A DNA stretch of 64,000 nucleotides from Omphiscola glabra (Eukaryota; Mollusca; Gastropoda; Lymnaeidae): positions 15,561,784-15,625,783 of the forward strand of contig OZ024808.1 of assembly GCA_964017045.1 (NCBI GenBank), written 5' to 3'. Below the pieces are notes generated by a model, which ran no database searches, was not told the DNA's origin, and worked only from the letters and a program-made list of their open reading frames with translations. Positions 1-64,000 of this stretch are shown one piece after another. Every line of letters begins with the position of its first letter. The stretch's first letter is position 1. A program made the translations under genes and the position numbers.

Positions 1-3000
1 TACACCTCAAACGGGGAATGTTTAGGAACTGAAGAAATCACATACAAGGACAGGGGTCAACTTCTTTCAACAATCCTCAGTGACCTGCTCAACCCTGTTG
101 AGTTCATGAGCCAGGCACTTCAGCTTAATCAAGTGTCCCCAGAAATGATTGATGCGAAGCTGGCCTTTTGGTTTAGATACAAAGATGGTGACACTGCAAG
201 GACTGAGTCGCAGAGAATCATGAATCAGTGGGTGAAAGTTATCAAGTGCACCAAAGGTATTAGCCCATGAAAAGACATTCGCACATTAAATGGCAGTTTT
301 ATCATAAATGTTTTTATACAAATTTGCTTTCACTTCCAAAGCAAAAAAAAGAACGGTAAATGCGAAGAGATAGCACCGCGTTTTTTACCATGGCCGCCAA
401 CTTGATTGCAGTGACCCGTAAAATTAAGAATAAAACGTTTAAAAATAATGAAAAAATTTCCTAAATGTATCCCTAAACCTAACCTGAACCCTAAATCTAT
501 CCTTAAACCTAACCTGAACCCTAAATGTTTTGCAAACGAAGTCACGGTGCTATCTCTTCACATTAGCGAAAAGGACTTTTGGTTGTAACTTTTTTTGTAA
601 TTTTGGTTTGTCTATGTGTAAAAGAAAGGGTGGTTTTGCAAAGGGTGGTTAGTGTTGTTAAGAACAGGACAGTAGTTCTTTGAAGATTTGGCAAAATATA
701 TATTTGTATTAGGTTAATGTGAAATGAATAATATTAAGTGACTCTAAACTATCTCCTAATATTTTGCTTTCATAAACCCACTTACCACATTTTCGTTCTT
801 GTCCTGTCAAAAAATTGGGGTTTATGGTAACCTTTTTTTTGTAATAAGGCATGTTAAATGGGATAGGCTTAATTAATTTTTAGATGTTACCAAAGCATTT
901 TTCTCTTCTCTCTTTCCATGTCGAAATATATATATATATATCAACAGGCTCAGTGACCAGTTCTTGCCAGGAGCTTCCAACTCTTCTGCATTTGTCTGCC
1001 AAATACAACCTGAGTTTGTTGGCTGAGAGTCTGCTCACACACCCCTGGGCAGCGTTGGCTTTAAAAATGCAGAACAAAGATGGCCTCCGGCCTGACCAAC
1101 TGGCACTCAAGTACCATCACAACAGCCTCTCAGAGTTTCTGGCTGCTGAAAATGAAGTAAGTGCAAAACAATCTGTGTTAATTCAAAATTTATTTTATAG
1201 TTTCTAATATAAAAACATCATTTCAATTTGTAACAAAATTATTTGTATGGATTGCTATTTAAAATGAACTTAATTTATTAGAAAGTAAATAATTATTACA
1301 ACTGAATACATAAAATTAAATAATTTTTAAATTTTGTTTGCTATTTTTATTTTAGGCTGATAATTCGTCATCATGTAAGTAAAATTGTTTTCTGGTTTGG
1401 CCTAAACATGTTGAGATTATATTCAGTGGCATCACCAGAGTTAAAGTATTTAAAATATTTCACTAAGTATTCAAAAAGGCAGTGTCTAATATGAGAAAAA
1501 GTATTTAGATTTTGTACTGGTGAAAAGATTGTATTTGTGAATGATTGTATATAATTCTGTTCTAAAATTATTTCATGAAAAAAATTTGATCTAAAAAAAT
1601 TTTCACAGTTTTATTTGTTTACAAATTTACAATGTAACATGACATAAAGTTATTTCCATATTTTCCAGGTGATGACGAGGACATCTATGTACATCCAGAC
1701 TACTGTACACCTGGAGGACTTTTAACACCAAATGAAGGAGATGCAATATTCTATTTCGACTTTGACTTTGGTAGGAACATCCTAGATTTTCATTACTAAA
1801 ACTGCGCTATGATTGAATTAATTACATACTTCAATTTAAGTTTTACCATAATTATTTTTGTGGATATCTTAATCAAGTTTCAATCTTAATTTTCTTGAAT
1901 TTCTATTTAAACTTTCAAAGATACCAGAAGGTTCAGAAAGAATTCTTCAAGTAGTTCAAAAGATGAAAACAACAGCAATTCTGTAAGTAAATTAATAAAT
2001 TTATGTTAATTCTCTAAACCAGTGAATTATTTTGAATGAAGATGTGATGATGATAAAACTATATATAGTGGCACATAGTTTTCAATTAATTAAATTTTAT
2101 TTTCAGCTGCCACAATCATGATTGAATATCATTATTTTCCTTCTTTTTTTTAAATTTAGAGTAAGCCCAGTCCAACCTGCCCTCCTGTTTGCACCCCCAG
2201 AAGAAAACCTCCACCAGTTCCCTATGTTAACACATCTCCTCATTCATCACAACGTCCGTGTTCTAAAAACGCTGCAGAGACCTCACTCACAGAAAAGCCA
2301 GTACCAATGCTTTCCAAAGCAACCATTCATGGCCGACATCACAGTTTAGATTCTGCTGACACCCAAGGTAAAGAAGGATCAACACGATCATTTGAATCTG
2401 TGGTGCAGCAACCACGCCCTAAACCACGGCAAAGTGTTTCTGATAAAGTGACAAAGTCCTCAAGATCTTCTGGTGAATCATCAGCTGGCCGACCAGCCAC
2501 GCCTCCAAGACCACCCCAACCTTTAAAAGTATTTGTTAGTCCAGAAAGCAACCAGAATGATCCACCCAAGTGCACGGTTGTCAGTCATCAAAGCAGCGGT
2601 GACTATATACTTATGCAACGTTTAAGGCCAAACTTCTTGATGCCACATCCTAGAGTACGTCGATCTAGTGTATCCCTAACACTGCAGCAAAGTCATTCCC
2701 AAAAAGCATCACCTCTCAAAAGCAGTTTATCACTTTCTGGGCTCAATGAGAGAGAAGATGAAATGAGCTTTACTCTGACAACTAGAAGAGCTGCCAAAGA
2801 TCTTGCAATGAGCCCTAAGGCTCCAACGTTCCTCGGAACTATAACACCCTCACATTATGCTTCCAAGCCCAGGCGAAGTCTACCCCAGTCACCCTTAGCT
2901 TCTCCTGCTTCTCCATCCCCACCACCACTACCTGCGACCCCACCTCCCCGCCATGCCAACTTACCACCAATATCCTATCCACAACAACCCCTAAATTCAA

Positions 3001-6000
3001 ATCATAAACAGACAGGTCAGTCAAATCCTATGGGATATTCTCAGGGGCCAGCACATCCACAGCCACATGTTGTTTATTTGACCAAAAGATGTCCCAGCTC
3101 AAGAAAATTTGCAGACCTCGGTGAAGCTACTGGTGGACATGACGATTTGTCACCTGATTTCTCCCAGCCAATCGATGTGCATTTTGATGATGTCCCAACC
3201 GCAAGAGCTCTCCCTTGTGGTACGTCACGACTTTGAATTTCTAAAAAAAATGTATTTTAGGTTATAAAATACTATAGTCTTAAAATAGTATTAAAAAGTA
3301 TTTCCTCACTAATTTAAATAATTCATAAAAGTCAAGATTTGGGATAGGGCTTTGGGTTCAGAGTTCTAACGGTATCTAAATTGCTGTTCACTTCTCTTCT
3401 AATTACTTATAAGTCAAAATGAAATGGCTCGGTGATGGTCTGTGGGGTAGAAGCTTCAAACTGTTCAGGGATCTGCTTAAGGCACATTTATATGTCTCAC
3501 TAAATAAAACACAAATTATGATTAAAACATTGCATACTAAATTTCAGTCTTTAATTGGACCCTGAAGCCAAATTTAAGTCTAATTTAAATACTGTGCAAT
3601 TTGTTTTTGCAATAATACAACAATCAAATAAGAATACTTTTTTTTTTTTTAAATCCATAAACTTGCAGTTAATTTGACTAAGCAAATGTTATTAAAACAA
3701 TCAATTTGTATTTTGTGTTCATAGATTATATCACACCAATTGATGATGAAGAATCCATATATGAAGACCTGGACAGCCGGTGGGAGGTAAATTGTACATT
3801 TGCTTTGAATGCCTTGTTAGCCCTTAAGCAGTTATTAAATTAAGAACATATTCTTATGGGTTTCATGAACCTAAAATGTATGTTTTCAAAGTTAAATTCA
3901 ATCAGCTACAACAAACTTGACACAACTTATTCCGGCCATCCCAGCAAACAATTATCTCACCCCACAGAAGCCAGGCCGATCAATTGGAGCCAAACAGTCA
4001 CTTAACACTGACTTAACATCTGAGTTTATTGATGCAGCAACGTACCTAACCAGAACCAGAACTTATGCTTGACACTAAGGCTAATTTTAAATAAATGTAA
4101 GGGGGGAATAAGTCAGTTCTGTAGGGCACTTCCGTCTTAGAACAAGCTCACAATGGACAAACATTCCACAGTAGGTGCATTTACTCGTGGACTTTTGCAA
4201 GGCTCTTTTGTTTTCATGGGGTTCAACACTATTTGTCCACACTGGATGACAACAAGTAGGCATACTACAAACATCAGACTAAAACACTAATGCTCTTTAT
4301 TTACATGGCTGTACTAGATAAAAAGGACGCTAAATTTCCATTAAAATCCTAGGTAAATTCGCACCAGAAGTACCTCGCATTTTACTATGGCCGCCATCTT
4401 GGTTGCCTAGACCCGCGAACTTTTACGTGTTCACGGGTCGGGGCAACCAAGATGGTGGCAGGGGAAAAATAAAATAATTTATATTTTTGCTAAAATTACG
4501 AATAAAAAATTTAAAAAAATGACCTAAATCTATCTCTCACCCTAACCTGAACCCTAAATCTATACCTAAACCTAACCTGAACCCTAAATCTATCCCTCAC
4601 CCTAACCTGAACCCTAAATCTATCCCTCACCCTAACCTGAACCCTAAATCTATCCCTCACCCTAACCTGAACACTAAATCTGTCCCTCACCCTAACCTGA
4701 ACCCTAAATTTATCACTCACCCTAACCTGAACCCTAAAGAGGGTTTTGACCCTTTGGAATCAGCGTTTTCACCCTCTCCCTAACCTAAAAATTAGGAAAA
4801 TGAAAAAAAAAACAAAGAAAAATGGCCAAAATTAATTATAAAATAAAGAAATAATGAAAACCCAACGTACAGTTTCATGGAATACACTTTTACACACTTT
4901 ATTTCAGTTTCCATCGACAATAATATCCAAAAATTAATGAAACACATTCTGGTCATCATCCAAATTCATTTCATGGCAGAGCACATTAACATATTGATAA
5001 GCCAACCAATGAAAATTTTAAAATTATAATTAATAAACCAATAAAACATGCCACCGTCATATTAATGAAAATGTAACTCTATAAAAAATTAAATAAAGGG
5101 AAGTGACTCCCAATAAACACGCACATGAAGTCAAGGTACTCCTTGTATGAAATAGCCAAATCCTGCTCTACATTGACACTAATGCTCTTTTGACACACTG
5201 GCTACCACCAGCAAACTAGAACTCACATAGCACTTCAATAACTCCAGGGCTCCCAACATAACTATCTTGGCACTCTTGTTCAAACAGCCTTTCAAAACAT
5301 CACTTGTTTATTGACCATCCATAACTCAAACCAATCACAACTAGCCCTCACAAAACTATTCACCAACTTATTATCAACAACTATTCCGCTCTAATGAAAA
5401 TTGGTAAATATGGCATGGTGTTTCTTTAGTAATAGTGAACTGAAATAACGTCCATACTAGAAATTTAAGTCAAATTTTGAAAGAAAAAAATAATATATAA
5501 ACCAAATTAAAATAGTATTTCACAATTAAAATTATCAAACTTGTATCCTGAATATTTTTCATGATTTTTAGATGGCACATGAAGGAGATGTTTCTTTTAT
5601 AAGAGCCAAATCTACAAGAGGGAGACAGGTAAGTGGGCACATAAAGACAAAGGTGCTTTTACCACGTTTTTAGAATTTAAAAACTGTTTTTTGTTGACAA
5701 TTTATGCCAAAAACATTGAACCTTGTATTTTTATGATTCTATAACTTTTTAATTTATTAAAATAGCAAGTATTTCATTTCCAATAAGTGCTTATATGTCT
5801 TTTATCTTAACTCTACAACTTATGTCTTTTATCTTAACTCTACAACTTATGTCTTTCATCTTAACTCTACAACTTATGTCTTTCATCTTAACTCTACAAC
5901 TTATGTCTTTCATCTTAACTCTACAACTTATGTCTTTTATCTTAACTCTACAACTTATGTCTTTTATCTTAACTCTACAACTTATGTCTTTTATCTTAAC

Positions 6001-7650
6001 TCTACAACTTATGTCTTTCATCTTAACTCTACAACTTATGTCTTTCATCTTAACTCTACAACTTATGTCTTTCATCTTAACTCTACAACTTATGTCTTTC
6101 ATCTTAACTCTACAACTTATGTCTTTTATCTTAACTCTACAACTTATGTCTTTTATCTTAACTCTACAACTTATGTCTTTCATCTTAACTCTACAACTTA
6201 TGTCTTTCATCTTAACTCTACAACTTATGTCTTTCATCTTAACTCTACAACTTATGTCTTTCATCTTAACTCTACAACTTATGTCTTTCATCTTAACTCT
6301 ACAACTTATGTCTTTTATCTTAACTCTACAACTTATGTCTTTTATCTTAACTCTACAACTTATGTCTTTCATCTTAACTCTACAACTTATGTCTTTTATC
6401 TTAACTCTACAACTTATGTCTTTCATCTTAACTCTACAACTTATGTCTTTCATCTTAACTCTACAACTTATGTCTTTATCTTAACTCTACAACTTATGTC
6501 TTTTATCTTAACTCTACAACTTATGTCTTTTATCTTAACTCTACAACTTATGTCTTTCATCTTAACTCTACAACTTATGTCTTTCATCTTAACTCTACAA
6601 CTTATGTCTTTCATCTTAACTCTACAACTTATGTCTTTTATCTTAACTCTACAACTTATGTCTTTTATCTTAACTCTACAACTTATGTCTTTTATCTTAA
6701 CTCTACAACTTATGTCTTTCATCTTAACTCTACAACTTATGTCTTTCATCTTAACTCTACAACTTATGTCTTTCATCTTAACTCTACAACTTATGTCTTT
6801 CATCTTAACTCTACAACTTATGTCTTTCATCTTAACTCTACAACTTATGTCTTTTATCTTAACTCTACAACTTATGTCTTTTATCTTAACTCTACAACTT
6901 ATGTCTTTCATCTTAACTCTACAACTTATGTCTTTTATCTTAACTCTACAACTTATGTCTTTCATCTTAACTCTACAACTTATGTCTTTCATCTTAACTC
7001 TACAACTTATGTCTTTATCTTAACTCTACAACTTATGTCTTTTATCTTAACTCTACAACTTATGTCTTTTATCTTAACTCTACAACTTATGTCTTTCATC
7101 TTAACTCTACAACTTATGTCTTTCATCTTAACTCTACAACTTATGTCTTTCATCTTAACTCTACAACTTATGTCTTTTATCTTAACTCTACAACTTATGT
7201 CTTTTATCTTAACTCTACAACTTATGTCTTTTATCTTAACTCTACAACTTATGTCTTTCATCTTAACTCTACAACTTATGTCTTTTATCTTAACTCTACA
7301 ACTTATGTCTTTCATCTTTCATGATACTTAACCTTCTTTAATTTTTTCCCCAGTCCTTCCGCAAAGTCATTGTGGTAGAGAAGTCAACCCTTGAGGACCC
7401 CCCATCCCTTGCAACTTCACTAACTACACCATCTTCTCCAACCTCACCAAAATCTCCCCTCTCTCCACATTTTTTTCCTTTGACCAAATCATTATCTACC
7501 ATGTCACTGTCATCTCATGAGAGCCAGCCAAAATCGCCATCTCTATTTGCTACCCTTACATCCAAGTTTTCAAGTAAAAAAAAGCAGAGCAAGGCCACTA
7601 AGGAACAGGCCACAAACATACAAGGACGTGATGCAATGCAATCAAATTGA
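1..7650 (+). CDS. BCAP/PIK3AP1-BANK1-like adaptor (DBB + ankyrin), 5' partial
   Basis: Nine exons join in frame: 1-256, 948-1156, 1356-1374, 1669-1770, 1921-1982, 2160-3219, 3725-3786, 5572-5628 and 7354-7650 (2,124 nt, 707 residues plus stop), all with GT-AG introns. Exon 1 reads like the end of a DBB domain (LLNPVEFMSQAL). Exon 2 is an ankyrin-like segment (ELPTLLHLSAKYNLSLLAE). The long sixth exon is proline- and serine-rich and carries a YILM tyrosine motif at 2604-2615, which fits the YxxM consensus for PI3K p85 SH2 binding. Other tyrosines sit in acidic contexts (YVHPDY, DYITP, YEDLD). In vertebrates BCAP and BANK1 are cytoplasmic adaptors linking receptors to PI3K and Src kinases, and fly Dof/stumps is the FGFR equivalent. 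Which of these the snail gene corresponds to cannot be settled here. The 5' end lies outside the window. Confidence 0.85.
355..566. mobile_element. MITE-like element with imperfect inverted ends and internal tandem repeat
   Basis: Near-inverted ends (GAAGAGATAGCACCGCG at about 364-380, reverse complement of CACGGTGCTATCTCTTC at about 543-559) flank about 200 bp. Inside are two to three copies of a CCTAACCTGAACCCTAAAT-type repeat. It lies in the intron between exons 1 and 2 of the adaptor gene. A related element at about 4355-4740 shares the ATGGCCGCCA block and the internal repeat, so this is a dispersed family. Confidence 0.5.
4355..4740. mobile_element. Second member of the MITE family, expanded internal minisatellite
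   Basis: It shares with 355-566 the block around TTTACTATGGCCGCCATC, a GACCCG segment, an AT-rich stretch and then the same CCTAACCTGAACCCTAAATC unit. Here about six copies with a period near 36 bp run over 4530-4735. An internal hairpin pairs CAACCAAGATGGTGGC near 4443 with GCCGCCATCTTGGTTG near 4390. It sits in the seventh intron of the adaptor gene. The open frame of RVQVRVRDRF repeats on the minus strand is a by-product of the repeat. Confidence 0.5.
5789..7319 (+). repeat. 27-bp minisatellite in the last intron of the adaptor gene
   Basis: About 56 tandem copies of a 27-bp unit containing TCTTAACTCTACAACTTATG. Units differ mainly at one C/T position (TTTTATC or TTTCATC), and two units near 6474 and 7014 lack one T. 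The order of C and T variants recurs between the T-deleted units, so there is a higher-order repeat of roughly 0.5-0.7 kb. Because 27 is divisible by 3, both strands show long open frames (MSFILTLQL and KDISCRVKM repeats) that are not genes. The array ends about 35 nt before the splice acceptor at 7353. Confidence 0.95.
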
Positions 7651-7716
7651 AATGTCTCTTTTGTTTTAAATTTTCTGCCTTTGCCATGAAATCATTACCT
7701 GTAAAGCTATGTAAAG

Positions 7717-7722
7717 AATAAA
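7717..7722 (+). terminator. Poly(A) signal of the BCAP/BANK1-like gene
   Basis: AATAAA lies 67 nt after the stop codon at 7648-7650, the normal place for a short 3' UTR. No competing gene follows on this strand for several kilobases. Confidence 0.55.
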
Positions 7723-7752
7723 ATTTCTTTTGATAGCAGTCAATTCATCAGG

Positions 7753-8173
7753 GAGAAGTACAGTGGAACCCTGATTTTACATGATCATTGGAGTCGATAT
7801 AAAATCAGATATTTTAATGGAATTTTTATTTCATGTAGGTCTACTGAGAAATAAAAATTCTGTTGAAAAAAAAATAAACAAAATTTTGGGAGAGAAGTCA
7901 TGTTATATCAAAGTCCCACTATAGCACCAGCATTATATCTGAAAACATGTTATATCAAAGTCTCACCATAGCACTAGCATTATATATGAAAACATGTTAT
8001 ATCAAAGTCCCACCATAGCACCAGCATTATAGCTGAAAACATGTTATATCAAAGTCTCACCATAGCACTAGCATTATATATGAAAACATGTTATATCAAA
8101 GTCCCACCATAGCACCAGCATTATAGCTGAAAACATGTTATATCAAAGTCCCACTATAGCAGGGCTCCACTGC
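7753..8173. mobile_element. Tigger/pogo-like non-autonomous element with internal 60-bp tandem repeat
   Basis: The left end CAGTGGAACCCTG and the right end CAGGGCTCCACTG form near-inverted termini of the pogo/Tigger type, with a TA just outside the left end. About 7880-8160 holds roughly five copies of a 60-bp unit built around ACATGTTATATCAAAGTC. No coding capacity is visible. It lies immediately downstream of the adaptor gene's poly(A) signal. Confidence 0.45.
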
Positions 8174-11100
8174 AATCTTATGACATCAATTGATTTTTGA
8201 CAAAGTGCCATTTCTTATTCAAGATTTCATCTTTATTTTGAATTGGAAATATTTATTCTTTAGCAGGACAATGTGATTAAAATTTTATTGATGTTGAAAA
8301 GTGTTTTAAAATGTGTGAGGAGCAGTTCATGAGTCATTTTTGTGAGAGAGGTTAGATATTGAAAATTTAATTAGTAATATCCCATTTTTTTAAAATTGTA
8401 ATAATTCATCAAAGGCAGTTGTCTGTTCAAGAAAATTATTTAACCTATGCATAAACATTTGGTAATAAAAGGCAAATGAGAGGAATTTAATTTCGTTCTC
8501 CATGCAATGGTTCCCAAACACATATTAACTGATCATTTACAGAGGTAATTCATGGAAATACTTTAGGAAGAAATAAATGGAGTTTTAATTTTTGTAGTAT
8601 CTAATTTTTATATTTTTGTAGGGCATTCAGAACCTGGCAAGGGGTTATAATATTAAGTATGCTTCTTGCATTTTTTTTGGCCTGACCTTTCAGTATTCAA
8701 AATATCTCATGTGTGAACAAAGTTTAAATTTTACCTTTCATTAAAATTTATTTAGTTATTGGTTGAGATCAGAAATGATTGTTTTAATAGTCCCCAAAAG
8801 TTTGGATAACCTTGGACGGAAAAAATAATTTTTCTAAAATGAATAAAGGCAGCTCATGTTTCTATTTTAGGTGTTATCTGTAATCATGTTAAGCTTTGTA
8901 AATGATGTAAATATAAATTCTTTGTGTGCCTTTGTTTTATCAGTATAATGTACTGATTTCCAAAACCATTCATTTTACACTTCACATGTTTAAAGGTCCT
9001 ATTTTCTCTGGGTTACTGTTTTTCATATAGTAAAGATTTTGTACTCTGCTAAGTTTTGCAGTTAATTATAATATGTCAAAGTCTTATATATCCTTGATAT
9101 TGTGAAATAAAATGCAGTTAATTTTGAAGCAGAGAAGTAGATGAGTGTTTCCCAAACTTTTTAAGTTTGGCGGACCGGTGGACAAATTTCCCACTTCACC
9201 AGGGAACAGTTCCAGATTTATAAATTATTTACTCATGTAGGGCACATTGGCAACATAAGGCTGGCAGACTGCTCTCGGACGTCCATGGACCACCACTTTG
9301 GGAAGCACTAAACAATGTGACTATCTGTGTAGAATAGTAATATGAGAAATAAGCATGACTAAATTTAACTGACCATGACTGGTTGGCAGAGTTAGCAGTA
9401 CCCTTGCTGATAGATGGTGGATTCTATCACTAATAGTTATGCAAACTTAGCACACGTTTGTTTTTTCAACATCTGAAAACTGTAAATAAGATTTGCCTAT
9501 TTTAAAACAATACTTATTTAGAAGGAATATGAACAATTTTTCCACAATAGTTGTCTTTTTTGCTATTTTCTTGTTTATGGCCAGAACAAAACGAAACCAA
9601 AAAAAACAACAACACAAAAAACAAACAAAACATGGGTTGGCTTTGTTCTTGGCATTTTTTAAAATGTTAATCATACATATTATTGAAATTTTACACAAAA
9701 AACCTCAAAACAAAAGTTTGCAACACAATGTTAAGTGCCAGTTTAAGTTCTGTATTTCAAATGTTCATAATACATTATCTAATGTGTAAAGAAAAGAAAA
9801 AAGTCCACCTTAAAACAAATAAAAAATATGAATGCTGTCTAGTAAATTTAATGACATAGAGTTGTCTATCACAGAAAACAGATATAATGAATGCTATTAA
9901 TCCATTTATATTACAGGAAAGTAAAACATACATATTCAAAGTTGTAATTTTATATCAATTTAATTTTTAAAAATGTTTTATTAATAAACTGTCTCAGGGT
10001 TGTATTGATGTCAAAAATGTATTTAAGTTATCCTGATTTTTTAAAGTTTTAACAAATTCTCAGTCTTATTTAAATATTTATAGATATCGATGAAAGCAAG
10101 TGATTTTGAAGAAATTTGTTTTGCTTTTAATATTAGTAAAGCAAAATTTTTAAAAAACTATCAACAATATACAAATATGGGAAATTTACATGTAGTTAAA
10201 TAAGAATTTGAATGTTACAAAGCAAACCAGGATATCTTAACTTCAAAAACAAACAAACTGTATATATAATATTAATAATGCTTTTGAAAGTGTAAATACT
10301 AATGAATAGTCAGCAGTCTTTATATATGTACAAGTAAATTGAAGTAATTGATATTTAGCAGCATTATTTGTTCTTTAAAAAAAATATTTTGAAGTCTCTT
10401 TACATCAGCAGTTTATTCCACGCTTTCATTTTAATGCTTTGTATTTAAAATTGTAAACAAAAATATTAGTCAAGTGCCTGGTGATCAAGTTACAGTTCTA
10501 GAGTAGGGGGAGAAATGGTTCATAAAAATATTGTTATATTCAATTTCTTGTTATTGTATTTTAATAAAACATTAGTAATTATCTAAAATACACAAATGAA
10601 ATTATTTTCCTAAAAATTTATTTTAAAAAAAAAGTAATTATAGCCTTCCAATAAAAAAAATAATTCAAAATATAAATGAAATGTATAAAAATATGTTGTG
10701 AATAGATCTAATACAACATTTTGAAATATTGTATTCATCAATATTTGTTACTTTTGACAAGAATTGGCTTGGGTTAAAAATAATAAACTTTAAAAAACAA
10801 AACTAGCTTGATCACACTTTAGAACTTACCAATGTTGTTGACTTGATTCATGAGTTATTTTCAGAATGGGCATTGCATAAAAATATATATCAAACTTACA
10901 TTTGAACATCCCAATATCAGACCAGTTTACCCTTTTGATTTTGGTGTACTATGATTGATTTTGAGGACTATGATTAATTTTGAGATGTCTTTTATGATTG
11001 TATGCCAAGATGCCTCAGAACGTATGTTTTTTCCAATTAAAAAATAATAATAAAAAAGTAATTTTCGGTTGTTAGTTTTAATTAGCATTTCCACTCTACA

Positions 11101-11570
11101 TCCAGCTGTAAATTTTTACCTTCAGTTCACTTTTTTGACACCAACTGAACTCGATTCCACCAGACACGCGATGCGATTATTTATTGTATACATTATGCAT
11201 GGTGTATTTGTAAAAATTATATACTATATTTGACAATTTTGATACACTATTTCACAATTTTATGAGTTTGGGGATAAACAGGTCTGCAATAGTATATAGT
11301 CATAACGGGTACTAAATCTTTAATTTTGTTTGTATTACAGTTTTTTAATAAAATTGTCATTGTCTTTCAGGTCAACTTAAATTTACATATATACTCATAT
11401 ATTTGATGTAAATGGTGTATAGATTTTAAATTTTTTACATCATCCAAAATAACTCGGGGAAAACCTATTATTGTCTTTCAAACTCAATTTTGCAAAAAAG
11501 ATATCAAATTTGAATGAGAAAAAAAAATATATATTTGTAAACTGAAATATAATTGAATATCTTGCTCAAG
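8174..11570. other. AT-rich intergenic stretch between adaptor gene and AXDND1
   Basis: The two genes converge here. Apart from the short element at 9144-9309 and homopolymer runs, nothing coding was recognised. The open frames on both strands around 9447-9789 are low-complexity lysine/asparagine or phenylalanine strings with no splice or start context, and were not called. Confidence 0.6.
9144..9309. mobile_element. Short hAT-like MITE
   Basis: Terminal inverted sequences AGTGTTTCCCAAACTT and its imperfect complement in AAGTGG/TTTGGGAAGCACT bound 166 bp with no coding content. The ends resemble hAT-superfamily MITEs. A clean 8-bp target duplication is not visible. Confidence 0.4.
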
Positions 11571-11576
11571 TTTATT
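11571..11576 (-). terminator. Candidate poly(A) signal of AXDND1
   Basis: TTTATT on the plus strand reads AATAAA on the minus strand, about 217 nt after the AXDND1 stop. An ATTAAA variant (TTTAAT, about 11754-11759) is nearer the stop, so the true site is uncertain. Confidence 0.35.
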
Positions 11577-11792
11577 TCTCTGACGACTTACAAGTTTGAG
11601 ACAAATATTTTTTAGCTGTATATCTATTTACAAACCAAAAAATACAAATTAAGTACTTTTGTTATACAGTTTGGCTCTCAGATGATATTTTATATTATAT
11701 AAATGATATTATAGCTTCTATATCCAATAAATTACTTTGTTCAGTTGGACTGGTTTAATTCCATTTTTTTGTGTTGTTGCTTTGTTCTCAAG

Positions 11793-14700
11793 TTATTTTT
11801 TCTTAGAGCCCTTGCTACTTGATCTTGCAGATTTTTTCCCACTTTTTTCATCTTTTCCTCCTAAAGAAGCTCTGGGTGAATAAGTTGTACTTGCAATATT
11901 GGCTGCTACAGATTGTGCTTGAATGTCTGATCCAGATGTTTCCTCCCTTGTAAGCTGTTGTTTTTTAAAAATAAAAATGTCATAGAAAATTAGTCAAAAT
12001 GATGGAAACTCACTTCGGATAGTTACATTATAAAATTCTTACATAATGGTTTACTTAAAATCTATTTTCCAATTGCATGCAAGAATAAATTCTCCTTCTA
12101 TTTAATGGACAACAGCCTCATAGATAAATGAGATAAACACTTTATATTAATACTGCTGAAATATAAATAAAATATGCCAATCACAATAATATATGCAACT
12201 TACTTTCTGCTCATGCTGGCCCATTAGTTTCTCAAAGGATCTCAGCTTTTCCTGCAATGCTACAATGGCTGCCTCTGCCTGCAGTGCCCTTTCTTCTGCT
12301 GTCTGTGCTCTCAGTTCAGCAGCTCTGCAGAAATAAAAAGTTCATACTGCAGACAATTTATCTATAAAATAAAGGAGGAAATTTTAACCAAACAAGATAA
12401 AACAAAACCTACTTTGCTAGTTTCAAGTTTCAGATTGCCTATAGACAGTCATTACTTATGTGTAAGGTTTGCAGGAATCTCCACAAAAACATTGTTTACA
12501 TCTAAAACCAACTCTGAACACTGAAAGACATCTTGATCTCTACTAAAACTTTAATTGCAAATCTTTTGAAAAAAATTCACACCCTCTTTAGTTTCATTGA
12601 TGCTGTCACACACAAACTTGTGCAATTGTTCTCCATTTTTCTCTCCCCTTCTCAACTAATTTCTAGAAATTAATTATCTCATCATTGGCCTCCAGTAACA
12701 AACTTTGACCCATTTCGGCCAGTCATCATTATTATTATTATTATTATAGTGGTCTTGATAGCGCGGTACCCCAACCTAGGACTGGGCTCACCACGCTGCA
12801 CATAAAAATATTAGCAAACATAATCATGACATTAAAAAAATTACATACATTTATTTAATTAAAAAACAGCTGTATATAAAAAATGTATTTTCACCCCGTC
12901 CACCCCAGAACTATTTACATGTCAAGCCATGGACGGCACCCAGCAGCATCATTTATAGGTCAGAGGGGGGAGGGAATCAGTCAGGATAGTAGAGTTTTCA
13001 CCAACTAAAAGTGACCTACATTAATTGGTCCTGTAAGCTCTGCACTGCTGCCAGAGCCTCAAATGCTGTCTTGGTATCTGGTGAACCTGGAACCTCAGAT
13101 TTGACAACTGCATGACCTAAAGCCTGGGAGCATTAAAGATATAATTATTTTAGCCATGAAAAGGGAGACAATAGACAGTGGGAGAAGGGAGAGAACTTTG
13201 ACGTTGTTTGAGTTCTATTGAAACTGAAGTCAGTGTTTCAACATTTTACCTGTACAATAAAAGGGCAAACAGAAAGTATTAAACCTGGCCAAAGCTTTGC
13301 AAAATGGAATTTAAGAGTAAGATTATTTTAACAATGTAATCTAAGAGTAAGAGCATTTTAAGAAAATTTTTAAAAATAATATTTAAAAAAAAAAAAAATA
13401 TGGTAGATAAATAGTTATCATCCCATTTAATACACATGTGTCTCCTAATGTTGAAAAACAATCTTTGATGAAAAAAAAAAACAACCCCACAATCTTTGAT
13501 GTTTAAAACCTGTGTGAAAAGTTCATAAAGCATTAAATATGAAAAAAATCCCTTATTTCTGAAAAGTCTGGAACCTATTAACTAACCTAAAATACTGACC
13601 TATTTTTAAAAAATTAATATCCCAAAAGTATTCTTACCTGAACCTTTTCATCCTTGATAGTCAATGTATGTGTGTTAGCATCACTGCCAAGTATTTCAAT
13701 CTTCTCAACAGGTGTTGTAGGTTGTATAGGCGTTGTAGGGTGTGCAGGTGGGATGGATACCTTAACTGAGTCTTCCTCCTGTATACATAATTTTCAATGG
13801 AAACATTTACTGTATACCGTAATAATTCAACAAAAATCTCATAGTTACCAAAAACATTACTTTTTAATACGGGGCCTATTTTTTGTCCCCTTTCTGTTTT
13901 AAAAATATTTTTTTTAACAATTCACTTAAAATTATATATTGACTGCTGTTCAAAATACTTTTTTTTATATATACATTTCCTGTTTTGGATATGAAGCAAG
14001 TCACATTAGCTGAGTGTTAAATACAAAATACGATGACCTGTCTTTTACTAAATCTAGTTACTTTTAGAAACTCCTTTTATTAATAGGCAATGGGATTTTT
14101 CATTTCATAACTTTACTTCATGTAGCATAAATGTTGTTGCAAATAGCAAGATTACCCTTGGTAAGAAATGAATCACAACCTGGGAAAATGTACAGCTTAT
14201 ACTTGTATATAGGTTGCACCCTTTGTGTTCAATAGTCCAAGTGGGTATTTGCGGATATGGAGTTACACAAAAAAAATGGATTGACCTCTGCTTAAATATA
14301 AGTGAGAGCAGGGAAGAAAACAATTTTCCAACTTTTCATATAAATGACTACCCCACACTGAATAACAGGAAGTGAAATTGATTTCGAGTAGATAGGTCGA
14401 ACCCCTGAATTTAATAGAAATTTTCTGTAAAAAAAAAGTGCAAACTTTATGCAAGTATATAGCCTACTATGCTCTATTTATTTGCATACATTTTAACATA
14501 AAAAAAGAAAACATAATTTAAATAATATTTTTTTTAATATGTTATTTAATTTTGACCAATGTAAGCAAATTATGAATTCATCCCCTGAAGATTTTTGATT
14601 CAGCTTTAATAGTCTCATTCCTATTCTTTACCTCCTCTGCTGTTCCTAATGGCTCTGCTGTTTCTGCTTGTTCTCCTGTTCCTGTTGGTTCTGCTATTCC

Positions 14701-17700
14701 TGTTGGTTCTGCTGCTACTGTTGGTTCTACTGTTTCTGCTGGGTCTGCTGTGTCATTAGGCTCAGCTGTTTCTGTTGCTGCTCTGCTGGGTTTCAAAACA
14801 TCTACTTCATCTTTGGATCTCTCAGATACAGATGTCTGTTGGATGATAGCATGTTTAACATTTCTCATCGTTTAAATATTTTGATACAGAAAGCTACAAG
14901 GATAATTTTAACATACATATTTTAAATAAATTATGTACATTATCATTAAATGTCACTTTAACATACATTTAACAAGAAGAACAAAAATTAAATGTCATTG
15001 AGTGACATACTAGTATCAATTGGACTCAAGCAAGACAATAACAGGCACATCAGTTATGAAATAATGAAAGATTTCTTTAGATTTTTTTTTTTTATTCAAA
15101 CGTTATGGATGAGATTTGTTTGGTTCAGGGGTCCCCTAATTTAAAGCACAAGGTGGCTACTAAAAGGGGAACAGTTTAAAGCACAAAGTGGCTACTAAAA
15201 GAGGAACAATTTAAAGAGGCTGCTTAGCAATTTTTATAAATATATTTATATGAAAATATTTCCCAAACTTCTCATGAAGTGTGCATTTTGAAAAGTGGCT
15301 TTCTGCAGCATGATAGAATCTGTATTTAACATGCTGAGTTAATAAATATCAGTGTATCTACATATTAAATTGTTATAACCTGATACTAGTAATAAAATTG
15401 GAAAATACATTTGAAAAAAAAAAAAAAAAAAAGAATTTGTTATTTTAGATTTGGGAATAAAATAAAGCTAAATATGAAGTAGCTATTGAAATTTAAAATC
15501 TGAAAAAAAAATTGTAATGGTATTTCCAGGACATTCCTGATAAAGAGGGGTGTTCACTATTTTTATTCTGTATTATCAATCATAAAGAATATTATTTTAT
15601 GCAGTTACTTTGTATCGTATTAACTAATTTTATGAAAAAAATAAAATTATATGACATTATAATTGCATTATAATTATGACATTATGAGTGCATACAACGT
15701 CTCTTTGTGCATCTGAAAATTTCTCCTTGTCCACAAAAGTCACTTTGTTCTTGTAGTCTGAGGAACTTCTGTCTTGAGAAGGTTCCACATCAGATTCAGT
15801 GATAAAAGTTGTTGGTTCCTTGAAAGGAAATAATGTACCCAAAGGCTCTCCAGTCAGTTGTGACAAAAGCAACTGGGCGGTTTGAATCCAATCATCACAT
15901 TCTGTCTATGGATGAAAAATCAAAACAAAAAAAACAAAAAAACATTGCTTGAAATGGCAATTTCTAATTTTGATAAATCATCTGATGAATCAATGTTGAA
16001 AAAAAGACAAATATAAATTAAGGAATTATATATCGATTATTCCAAGAAATTAAAAAAAAAAATACTTCATTAATATGCAATGTAAATCTTTTCTGAACTT
16101 TATACTTTCAATCGTTTCATATCCTTGAGCTCATGGTCAAAGTTATCTTCATTGTTTTCCTGTCTTTTCTGTGTGTTCTCCACAACAATACCATTACAGC
16201 AGCTGAACAAAGACAAAAGTAAAAAAAATAGAAAACAAGTAGTTGGTTTTGTAAATAAAAAATTAATACTCCATTAAAGCTTTACATCAATAGACTTAGA
16301 CTCAATGCAAATTATTTAAATTTAAAAAAAAAATTCACATTTGATCTTGAACATCTACTAGTATAATTGTCAATTATTTTATTTAAAAAACTCATTTTTT
16401 AAAGGTCTAAATGGAGAGTAAAAAATATAAGCCTAATTGAATGAACCTCCAAATCTCTCACTAAACTAAAGCAGATATTAAAAAAAACATCATAATTCAA
16501 CCATGATTTGTTACATTTAAAAAAGACAATGATTCTTCCATCATTTAAATATTTTTGAACAAACTATAAAAATGTTTAAAATTACCAAATTATTAAATAT
16601 AATCACTCACAGTGTTACATTGTCTGAGAACCTCTCCAATGATTCAAACAAAGTCTTAGCCCCCTCAGTCAGCTGCTCTATGGATGCACTGCCAAGCAGG
16701 GCCATCTCATTTGCCTCTTTAGAGTTACTTTCCTTGTCTGGAGCCAGTCGTAATAAGATTTGAACCATCCACTTCACCATTTCAGAGTGAAGCTTCGCAA
16801 CCTGAACATTAAAATAAAACAAGATTTAAATGACCTGCACTAATAAATGGCCTTTTCCTCAGTTTTATTTCTAATTTTATATTTCTAAAATCAGAATGAA
16901 ATGGATTATGCAATTGCTTTATTGATACTTTTTGCAATAAAGGAACTGCAATATTTAAGTTCTTTATTAAATATTCTTTTATGAATGTCCATGCCATAGC
17001 AGAATCCACTGTGCATGATCACAATCTAAACAGATCCAGATCTAAAATTGTTGCGTAATTACCAGCTCATCATTTATAAACAGAATCATACCATCTCAAC
17101 CATCCTGCCATCCTCACTGTCAATAGAGTTGCTGGATGTTGTTGCCCACTTTTGAACTTTCCTCACCACATCATGGATATCTACACTGTGGAAAAAGATT
17201 TTTTAGAGTAAGTTAATTTTTTTTTTTAAAGACTTAATTTATTGAAACGGACTTGTTGGGGAGAAATTTATCTGAAAGGTGGGATTGATATCCAAAATTA
17301 TATTGCTTGATATCAACTATGTCATCATTTCGTAAGATTTATAACTTGTTATGTTGATATGAGTACACTTATTATTTTAAAGAAACTTAAATAGTAATAT
17401 TGAATTCCTGGCTTATAAACACTAAAACTTTAAATAAATAATTTGAAGGTAGAAAGAAATTATTTTAATTTAAAATTTCGCAAAGTATGAGGTGAGTGGG
17501 GAGGGGAGGGGGGGGGCGCCACAAGTCAGCATTTTTACGAGAAATATTAAACAATTTGAAAAGTTTCTATTGAAGCCAATTTCATTCATTATAGATGAAT
17601 ATCAGCACTTACTACCAAAACAAGATTTTCAATTTATTTTGTCACAAAACTGTGATGATATAATCTTTATCAAAAGCAAAAATAAACATAAATCGAATTA

Positions 17701-20700
17701 AATTATAATAGTTACACCTTTTACTTTAACTTTTAGATAAAACACAGGAATGATTTTTGGGGTTAGTTTTAGACAACAGCCTTCACAATCAATATGAAAA
17801 AAAAAAATGTAAAAAAAAAAACAATAAAAAAAAAAAAAAAGCTATACTAATAATACCATATTAATAGATGTTTTTAAAATTCCTTGGTGTAGGACATGTT
17901 TATAAAAAATAAGAGTCTAGAATTTAGAATTCATTGTAACTACATGCTACCTGCACCACAACAGACAGTAGAAACAACAAAAAAAAGGGAAATTTTTACC
18001 AAATACCAATGAGACTAATTTAAAAGAAAACTATTACCCAACCCAAAGAAATCAAAGAGTGACAAACTTGAGGTTAGACCAGTGGTCCTCAACCTTGTTA
18101 ATGCAGCGACCCTTTCATACAGTTCTGCATGGTGTGGCGACCCCTAACCACAAAATTACTTTTGTAGCTACTTCATAAGTGTAGAGTATATGTGTTTTCC
18201 GATGGTCTTAGGCGACCCCTGTGAAAGGGTCGTTTGACCTCCCGCAAAAACCCACAGGTTGAGAACCGCTGGGTTAGATGATGCTACAATTTGTTCAGTA
18301 AGTCATGCACTTATTGACTGAAAGTTTTGACTGATTCTCTTGTTTCTTATCTTTCATTTCCTAAAATTAAAAAAAAAATGATTTGTTGTGAAAGAGTCAA
18401 TGACACCATACTTGCAAATAAACTTTATGGTGCCTTTAAACGTGTATGATTTCTCAAACTTCATCAACTTTCTCAACCAATGAAAAGCAGGTCCAAAAAA
18501 AAAGTCATTGCTAAAACTATTTCCTTTAAACTATTAAGAAAAGAAAAGAAGAAAAAAAAAGGGGGTAGAAGATGCATTTCAGTTTTAGGTTTCTTTTTTG
18601 TTAGATTTGGATGTAGAGCAGTAGAACCAGTGCTATTGTTTTGCCGTGTTCTTTATTTTTCTCTACAATACAAAAAGCTAAATATTCACCATTATTTTCA
18701 GTGTGTCTAAGCAATTATAGTGCTAAAATAAATATGATCACTCTTGACTTTATGCATGCCCAGGTCCTGTTAGAGCTGTCCTACAAGTCAATTTTTTCAA
18801 GTGGGCAAGGAAAATGGTAATCAAATTCATGTTATCAAAGTGAGGCTAACAAGTTTTATAATTGTACAAGCAAAATGTCTGCCTGCATCATTTGACCACT
18901 GGTCAATAATCTATTATGTTGTCCAAGAATAAAGAAAAGGATCAGAAGAAGTTATTAATTAATTATTAATATAGAAAGTATTCTACACTCTCCAAATAAT
19001 AAAAATGTTTAAATAAGAACTTTTATTTCTAGAAAAGTATTAAACAAGGAAGCTTCAACACTTTATAACTATAAACGATCTACACAATTTAAAAAAGCAC
19101 AATTGTTAATTGGACAGAAAGTTTCCATTTTTACGCACAAAAAAAGAGAAATCATAAAATAATATTTGAAAAATTCTGAATCAGGGCGTTTCCTCTGTAT
19201 TTCCCTGATTTAGCTAAAGACATGCAACAATGAATGAAAGGGTTAACATCAGATGTAAATAAATTAAAAAATTGAAATAATTTGATAAAAATGTATCTGT
19301 CTGTACTAGAATTACATAATCTTAAATCCTTTTGATTTTCTGGGGCTGAAAGAGAAGAAGAAATACATTTCTAAATACAATTTAAAAAAAATCTCAAGCA
19401 GAATATATGTATATACAGTGTGGTAAGCCTATATATATACAGTGTGGTAAGCCTATATATATACAGTGTGGTAAGCCTATATATTTCTTGTATTTAGCTT
19501 ATGAGCCTATCAAAAAAAGGTGATTTTAAAAACGGATTTCATTAAAAAAGAAATTTTAATGTACTGATTTACAGGATCTAAGGTACTTAATATTAATAAC
19601 TGAATAATACACAGCACCTGAAATAATAAGTTTGTTTTATTATACATGCCAAAGGGAAACACTTTTTTTGTATGTTAAATTTGCTATAATCCTCTGGGTT
19701 GGATTTCAATGATTTTTTTGTTCACAACTTTCATGGTTTTTAACGATAATATTAAATGTTGTTACTGCATGTGAGTTCAGCAGCAATTTTTACATATATT
19801 CTGTGCTGTAATGAAATATATGACAAAACAATTAAGCTTCTCCTACCGTCCTGTCATCTTAATTTGATTTATTGTTCGCATAATAAAATGTATACTTTTG
19901 TGATAAAAAAGGTGATAAAAAAGGCTTCAAAAGTGATAAGTCGTAATAAGGTATTGTGTAAAATTGAAACTCAAAAAAGTTTATAAAACTATATTCTAAA
20001 TTTAAAAAAAACAACAACAAAACTTGTGTACCTTGTATGCGGTTTGCCATCTTGTCTGTCTTCATCTTTCTGTGTTGTTCCAACAAATTCAACAGCTTGT
20101 TTGAGTAAAGAGACCCAGTCCTCCATTGTTTGATAGAAAGTTCCCCAGTCTGCTTCTTGTAAGGCTAGGACACCGTGAATATTGGACAGTAGACGTGTTT
20201 CCCAGTTCTCCAGTGAACTCTGGAAGTTGATAATTAGGGCTGCAACACCTACACAAAAAATAATTAATTATTTGGTAAATAATTTTTGTTATAAAAAAAA
20301 TTAAGTATTTTTGTGAGTCTAATTTTTTTTTTAGGTTTCAATTTTGCGATTGCTGTTGAGCAAATAGTATCTTACCATTTTCTCCAGTGATTCTGTGTTG
20401 AAACTGGGCTAGAAGTTGATCAACTTCCTGTGGGATAAATTTAAAAAAATAGATATATTTGCACCCATGTTTAATTTTTTCTGTAAAAAAACAACAACAC
20501 ACAATTACAATGTGGCTGTGATGAAAATGTACAGAAATGTATGGTTAAGTTAGTTCATAAACTGAACAAAAGTTTTAAGGATTGGAGGTAACTGGTGAGC
20601 TACTGACTTCATTTAATGCCTGCATGTTGGCCTGATCCGGGTGAGTCTTGCCATCATTAGCACGGTGACGACGGAACACTTTGAGAGCACAGTCAGTCCA

Positions 20701-23700
20701 ACCCTCCATTTCTTTACGGATACGGGATAACTGATCCTGGGTGTTGAGCAGGTTGTCTCCCCCATATATATCTGTTTCCTTTATAATGATCTGGTAAAGT
20801 AGGATTTTGAATGGTTTACCATTTCAATTAAACTAATCCTCCCTCCCATGATAAAACTAAACATCATAATATTATTTAGAGATCCACCGGATGGATCTTG
20901 ATGTGTTGCTCTAAGATTCTTCCTAGGTTATAAAGTTTTGGGGGTTCATTAAATTCCTCGTCAAAGGAGTACTGAAATATTGTAAGTTTCCATAAGACTT
21001 TACTAAAAATTATACCATAAATTAGTTTCACTTCTACTGTCGGTGTTAAATAGATTAAGAAATATCTTTTCTATGTGAATACAGACAAATTTTAAGACTA
21101 AAACTCAAGATACAAGTTTTTAAAAAAAATCCAAATGTATTGTAAAAAAGATAAATATAAATATATATTGGCCTATATAAATTTCTCCAAATATTTAATC
21201 TATTACTTTCATCAAAGCAGTAAACACCTACAATGCATAGATTAACTTGGGCTGAAACCACCATTTAAAACTGACCTCATCCCAGCTTTGAAGTGCCCCA
21301 TACAGAGCTCTGGTGAATTCCTCATCAGGTTTCTTCACAATACCATTCTCCAAGTCACTGAAAATAATTGGTAAAGAAGTACATGAAGAACTTAACCGAA
21401 TTTTGCTCAAATACTGGTCTGGCTGATTAACCCTGCTTAACCTAAATAATATGTAGACACTGAATACCATACAGAAAATAAAATTACACTGAGACTTTTC
21501 ATAAAATATATATGAAGGTAAGGTTATACCCATGTCACCTAGTGTATAATTATGTCGCCTGACATGGAGTTAAGTCTTAGTAAAAACATAGAAAGATTTT
21601 AGGACAAAAACTTTAAGCACAGAGAAATAATGATAATGTCAAGCTTTAATGACAACCAAAAAAAAATGGTGCATGTCTTGACTAAAAGCCTTCATTCATC
21701 TATGTATTCTCTGTAGAAACAAAAACCAACAGAAAAAAATCCCATTACACATATTTCTGTTGGAAATTCTGCCAGTAGCTCTCAATGCCAGATTTGACTT
21801 TCTTGAGGCTGTCTCTCATGTCTTCTTCTTTTTGTTTCAGTGCCAGGTTGAAATCTTCTATATGATCTCTCCAGTTTTCTACATGACCCTGTATATAGTA
21901 TAAAAAATACAGAGATCTAAAGAAACATTAAATAAATTAAGTAACTTATATTTTGTATTCAGCACAAGTACCAGACATTTTTGTCTACAAATATTATATC
22001 CAAGAAATTACCTTGTAAAGAGCCAGAGCATTTTTCTTATCATTTTTTTAATTTTACATTATTTGCTTAATAATTATTTTAAGGAGTAATCTGTAATCTG
22101 ATCTGGTTCATTCATGTCACAGCCAAGTAGGCTACTTGCAACACAAGTACTGCTAAAACTTTTAAGAGAAATCAAAATATGGTGCACCTTTTTGAAGCTG
22201 TGCTTACAATCACAATAAATAAAACTTACTAAAGTCAGAATTATTTTCATGTAATTGGTTATTATATGGTTAGATAATATATTATGTCAATGTATTCTTG
22301 TTCTAAAAATTAAATGGCTATAGAAATACCCTGTTACAGTATGTAAATAAAGAGATGACTGGCCTGAATTTGCGTCAGTAGGTCAGTGTCCCTGTCACTC
22401 AGTAAAATGGTGAAATGATTGGCCATTTTGACCCAGCACTTCTCAGACAGCTGCATCCGTTTAGCTGTGTTGAGTTGGTACTCCTCTGTAACCTATAGTT
22501 AGAACACAAGAATTTTTTTTCATGAGAACCATTTTATAACTTTTCTTTTTTAAATTAATATTTACAGTATATGTGGAAAGTTTTTTTTTGCAATAAATAT
22601 AATATTGATAGTGATACGGTATATGAAAATTAGTCCTTGTTTTTTTATGTAAAAAAATACTGAAGATATAAAATAATTGCAAACGTATGTCTTGCGACAT
22701 GTCAATCTATAGAGATGACAATTGTCTTTCAAACAAAACAAACTCTAATTTAATAACTTTTGAAAAAATTCAAGTTTTAAATAAGCCAATTTTTAACAAA
22801 GTAATTGAACAGCATTTTACAAAAACGATGTCATTTTGAACTTGCTGTCATGCATTCACCTTAAGGGCCAGACTGTAAGCTGCAGTACTCCACAATTCTC
22901 TTTCCTCAGAGAGCATAAAAACTTGACCCTCCAGTCTCTTACGCTGCAGCTCATACAAGTCATGGTACTCGGCAAGTAAATTGGAGTTCTTTTGGGACTC
23001 AGCTAAAGCACTACGTAACTATAAAAAAGATACTGTATTTAGTCTTAAAACACACATTATAAGGGTCTGCTAGTGTTCTAATTTTCAAAATATCTAACCT
23101 TTATATAACATATATCAAAATAAGACCAGAAAGGCATTTATGATGTATTCAAATAAAAATAACAAGACCGAAATAATTTCAAACCATGTAACTGTTTCTC
23201 AAAAATGTGGACCTTTACTAGAGACAAACCCAATACATCTAAGCAGCTGAATGGGGTAATTGTTGAAACTTTAAGAATGTTGCTTCTATTAAGGTATATT
23301 GATGTATTAATACAGTTAAATGAGACCTCATCCCAAGTTGGCTCTTACAAGACAGTGGTCTTTCATGTCAAAATGTTGAGGTCCACTGGCTTATAATATC
23401 AATTAGAGCTATTTATGTCACAAGATTATTAAAGAAATGCTTATTTTTTGGGTAAAATGGAATGTATAAGTTTATGGATAAAATACAATAAACTGTTGCC
23501 AACTTTAACATTGACTAACGAGATTAATTTGTTTTGATTTAAGTGAAAAAACACCAGCTCACATCATCTTGTGCTTTTTGTGCCTCTTGTGTGACCTTCA
23601 TGTCATGCTCCTTAACATCTGTAAGTTCACTGAATGGAGGTACATTAGATTGATATGATTAGTAAACACAAATAGTGAAAAAGAATATTGAGAAAAATTC

Positions 23701-26700
23701 ATTATTTCAATATTTGCTGTACAAACCCATATTTATTATTTAAAGTTGCATAGGAGAGAGATTGTAACAAAAAAACGTATCTTCTTAGTTATATCAATAA
23801 TTTATTTTAAGATTCTGCAGTTCTGTGTTCAATAGGTGGCGTTGGGTTAGAGGAAGGGTCTAGGCAATGACTGCATTAGGCTTTAGGTAGCAGCAATTTA
23901 GGCTGAGAGGGAAACACGTCCTTTGTATAAAAGATACTGGAGAGGCCTTGCAGCCTAGCCTTGACCTAATTTGATGTTCAGCTATTTATGAATTTTAAAA
24001 AATATCTAACCTATACATAAACTACATCAAAATAAAAACAAGAAAGGAATTCCCAATGGCCCCTCCCACTACATACTCCTATTAAAATCTCACAAATCCT
24101 AACCATGGCAATTTTATGATCTTTCAAATGAAAATAACAAGACCTAAATAATTTCACACCCTGTTACTGTTACTCAAAAATTTGAGGTAGCAAACCTGGT
24201 AAGAAAAGAAATAGTGCCCTTGAATCTCATCAGCTCTTCTGTCAACCTTCTGTCTAAAGCTCTCTGTGCCATCACTTCCTCGTGAAGACTGGGGAAATAA
24301 AGCAGGACATTTGAAATTAGGCCAATAAACCATCCATAATGGTCTCCATTGGTTAACTATTACAAATAAAATTCCTTACAAGATGTCTGCAATTTGTTTG
24401 TTTTTCTCTGTTAAACTAATTTTCCCAAAAATTGATTGACTGACAGTTGAAATTAGAATTTTTTTTTACACATATATTCTTGATACTAAAGTCAAAATCC
24501 TGTTTTAGTTTACTGTCAAATGCCAATGTTTTTTTTGGATATGGATCAATATCCAAACTATCAAATATACATAAATGACATTTCCCAAATAAATTTTTTT
24601 TTTTTTATTTATCTTTATTATTTAATTTTTATATGAAACTAAAATACAAACCAGACACATTATTACCTCATAATCTGTAAAGGTATTTTATTAAGGAGGT
24701 CACTGTACTTTTTTCTGAGGTCTGCAAGTAGTTCTCCTCTCTCAACACATTCAACACTGGTCTAGAAAGCAGAAAAATTATTGCAAAAAATAATTATAGT
24801 AGATGCAATTAGGTTAGCTAAACAAGACTAAAAATAAAACCCTTACATCATTTATCTTTACCAAATGTTTTTCGGAGGCCATCATTAAGGAATTAATTTT
24901 CATAAAATATATACTTTTTTTTTATATCCGACATGTTACGACAAACAGTTTCGACTTTTAAAAACAAGAACTCAGTACAGGAGCTCCTCATTCCTTCCAA
25001 AGACAATAAAGGAATGGAACAATCTTCCAAAAACAACAGTTGCGGCGACTACGCCTGACACATTTGCGGCTCTTGCCTCCTGTCTTGCAACCAGTGAATT
25101 ATCCCCTTAAAAAACCACGCACATTAACATCGCGAACCCCTCTGAACCATAGGAGCCATAATGATCAATGCATTGATCGTGGGCCCTGAAAGCATAGAAG
25201 AAGAAGAAGAAGTTACTACAAACCTGTCTAATAAGTTCATGAAATACAACATTGTAGATATTCTGCTCTTTCTTTATTAGCTCCAATAAATTGTGCATCT
25301 GTTAAAAAAATATTTATAATTTATTAACTATTCATTAAAGAGTTCATTTTTCAGTTCGCAAACATTCCTTTATAACTTTATAACTTTATGGAGAATAATT
25401 TATGAAAATGAGCTTTTGGTTTTAAATATGTTCACAATTGACCAAATTTAAATGAAGAAATGAATGTAGGCCTATAGTACCAGATTGATTTTAAAAACAG
25501 TATTATTGTTGTTAAACATTATTTAAAAGTAAACCATCCAGTGACCAATAATTGGTAGTAATGTATTTTTTATTCATTTACATAAGATGAGAACAAATGT
25601 TTCATCAAATTAAAATTGAAAAAAAGAAGTATAATGCATAAAAAGATTTTCAGTGCACTGAGCTACAGATTTAAATTAAAGTAGCGTCAATTTTTTTTAA
25701 TAAATAGAAAACACTTCAAATCATTTTATCAGTGTTGTATTTGTATTAATGTTCTACTCTATTCTACAGAAACTAAATATAACAACAAACACATTTAATC
25801 ATTTTGATTCAAAACCTGTGTAGGACCACTTCCTTTGTCAGATTCCAAATCATTGGCACCAACTTTGTCAAGCATGCTGTTCAGTGCATTCTTCAGTTGC
25901 ATTACCTCATACCGACTTGCAGGTTTACTGGAGATAGGAAATTCATATGAAAAGATACAACCACTCTACATTTGAAGCGCTTCAACTTAAAATAAATAAT
26001 AAAGTAAGTCTTTTTCAAATACATTCTTATGTTATAGTTTATAGCAAAAACATGTTCATAATTATTTGTAAAATTGTTTATAATGAAGAAATATATTTTA
26101 AAAATAAAACAAAGATATCAAAACTGGACCCTATGTGCCAACTAGACATCTTTTTTTATACTTACAGTGAGGGGAAAACAACTAGATGTTTTTCATGGTC
26201 TTCTGGATTGGTACTGAATTTGCTGTAAGCAAATAGGCAAGAGAAAATTGTAATGTAATTTTTAGTTCAGTTTATCCAGGTAAACAAATTAAGATTTAAA
26301 TAATAATGCATTTGGTTTTTAAATATTTTTTTTATAAATGCTTGCTGTGACATGTTTAATTTTGGAAAAATTTAATCTGTTACTAGTTTAACTGAAGCAT
26401 TCAATTTTCAAATTATTTTTTACAGGGATATCATTAATAGCAAACCACTACTTCCTTTAATATTGTTGATTAAACCCCTTTGCATCAATTTTCTTAAATC
26501 TACAATGACATATGTCCTCTAATAGGAGAAAACATATTAACAGTCATCTAATTCTAAATATGTTAATATATAATAAATTTCTTACTCATCATGGAATTCA
26601 ATGCCAACAACACCTTTATTCTTCACAATGTGGTATTCATCAGGAATCAGTGTGTCTGGGAGCTGGAGTGGCTGTTGGCAAAATAAATACATCCATTCTG

Positions 26701-28235
26701 CATTGCCAATATTTTTTACTTAAATATTATAAATAAATAAAAATCATTGATAGATAGGATAGTACATGAAAATAAAAAATTGAAGCTGGGCTAAAATTTG
26801 ACCTTATCCAAAAATTAAATAGCAAACCCATTCGGTGCTAGCCAGCTCTAGTGCAAAAGACTAGTCAGCAGAAGTATACAGGACAAGTCAGCAACCTGAA
26901 TTTCGGTACTGAATCATGAAAATGTACAGTTCATTATTTATAACCATAAAGTTGAGTATATAAATGTGATACCTTGCCAAAAGTTGCAATTTCTTCTTTT
27001 CGTATGGCACTCTTGTCAAGTTTATCAGGTTTAACAGGATGGGACAAGGTCTGTGGGACATCATACAAGAAGGAAATGTCCCTGAAATTAATTTTTTTTG
27101 TTTTCAAATGAGTCTAGCAACTTTGTATTATCCTACCTCACTGCATAATAAAAAAGAATTCCCCAAGTTAACAAGAGTGCTTTGTACACTTAAAGTTCCA
27201 TGTTAGTAGTGCTACAAATTAATTTTATAAAAGGTTAAGCTCTTATTATAAATTTAAACAAATGTCTCAATAGAGTGAATGGAGTTTCTTTAAAAATTTA
27301 AGCTACCCCACAAAATTTAAGTTTTAACTATATTATAAATTTAAAAAAACCTACTTCCCAGCACCACACACACATGGTGTGTTATCCACTAAATGCTTGA
27401 ACCTATTCCTTCTTTTGTGACTCCAAACATTTGCAGGTGAAGGTCGGCTGTTTACCTGCAAAATTAATATTGGTACATGACAATTATAAACTTTAAGGAG
27501 TCTGCAGAATCATATTTACAGACTTTAAATGGATATGAATATGGTATATATCATGTAATTTTATTTAAATTATATTGTGCAAAACAGTATCATACAGATG
27601 TTGTGTTTAGGTTTCTTGCTGTTGACACTGGTCCAAGCTTGTCTTTAATAGGTGGAGGCTGAGTCAGGGCAAAGAGTATGTCCTCAGGTATAAAATCACT
27701 TTGTAAGGATGTTGGTAGAGGTTTTGATTTGTCAAAGTGGGCACTAGAGCGAAGTTCAGGCAGAATACCTTAAAAATATTTATTTTTATTATATTAATTT
27801 AAAAAAGACAATAAATAAGTAACATGATAAGTTATATTATAACACATATCTTAAAATGAAAATCAAATTAAGGGAGAAATATTGATTACATTTTTGTCAC
27901 CGGTGATTTTTGTGGCAGAGTACATCCTAACAGAAAAATACACAATATATAAGATAAGAAATTATTTTGCAAAAATCCCCCCCTCCCCCGGGTGAATACT
28001 GATCATTATATTCTTTTTCTAGAAGTAGAAATTTGAAATCAAAGATAAAAATACTGATGATGGCTTACAAGTAAAATGCTAAACTCATCTAGCTATGAGC
28101 CCAAAAAAATTCAAATTCATATTTACCATATTTTACTTGTTCAACAGTGACAACAGCTCCTTTTTCAGATTTATGGCTAAACATGGGTGTAGGAGCAGAT
28201 ACTAGCACACCTTCACTAGACTGGATTGCACTCAT
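11793..28235 (-). CDS. AXDND1: Axonemal dynein light chain domain-containing protein 1 orthologue
   Basis: A 27-exon model, from the ATG at 28235: 28127-28235, 27596-27768, 27355-27455, 26973-27081, 26586-26671, 26166-26222, 25816-25927, 25224-25298, 24667-24761, 24196-24288, 23563-23629, 22860-23018, 22364-22492, 21749-21888, 21276-21357, 20608-20790, 20376-20427, 20032-20248, 17092-17185, 16611-16801, 16106-16202, 15699-15905, 14632-14835, 13638-13778, 13020-13123, 12204-12324, 11793-11954. All phases chain to 3,360 nt (1,119 residues). Recognition rests on the EYHIVKNKGVVGIEFHDE exon, the EDHEKHLVVFPSL exon and the MHNLLELIKKEQNIYNVVF exon, which match the dynein-light-chain-like region of AXDND1. 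The rest is coiled-coil rich, and the tail is basic (SARSSSKGSKKK). AXDND1 is linked to cilia and sperm flagella. The exon 2 donor is ambiguous (27596, or a GT 21 nt earlier), and one intron appears to be GC-AG. Confidence 0.88.
12729..12815. repeat. (ATT)n microsatellite joined to a repeat-like segment
   Basis: A short run of ATT leads into AGTGGTCTTGATAGCGCGG and a GC-richer stretch unlike the surrounding AXDND1 intron. It looks like the end of a dispersed element, but only one copy is visible, so the family is unknown. Confidence 0.3.
15120..15215. repeat. Two-copy tandem repeat in an AXDND1 intron
   Basis: The segment AGCACAAGGTGGCTACTAAA recurs once about 47 nt later with small changes, followed by AGAGGAACAATTTAAAGAGG-type sequence. 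No coding content. Confidence 0.5.
18080..18271. mobile_element. SPIN-like hAT non-autonomous transposon (copy 1)
   Basis: A 192-bp element starting CAGTGGTCCTCAACC and ending GGTTGAGAACCGCTG, the terminal inverted repeats of the SPIN (SPACE INVADERS) hAT family. Flanking 8-bp sequences GGTTAGAC and GGTTAGAT match at 7 of 8 positions, as expected for a hAT target-site duplication. Internal blocks GCAGCGACCCTTT, GTTTTCCGATGGTCTTAGG and GAAAGGGTCGTTTGACC also fit. It lies in the large AXDND1 intron between exons 18 and 19 and is non-coding. Confidence 0.85.
19420..19485. repeat. Short tandem repeat, three copies of 22 bp
   Basis: Three near-perfect copies of a unit with ACAGTGTGGTAAGCC joined by TATATATA, inside an AXDND1 intron. 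Confidence 0.7.
23090..24185. repeat. Diverged segmental repeat flanking AXDND1 exon 11
   Basis: About 23090-23215 and 23998-24185 share several blocks in the same order (ATATCTAACC, ACATCAAAATAA, AGAAAGG, ATAACAAGACC, AATAATTTCA, CTCAAAAAT). They flank the exon at 23563-23629. This looks like an old intronic duplication or two copies of one repeat family. Confidence 0.45.
24935..25212 (+). mobile_element. 3' end of a non-LTR retrotransposon (RT C-terminus plus tail)
   Basis: The plus strand encodes SSFLPKTIKEWNNLP and then TPDTFAALASCLATSELSP followed by a stop. This is the typical C-terminus of non-LTR retrotransposon reverse transcriptases in invertebrates. A 3' UTR with GGAGCCATAATGATCAAT and GATCGTGGGCCCT follows, ending in an (AGA)n tail. 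It is antisense within the AXDND1 intron between exons 8 and 9. The same tail recurs at 49600-49712. Confidence 0.7.
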
Positions 28236-30800
28236 TCTCTTTTTCTGGATGTTTTAATGACCTTTTTGTATGATTTCCCTATTCTCAAAACCCTGTTTGA
28301 GTTTGTTACAAATTTACTTCATTTTTTTTCATAAAGTTAAAGTGATTACCAGTAATAAAAACTAAAGTGTGGTTTTCCTTAGTTTTTGAAAAGGAATTAT
28401 TCATAATTCAATTTCTTTTTCCCACCCAGTCAGCAAATGTATTATAAATACTAAAGTAGAAAACTTGTAAGTCACAACTATCAGTAATTATGTCAATTGT
28501 TTCATCTTCAAAAACTTTAATTTAAACAATATAAATATAAAAAAACCTTAATAATGCCAACTTTCCCAGCCAACAATTGCACCAATAAAAAGACTAGGTA
28601 CTTTGACAGAAATTTTAAATATTGTCCTATTGACATAAATGATACATTATTTTAAAGGGCTAGCTATAAGCTTTGCAAAAATACCAATTTCATCTTTCTA
28701 GCTTTTATAGAAATGAAGTTATGATTTTTTTGGTGAATTTTTTTAACCCCCTTCTTTATCTTTGTATTTAATTGTAAAAACTTGTGACCGACTTTCCAAA
28801 TTTCTGCCTTATTTTGCCAACAACTTTTTTATTTGAAAAGATAATGCAACCAAATTTTCAGGAAACATTCTCAATGCAATATACAACTCAATGAACAACA
28901 AAACTTTTACATAACATCAAGAATTTGCATTTTGGATAATTTTATTTGTGGGTATGTTACGAAAAAAGTGAATGGAAAAATTGGAACAATCATTATTTCT
29001 GAAGAAAAAAAGCAGAAAATAATATGTTTATTTAATTTAAACTAATTTTACTAAGCTTAAGCTATTGTTAAATTTTAAATCAATTGTCATATTTATAAAA
29101 AGGTAAGTATTCTTTTTTTATATCTAAAATTGATGGATATAATTATAAATAAAAATTACTCAAAAAAATTAAAATCATCCATAAGTCATAAGACTAATGG
29201 TAAGGACACACAGTAGGAAGGGTAAGTATTAGAATGTTACATTAACTTAACAATTATTTAAAATTTATATTTTAATATTTTATTAAATTAAAAAGATACT
29301 AATAGGCATGTAAGTGTGGTTGTAATAGTTAGTAATAGTTAAATTTAGTATAATGTAGTAAATATATTCTGTTTAATATCCCTAGCGAAAGGATAAAATT
29401 ATTATTATTCCTATTATTGGTTCAGTAAAGGAGAACAGATAAAATGTTTAGACATTAACTAAATAAACTTACAGTTTTTAACGTAATTTGATGCTATATT
29501 ATGTATTAATTTACTATTATACCGTATAATAGCTATTTATGTATATCAAGGGACAAAACTTGTCAGAAATTCAACAGATTACAAAAACTAAAATTTATAT
29601 AAACTTCTTGAATTATTCGGTTGTATTAACTTCTAATAATATTGTAAAACTGTTTCTCGTTTATTAATTGGTTAGTGCTTAGCGGATTTTTCGATATGAA
29701 CAATAATAAAAATATTTTTATATCATTATATAAAATTGATGAGAAGAGCCATTTCCGACAACCCAAGTTTTATTTGTAAAGGGGGATAACTGGTGACAAC
29801 TGATAATTTCATTGAAGTTTGAAAATTCATAACTTTTTCTTGCAAGAACCATTCTTAACGAAGTAAAGTTATTCTTTTGTGTGAAGGATCACAGCATTAC
29901 TACGGTAAAACCACTATGTCCTACGACTTTACACAAAAAAGTATTAAGCCATTAAAGTATATACCGATACAAAATAATAAATTTGATGACAGTCTCAAAA
30001 TTCACCATCATGCAAATATATCGCCGTGTTTGGAAAAATATGCGCTCTACGTCACTGATGACAAAACAATTTATTCTTAGAAAACTGTGACGTAAAACGC
30101 AAAACAACGAAGTCCTCCCCGAGCCGAATGTAAAATGGCCACAACAGTTTTTCCGTCATTTTTCGGATGCGCAAACCGCGTGCGCGTGAGACCTTCAAAG
30201 TACCTACTTTAAAAGACACAGTCTAATACTACTAAAAATCATAATTGAATTATTATAATTTATGTCTGATTTTCTGATTATGATATGATTACAGATTGAC
30301 TGATGGTTGTTCTTCCTTCACCTTCTCTGCAAAAATGTATAGTACAGTATGATCTAATTTACAATATTTACATCTATTTACCTCTCTTATTAGTTTTATT
30401 TTAAAATCTATTTTAATTTTAATTATTCAGTTGGATGCGTTACAGAGGTTGAATGTGTTATTTTTCGACAACAAGAACAAGTTACACAAGTCACTCACTG
30501 AGTGAAAGACAAAACTTGACAAACTAAAAAGTTATTAAAACTGACAAAATACAAACTTTTGACAAAATGACATGACACAAGTTTCAAAAGTCTTGAAAAG
30601 TCTCTACTCTATAAAAAAGAAAAAATACAAATAAAAGAAATTGTCCGTGCGCTATTTAAGGCATACTACTTTCCAATACATTACTAGAATAGGCTCATCT
30701 ATAACTTTATTCCTTACTAATCATTATTAACTTTGCTATAAGATTAAAATCTGATTATTTAGTTTGAATGTTTTTAAACCATACTACTAGTGAACTATTG
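28236..30800. other. Intergenic region between divergent AXDND1 and SURF2
   Basis: AT-rich, with no coding region recognised. A more GC-rich patch at about 30100-30190 (GCGCAAACCGCGTGCGCG) might mark the AXDND1 promoter or an upstream non-coding exon, but no splice link to the ATG at 28235 could be established. Confidence 0.45.
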
Positions 30801-30820
30801 CAGCCATTTCTGCTTCCCTA

Positions 30821-30905
30821 GTCGCCATGGAAAACAAGATCGGAAGCGGATGTTAATTTTTCAAAACAACAAATATGGTGGACGCACATGTAATTTCCAA
30901 GTTGT
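30821..30905 (+). promoter_or_regulatory. Candidate SURF2 promoter with Ets-like and YY1-like sites
   Basis: About 90-170 nt upstream of the SURF2 ATG are ATCGGAAGCGGA (Ets-like GGAA core, 30839-30850) and AAATATGGTGGAC (YY1-like, 30871-30883). Mammalian SURF1/SURF2 share a TATA-less bidirectional promoter with such factor types. GTCGCCATGGAAAAC at 30821 also partly resembles an RFX X-box, which would suit the divergent ciliary gene AXDND1. Motif matches by eye only. Confidence 0.35.
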
Positions 30906-30992
30906 ATTCAAACATTGTTTAGCTGGCTTTAGGATATACAGTGTAAATGTAATCATATAGTGTAGGTAAATCAAACAACACTTTAACTGAAA

Positions 30993-36908
<5,916 letters not shown>

Positions 36909-36918
36909 ATTTGTAAGT

Positions 36919-36924
36919 AATAAA
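36919..36924 (+). terminator. Poly(A) signal of SURF2
   Basis: AATAAA 11 nt after the stop codon. Another AATAAA overlaps the stop itself. Either would give a very short 3' UTR. Confidence 0.45.
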
Positions 36925-37844
36925 CCAGTGTTATTTTGGGCCCATTTTTGTTTTCAGTGCTTTTGTGAGGTAGGCATCTTTTCATTTATAAACATATCCA
37001 GAGTCAGCCAGTAAAAGGTAAAGACACTTCAGGAAGAGAAAAACTTAAATATTTGAATACTGAAAGAGGTGCTCAGAGGGGTGGCCATTAGCTTCCAAAC
37101 ATAAGTGTGGTGAACTACTGTTTTGTGTCCCGTGGGATCGACGTACAGTATTTTCAATAGCTTCTGTGGTTGAGTTAAGTTTGTTTTCTATGATATACAG
37201 CATCCTTTAGGGTTCTATAACAGAAGAAGGTGCAATGGCACCCCTTTAGACTTCAACATTGTCCTCAAATGTGAACGACTGGTGCAACTTTAAATTGTTT
37301 TACATTCCTTAATCGACACTCATCCCTCCACCATATTGTTACTGTTGAATATGTCCCATTTCACATTAACGTATGAAGGATAAACATATTTATTATGACA
37401 ACAATTTTGAAACTAGTACAATTTATTGGTAAGACATTTAAATGTTTCTCAATCGCAAAAGTCAGCCATCATACATCATCAAAGAGTGATTAATCAAATT
37501 TTATGACAGCTAGGGTATTATGCTTGTTAAAAAAAAAAATTAAACTGCATTATCTTAATTTAATCACTATGTGTATTCTGAAATAGATATTTTATATAGA
37601 CATTACCAAATAACTTATTAATAAAACACTATACTGTACATTCTTATCATTCAGAAATTATTTTAATTAAGAAAAAAAGTATTTTTTAAATTCTCATTAT
37701 TGTTTAAACAATCAACAAAAAAGTAGTTTATATTATATTTTTAAAAAATATTTTTTTTAAAAACAATCTTGAGCTCACTTTTGTTTTTTTCTATTTTGAT
37801 TACATGAAAAGAAGTTGTTATTATTGGGGTTATCTCTTGATGAC
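36925..37844. other. Gap between SURF2 and the 46-bp satellite
   Basis: Non-coding, AT-rich after 37350. Nothing recognisable beyond homopolymer runs. Confidence 0.5.
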
Positions 37845-39290
37845 GTCTAAGCTAGAACGAGAACTACAAAATCTAAGCTAGAACTACCAGTACAACATCT
37901 AAGCTAGATCTACAAAATCTAAGCTAGAACTACCGGTACAACATCTAAGCTAGATCTACAAAATCTAAGCTAGAAGTACCGGTACAACATCTAAGCTAGA
38001 TCTACAAAATCTAAGCTAGAACTACTGGTACAACATCTAAGCTAGATCTACAAAATCTAAGCTAGAACTACTGGTACAACATCTAAGCTAGATCTACAAA
38101 ATCTAAGCTAGAACTACTGGTACAACATCTAAGCTAGATCTACAAAATCTAAGCTAGATCTACAAAATCTAAGCTAGAACTACTGGTACAACATCTAAGC
38201 TAGATCTACAAAATCTAAGCTAGAACTACTGGTACAACATCTAAGCTAGATCTACAAAATCTAAGCTAGAACTACTGGTACAACATCTAAGCTAGATCTA
38301 CAAAATCTAAGCTAGAACTACTGGTACAACATCTAAGCTAGATCTACAAAATCTAAGCTATAACTACCGGTACAACATCTAAGCTAGATCTACAAAATCT
38401 AAGCTAGAACTACCGGTACAACATCTAAGCTAGATCTAAAAAAATATAGACTAGAACTACTGGTACAACATCTAAGATAGATCTTCAAAATCTAAGCTAG
38501 AAATACCGGACAACATCTAAGCTAGATCTACAAAATCTAAGCTAGAAATACCGGACAACATCTAAGCTAGATCTACAAAATCTAAGCTAGAACTACCGGT
38601 ACAACATCTAAGCTAGATCTACAAAATCTAAGCTAGAACTTCTGGTACAACATCTAAGCTAGATCTACAAAATCTAAGCTAGAACTTCTGGTACAACATC
38701 TAAGCTAGATCTACAAAATCTAAGCTAGAACTACCGGTGCAACATCTAAGCTAGATCTAAAAAAATATAGACTAGAACTACTGGTACAACATCTAAGATA
38801 GATCTTCAAAATCTAAGCTAGAAATACCGGACAACATCTAAGCTAGATCTACAAAATCTAAGCTAGAACTACCGGTACAACATCTAAGCTAGATCTACAA
38901 AATCTAAGCTAGAACTTCTGGTACAACATCTAAGCTAGATCTACAAAATCTAAGCTAGAACTACCGGTACAACATCTAAGCTAGATCTACAAAATCTAAG
39001 CTAGAACTTCTGGTACAACATCTAAGCTAGATCTAAAAAATCTAAGCTAGAACTTCTGGTACAACATCTAAGCTAGATCTAAAAAATCTAAGCTAGAACT
39101 ACCGGTACAACATCTAAGCTAGATCTTCAAAATCTAAGCTAAAAATACCGGACAACATCTAAGCTATATCTTCAAAATATAGACTAGAACTACTGGTACA
39201 ACATCTAAGATAGATCTTCAAAATCTAAGCTAGAAATACCGGTACAACATCTAAGCTAGATCTACAAAATATTGGCTAGAAATAGAACTA
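37845..39290. repeat. 46-bp dimeric satellite downstream of SURF2
   Basis: About 31 tandem units. Each 46-bp unit is two related halves, one ending AAGCTAGAACTACCGGTAC and one ending CATCTAAGCTAGATCT. The halves share the core ATCTAAGCTAGA. Variants (ACTGG, TTCTGG, ACCGG without TAC, and ATATAGACTAG) recur in blocks, which indicates local amplification. It fills the space between the convergent SURF2 and LRAT gene A and ends about 100 bp from the LRAT stop codon. Confidence 0.95.
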
Positions 39291-39386
39291 CATGAAAAGA
39301 AAAATTAAAGTTCAGAATTTTTTTTTTAACTTCCCAAATTATTACTTCAAATAAATGTCTGTGTCAAATGATCACGTTTTTAGCGA

Positions 39387-42300
39387 CTAGTTGGGCTTTT
39401 CATTCCAGGCATTTTTAATGAGAGCTCCAACCGACAAGATCCCAGCCACTGTGGCACCTACTGGTCCCCCGATCAGAAATCCTCCAATCATTGGTCCAAG
39501 CGTCAGGCCAGCTACTATTTGTCTGGACTTGATTGTTTGAAATAAAATCAAATAAAATTAAAATTGGCATTAACTTAACTTTCTGAATGAAAGAGTAAGA
39601 AAACTAGAAAATAAAAATGGAACTTGTTCTCACCTTAGTGCGTCTCTCTTAATAACGAATTACAGGACTTAAAAATACTAGTTGATGTTGAACCATTTCT
39701 TATTTTACAATAGCACACACAACATATAATTAGGCCTATTACCTGAACACTTATCTCCTCACCATAGCGACACCATCTGGCAAAGTGCTCACAATTCTTG
39801 TAGAGTGCATGGTATTCGATGATGCCCAACAAGCTTTCCGCACGTGCCACAATTTTATCAGGAGGCAAAGGCCTAAAAGAAATTAAAAGGCCAACACATC
39901 CATGTAATATTATGTTATAGGAATTTTATGCTAGACAGTATTTTGTATTTAATTATTAGCTAAATTTATTTCTTTACCAGTAGCGTGTCTAGGAGAAAGC
40001 TCTTCGGCAGCACTAACAACTTTTATTTTGTATAGAACAAGAGTGTCACAGTGTGTGTTGGGGAGGGTGCACAGTTTTGGGAGAGTGCCCCGGTTGGCAT
40101 TTAGTAAAAGTACGTGCGCCCTTGTCTTCACCTGTTGATCTCTTTCTCTCATCTTACAACTGCAAATGACGAGATTCTTAACAAATTATTTGTTCTCATA
40201 CTAGGTGGAATACTCAGTCCAAGTAGTCGAGTAGCTGTCAACAAGACTCCATGGTTTTGACAGCCATCGAATACTTTTAAATGAATACCAGTATCAAGAT
40301 TCTATAATTAATGAAACAAAACCAAAGAGATAGTTTAGAGTTTTGTTTATCCGAAATCTTCGATGCAGGTCACATGAGAGTGAAGTCAAACAAAAATAAT
40401 ATTTATTATGTAAAACTTGTATACGCCCCTGATTCAAACGCAATATACGTGCAAGAAAGATCTATGTCTCCCAACAAAACAACCGCAGAGTCTGTTAATG
40501 AACGGAACTACAATATTTTTTGCCTGCACTGACACAAATAGTATTCTACTACAAGAAGCTCTGCATTTGAATCAAAAAGCCGCCCCTCCCCTCGATATAT
40601 AGCAAAAAGTGACACCCAGGGCGGACCTCCCCTTTTCTACGCCACTGATTGATCTCTAAAGCAGAATACCCACCTGCAAGACAATCGTGTACTTTTATTC
40701 GAAGTAATCGAAGCGACAGTTTTCAAATTTTCAGTCAATTTGGTTAGTTTCGCGAAGCGAGTACATGTTTTTAACTTATGGGTCTTATCTATTACTATTT
40801 TACTGTACGCTTGTTAGTTTTAACATAATAATTATGTGCAAAATTCTGGGGTTTTTGTTTTAAAAAAGGAAATTTATAAATTAAAATAAAAGCTCGATTA
40901 GGTTATCATTTTGTCAAAATCCACAACCGGTTGCAGATTTTGAAACCACTTTCCGGAATTCATGTTATCATTTGACACCCTTTTCTTCTATTGCAATACG
41001 GAAGTACGGTTTCGTGTGCTTACATTTTGTGTATATCCAAGTCATTTCCTAGCTCAATCTCATCATTCTGGGCGACGTCGAAGATGTTTTCTATTAAGAC
41101 GTAACTGTCTTTTTTCCGCAGAATAGAACCGCTTGACGGTCTGTCAGCTAGCTGTGTTCTCTTGCGGGAGTAGCCCTGCATGGAAACAGCACCAATTGGG
41201 TAATTAGAAGGAACGTGAAGACTTGGGTATATGTGTGCAACATGATCATTTGGGTGATGATGTGAGTAGGTGGACGTACCGGTAACCTCTGTGTAACGGG
41301 GTGAGTAGGTATCACCTTCGTTACGGGTCGAGGTTTCTCTCACCCCGGAGACAGACATGGATGTTCTAAAAAACGCACCATCTTCGTTGGGGACCTGAAC
41401 ATGGATTACAAGAGAGTCACCTGGGGAAAAAAAAAAAAAAAAAAATTCCTTTTAAAAGATTTTTTTTAAGCCTTAAATTTCGAATAGTAATAGAGAAGAC
41501 CCATTAGTTAAGTTGAATTTGCTCTATAACGTTTATGAAACAGCTCTAAATAATGGCAAGCTGCATTAATTTGAACATGAACTACATACTACTGTAATAC
41601 TACTAGTACTGAGTTGTATTAATTAGAGCGAGTTCATGGGACAATGTTATTATGACGTTAATTCCTACAAATGATAAGATACATTAATATAGATAAAAAA
41701 TACCGATACTATTTTGGGACTTCAGTATATCGGGATGATTACTGTAGAATTTGTGAATAATGGGATGTACATTCTGTCGGGACCCCCCTCCTCCAAAATG
41801 CACCTCTTGATTTTGAAATAATCACACATTTTCTGGGGAGAGGCTCTCCTGACTGCCCCCAACCCATTATGCTCAGGAGCCATCTGGAGCCTCAATGTAT
41901 GCCCCACTTCCCAATGTAATGACGGTATACCTGGCTGCCAATTTTTGGCCCTAATTATATATATATATATATATACTGCCTAATGGCGTTGCTAGTGATT
42001 CGTGCCGCCTTGATTAAACATAGAATTTGAGGTAACGGCGTTTTAAAAATGCAACAAAATGACTTTTAATTCATTCATTTAACTTGACAGTGAAAACTAA
42101 AAAATCCTGTTCGTCAAAGATGCCAGCTTGTCATTCACTTCATTAAAATCAGACATTTTCACCTAATTAAATTCAACTGACAAAAACGCAAGACCGAAAA
42201 GTCTGGCCTGTTCCATGGTAGATCGCAAACAGCTCTTATTTTAAGTTTCCGTTTTCGAAAGTTCCTCTCACACGAAGCCACAGTCCCACAGATCATTAGA

Positions 42301-45300
42301 AGTAATACATTTTTAAATTAATGTATTCTTATTGACAGTATTAGGAGAGATTCTAGAAAGTTCACTTCAACTGAAATTCCTTAAATTAAAAAAAATATTG
42401 ACAAATCTTTGGCTCCGTTGAGATTAATATCTGCTGCTTTCACATGCCTTCACAGCCTTTATATTTTTTTATTAACAAAGTTTTATGGAAGGTGATAACC
42501 AAAGGCTTAGTCTTGTAAATATAACAATGCAAATATCTTAAGAAAAACATTAAAATTGTCCATGCTGTAACGCATTGGATTAAGCCCTGAGCTAAAACGA
42601 TAAGAAAATTAAAGTCACATAGTTATATCTGTGTTTTCAATAGGTTTAGACTCTTCAATAGGTAAGCAGTTGGCCAGAGACTGCTAAGAAGACTTGGGTA
42701 AAAGTAAAAAGATTTAACACACAACGATAACATTTATTTCATAAACAAAACAGAGATGTGGAAAAAGCCCTTAAATTGATGGTTCTGTTTTTTAAGCTAA
42801 GCTCTATTTAGGAGAAAAGTTGAATTTTATTTAATTTCTTTATGAAATTTTCACTTAGAATACCGTTTACCTATTAAAATTGAGTTTGAGTTTTTCTGAT
42901 GTGATCGCCGCTAAATCCTGACCCCATTGCGGGCTTCACAGATTTAAGCTACGCCATCTTATGGAAAAATGTCCCTCCCCCTTTTAAGTTTTCGCGAGGT
43001 GTCATCCGGTGCAGCCCGCACCCCCCCCCCCGTAACCCCCTAGTAACGCCACTGCCCGTCGTACATTCTAAGGCAGTGGTTCTCAACATTCCTAATGCAG
43101 CGACCCTTTAAGTTAAGACAGTTCATCATATTGTGGCGACCCTTAACAACAAAATTATTTTCGTTGCTACTTCATAAATGTAGAGCATATGTATTTTCCG
43201 ATGATCTTAGGCGACCCCTGGAAAAGGGTCATTCGAGCCCCAAAGGGGTCGCGACCCACAGGTTGAGAACCACTGTTCTAAGGCGTCCAATTAGGCTATA
43301 GAGTTTTTAAATCTATTGCATTGACTGTATTGAATTTGAGTTCATTCAAATAATATTTGAATATATATTAAAAAGATGCAAAGAAAGGTATACATTATAA
43401 GTAGAACTAGAATAGATAAAATGTTAAAATTATTTTTAAAAAATACATCACCTATATAGACTGCCCAGTGTTTCAAAAAAGTACATCACCTATATAGACT
43501 GCCCAGTGTTTCAAAAAAGTACATCACCTATATAGACTTCCCAGTGTTTGAAAAAAGTACATCACCAAAAAGACTGCTCAGTGTTTGAAAAAAGTACATC
43601 ACCTATATAGACTTCCCAGTGTTTGAAAAAAGTACATCACCTATATAGACTCCTCAGTGTTTGAAAAAAGTACATCACCTATATTGACTGCCCAGTGTTT
43701 GAAAAAAGTACATCACCTATATAGACTGCCCAGTGTTTGAAAAAAGTACATCACTATATAGACTGCCCAGTGTTTGAAAAAAGTACATCACCTATATAGA
43801 CTGCTCAGTGTTTGAAAAAAGTACATCACCTATATAGAGTGCCCAGTGTTTGAAAAAAGTACATCACTATATAGACTGCCCAGTGTTTGAAAAAAGTACA
43901 TCACCTATATAGACTGCCCAGTGTTTGAAAAAAGTACATCACCTATATAGACTGCCCAGTGTTTGAAAAAAGTACATCACTATATAGACTGCCCAGTGTT
44001 TGAAAAAAGTACATCACCTATATAGACTGCCCAGTGTTTGAAAAAAGTACATCACCTATATAGGCTGCCCAGTGTTTGAAAAAAAGTACATCACCCATAT
44101 AAACTGCCCAGTGTTTGAAAAAAGTACATCACCTATATAGACTGCCCACAGTTTGAAAAAAGTTACATCACCTATATAGACTTCCCAGTGTTTGAAAAAA
44201 GTACATCACCAAAAAGACTGCTCAGTGTTTGAAAAAAGTACATCACCTATATTGACTGCCCAGTGTTTGAAAAAAGTACATCACCTATATAGACTGCCCA
44301 GTGTTTGAAAAAAGTACATCACCTTTATAGACTGCCCAGTGTTTGAAAAAAGTACATCACCTATATAGACTGCCCAGTGTTTGAAAAAAGTACATCATCT
44401 ATATAGACTGCCCAGTGTTTGAAAAAAGTACATCACCTATATAGACTGCCCAGTGTTTGAAAAAAGTACATCATCTATATAGACTGCCCAGTGTTTGAAA
44501 AAAAGTACATCACCAATATAGACTGCCCAGTGTTTGAAAAAAGTACATCACCTATATAGACTGCCCAGTGTTTGAAAAAAGTACATCACCTATATAGACT
44601 GCCCAGTGTTTGAAAAAAAGTACATCACCTATATAGGCTGCCCAGTGTTTGAAAAAAAGTACATCACCCATATAAACTGCCCAATGTTTGAAAAAAGTAC
44701 ATCACCTATATAGACTGCCCACAGTTTGAAAAAAGTACATCACCTATATAGACTTCCCAGTGTTTGAAAAAAGTACATCACCTATATAGACTGCCCAGTG
44801 TTTCAAAAAAGTACATCACCTATATAGACTGCCCAGTGTTTGAAAAAAGTACATCACTATATAGACTGCCCAGTGTTTGAAAAAAGTACATCACCTATAT
44901 AGGCTGCCCAGTGTTTGAAAAAAAGTACATCACCCATATAAACTGCCCAGTGTTTGAAAAAAGTACATCACCTATATAGACTGCCCACAGTTTGAAAAAA
45001 GTACATCACCTATATAGACTTCCCAGTGTTTGAAAAAAGTACATCACCTATATAGACTGCCCAGTGTTTCAAAAAAGTACATCACCTATATAGACTGCCC
45101 AGTGTTTGAAAAAAGTACATCACTATATAGACTGCCCAGTGTTTGAAAAAAGTACATCACCTATATAGACTGCTCAGTGTTTGAAAAAAGTACATCACTA
45201 TATAGACTGCCCAGTGTTTGAAAAAAGTACATCACCTATATAGGCTGCCCAGTGTTTGAAAAAAAGTACATCACCCATATAAACTGCCCAGTGTCTGAAA

Positions 45301-46289
45301 AAAGTACATCACCAAAAAGACTGCTCAGTGTTTGAAAAAAGTACATCACCTATATAGACTTCCCAGTGTTTGAAAAAAGTACATCACCGATATAGACTGC
45401 TCAGTGTTTGAAAAAAGTACATCACCTATATTGACTGCCCAGTGTTTGAAAAAAGTACATCACCTATATAGACTGCCCAGTGGTTGAAAAAAGTACATCA
45501 CTATATAGACTGCCCAGTGTTTGAAAAAAGTACATCACTTATATAGACTGCTCAGTGTTTGAAAAAAGTACATCACCTATATAGAGTGCCCAGTGTTTGA
45601 AAAAAGTACATCACTATATAGACTGCCCAGTGTTTGAAAAAAGTACATCACCTATATAGACTGCCCAGTGTTTGAAAAAAGTACATCACCTATATAGACT
45701 GCCCAGTGTTTGAAAAAAGTACATCACCTATATAGACTGCCCAGTGTTTGAAAAAAGTACATCATCTATATAGACTGCCCAGTGTTTGAAAAAAGTACAT
45801 CACCTATATAGACTGCCCAGTGTTTGAAAAAAGTACATCATCTATATAGACTGCCCAGTGTTTGAAAAAAGTAAATCACCTATATAGACTGCCCAGTGTT
45901 TCAAAAAAGTACATCACCTATATAGACTGCCCAGTGTTTGAGAAAAGGTACATCACCTATATAGACTGCCCAGTGTTTGAAAAAAAGTACATCACCTATA
46001 TAGACTGCCCAGTCTTTCAAAAAAGTACATCACCTATATAGACTGCCCAGTGTTTGAGAAAAGTACATCATCTATATAGACTGCCCAGTGTTTGAGAAAA
46101 GTACATCACCTATATAGACTGCCCAGTGTTTGAAAAAAGTACATCACCTATATAGACTGCCCAGTGTTTGAAAAAACCACCGTTCCTGTATATTTTGACG
46201 AGATCTCCCGCACGAAGTCTAGACACAATGTCTTCCTGGTTTCTCCTGATTCTAGCTAACCTCTCTTTTTCTGATGCAGCTCCAGCCAT
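39387..46289 (-). CDS. LRAT/PLAAT-family acyltransferase-like protein, gene A
   Basis: Four exons, 46148-46289 (ATG at 46289), 41024-41420, 39743-39872 and 39387-39527, join in frame to 810 nt (269 residues). The LRAT (NlpC/P60-like) fold is clear: AGDLVKIYRNGGFFKHWAVYIG, then GDSLVIH, and near the end YHALYKNCEHFARWCRYG. The inferred catalytic set is His42, His54 and Cys207, matching His23/His35/Cys113 of human PLAATs, but the second His to Cys distance is about 75 residues longer. The last exon encodes a glycine-rich hydrophobic segment (IVAGLTLGPMIGGFLIGG), probably a membrane anchor. Family members move acyl chains on phospholipids or retinol at membranes. The substrate here is unknown. 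Intron 1 holds the 38-bp array. Confidence 0.88.
39978..40647. mobile_element. DNA element with CAGT(A/G)GCGT ends
   Basis: Starts CAGTAGCGTGTCTAGGAG and ends with the complement of CAGTGGCGTAGAAAAGG, in intron 2 of LRAT gene A. Internal similarity (GACACC, GGGCGGACC, short C runs) links it to the elements at 50144-50484 and about 53300-53625. No transposase seen. Confidence 0.45.
41980..43054. mobile_element. DNA element with CAGTGGCGTTACTAG-type ends
   Basis: Left end CTAATGGCGTTGCTAGTG and right end complement of CAGTGGCGTTACTAGGGGG, with a C-run near the right end as in related copies. It is about 1.07 kb, AT-rich inside, without a coding frame. It sits in intron 1 of LRAT gene A, next to the SPIN-like copy 2. 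Confidence 0.45.
43074..43275. mobile_element. SPIN-like hAT non-autonomous transposon (copy 2)
   Basis: A 202-bp element starting CAGTGGTTCTCAACATT and ending GGTTGAGAACCACTG, flanked by a perfect 8-bp target duplication TTCTAAGG on both sides. Internal blocks TTTTCGTTGCTACTTCAT, TCTTAGGCGACCCCTGG and CAAAGGGGTCGCGACCC are those of SPIN/URR1-like vertebrate hAT elements. Non-autonomous. Located in intron 1 of LRAT gene A. Confidence 0.9.
43441..46177 (-). repeat. 38-bp minisatellite derived from the exon 1/intron 1 junction of LRAT gene A
   Basis: About 70 tandem copies. Read on the minus strand, each unit is the last 29 nt of LRAT exon 1 (ending CACTGGGCAGTCTATATAG, coding HWAVYI and the first base of Gly) plus the 9 intronic nt GTGATGTAC. 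The exon itself is the first unit: coding sequence runs into the array at 46176 and the used donor is at 46147-46146. Variants include units lacking two nt at the donor (TATATAGTGATG), GACTTCCC and AAAAAGAC types, which recur in blocks. Confidence 0.95.
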
Positions 46290-48329
46290 TTCGATTAAAT
46301 CTGTTAAGGTATATAGAGAAACATTCTATAAGCTTGTGTCAAATCTTCCTGATCTGGGAATCTTTCCCGGCTTAAAGGTAAAATATAAGGTCTCAATTTG
46401 TGACTTATCGGTTCAAAATCTATTTGATGCAGTAGCGAGCCTAGGGGTGTACGAAAGGGGCGGTTGAAAACTGGCAAGAATATTACAATTTTTTTGCGTA
46501 AGAAGACTTAAGATAATCTTTTATAACAGTGGTGGGCAAACCGCGGGCCGCATGCAGTGTTTCTTTCGGGCATACCTCCGGGGGGGGGGGCACTGCCCCC
46601 CCGGAGCAAGTCAAGTGCCCCCCGGGGGAAAATGTGTAAGAAAAAAAAAATATTTAAAAAAAACTACTCTAAATTTAATTTTTATAAAATTTTTAAAAGT
46701 TATTGAAATGTGTGCCTTTAATCGATAACAATTATTGGAACAAATAAAATATCGCTTTGTTCGATATATATTGATGATCCATAGCGTTCAGGTTAATCTT
46801 CTTACAGGCTCGCAGAAATCGATTATAAATATAGTATTGTTTTGAAAATTGGCCGCTCCTGATCATAAGCTAAATCTTACTTTTTCTGATTCGCAAATAT
46901 CGGTATCTTTTATTTGATTACATTTTGCAGCTGCAAAAGTTGAAATACTTTTTAAATATAGTTCTTGCTAATAAATAAACATGTGCAATCTGTTTTTAAA
47001 TTATATTGTATAATAGCATCATGCTTTAAAAAATCATTTTTAGCTAACATTTTAATGTAGTAGATTCCATAGATGTTTGCTGACATAGATAAAATGAAAA
47101 TTTAAAAATAATAATAATAATAATTTTAAAACAAAAAATTAGGAATTTAGCGGTTACATACAAATAGTGGAAATTTCATCATAATTATTAAATCGAGTGT
47201 TTCTAATTTTTTAACACAGTTTCGGGAACAGAGTAAAATGATTTTTAAAAAAAGTCTTTATTTATTAAATCACCAATGACTTTTCTCTGTTAATATAATA
47301 ATAATAAACAATCTTCCCCAGCTGTTTGAACTATTTTAAAAAAAATCATATTTTAAAATATGTTTAAACAACGAATTAAAAAAATTGAGTATTTCGATTA
47401 TCTTGTACACGCCATTTTTGGTAGTAGGTAAAAAAAAAATTATATGGAGTTGGTAAAAAAAAATTGTTTTCAAGTATAATATTGAAGAGCCAAGTTGTAA
47501 TGATCTGAAGCAAATTATAATAGTCTAAAAATCTTAATTATTAATTAACATTTCAATCAACTGAATATTGAGAAATTAAACTAAAATTTTATACGAAAAA
47601 AAATCACACATTAATAAATATACGATGTCTTTTGTAAACAGTTTATGACTTCTGAACAATTATGTCGGTTACATATGATTTATAAATAAATACCAAATTT
47701 GAAAACCCATAAAGTTATAGTCTATAGCCTTTTGTACAGAAAAGCTATTTTTCTTTTTGGCTTTGGTGAAACTTGGAAATATTTAGAAATAAACGTATGT
47801 TTTTGGTTTTTCTTTTTTCATTCAAAATGTAAAACTATTTTAGCATTTCTTTTTTGGGATGGATACCTTTTTTGGAAGGAAGTCTTTTTTCTTAATTTTA
47901 CAAATATTTTGTAGTAAATTAATTATTTTTATGTAGTTGATCCCAAAAATATTTTAAAATAATAACTTTAAAAATACATTACTTTTCAATTTGAAAAAAA
48001 TGTTTGCATACCACAGTCAAGCAGAGACGTCGCTTGTACGATGGCTCTTATGTCAAATGACACATAAAATCTTAACTAGCATCTCTCCCGTTGCTCTGCA
48101 GTTAAGTGTTTAATGATGCGAAACTAAATTTAACTACGGTATTTTAAAAAAAATGCATTCTTGCATTTTGAATTTATCAAAAAATTTCCGGGACCTATAA
48201 AGTTTTAAGGGGCGAGTCTAAGCTAAGGAGTATCTCTCGATAAAAAACATACCCTAAGGGATCCCAATTGGACTGAATTTATTTAATATTGTGCTGGTGG
48301 AAGAGTTAGTGATGTCCTGTTATTATCGT

Positions 48330-49460
48330 TATTTCTAGCGCTTCCCACCCAAATGTCAGAAATGTTTACATCAGTGGCGCTTCATCCCATTTAGGGCCCT
48401 GGCCTGCTCCACCCCATTCTTCCATTGGGATCGATCCATCGCTTTACACCTCCATGTGCGAACCCCAACCTTTGTAAGCCCTTCTCTACATCGTTAATCC
48501 ATCTCAGTCTTGGTCGACCGGTGAGCCGTCTGCCCCTAGGTTTCTGCCTGTATATCGTTTTTGTTGCTCCAGAATCCGGCATCCTTTCAATGTGTCCTGC
48601 CTAGGGCAGTCTGCCATTTTTCTATACTGTTGTGACTATGGATGGGTATTTGTACAATTGATATAGCTCTTAGTTTGTACGTATTCCCAAAACAAAATTG
48701 TCTATCATCGGGTCATATATTTAGCAGGTTCTCTGCTTTTCTGGTAGGAACCAAGTCTCACTACTGGTCTTGTGACAGTGGTGTATACTGCCTTCTTTGT
48801 TCCCTTATCGAGATTTTTGCTTTGAAGTAGCTTTTGTAAATTGAAATAAGAACGGTTTCATGCTGTTATTCTTTCTTGTACATCCGATTTTATTTCCTCT
48901 TGCTTATTTATAGTCACCCCTAGATATTTGAAAGTAGTTACCCTCTCAAAGGCGTAGATGTTCATATTGATGAAGTCATCAGTGCGTATTTCCTGACATT
49001 ATCATAAATATTGCCTTCGCATTATTTACATCAAGACCAGCTTTGACCGTCACATCTTCAAGTTCCCTGAAAGTTTTAATTATATCATCAATGCTGTTTC
49101 TACCAAGTAGCGCTATATCGTCTATGTAGGCCAGGTATTGCAGTGGCTGGCTTTATAAAGTTCCTTATGGTTGTTCTGTACCACCTCTCAGATGCTCACA
49201 CGTATGTTTCTAATGCTTTTTTCTAAAGTGATGTTGAAAAGGATACACGGATTTCCTTGTCTGAGGCCCAGATTGATTGGGAACTCCCTCAAGTACTCCC
49301 TATGTACTTTGATTCTACTTTTGTAGTTATCCATCGTCATATGTATGAGTCGGGTAAGTTTGTTAAGGACTCCAAGTTCCAGCACAGCATCGTTCATGTA
49401 TTTCCTGTCTATGCTATCATAACCTGATTTATAGTCCACATATAGTTGGTGTATGTTGAT
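48330..49460 (-). pseudogene. Degenerate RTE-like non-LTR retrotransposon
   Basis: Minus-strand fragments in order: SGYDSIDRKYMNDAVLELG and FPINLGLRQGNPC (RT domain, normally RQG-C/D), QYLAYIDDIALLGRN (YIDD in place of YADD), VKAGLDVNN, and TGRPRLRWINDVEKGLQRLG. Frame breaks between the pieces show it is dead. It has the same domain order as the copy at 31850-32830 and lies inside the nested hAT region. Confidence 0.75.
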
Positions 49461-49599
49461 GTATTCTTAGCATTTTCTAAGAGACATCTAACAGTAAATA
49501 TATGAACGTTTGAAATGCTCCTTCACACATTGTCTTAAAGATACATTGAATACAGTGCATGATACCCTCACTAGGTAACTCTTGTTACCAGTGAAATAT

Positions 49600-49712
49600 C
49601 CGCATCAACACCAGGCACAGAAACATTGCAAATCCCATCTACATTCATAGGAGCCATAATGATCAATAAATTGATCGTGGGCCCTTAATAGACAGAAAAA
49701 GAAGAAGAAAAA
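49600..49712 (+). mobile_element. Retroposon 3' tail, same family as 24935-25212
   Basis: Shares CATAGGAGCCATAATGATCA and TTGATCGTGGGCCCT with the tail at about 25140-25185, and ends with an AGAAGAAGAA run. The coding part is missing. It is on the opposite strand from the neighbouring RT fragment, so it is a separate insertion. Confidence 0.6.
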
Positions 49713-50143
49713 TTTGCACCACAATGCATCACTGCATTTTGAATTGAACATTATTTTTAAATTAAGGTGACCCCTGCCCTCACTTTTGCTCAAACTCTTC
49801 GGATTCCTCAATTTCTGCTACCCCCCCCCCCTTTTTTTTTCCCTTGACGTCGATCAATGTGACTAACGGTTTGAATCTAATCTTGTGGCAAATGATTTTC
49901 TTCGGCACACCACAACCAAAATGAATTTAGTTTGTGTCTGGCACTGGTCGCCATAATGCCTCCCCTGACGCTTGAAAAATTATTTCCCCCGATCAAATGA
50001 AAGTCTTATCAAAACATTCGAATCATGTATACTCCAAAATGCACCTTTTGATTGTTAAACAATCACACATTTTCTGCTGCCCTACTTCCCGATAAAAATT
50101 ACTTGCCATGTCAGCCAAATTTGGTGCTGATATATGCATTGCC

Positions 50144-50484
50144 CAGTGGCGTGCCTAGTGTTAGCGCCACCCTAGGTGGGTTAACTTTTTTGCCACGCTA
50201 CCTTTCTCGATAGAAACTGTGCAGATGTCCGAAAATCCCGCCGCTCTATCTAAAGAAAAAATGACACCTGGGAAGACCAAATGTTCGCCCCCCCCCCACT
50301 TCTACGTCACTGACGTGAGTCTTTGGCGACAGGGGACAAGATTCATTTTTACACCCCCCCCCCCCCCGGCTAAACTCTGAAACCTATTATTTTCATCCAT
50401 TAACACTATAGCCCATTAGATGCCCCCGCTAGTCTGGCGCCCGGGGACATATATCCCATCTGCCACCCCTTAGCTACGCCACTG
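50144..50484. mobile_element. MITE with CAGTGGCGT ends
   Basis: Starts CAGTGGCGTGCCTAG, ends with the complement of CAGTGGCGTAGCTAAGG. Long C runs inside. A clearly related sequence at about 53300-53625 shares TCCGAAAATCCCGCCGCTC and TATTATTTTCATCCAT, showing a dispersed family. Confidence 0.6.
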
Positions 50485-52406
50485 GCCACTGAAAAACTGG
50501 CACTGCCCCCCCGAGCGTCAAAAGTGCCCCCTCGGGGGAAAATTTCTGAAAGAAACACTGGCCCCATGTGGTCCGGCAACTGATCTTACGCGGCCCTCGA
50601 AGGCATTTAGAAATTTAAAATTGTTATTTTGTAGAATCTTACAGAATTTCATGTACCGTTATGATTTCTAAACATTATTTATCAAATTTCTTTCTAATTT
50701 TCTTTTTTTTTTTTTAAAAAAAACAATCCTTGACCTTTGTCATGTAAGGCTAAAATACGAGATTACCGATTTTAATATAGAGAAATGTTTATCGATATCT
50801 AAAAATGGGACATAATATACATGCGGCCCCCAGTAGCTTTACATTTGTCAATGCGGCCCTCCGCACAAAAAGTTTGCCCACCCCTGTCTTATAAGGTTGG
50901 CAGCTGGGACTGATTTCATCTACATGGACTGGACCAACGAAAATCTCATGACAATCAACATGTTTCTCTGTCAACGTAAATAGCACGATATGCCAGATAG
51001 AGTGCATGTTAGTGTTAATGCATGCATGCCATAAGTGTATTAGTTCATATTATTATGTATTCAAGCATGAGTGAGGAACAATTCTAATTAAAAGCTATAT
51101 CTGCTAAAAATGCGCAGGCAGTACAGACATTAATTAAAGTTAAAGCCATAGAATTTGTTTTTAACGAGCCGCGTCGACGCTGGCGTAGCTAAGGCTTATA
51201 GTCATAATACAAAGCCGGATCAGGACCCTAGGCAGTCGAAATTCTGCCTCCACCGTTACCGGTAGCACACCCAGGGATGCGATGAGGACAACCACCCGGG
51301 ATGACATTCCTTCTTTAAATAGACGCGTAAAAATTGCATAAATATATGTGAGAGGTAAGGGACAGCACTTTTGGGAGCGCGTCACGGGCAGCATTTAGTT
51401 AATGTGCGCCTCTTTTCCGCAAATTATCCACATCCTTCCCTTTGAGTTCGAGTTGACCTTTTGTTAAATACAGGTATCACGTTCGAGAAAAAGAAAATAT
51501 ACCATTTTTCCAAATTTTGTGTCTCTTATTCCCTGAACAAATTAGCTGATATTGTACTTTATGTCTAACTTCTATTTCTTTTCACTCCTGATGTCATCAA
51601 AAGACGTCCGTCTTTTAAAATACTCCCGTTGCGGATTACCTCCTAAAGAAAAGCTTACCACTTTTGTTGTTTACACTTTAACTTTAAGCACTTTTAGAAG
51701 AAGCCAATTATTAGATAATTAAAACACAACCCCATCCAAGAATAGAGCGCCCTAAACCAGAGGAGGCACGAGTTGGCCTAATGTACTTACCGGTATTTGA
51801 TGTTGCAAAGTTTATTAACGTACTACTGTTTCAGATTTGTCATGTGTACAACAATCTTTAAATAGCTAAGTAATCGCAACGCGTAGATATGAGAGTCGAT
51901 ACTTTTTTTACGACATGGCAGCAGTAGGTTACATGCCGTTATCGGCGTCAAAGGGCCTGCGGGGGGGGGGGGGGGGGGTTGGACATTACCGAATGCTTCC
52001 CATTCGATCTGCCCCTGTCACAACCATAAACAAATGTAATCTGCTAGTGATCAGGTGACAGTTGTCGGTGCCGTGCGAAGGGGCCATTCGCCACGGTCGT
52101 CAACACCGGGGGGGGGGGTGGGGGGGCGCCCAAAATCGTCTTTAGTTAGTATATTTAGTGTGAATGAAACGACTAAATGCCACGTTCTTCACAAAGATAG
52201 GACGCCGATGTCTTCTTTTTAAAAATCTTTTTTACTGGTGGCTACTTTCTTTCTTTATATTGGTGGGCATTATTTTTAGGCTTCGCCCCTAGCGCTGCTT
52301 TTTCTTATTAGTAGCTACCTACATCAACCTATATCTGTAGTAATGTATAGAAAATATCGTGTGGATTCCAGTCGTTTTGAGTCTTACAAGTGAGTAATGT
52401 TTAGGG

Positions 52407-52593
52407 AGGCATGCACAACTCAAAATATAAGGCGGGCCGTAATACTTTATGAAAAACGTGCGGGCCGAAAGAAAATAGGAAAAAGTGGGGGGAGGGGGGA
52501 GGGGGCTATTAAGAAAATAATATTAAAGAATATTTCGTTATTTTGTCGGGACGAAAAGTGGGGGCTGGCGGGACCGCATGTTGTGCAGGCCTG
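52407..52593. mobile_element. Short hAT-like MITE
   Basis: Ends AGGCATGCACAAC and complement of CAGGCCTGCACAACATGCGG, flanked by GTTTAGGG and GTTTAAGG (7 of 8). A GCGGGCCG block and polypurine runs lie inside. The 170-residue open frame across 52397-52909 runs through this element and beyond and is not taken as a gene. Confidence 0.55.
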
Positions 52594-53299
52594 GTTTAAG
52601 GGTGTCCTGGGGCGGTCGCTGGGCACCAGAGAAGTGCACGTGGATAAGAAAGAGTTGGAAAGAGTTAGAGAAGAGGCCGGAAGGCGTGGGAAAAGAATAG
52701 TATCACTGAGAGTTAAAAAAGGAAAAGAAGAAGTATGTGTTCCGTATACAACACACACAAATAGAAACAGCAATCGCTCCTTCCCCCTCTCACCCCCACC
52801 CATAATAAAAAATGAACACCAAAGCGATCAAGTGGTTGCGAATATGTTACCGATCTCAAATATCGATTACCCGGTAATTAGTAACACGTTTTTTTTTTTT
52901 TTGGTTTAATTAAATTATTCGGTCGTTATCTGTTGTTTATCACTCGCTTCCCAAGAAACACCTTCCTCCAGTTTCGTTTTCTTCAAGCTCTATGAATAAA
53001 GCTGACAATTTTATCATCTAAAAGTCATGAAACCAACATCGTTGTACGATTGTCTCCTAATCATCCCGTACCTAGAACTGGGAGCCAGGGCTTTTTAACA
53101 GCGGTGACCGGACGTCCCTGTTAATCCGGGACAGCCCCCATTTTCGCATCACCCGTCCCGGCGTCCATGGAAGGTCAGGAAATGTCCCGGCCTGCGGCGG
53201 TTTCCGGCGAACTGCGTATTTTCACTAGACAGGGAAACACTCCCACTGTAAGGACTGTAAGATTATTTTTTTCTGATGAAACAACATGTGGACACCATG

Positions 53300-53690
53300 A
53301 TGGGTTAACGTTTTTGCCGCGCTACCTTTCACCATAGAAACTCTGCAGCTGTCCGAAAATCCCGCCGCTCACTGTAACGATAAAAAAGACACCTACAATT
53401 TGCCCCCCCCCCTTTTTCTCCATCACTGGCGCGAGTGTTTGGTGCTAGGGGACTCAGGATTCATTTTTACGCCACACCCCCACCCTTTTTTTGTGCTAAA
53501 CTCTGAAACACATTATTTTCATCCATCAATACTATATATAGTCCATTAGGTTCCACCGCAAGTCTTCCGCCCGGGACATATGCTCCCCATGCCCACCTTA
53601 GCTGCGCCTCTTTCCACTGGCACTCCCCCCCCCCACCCGAAAATCTGAAATGCCCCACCCCCGGGGGAAATTGTCTGAAAGAAACACTGG
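53300..53690. mobile_element. Fragments of two DNA-element families
   Basis: 53300-53625 matches the interior of 50144-50484. It is followed directly by the right end of the CAGTGTTTCTTTC family (ending at 53690), the same neighbour order as at 50144-50560. The composite was therefore probably copied as one piece. Confidence 0.5.
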
Positions 53691-54738
53691 TTGCAATCTT
53701 GAAAGAAACTTTGTGGAAAGGAGGTTGTGTTTTATTTCTCTATGATAGAGAGCTGCGCTATATGCATGTGTATAATATGGAGTTAACAGTCTGTGAATCT
53801 AGTTAGATAACGTATTAAAGTTTGCATTCATGGTAAGGACTTGAGTTGATTCGGTGCGAGTACGACGTATTACAAGGTGTGGAAGAAATTGATGAATTAA
53901 ACAATCTGGTACAAACAGGAGTTTTACAGTGATGTCTGGGAGCAGCGTTGAACGTTACTATTCTGAACTCCAGATCAGACCAAGAGCCAGCAAGAAAGTA
54001 ACAGGTACGCTTGAGACTGCTCCAACTGACGAGCTGCCATTGGCGACTGAAGAAAGGAGTTACTGGTGTCCATTCCCAAACTGTCCACTTTCTATGATTA
54101 GTTTTTAATTGAAATACCAACACCACGCCACTTGAAAGCAAACGGAAACATAATTCATATCGAAAAACCAAAGCGCGGTAAATATTCGACGTTTTGGAAA
54201 TTCATTATAGCTGAATGGGACTTCCTAGAATCTGGAAATGAGTGGAAAAAATATGGGGAAACTTGGAAAAAAAATGAACGCAACAAAGCTACGAACGTGT
54301 CGACAGTAAGCCTTCATCAACGAACAAACAGTAAAAACAGAATGAAATAAAAATAGCACTTAGCTGGAAATTAGTATCCGAGAAGGCGGCAAAAGCAATT
54401 ATTATCATCTCCCCCCTTTTTTGCTATTCCGAGAATCTCTGTCAATCTCTCATTAAGCCCACACTTGTGCATGTATCACGATCAGCGTGTCTACGGCGTC
54501 ATGTCAGAGGAGCCCCTGACAAGCCTTTGTTACGGATGATCATAAAACAATAAAGGTAAAACACGAGCAGAGAGAGGTTTTAGCCCAGCGAGTGCTGTTT
54601 TAGCCACGTAAGTGATACGAAGATGTAAGAGGGGTTGTAAACACGTCAGTCTGACGAGTTGGGAGGAGCCTTTAGAATAGACTACATTTGCGATCAGCAT
54701 TTTTTCTTTCTTCCCATGTGCCCTGCTATACTTTAAGC

Positions 54739-54800
54739 CAGGGTTCGGCAAACTACGACCCGCGGGCCAAATTTGGCCCGTGGCTTCGGCTGAGTCAATC
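54739..54800. mobile_element. hAT-like terminus (one end only)
   Basis: CAGGGTTCGGCAAACTACG followed by CCCGCGGGCCAAATTTGGCC is a typical hAT-family end with a subterminal palindrome. The matching right end was not located. Confidence 0.4.
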
Positions 54801-55346
54801 GAGTTTTGTATTTACAGAATAGTTAGTGTCTGTGCATTGTATGCAGAGAACAAAAACAAAAACAAAAAATAACAACAACATTGAACAACTGTTTCAAAGA
54901 AGCAGTGAAATACATTTCTCAGTTAAAAAAAAATGAATTTAAAAAAAACGGAAGTACGTCCCAAAAGATGGTGGTAAAAGAATGTGCGGTGAAGAGAAAT
55001 GTTTAGATGTGAACATTTAAAAGGCATTTCAAAGGGGTTTTTGTTTCAAGCACACGGTTCTTCGTTGCATTATTCATCGATGCGATTTATGGGGAAAATA
55101 TCTGAACGTGTCATGTTTCACGGGTCCTATAGTTTTAACCAAAAATAATTAATCTCTTACGGCCTCCATCATCATAAGTGTAGCCCCTTTGTTCGCACTG
55201 CCCTGCACATCATAGTATTGACCAACGCTGTGCAGAGGCAAGTGAGTAAATCATTCTGGGGCCATGCCCGCATGCACCCCCCCCCCCCCCGGGGGCTGAT
55301 ATTTTTATTTTTAAAAAAATATTGATACAATTCTTTTGAAATGTGT

Positions 55347-55432
55347 GGGGCCTCAAAATTAGGATTCATTCGGGGCCTCAAAATTAGGATTCATTCGGGG
55401 CCTCAAAATTAGGATTCATTCGGGGCCTCAAA
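55347..55432. repeat. 25-bp tandem repeat, about four copies
   Basis: Near-perfect copies of a unit containing GGGGCCTCAAAATTAGGATT. Non-coding. Confidence 0.85.
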
Positions 55433-55778
55433 ATCCTTTGCACAGCACTGGTATTAATTATCTTTAATGGTTTTTAGTTGTTCCCTAAATAATTTATTTA
55501 GTAACATGAGCCTGTCACCAATTTCTTGCTTTGCTTCACATTTCAACAAGGATCACAAAGTTGTATTGTTTGGTGTTTTTTTTACAAATTTTTAAATTTG
55601 ATTTCTTATTGAATTTAAATTTGTGAGATATTCTTTTCATAGATAAACACACCTTGATTTCGGCACTAACAAACAAACACCCAGAGCCCTACGAGTCACG
55701 AGATCTTCTTACTGGCTCTGGTAAAAAAAAAAAAAAGTTTGTAGATGCCTGGTCAAAGTCTAAGTGCTTCAGCTCATT

Positions 55779-56160
55779 TTCAAGCCTCATATCCATCAAG
55801 GGCAACCCAGCCACTAACTGGCCGCCCCCCCAGCCTCACATCCATCAAGGGCAACCCAGCCACTAACTGGCCGCCACCCAAGCCTCATATCCATCAAGGG
55901 CAACCCAGCCACTAACTGGCCGCCACCCAAGCCTCATATCCATCAAGGGCAACCCAGCCACTAACTGGCCGCCACCCAAGCCTCATATCCATCAAGGGCA
56001 ACCCAGCCACTAACTGGCCGCCACCCAAGCCTCACATCCATCAAGGGCAACCCAGCCACTAACTGGCCGCCACCCAAGCCTCACATCCATCAAGGGCAAC
56101 CCAGCCACTAACTGGCAGCCACCCAAGCCTCATATCCATCAAGGGCAACCCAGCCACTAA
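55779..56160. repeat. 49-bp GC-rich minisatellite, about eight copies
   Basis: The unit contains ATCCATCAAGGGCAACCCAG and CCACTAACTGGCCGCCACCC. Copies differ mainly at CATATCC/CACATCC and one GGCAGCC. It is unusually GC-rich for this window. Confidence 0.9.
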
Positions 56161-56769
56161 CAAAGCGAAGTTAATAGAAATGCTTTAAAAATGAACTAAA
56201 CATACACGCATACGTATGCGATACTTTTTTGTTGATGTTTTAAATGTATAAATTATACATTATACTATAATGCTGTAAGGAAATAATCATGTCATTGTTT
56301 CATTTGATATCTGCATAAAATATGAGCTTTCACTTACATTTATAATGATTATATTTTATATTAATATTCTAATGTCCCGCCCGCTTTCACACCGCAGATT
56401 TATTTCGCCAACTATTTTCAGAAAAAAAACAAAAGAAAATATTACGCTCCAAACGCGCTTGCGATATTTTTTCTAAAATAATCTCATTTAGCGCAGTTAT
56501 CGGGAATTTTATTTCGTGAAATCAGTGACATCATATTTCCCTCATCTTTCCTTTGAAAAAAAAAAGAGGGAAAAACTGATTTTTGAGGGTTGGGCTGAAA
56601 ATTTGATAGAATATGTTATCATCGGCAGCGAGTCTATGTGCCAAATTTCAGCTTGAGAGGTTAACGGGCAGTGGGTAAATTAGCCGTTCGAAGATTTTGT
56701 CACCCAGCCAGAAACACACGAATGAAATCGAAGTTAATATAAAGGTTTTAAAATCAAAAGCTTTAAACC

Positions 56770-57015
56770 AACAATAATTTTTGACATGATTTGATCAAAT
56801 ATTTCCAGATTAAATAATTTTTGACATGATTTGATCAAATATTTCCAGATTAAATAATTTTTGACATGATTTGATCAAATATTTCCAGATTAAATAATTT
56901 TTGACATGATTTGATCAAATATTTCCAGATTAAATAATTTTTGACATGATTTGATCAAATATTTTCAGATTAAATAATTTTTGACATGATTTGATCAAAT
57001 ATTTCCAGATTAAAT

Positions 57016-57051
<36 letters not shown>

Positions 57052-57121
57052 TTGTAAAAAAAAAAAAAATTATTTAATCTGGAAATAATGATATTTGATC
57101 AAATCATGTCAAAAAAATTAT

Positions 57122-57152
<31 letters not shown>

Positions 57153-57235
57153 CAAATCAAAAAAAAAAAAATAATTTTTGACATGATTTGATCAAATATC
57201 ATTATTTCCAGATTAAATAATTTTTTTTTTTACAA
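56770..57235. repeat. 40-bp AT-rich minisatellite with inverted copy and poly(T)/poly(A) spacers
   Basis: Six direct copies of a 40-bp unit with TTGACATGATTTGATCAAAT run to about 57020. A poly(T) tract follows, then one inverted copy near 57066-57115, another poly(T) and poly(A), and again a direct copy near 57172-57220. The region can fold into long hairpins. Confidence 0.85.
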
Positions 57236-58617
57236 TTGTGATTTAAGATTTCATATTAAGTTTGTTTCTAGCTGCTATCATTGAGAATCATCTTCCCATG
57301 GAGTAGCCAGGTGTTGCTCTGATGTACCAGACAAGTCAACATCATCCTCATCTAACCATTCAGCGCTTCGTAGACTGTTTAAAAAAAATATATGTATAAA
57401 AGAAATTAAATTTTAAAAAATCGAAGAAAAAATGGCACGTTTTAAATTGTGTTAGATAGATCGATTTATAAATAGATTGAGTACATCTAATATCCAGGCA
57501 AAAATACATGAAACAATTAAATTTAAATAATTCATCAAATTTTGTAAAACTTACAATAAAATTGTTTTCAGGAGAACACCACACACTGAATAGTTTTTCG
57601 TGCACGCACAAAGAGGCCTTATTGTTTATTTTTGAACATCCATACCACCAAAACTATTTGTAAATGTCTTGGTTTAAATTTGATTTTTGTTTATAAAATA
57701 TCTTGATTAGACATATTTTGAAAAAAAAAGTGTATTCTTAAAGTCTTACTAATGTTTTAAAAAAACTAAAAGGAATTTTTTTTTTAATGCACCATTTCTT
57801 ATTTTTGGGGACACAACTTATCATTACCTGGTCACTGCTACCCTGCTCATAGCGACACCATCTGGCAAAGTGTTCACAGTTAAAGTAGAGGGCGTGGTAT
57901 TCCAACGTGCCCAATTTCCTATATGCTCTCTTTACAATTTCCTCTGGCTCCAATGGGCTGATAAAAAGAATACATTATTTCTTATCGAATATCTACTTAT
58001 ACTGTAACATACTTATAAGCAGGGCATTACGAAGGAGGAGGGGGGAAATTGTCTTATTTAAGTTTTTTAGAAATCTGTATTAACTCTTTCGGGATGGAGC
58101 CTTTTTGGGGTGTCAGTGCCAAGAAGAAGTCGGAGCACATTTTACAAGCTCGGCACTCATATTGAAAAAAAACTATAAAAAATAAACTATTTCCACATAT
58201 ATTCTTGTTGGAGATACAATGAATTAACCTGAAATCTCATGTGTAGACACTTCAGACACGTGTGGCATATGGAGGCCATTCAGACACCTCTGACACATGG
58301 AGGCCCTTTAGACACTTCTGGCCAATTGAGGCCCTTCAGATACCTCTGGCACATGGAGGCCCTTCAGACACCCCTTAAGGCCCTTCCGACACCTCTGGCA
58401 CATGGAGGCAAGTCAGACAACTCTGTCACATGGTTCTACTCCTTTTCCTGCCCCCGGCAATTTTTCAGTAGCTACAGACACTCAATGTAACAGACATTCA
58501 CTGTAACAGACACTCATTGTAACAGACATTCACTGTAACATGCCCCCAGCTATGACCTTGGGAACTTCTCTTAATGAGAAAGTTGTCTGCATAGCTATTT
58601 GTCTCTCTCAAAAACAT
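57149..58617 (-). pseudogene. Deleted tandem copy of the LRAT gene B 3' unit, with orphan catalytic exon
   Basis: This 1,469-bp block equals the 2,877-bp unit at 58618-61494 with two deletions. The LRAT exon (57828-57957) is intact and appears identical to 60705-60834, including NCEHFARWCRYEQGSSDQ and its splice sites. The first deletion removes the terminal membrane-segment exon, leaving only its acceptor and six exonic bases (TCTACG), so splicing to it would end STKR and stop. The second removes 474 bp of intron. No upstream exons belong to this copy. It is either a recent duplication or an unresolved haplotype in the assembly. Confidence 0.8.
58239..58545. repeat. Imperfect short tandem repeats
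   Basis: A roughly 28-bp unit with GACACCTCTGGCACATGGAGG, then copies of TGTAACAGACATTCAC. Exactly repeated at 61116-61422 as part of the 2,877-bp duplication. The plus-strand open frames here are repeat artefacts. Confidence 0.75.
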
Positions 58618-61494
58618 TTTTTCAAATCAAAAAAAAATAAAATAATTTTTGACATGATTTGATCAAATATCATTATTTCCAGATTAAATAATTTTTTTTT
58701 TTACAATTGTGATTTAAGATTTCATATTAAGTTTGTTTCTAGCTGCTATCATTGAGAATCATCTTCCCATGGAGTAGCCAGGTGTTGCTCTGATGTACCA
58801 GACAAGTCAACATCATCCTCATCTAACCATTCAGCGCTTAAAATAGAAGCATTGTCGGTGTGGGCAATAATTGCCATAAGCTCTCTCTATCCTGGCAGCT
58901 ATTCGCATTGGTCGAATCCTTTTTTGTTGAGTTAGTGGCCAGATCTTATTTCCTTTCCCCAATCTCAGACCTAAAGCAAGTCATAGGGTAGTTTCCTTTT
59001 CGACTACACGATGTTATTATTGCTACTCAATTTACTTTTCCATAATTCTCAAAATATCGTATTCCTTCTCTACCAATATCATTTATCTTGACTACACCAG
59101 ACACTTGAACCATGTCCTTGTTCCATACCTGCAACATGATCGCAAACATACCGCCCTATTGATTTGCGACAAACAGAATATACAGGTTAAGAGAGGCTTT
59201 TTAAAAAACAATTCTCTTGCACTAACTAAGTGTGGTAACATTCTGACCAGCCTTATGTAGTGCACAGACAGACACACATTAAATAAATCTTATATTATTG
59301 AAAGCCAAAAAATTATATGACTATTTACAATCATTAAACTTGTTTCTAAAAGTAATAATTAGTCAATTTTTAAGATTAAAATTTTAATAGAGAAAACGTG
59401 ATTGTTGACATCAATTAATCTGAATTTGATTTTGTTAGGACTTTTTTTTACGCTCATAAAGTCTAAGCTACAGTAATTAATTTGCATTTAAAGAAAGCTT
59501 ACAACTGAAATGATTATTGTTCTTTATTGCCACTTATTTAAAAGTCCATATATATAATATTATATGATGATCTGATACACAAGATTTCTTTCAAATGTAC
59601 AATCTAAAATGAATAACAAAAGCAATTTTATTTTTTATCAGATGGCATTTCATTCCAGGCATTCTTTAGGAGAGCTCCAACTGATACGATCCCTGCCAAT
59701 GTGGCACCTACTGGTCCACCGAGAAGAAATCCACCAACTATGGGTCCAAGGGTCAGGCCAGCTACAATTTTCGTAGACTGTTTAAAAAAAATATATGTAT
59801 AAAAGAAATTAAACTGCTGTAAATTTGAACTGAATAAAGCATTAGTGACATGTCAATTTCACAAACAAACACACACACACACACAAAGAAACTTGGTCAA
59901 AACATTCGGCTGGAAAGTCTAACTTTTAAAAGACCTTGGCTTAAAACGTGTGCGTAATTTCATTTCTCTGCAAAAATTTCAAATTTTTTTTTTTTTACAA
60001 CTACAGCGTCTTATTCCGATCAAACGTTCTTCTCACTCTAAAATATTAATCTCGTATTTACCAATCCATATTTTATTTTAAATTTTAACAGAAATAGATT
60101 TTTGCAAACCGGTACCGGTACTCGTACTCTTTTTTTTATTGCCCAACAGCTTCTAAAATTAAGCTAATTTTGAAGGTGACAAGGTTTTTTAAACCAGAAT
60201 TTTAATTTTTCTTTTTTTTAAAAAGACATTAGTCCTTGTTAATCATGAGGTAGACAGTATTGTGAAAGACTACGGTAAAAAAAACGATTTTAAAAAATCG
60301 AAGAAAAAATGGCACGTTTTAAATTGTGTTAGATAGATCGATTTATAAATAGATTGAGTACATCTAATATCCAGGCAAAAATACATGAAACAATTAAATT
60401 TAAATAATTCATCAAATTTTGTAAAACTTACAATAAAATTGTTTTCAGGAGAACACCACACACTGAATAGTTTTTCGTGCACGCACAAAGAGGCCTTATT
60501 GTTTATTTTTGAACATCCATACCACCAAAACTATTTGTAAATGTCTTGGTTTAAATTTGATTTTTGTTTATAAAATATCTTGATTAGACATATTTTGAAA
60601 AAAAAAGTGTATTCTTAAAGTCTTACTAATGTTTTAAAAAAACTAAAAGGAATTTTTTTTTTAATGCACCATTTCTTATTTTTGGGGACACAACTTATCA
60701 TTACCTGGTCACTGCTACCCTGCTCATAGCGACACCATCTGGCAAAGTGTTCACAGTTAAAGTAGAGGGCGTGGTATTCCAACGTGCCCAATTTCCTATA
60801 TGCTCTCTTTACAATTTCCTCTGGCTCCAATGGGCTGATAAAAAGAATACATTATTTCTTATCGAATATCTACTTATACTGTAACATACTTATAAGCAGG
60901 GCATTACGAAGGAGGAGGGGGGAAATTGTCTTATTTAAGTTTTTTAGAAATCTGTATTAACTCTTTCGGGATGGAGCCTTTTTGGGGTGTCAGTGCCAAG
61001 AAGAAGTCGGAGCACATTTTACAAGCTCGGCACTCATATTGAAAAAAAACTATAAAAAATAAACTATTTCCACATATATTCTTGTTGGAGATACAATGAA
61101 TTAACCTGAAATCTCATGTGTAGACACTTCAGACACGTGTGGCATATGGAGGCCATTCAGACACCTCTGACACATGGAGGCCCTTTAGACACTTCTGGCC
61201 AATTGAGGCCCTTCAGATACCTCTGGCACATGGAGGCCCTTCAGACACCCCTTAAGGCCCTTCCGACACCTCTGGCACATGGAGGCAAGTCAGACAACTC
61301 TGTCACATGGTTCTACTCCTTTTCCTGCCCCCGGCAATTTTTCAGTAGCTACAGACACTCAATGTAACAGACATTCACTGTAACAGACACTCATTGTAAC
61401 AGACATTCACTGTAACATGCCCCCAGCTATGACCTTGGGAACTTCTCTTAATGAGAAAGTTGTCTGCATAGCTATTTGTCTCTCTCAAAAACAT
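58618..61494. repeat. 2,877-bp tandemly duplicated unit (complete copy)
   Basis: The offset of 2,877 is constant between 57409-58617 and 60286-61494 with no indel seen. 57149-57366 matches 58618-58840 except in A-runs, and 57367-57408 matches 59772-59813. The unit contains the LRAT exon and terminal exon of gene B. Confidence 0.85.
59523..59528 (-). terminator. Candidate poly(A) signal of LRAT gene B
   Basis: TTTATT (AATAAA on the minus strand) about 100 nt after the stop codon. Confidence 0.45.
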
Positions 61495-63163
61495 TTGAGT
61501 GATATTTAGTGTAAAAAATAGGATAAAGTACTCAAATGGGGGTGCTTATGCCTTGAGACATAATTATAGGTCCTATAATTTCTAAAAATTCTGAAGGGTT
61601 CTGTCTATTCAGTTCAGGACCCCTAATACCAAACCAAGGGTTCCCAACATTATCGTCAACGTCATCATTTTGATCGTCTTCATTACTTTCCTGGTTGTTT
61701 TCATAAGTATCAGTGTCAGATTCACTGCTAAAATATCAAAACCACTAAGGATAGTTTGTTCCGTGTCACTGTCAGACATTTTTGAAATTTTACGATATTA
61801 CTTGCAACTCACACACAAAATATTCCCAAATACAACAAAAGCAAGTAAACAATAAACTGAGGCCATTATCGAAATGCCAGGATGTGCAGGAATATGTAAG
61901 ATGCAAACTGGTTAGCTGGTACGAATATCAACCAGCCAATCTTGAGGCTTGAATTATCGGACCGAAAGATCAGCCATTCGTCTTTTTTCGCTACTCCACG
62001 CCCGGGCCGATCCAGCCGTCTCAAAAGGGTAAGTATATACATTTTTTTCTAGTATTTCTAGCCATGGACATGCTGATTATTATACTGTAATTAATTCAAA
62101 TTATTTAAGAGCAACCGTTCACTGAATGGACATCAATACATCTATCTGATATCTATCTGTCTGTCATGTCATGTCTATGTGGATGGATGGATGCATAGAT
62201 ATAGATACAAATAAACATGGAGTTCGTCAGTCGAAATTGACTATGACCACCAGGACTTTTCCCTTAAAGCAGGGGCAGCCAACCCAAAGGGCTTCACCGC
62301 GGGCCACGTCGATAGCGATTACCCCGTTCGCGGGTCACATGCCAATACCTTATATTTAAATAAAAATCGACTTAATACTGTATAGAGTTGCTGAGTTAAT
62401 CTTATTAGTCATAAACGAAACGCTAAATAACAGAATAAAACGAAGTGAACTAATGTGATATCATTTTCATCATTTCTCTCACTCAACTTTTCATAATGAT
62501 TTTTTTGCTAACTGAATAAATCAGGCGTTAGTTGGTCTCCCCTGCCCTAGAGTTTTATCCTGATCAATCAGGCTTTAGTTGGCCGCCCCTGCCCTAGAGT
62601 TTTATCCTGATCAATCAGGCTTTAGTTGGCTGACCCTGCCCTAGAGTTTTCTCCTGAACAATCAGGCGTTAGTTGGCCGCCCCTGCCCTAGAGTTTTATC
62701 TTAAGCCCGTCTTCGGATAGAAAAGCGACGCCGATGGTCATGTCACGGGATTACCTTTTCTGTCTATCCCAATCATTGCCGAGTTCAATCTTGTCATACT
62801 GGGCGACGGCGTAGATATTTTCTTTAACGACCTTGCATTTTTTTTTCTGCCAAATCTGACGCCCTGACTGTGGTTCATCCTCCTGTCTCAGCCTGGGGGC
62901 TCTGTGGTAGTTCGGTCTCGGGTAGATAGATGATTCGTCACCTTTCTGATACCGGGGCGATTTGGTGCCATCTTGGAAACATACTGAGTAGCTGCCATCT
63001 GGGTAGCAGATTGCGTAGGTACCATCTGCATAGCTGAATAATTTGGTATTATCACCGGGGAAATGGCGAATAAATTCAGCTCTTGTTCTTCCACTAGAAA
63101 AGGAAGCGTTAAAAATTGATTGTCCGCCATCTTCTACCTGAATGTGAACGACAGATTCGTTTC
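59628..63163 (-). CDS. LRAT/PLAAT-family acyltransferase-like protein, gene B (5' partial)
   Basis: Exons 62755-63163, 60705-60834 and 59628-59777 join in frame (228 residues after a split first codon). Phases and exon borders equal those of gene A. Exon 2 begins NESVVHIQVEDGG (catalytic second His) and ends in the KIELGNDWDRQK segment. Exon 3 carries YHALYFNCEHFARWCRYE with the catalytic Cys. Exon 4 encodes IVAGLTLGPMVGGFLLGGP, a hydrophobic anchor, and ends PSDKK. The linker in exon 2 holds repeats of the YxDGxY type (YADGTYA, YPDGSYS, FQDGTKS). Exon 1 with the HWAVYIG motif was not found before 64000 and should lie beyond the window. It is a tandem paralogue of gene A, with the same orientation. 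Confidence 0.85.
61495..62275. other. Intron of LRAT gene B, no clear gene
   Basis: Includes minus-strand acidic open frames (SESDTDTYENNQ, 61570-61740) that end in stops and are one base out of frame with an upstream ATG. Possibly the remains of an inserted element. No function is assigned. Confidence 0.35.
62276..62700. mobile_element. hAT-like element whose right end is tandemly repeated
   Basis: Left end CAGGGGCAGCCAACCC with a GCGGGCCACG block. The right end, complement of CAGGGGCGGCCAACTAA, occurs about four times over 62521-62700 with a spacing of 46-49 bp, joined by AGAGTTTTATCCTGATCAAT. It lies in the intron between exons 2 and 3 of LRAT gene B. Confidence 0.55.
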
Positions 63164-63635
63164 CTGAAAAAGACAATAATTTCAAGTCAGTCTTTGGAAA
63201 CTTTCTGTTACATTTACCGATGACGCAACGTAAAACGATATTGCAAATAGAATTGCGCTATCATTACCTCCCGTGTAACAGTCACAGCGGATGTTCAGAG
63301 TATTGCCTTTCTAATCGTCTTAATTCCCAGAGAGGACGATGGCGAACAATAGCTGGGCCGTGGGGAAGTACCATGATTATTTGTCGCCCACTTTCCCAAG
63401 ATGCTTAATACAGATATTTTGATATGAAAACTGCCAATTTTGGCCACCTGTGAATAAAGCGCTCTGGGTGGATGACCTTTTCGACTCCTCCCTTTCTCGC
63501 CCCCCCCCCCTCCCCAACTCTTTTGTCCTCCTTATGTCTGAAACGAAGTCGATTTTCTCTCTTGATAAAAATAACTTTACAATCAAAAGGTTTCATAGTA
63601 ATGAGCAACATACACATTTTTTTCATAAATAACTC
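63164..63635. other. Start of LRAT gene B intron 1, no gene seen
   Basis: Searched on the minus strand for an HWAVY-type exon; none found. The short open frames on both strands near 63377-63678 have no support. Confidence 0.45.
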
Positions 63636-63639
63636 TAGT

Positions 63640-64000
63640 TGTACCCTTTCTACTCTAGTGTTACTCTCCCCATTCTAGTCGTACCCTTTCTACTCTAGCT
63701 ATACCATTTCTACTCAAGTTGAAGTTGTACCCTTTCTACTCTAGCTGCACCCTTTCTACTCTAGTTGTACTCTTTCTTTCTATAGTTGTACTCTTTCTAC
63801 TTTAGTTGTACCTTTTCTACTCTAGTTGTACCCTCTCAACTCTAGTTGTACCCTTTCTACTCTAGTTGTACCCTTTCTACTCTTGTACCCGTTCTACTCT
63901 AGTTGTACCCTTTCTACTCTAGTTGTACCCGTTTATACTCTAGTTGTACCCTTTCTACTCTAGTTGTACCCTTTCTATTCTAGTTGTACTTTTTCTACTC
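63640..64000. repeat. 20-bp minisatellite running off the window end
   Basis: About 17 copies of a unit with TCTAGTTGTACCCTTTCTAC, with some shortened (ACTCTTGTACCC) and variant units. Predicted to lie in intron 1 of LRAT gene B. Confidence 0.9.

Follow-up and report, generated by a model that had tools for sequence, protein, structure and literature searches.

The window, i.e. the whole stretch of 64,000 nucleotides of Omphiscola glabra DNA that we analysed, carries on its minus strand a gene of the LRAT/PLAAT family (gene A). Joining exons 46289-46148, 41420-41024, 39872-39743 and 39527-39387 gave an open reading frame of 269 amino acids, with GT and AG present at all three introns. The gene is composed as follows:

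46148..46289, minus strand: coding exon 1, from the ATG to a phase-1 donor (ORF; same boundary in paralogs B and C)
41421..46147, minus strand: intron 1, 4727 nt long, over half of which is array (TRF and gene model)
41024..41420, minus strand: exon 2, with the second His, VIHVQ (gene model)
39743..39872, minus strand: exon 3, with the NCEHF motif (gene model)
39387..39527, minus strand: exon 4, hydrophobic C-terminus and stop (gene model)

The gene A protein matched the Pfam LRAT domain (PF04970) with E=1.6e-27 and 96.6 bits (cut-off 24.3). The solved structures closest to it were PLAAT3-type phospholipase/acyltransferases, in which FYRHWAIYVGD pairs with FFKHWAVYIGD of gene A, and its KHWAVYIGD, VIHVQ and NCEHF aligned with RHWAIYVGD, VVHLA and NCEHF of these chains, outlining a putative active site; the aligned His, His and Cys positions we take to have their usual active-site roles. 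Among 1323 candidate homologues, 4 proteins reached E<=0.001, the closest named one being a PLAAT2-like protein of the oyster Saccostrea cucullata (37% identity across 39% of the query). Comparison of A with its neighbouring paralog B over 134 aligned codons (exons 1, 3 and 4) yielded dN 0.22 and dS 0.84, a dN/dS of ~0.26 that sums both branches and does not by itself prove constraint on A alone. For exon 1 alone the values were dN 0.25 and dS 1.16, and the A-B ratio fits with exon 1 being a functional coding exon. Judged from these alignments, gene A is an intact four-exon LRAT/PLAAT gene that looks conserved. Elsewhere, a scan of the window against Rfam at gathering thresholds gave 0 matches, and a protein search with another long open reading frame of the window gave no match at E<=0.001.

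The array in intron 1 begins inside exon 1, and the following features were mapped on it:

43434..46176, minus strand: 38-bp minisatellite, 72.3 copies, its first 29 nt exonic and the remainder in intron 1 (TRF and cyclic alignment)
46139..46176, minus strand: unit 1, the seed, 29 nt of exon and 9 nt of intron (sequence, cyclic alignment)
46146..46147, minus strand: first donor GT, alone among 67 in preserving the full frame (joining each donor to exons 2-4)
46171..46176, minus strand: exonic T6 tract forming the upstream end of the seed (sequence)
43438..43443, minus strand: intronic T6 tract just past the last full unit, a candidate slippage partner (sequence)

TRF reported a period of 38 with 93% matches at 43434-46176, in place of the limits 43441-46177 given by the initial annotation, and cyclic alignment resolved the array, from 46176 on, into 72 complete units with a remainder of 10 nt. 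Unit 1 is made up of the final 29 nt of exon 1 (46176-46148) and 9 nt of intron 1, and the authentic exon/intron junction lies in this outermost unit with no further copy upstream of 46176; the alignment thus bore out the earlier proposal that the unit joins 29 nt of exon end to 9 nt of intron, with the real exon as its first copy. The peptide FFKHWAVYI assigned to the exonic part was also right, while the one extra base assigned to it proved to be one base on each side of these codons. Allowing up to 8 substitutions, the exonic 29-mer was found in 72 minus-strand copies in the window, 0 of them outside the array, and in 0 copies on the plus strand. The array had further been described as an amplification of catalytic His-Trp codons. 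This holds for the His, which aligns with the PLAAT His that is presumably catalytic, and not for the Trp, its neighbour, for which we know of no catalytic role; the amplified copies are intronic, and 8 of the 72 units carry TGA instead of TGG. A unit that spans the exon-intron boundary, an authentic junction in the outermost unit and splice signals in many units (67 GTGAT donors in 72 units) all characterise the repeats termed mirages in amphioxus. The units fall into 28 distinct types, and unit 1 has exact copies at 16 of the 71 positions after it. Blocks of 4-5 units recur in identical form, as minisatellites commonly show, and none of the exactly repeated runs exceeds 5 units. RNA structure around units 1-3 (153 nt) was considered as a separate candidate feature and rejected, given a z of 0.52 and 138 of 200 shuffles that fold at least as well.

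Two neighbouring paralogs, which here take the place of the related snails that the initial annotation wished to compare, carry the same exon end in a different state. Exon 1 of B ends at C16:15628259 (HWAVYV/G) and that of C at C16:15644685 (HWAVFI/G), the intron position of both being that of A, and the 9.9-kb stretch containing B and that containing C each have the exon end in single copy. Their first introns also contain arrays (42-bp and 20-bp arrays in B, a 25-bp array in C), all away from the junctions. Since B and C share the intron position and have a single-copy end, the array arose in gene A; by this comparison it is specific to A among the three neighbouring genes, with the single copy as the likely ancestral state. 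Exon 1 and the first units, used as a query against the assembly (744.8 Mb in 37 contigs), returned 71 matches, of which 70 lay at this locus and the remaining one in gene B exon 1; the search skips very common words and scores the best candidates only (here 2) and thus does not prove uniqueness. Dispersal of the repeat as an unrelated satellite, which the initial annotation had named as evidence that would speak against its reading, was not found by this search, the only matches being this locus and the single copy of B.

How the array was born is suggested by its edges. The seed starts with an exonic T6 tract, and immediately after the last full unit lies a second T6, in the intron; slippage between such tracts is a general model for minisatellite birth. 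The tracts on either side of the seed therefore suggest slippage between them as the birth of the array. In the array-free part of the window, matches of at least 6 occurred in 199/54928 cases at offset 37 and in 235/54928 at offset 38; the background with offsets 36 to 39 pooled was 864/54928 (1.6%), in a test that was chosen once the tracts were known and in which the fit is off by one base (the unit has 38 nt, the last one 37).

The intron had been described as offering dozens of near-identical donors, and the array indeed contains 57 copies of GGTGATG, 44 of TATATAG/GTGATG and 67 of GTGAT. When each of the 67 GTGAT donors was joined to exons 2-4, a full-length reading frame resulted for the first donor only (1/67), and the remaining 66 all led to the identical stop right after codon 59, 12 codons further on. 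Extending this to all 206 GT of the array left 1/206 productive, again the first donor, and read-through beyond that donor gave GDVLFSNTGQSI and then a stop, in agreement with the earlier statement that missing the first donor leads to a stop and that its choice decides the protein. The donor of gene A (TAG/GTGATG) is of moderate strength, pairing with U1 at -7.9 kcal/mol, where B reaches -10.4, C -6.4 and the consensus -14.0. As 16 later units match unit 1 base for base, the donor itself gives the first no advantage over theirs. Variant cells made up 7/648 in the donor-side 9 nt and 72/2088 in the exonic 29 nt (insertions left uncounted), and this lower raw variation of the intronic 9 nt could be a hint of donor constraint. 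A single change can be copied many times, however, and by distinct variant states the difference (3 vs 23) was not significant (P=0.17). Replacing unit 1 with any of the 72 units, itself included, kept the protein in 19 cases, changed it in 32, introduced a stop in 5 or a frameshift in 11 and lost the donor GT in 5, indicating that through unequal exchange or conversion the exon end is replaceable and at risk.

Arrays are clearly common in this genome. Those of at least 3 copies and a period of at least 10 made up 12.8% of the window. In four stretches at its end and beyond, one of which overlaps it by ~3.3 kb, they accounted for 4-16%, and their share reached 30%, 33% and 48% in a small sample of three arbitrary 10-kb stretches of other contigs. 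At such a density a junction caught in an array is unsurprising, and chance should place some exon-intron junctions within the seeds of arrays. Of 16 other arrays listed in the window, 15 have no 15-mer in common with window sequence lying over 30 bp away from all listed arrays, by a test that is blind to an exon inside its own array and thus neither shows nor excludes other mirages in the window; the exception, the array at 56773-57022, matches sequence that starts at 57169, apparently a further piece of this array's own repeat.

We interpret the locus, with a probability of roughly 0.75, as a mirage-type minisatellite that is a tolerated by-product and a mutational hazard in a minisatellite-rich genome rather than an evolved regulator, with splicing mainly from the first donor. 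The 38 bp that span the junction of exon 1 and intron 1 would have been duplicated, probably by slippage between the T6 tracts, and would then have grown to ~72 copies by ordinary minisatellite turnover within the intron, while the authentic exon end stayed the outermost unit. The observed part of this account is the anatomy and the presence of the array in A only among the three neighbouring paralogs. Splicing would proceed mostly from the first donor, as gene A looks conserved and no other donor yields a functional protein. If the donor of unit 2 or of a later unit were used, translation would end at the stop after codon 59 and the mRNA would probably decay, and leakage into such unproductive mRNA is possible. 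Given that downstream donors are used in IFI6 and ABCA7 and that ABCA7 expression falls with array length, an effect on expression is likewise possible.

The initial annotation proposed a splicing competitor or length-dependent tuner. In the form considered here, repeat donors would bind U1 and compete with the first, so that the share of unproductive, decayed mRNA would grow with copy number and array length would set the dose of gene A. The 67 GT donors with a single early stop common to all 66 alternatives would suit such a device, as would the 16 later units whose donors equal the first and a U1 pairing that is weaker than that of B, if stronger than that of C; the donor part, however, lacks significant constraint when distinct states are counted. 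Precedents, as given in the available parts of the reports cited here, appear to point both ways. In the human ABCA7 VNTR, longer arrays accompany lower expression and a single unit is seen retained, but this retention did not vary with length, whereas skipping of exon 19 did (PMC5954066), and amphioxus mirages are reported without disturbance of regular splicing (PMC3087553, PMC3902484). On balance we consider tuning by length unlikely. Its full form, in which copy number sets the productive fraction of gene A via donor competition and decay, and thereby provides a heritable, fast-mutating dose control seeded from an active-site exon end in one of three neighbouring paralogs, appears to us rather improbable.

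The 44 copies of TATATAG/GTGATG bear on another role for the repeats. As the units contain AG/GT, recursive splicing is conceivable, by which a donor joined to the AG before a later donor would remove whole units and rebuild the junction, in steps invisible in the mRNA; TATATAG nevertheless makes an unconvincing acceptor by eye, with the T6 more than 20 nt upstream of the AG, and we regard such a ratchet as extremely unlikely. The many competing sites added by the array might also mean that splicing of gene A is already broken and the gene is decaying. Nothing direct points to this, and the intact four-exon reading frame, the canonical sites and the low A-B dN/dS make it very unlikely. Finally, arrays of near-identical units are hard to assemble and a duplication of 1210 bp with 100% identity lies nearby, so an inflated or misassembled copy number was considered, a matter that concerns the number of copies and not the existence of the array. 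With 28 unit types and exact runs of at most 5 units, a simple assembly loop would not be the source, and arrays are common in this genome; there is, we think, scarcely any likelihood of such an error.

The array offers a clean natural test of how the spliceosome chooses among dozens of near-identical donors, with the neighbouring single-copy paralogs as controls. It also suggests that exon ends are caught in the arrays of minisatellite-dense genomes, where gene annotation should expect such cases.

The initial annotation knew of no described case of this sort; the general kind is in fact known, from amphioxus mirages and from human IFI6 and ABCA7. In the literature searched, with most subscription papers outside its scope, we met no earlier array on the active-site exon end of an enzyme, and titles and abstract beginnings yielded no LRAT/PLAAT gene with such an array. 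The original paper on amphioxus Adh is reportedly that of Canestro (2002). As described in the available text, amphioxus mirages are minisatellites across exon-intron boundaries, which were named in Adh3 and also occur in the globins BflGb6 and BflGb9 and in troponin C, with similar repeats in PGBD5; the Adh3 mirage shows somatic instability, and mirages have many AG/GT signals, with regular splicing reported as undisturbed (PMC3087553, PMC3902484). The two BflGb6 haplotypes have, by that text, 6 and 3 units, whereas the gene A array has 72 copies and lies in another animal lineage. A unit of 12 bp, as in the IFI6 minisatellite, would keep the frame. This minisatellite, which supplies multiple splice donors, is said to have been described by Turri (1995; cited in PMC4526556 and PMC2572611). 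Two downstream repeat donors of this human gene (also 6-16 or G1P3) are used, according to the portion available (PMC4526556), and make isoforms, whereas every downstream GTGAT in gene A leads to a stop.

Minisatellites of ~30 bp in human segmental duplications, some at exon-intron boundaries, alter splicing of duplicated genes (PMC2812944), but as far as that text goes they average ~4 copies and lie between recent human paralogs, as compared to ~72 copies in gene A. Earthworm metallothionein genes carry tandem repeats in intron 1 (PMC12783039) that, like those of gene A, are minisatellite-sized and lie in the first intron of an invertebrate gene, although the available part of the report does not describe them as spanning an exon end; in C. 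elegans, minisatellites occur near alternative splicing (PMC4039745, in part). The ABCA7 VNTR is a 25-bp repeat of intron 18 that includes the exon 18 donor, and retention of one unit causes a frameshift and an early stop, expression dropping as the array lengthens (PMC5954066). Its units, like those of gene A, offer donors; as described there, however, the ABCA7 unit starts at the GT and holds no coding exon, whereas 29 of 38 bp in the gene A unit are coding exon, and ABCA7 has population and RNA data. If the gene A array tunes expression, the ABCA7 VNTR would have a natural counterpart outside vertebrates. The array of gene A is thus a member of the known mirage kind, notable for its copy number, for the active-site exon end that it amplifies and for the single-copy paralogs that adjoin it.

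The LRAT genes A, B and C, the first of which is the four-exon, minus-strand gene bearing the exon-end array, lie consecutively in a cluster of at least three at C16:15601173-15644799 of the assembly (G000) and beyond. Searching this assembly returned 18 matches, among them additional exon-3-like ones at other places on contig C16 and one on C19. In gene B, a second copy of exon 3 is found downstream of exon 4, within a 1210-bp duplication whose two copies (57410-58619 and 60287-61496 of the window) are 100% identical; it is either very recent or an assembly effect. The stretch 56773-57200 holds a 40-bp array, after which come poly-T runs and fragments of similar sequence, one inverted and one direct. 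Further arrays lie at genes A and B:

37860-39281, 46-bp array downstream of gene A (split by Tandem Repeats Finder, TRF, into two rows with 6.6 and 24.8 copies)
63632-64000, and 2916-3299 and 4721-5442 of L009 (a stretch overlapping the window end by ~3.3 kb), 20-bp and 42-bp arrays of gene B intron 1

Both intron arrays of gene B lie away from its exon junction. The 46-bp array lies ~100 bp downstream of the gene A stop codon.

Counting arrays of at least 3 copies and a period of at least 10, minisatellites occupy 12.8% of the 64-kb window. Their share in three 10-kb stretches taken arbitrarily from the same assembly is 48% (L031 on C2), 30% (L032 on C11) and 33% (L033 on C18). The genome is array-rich.
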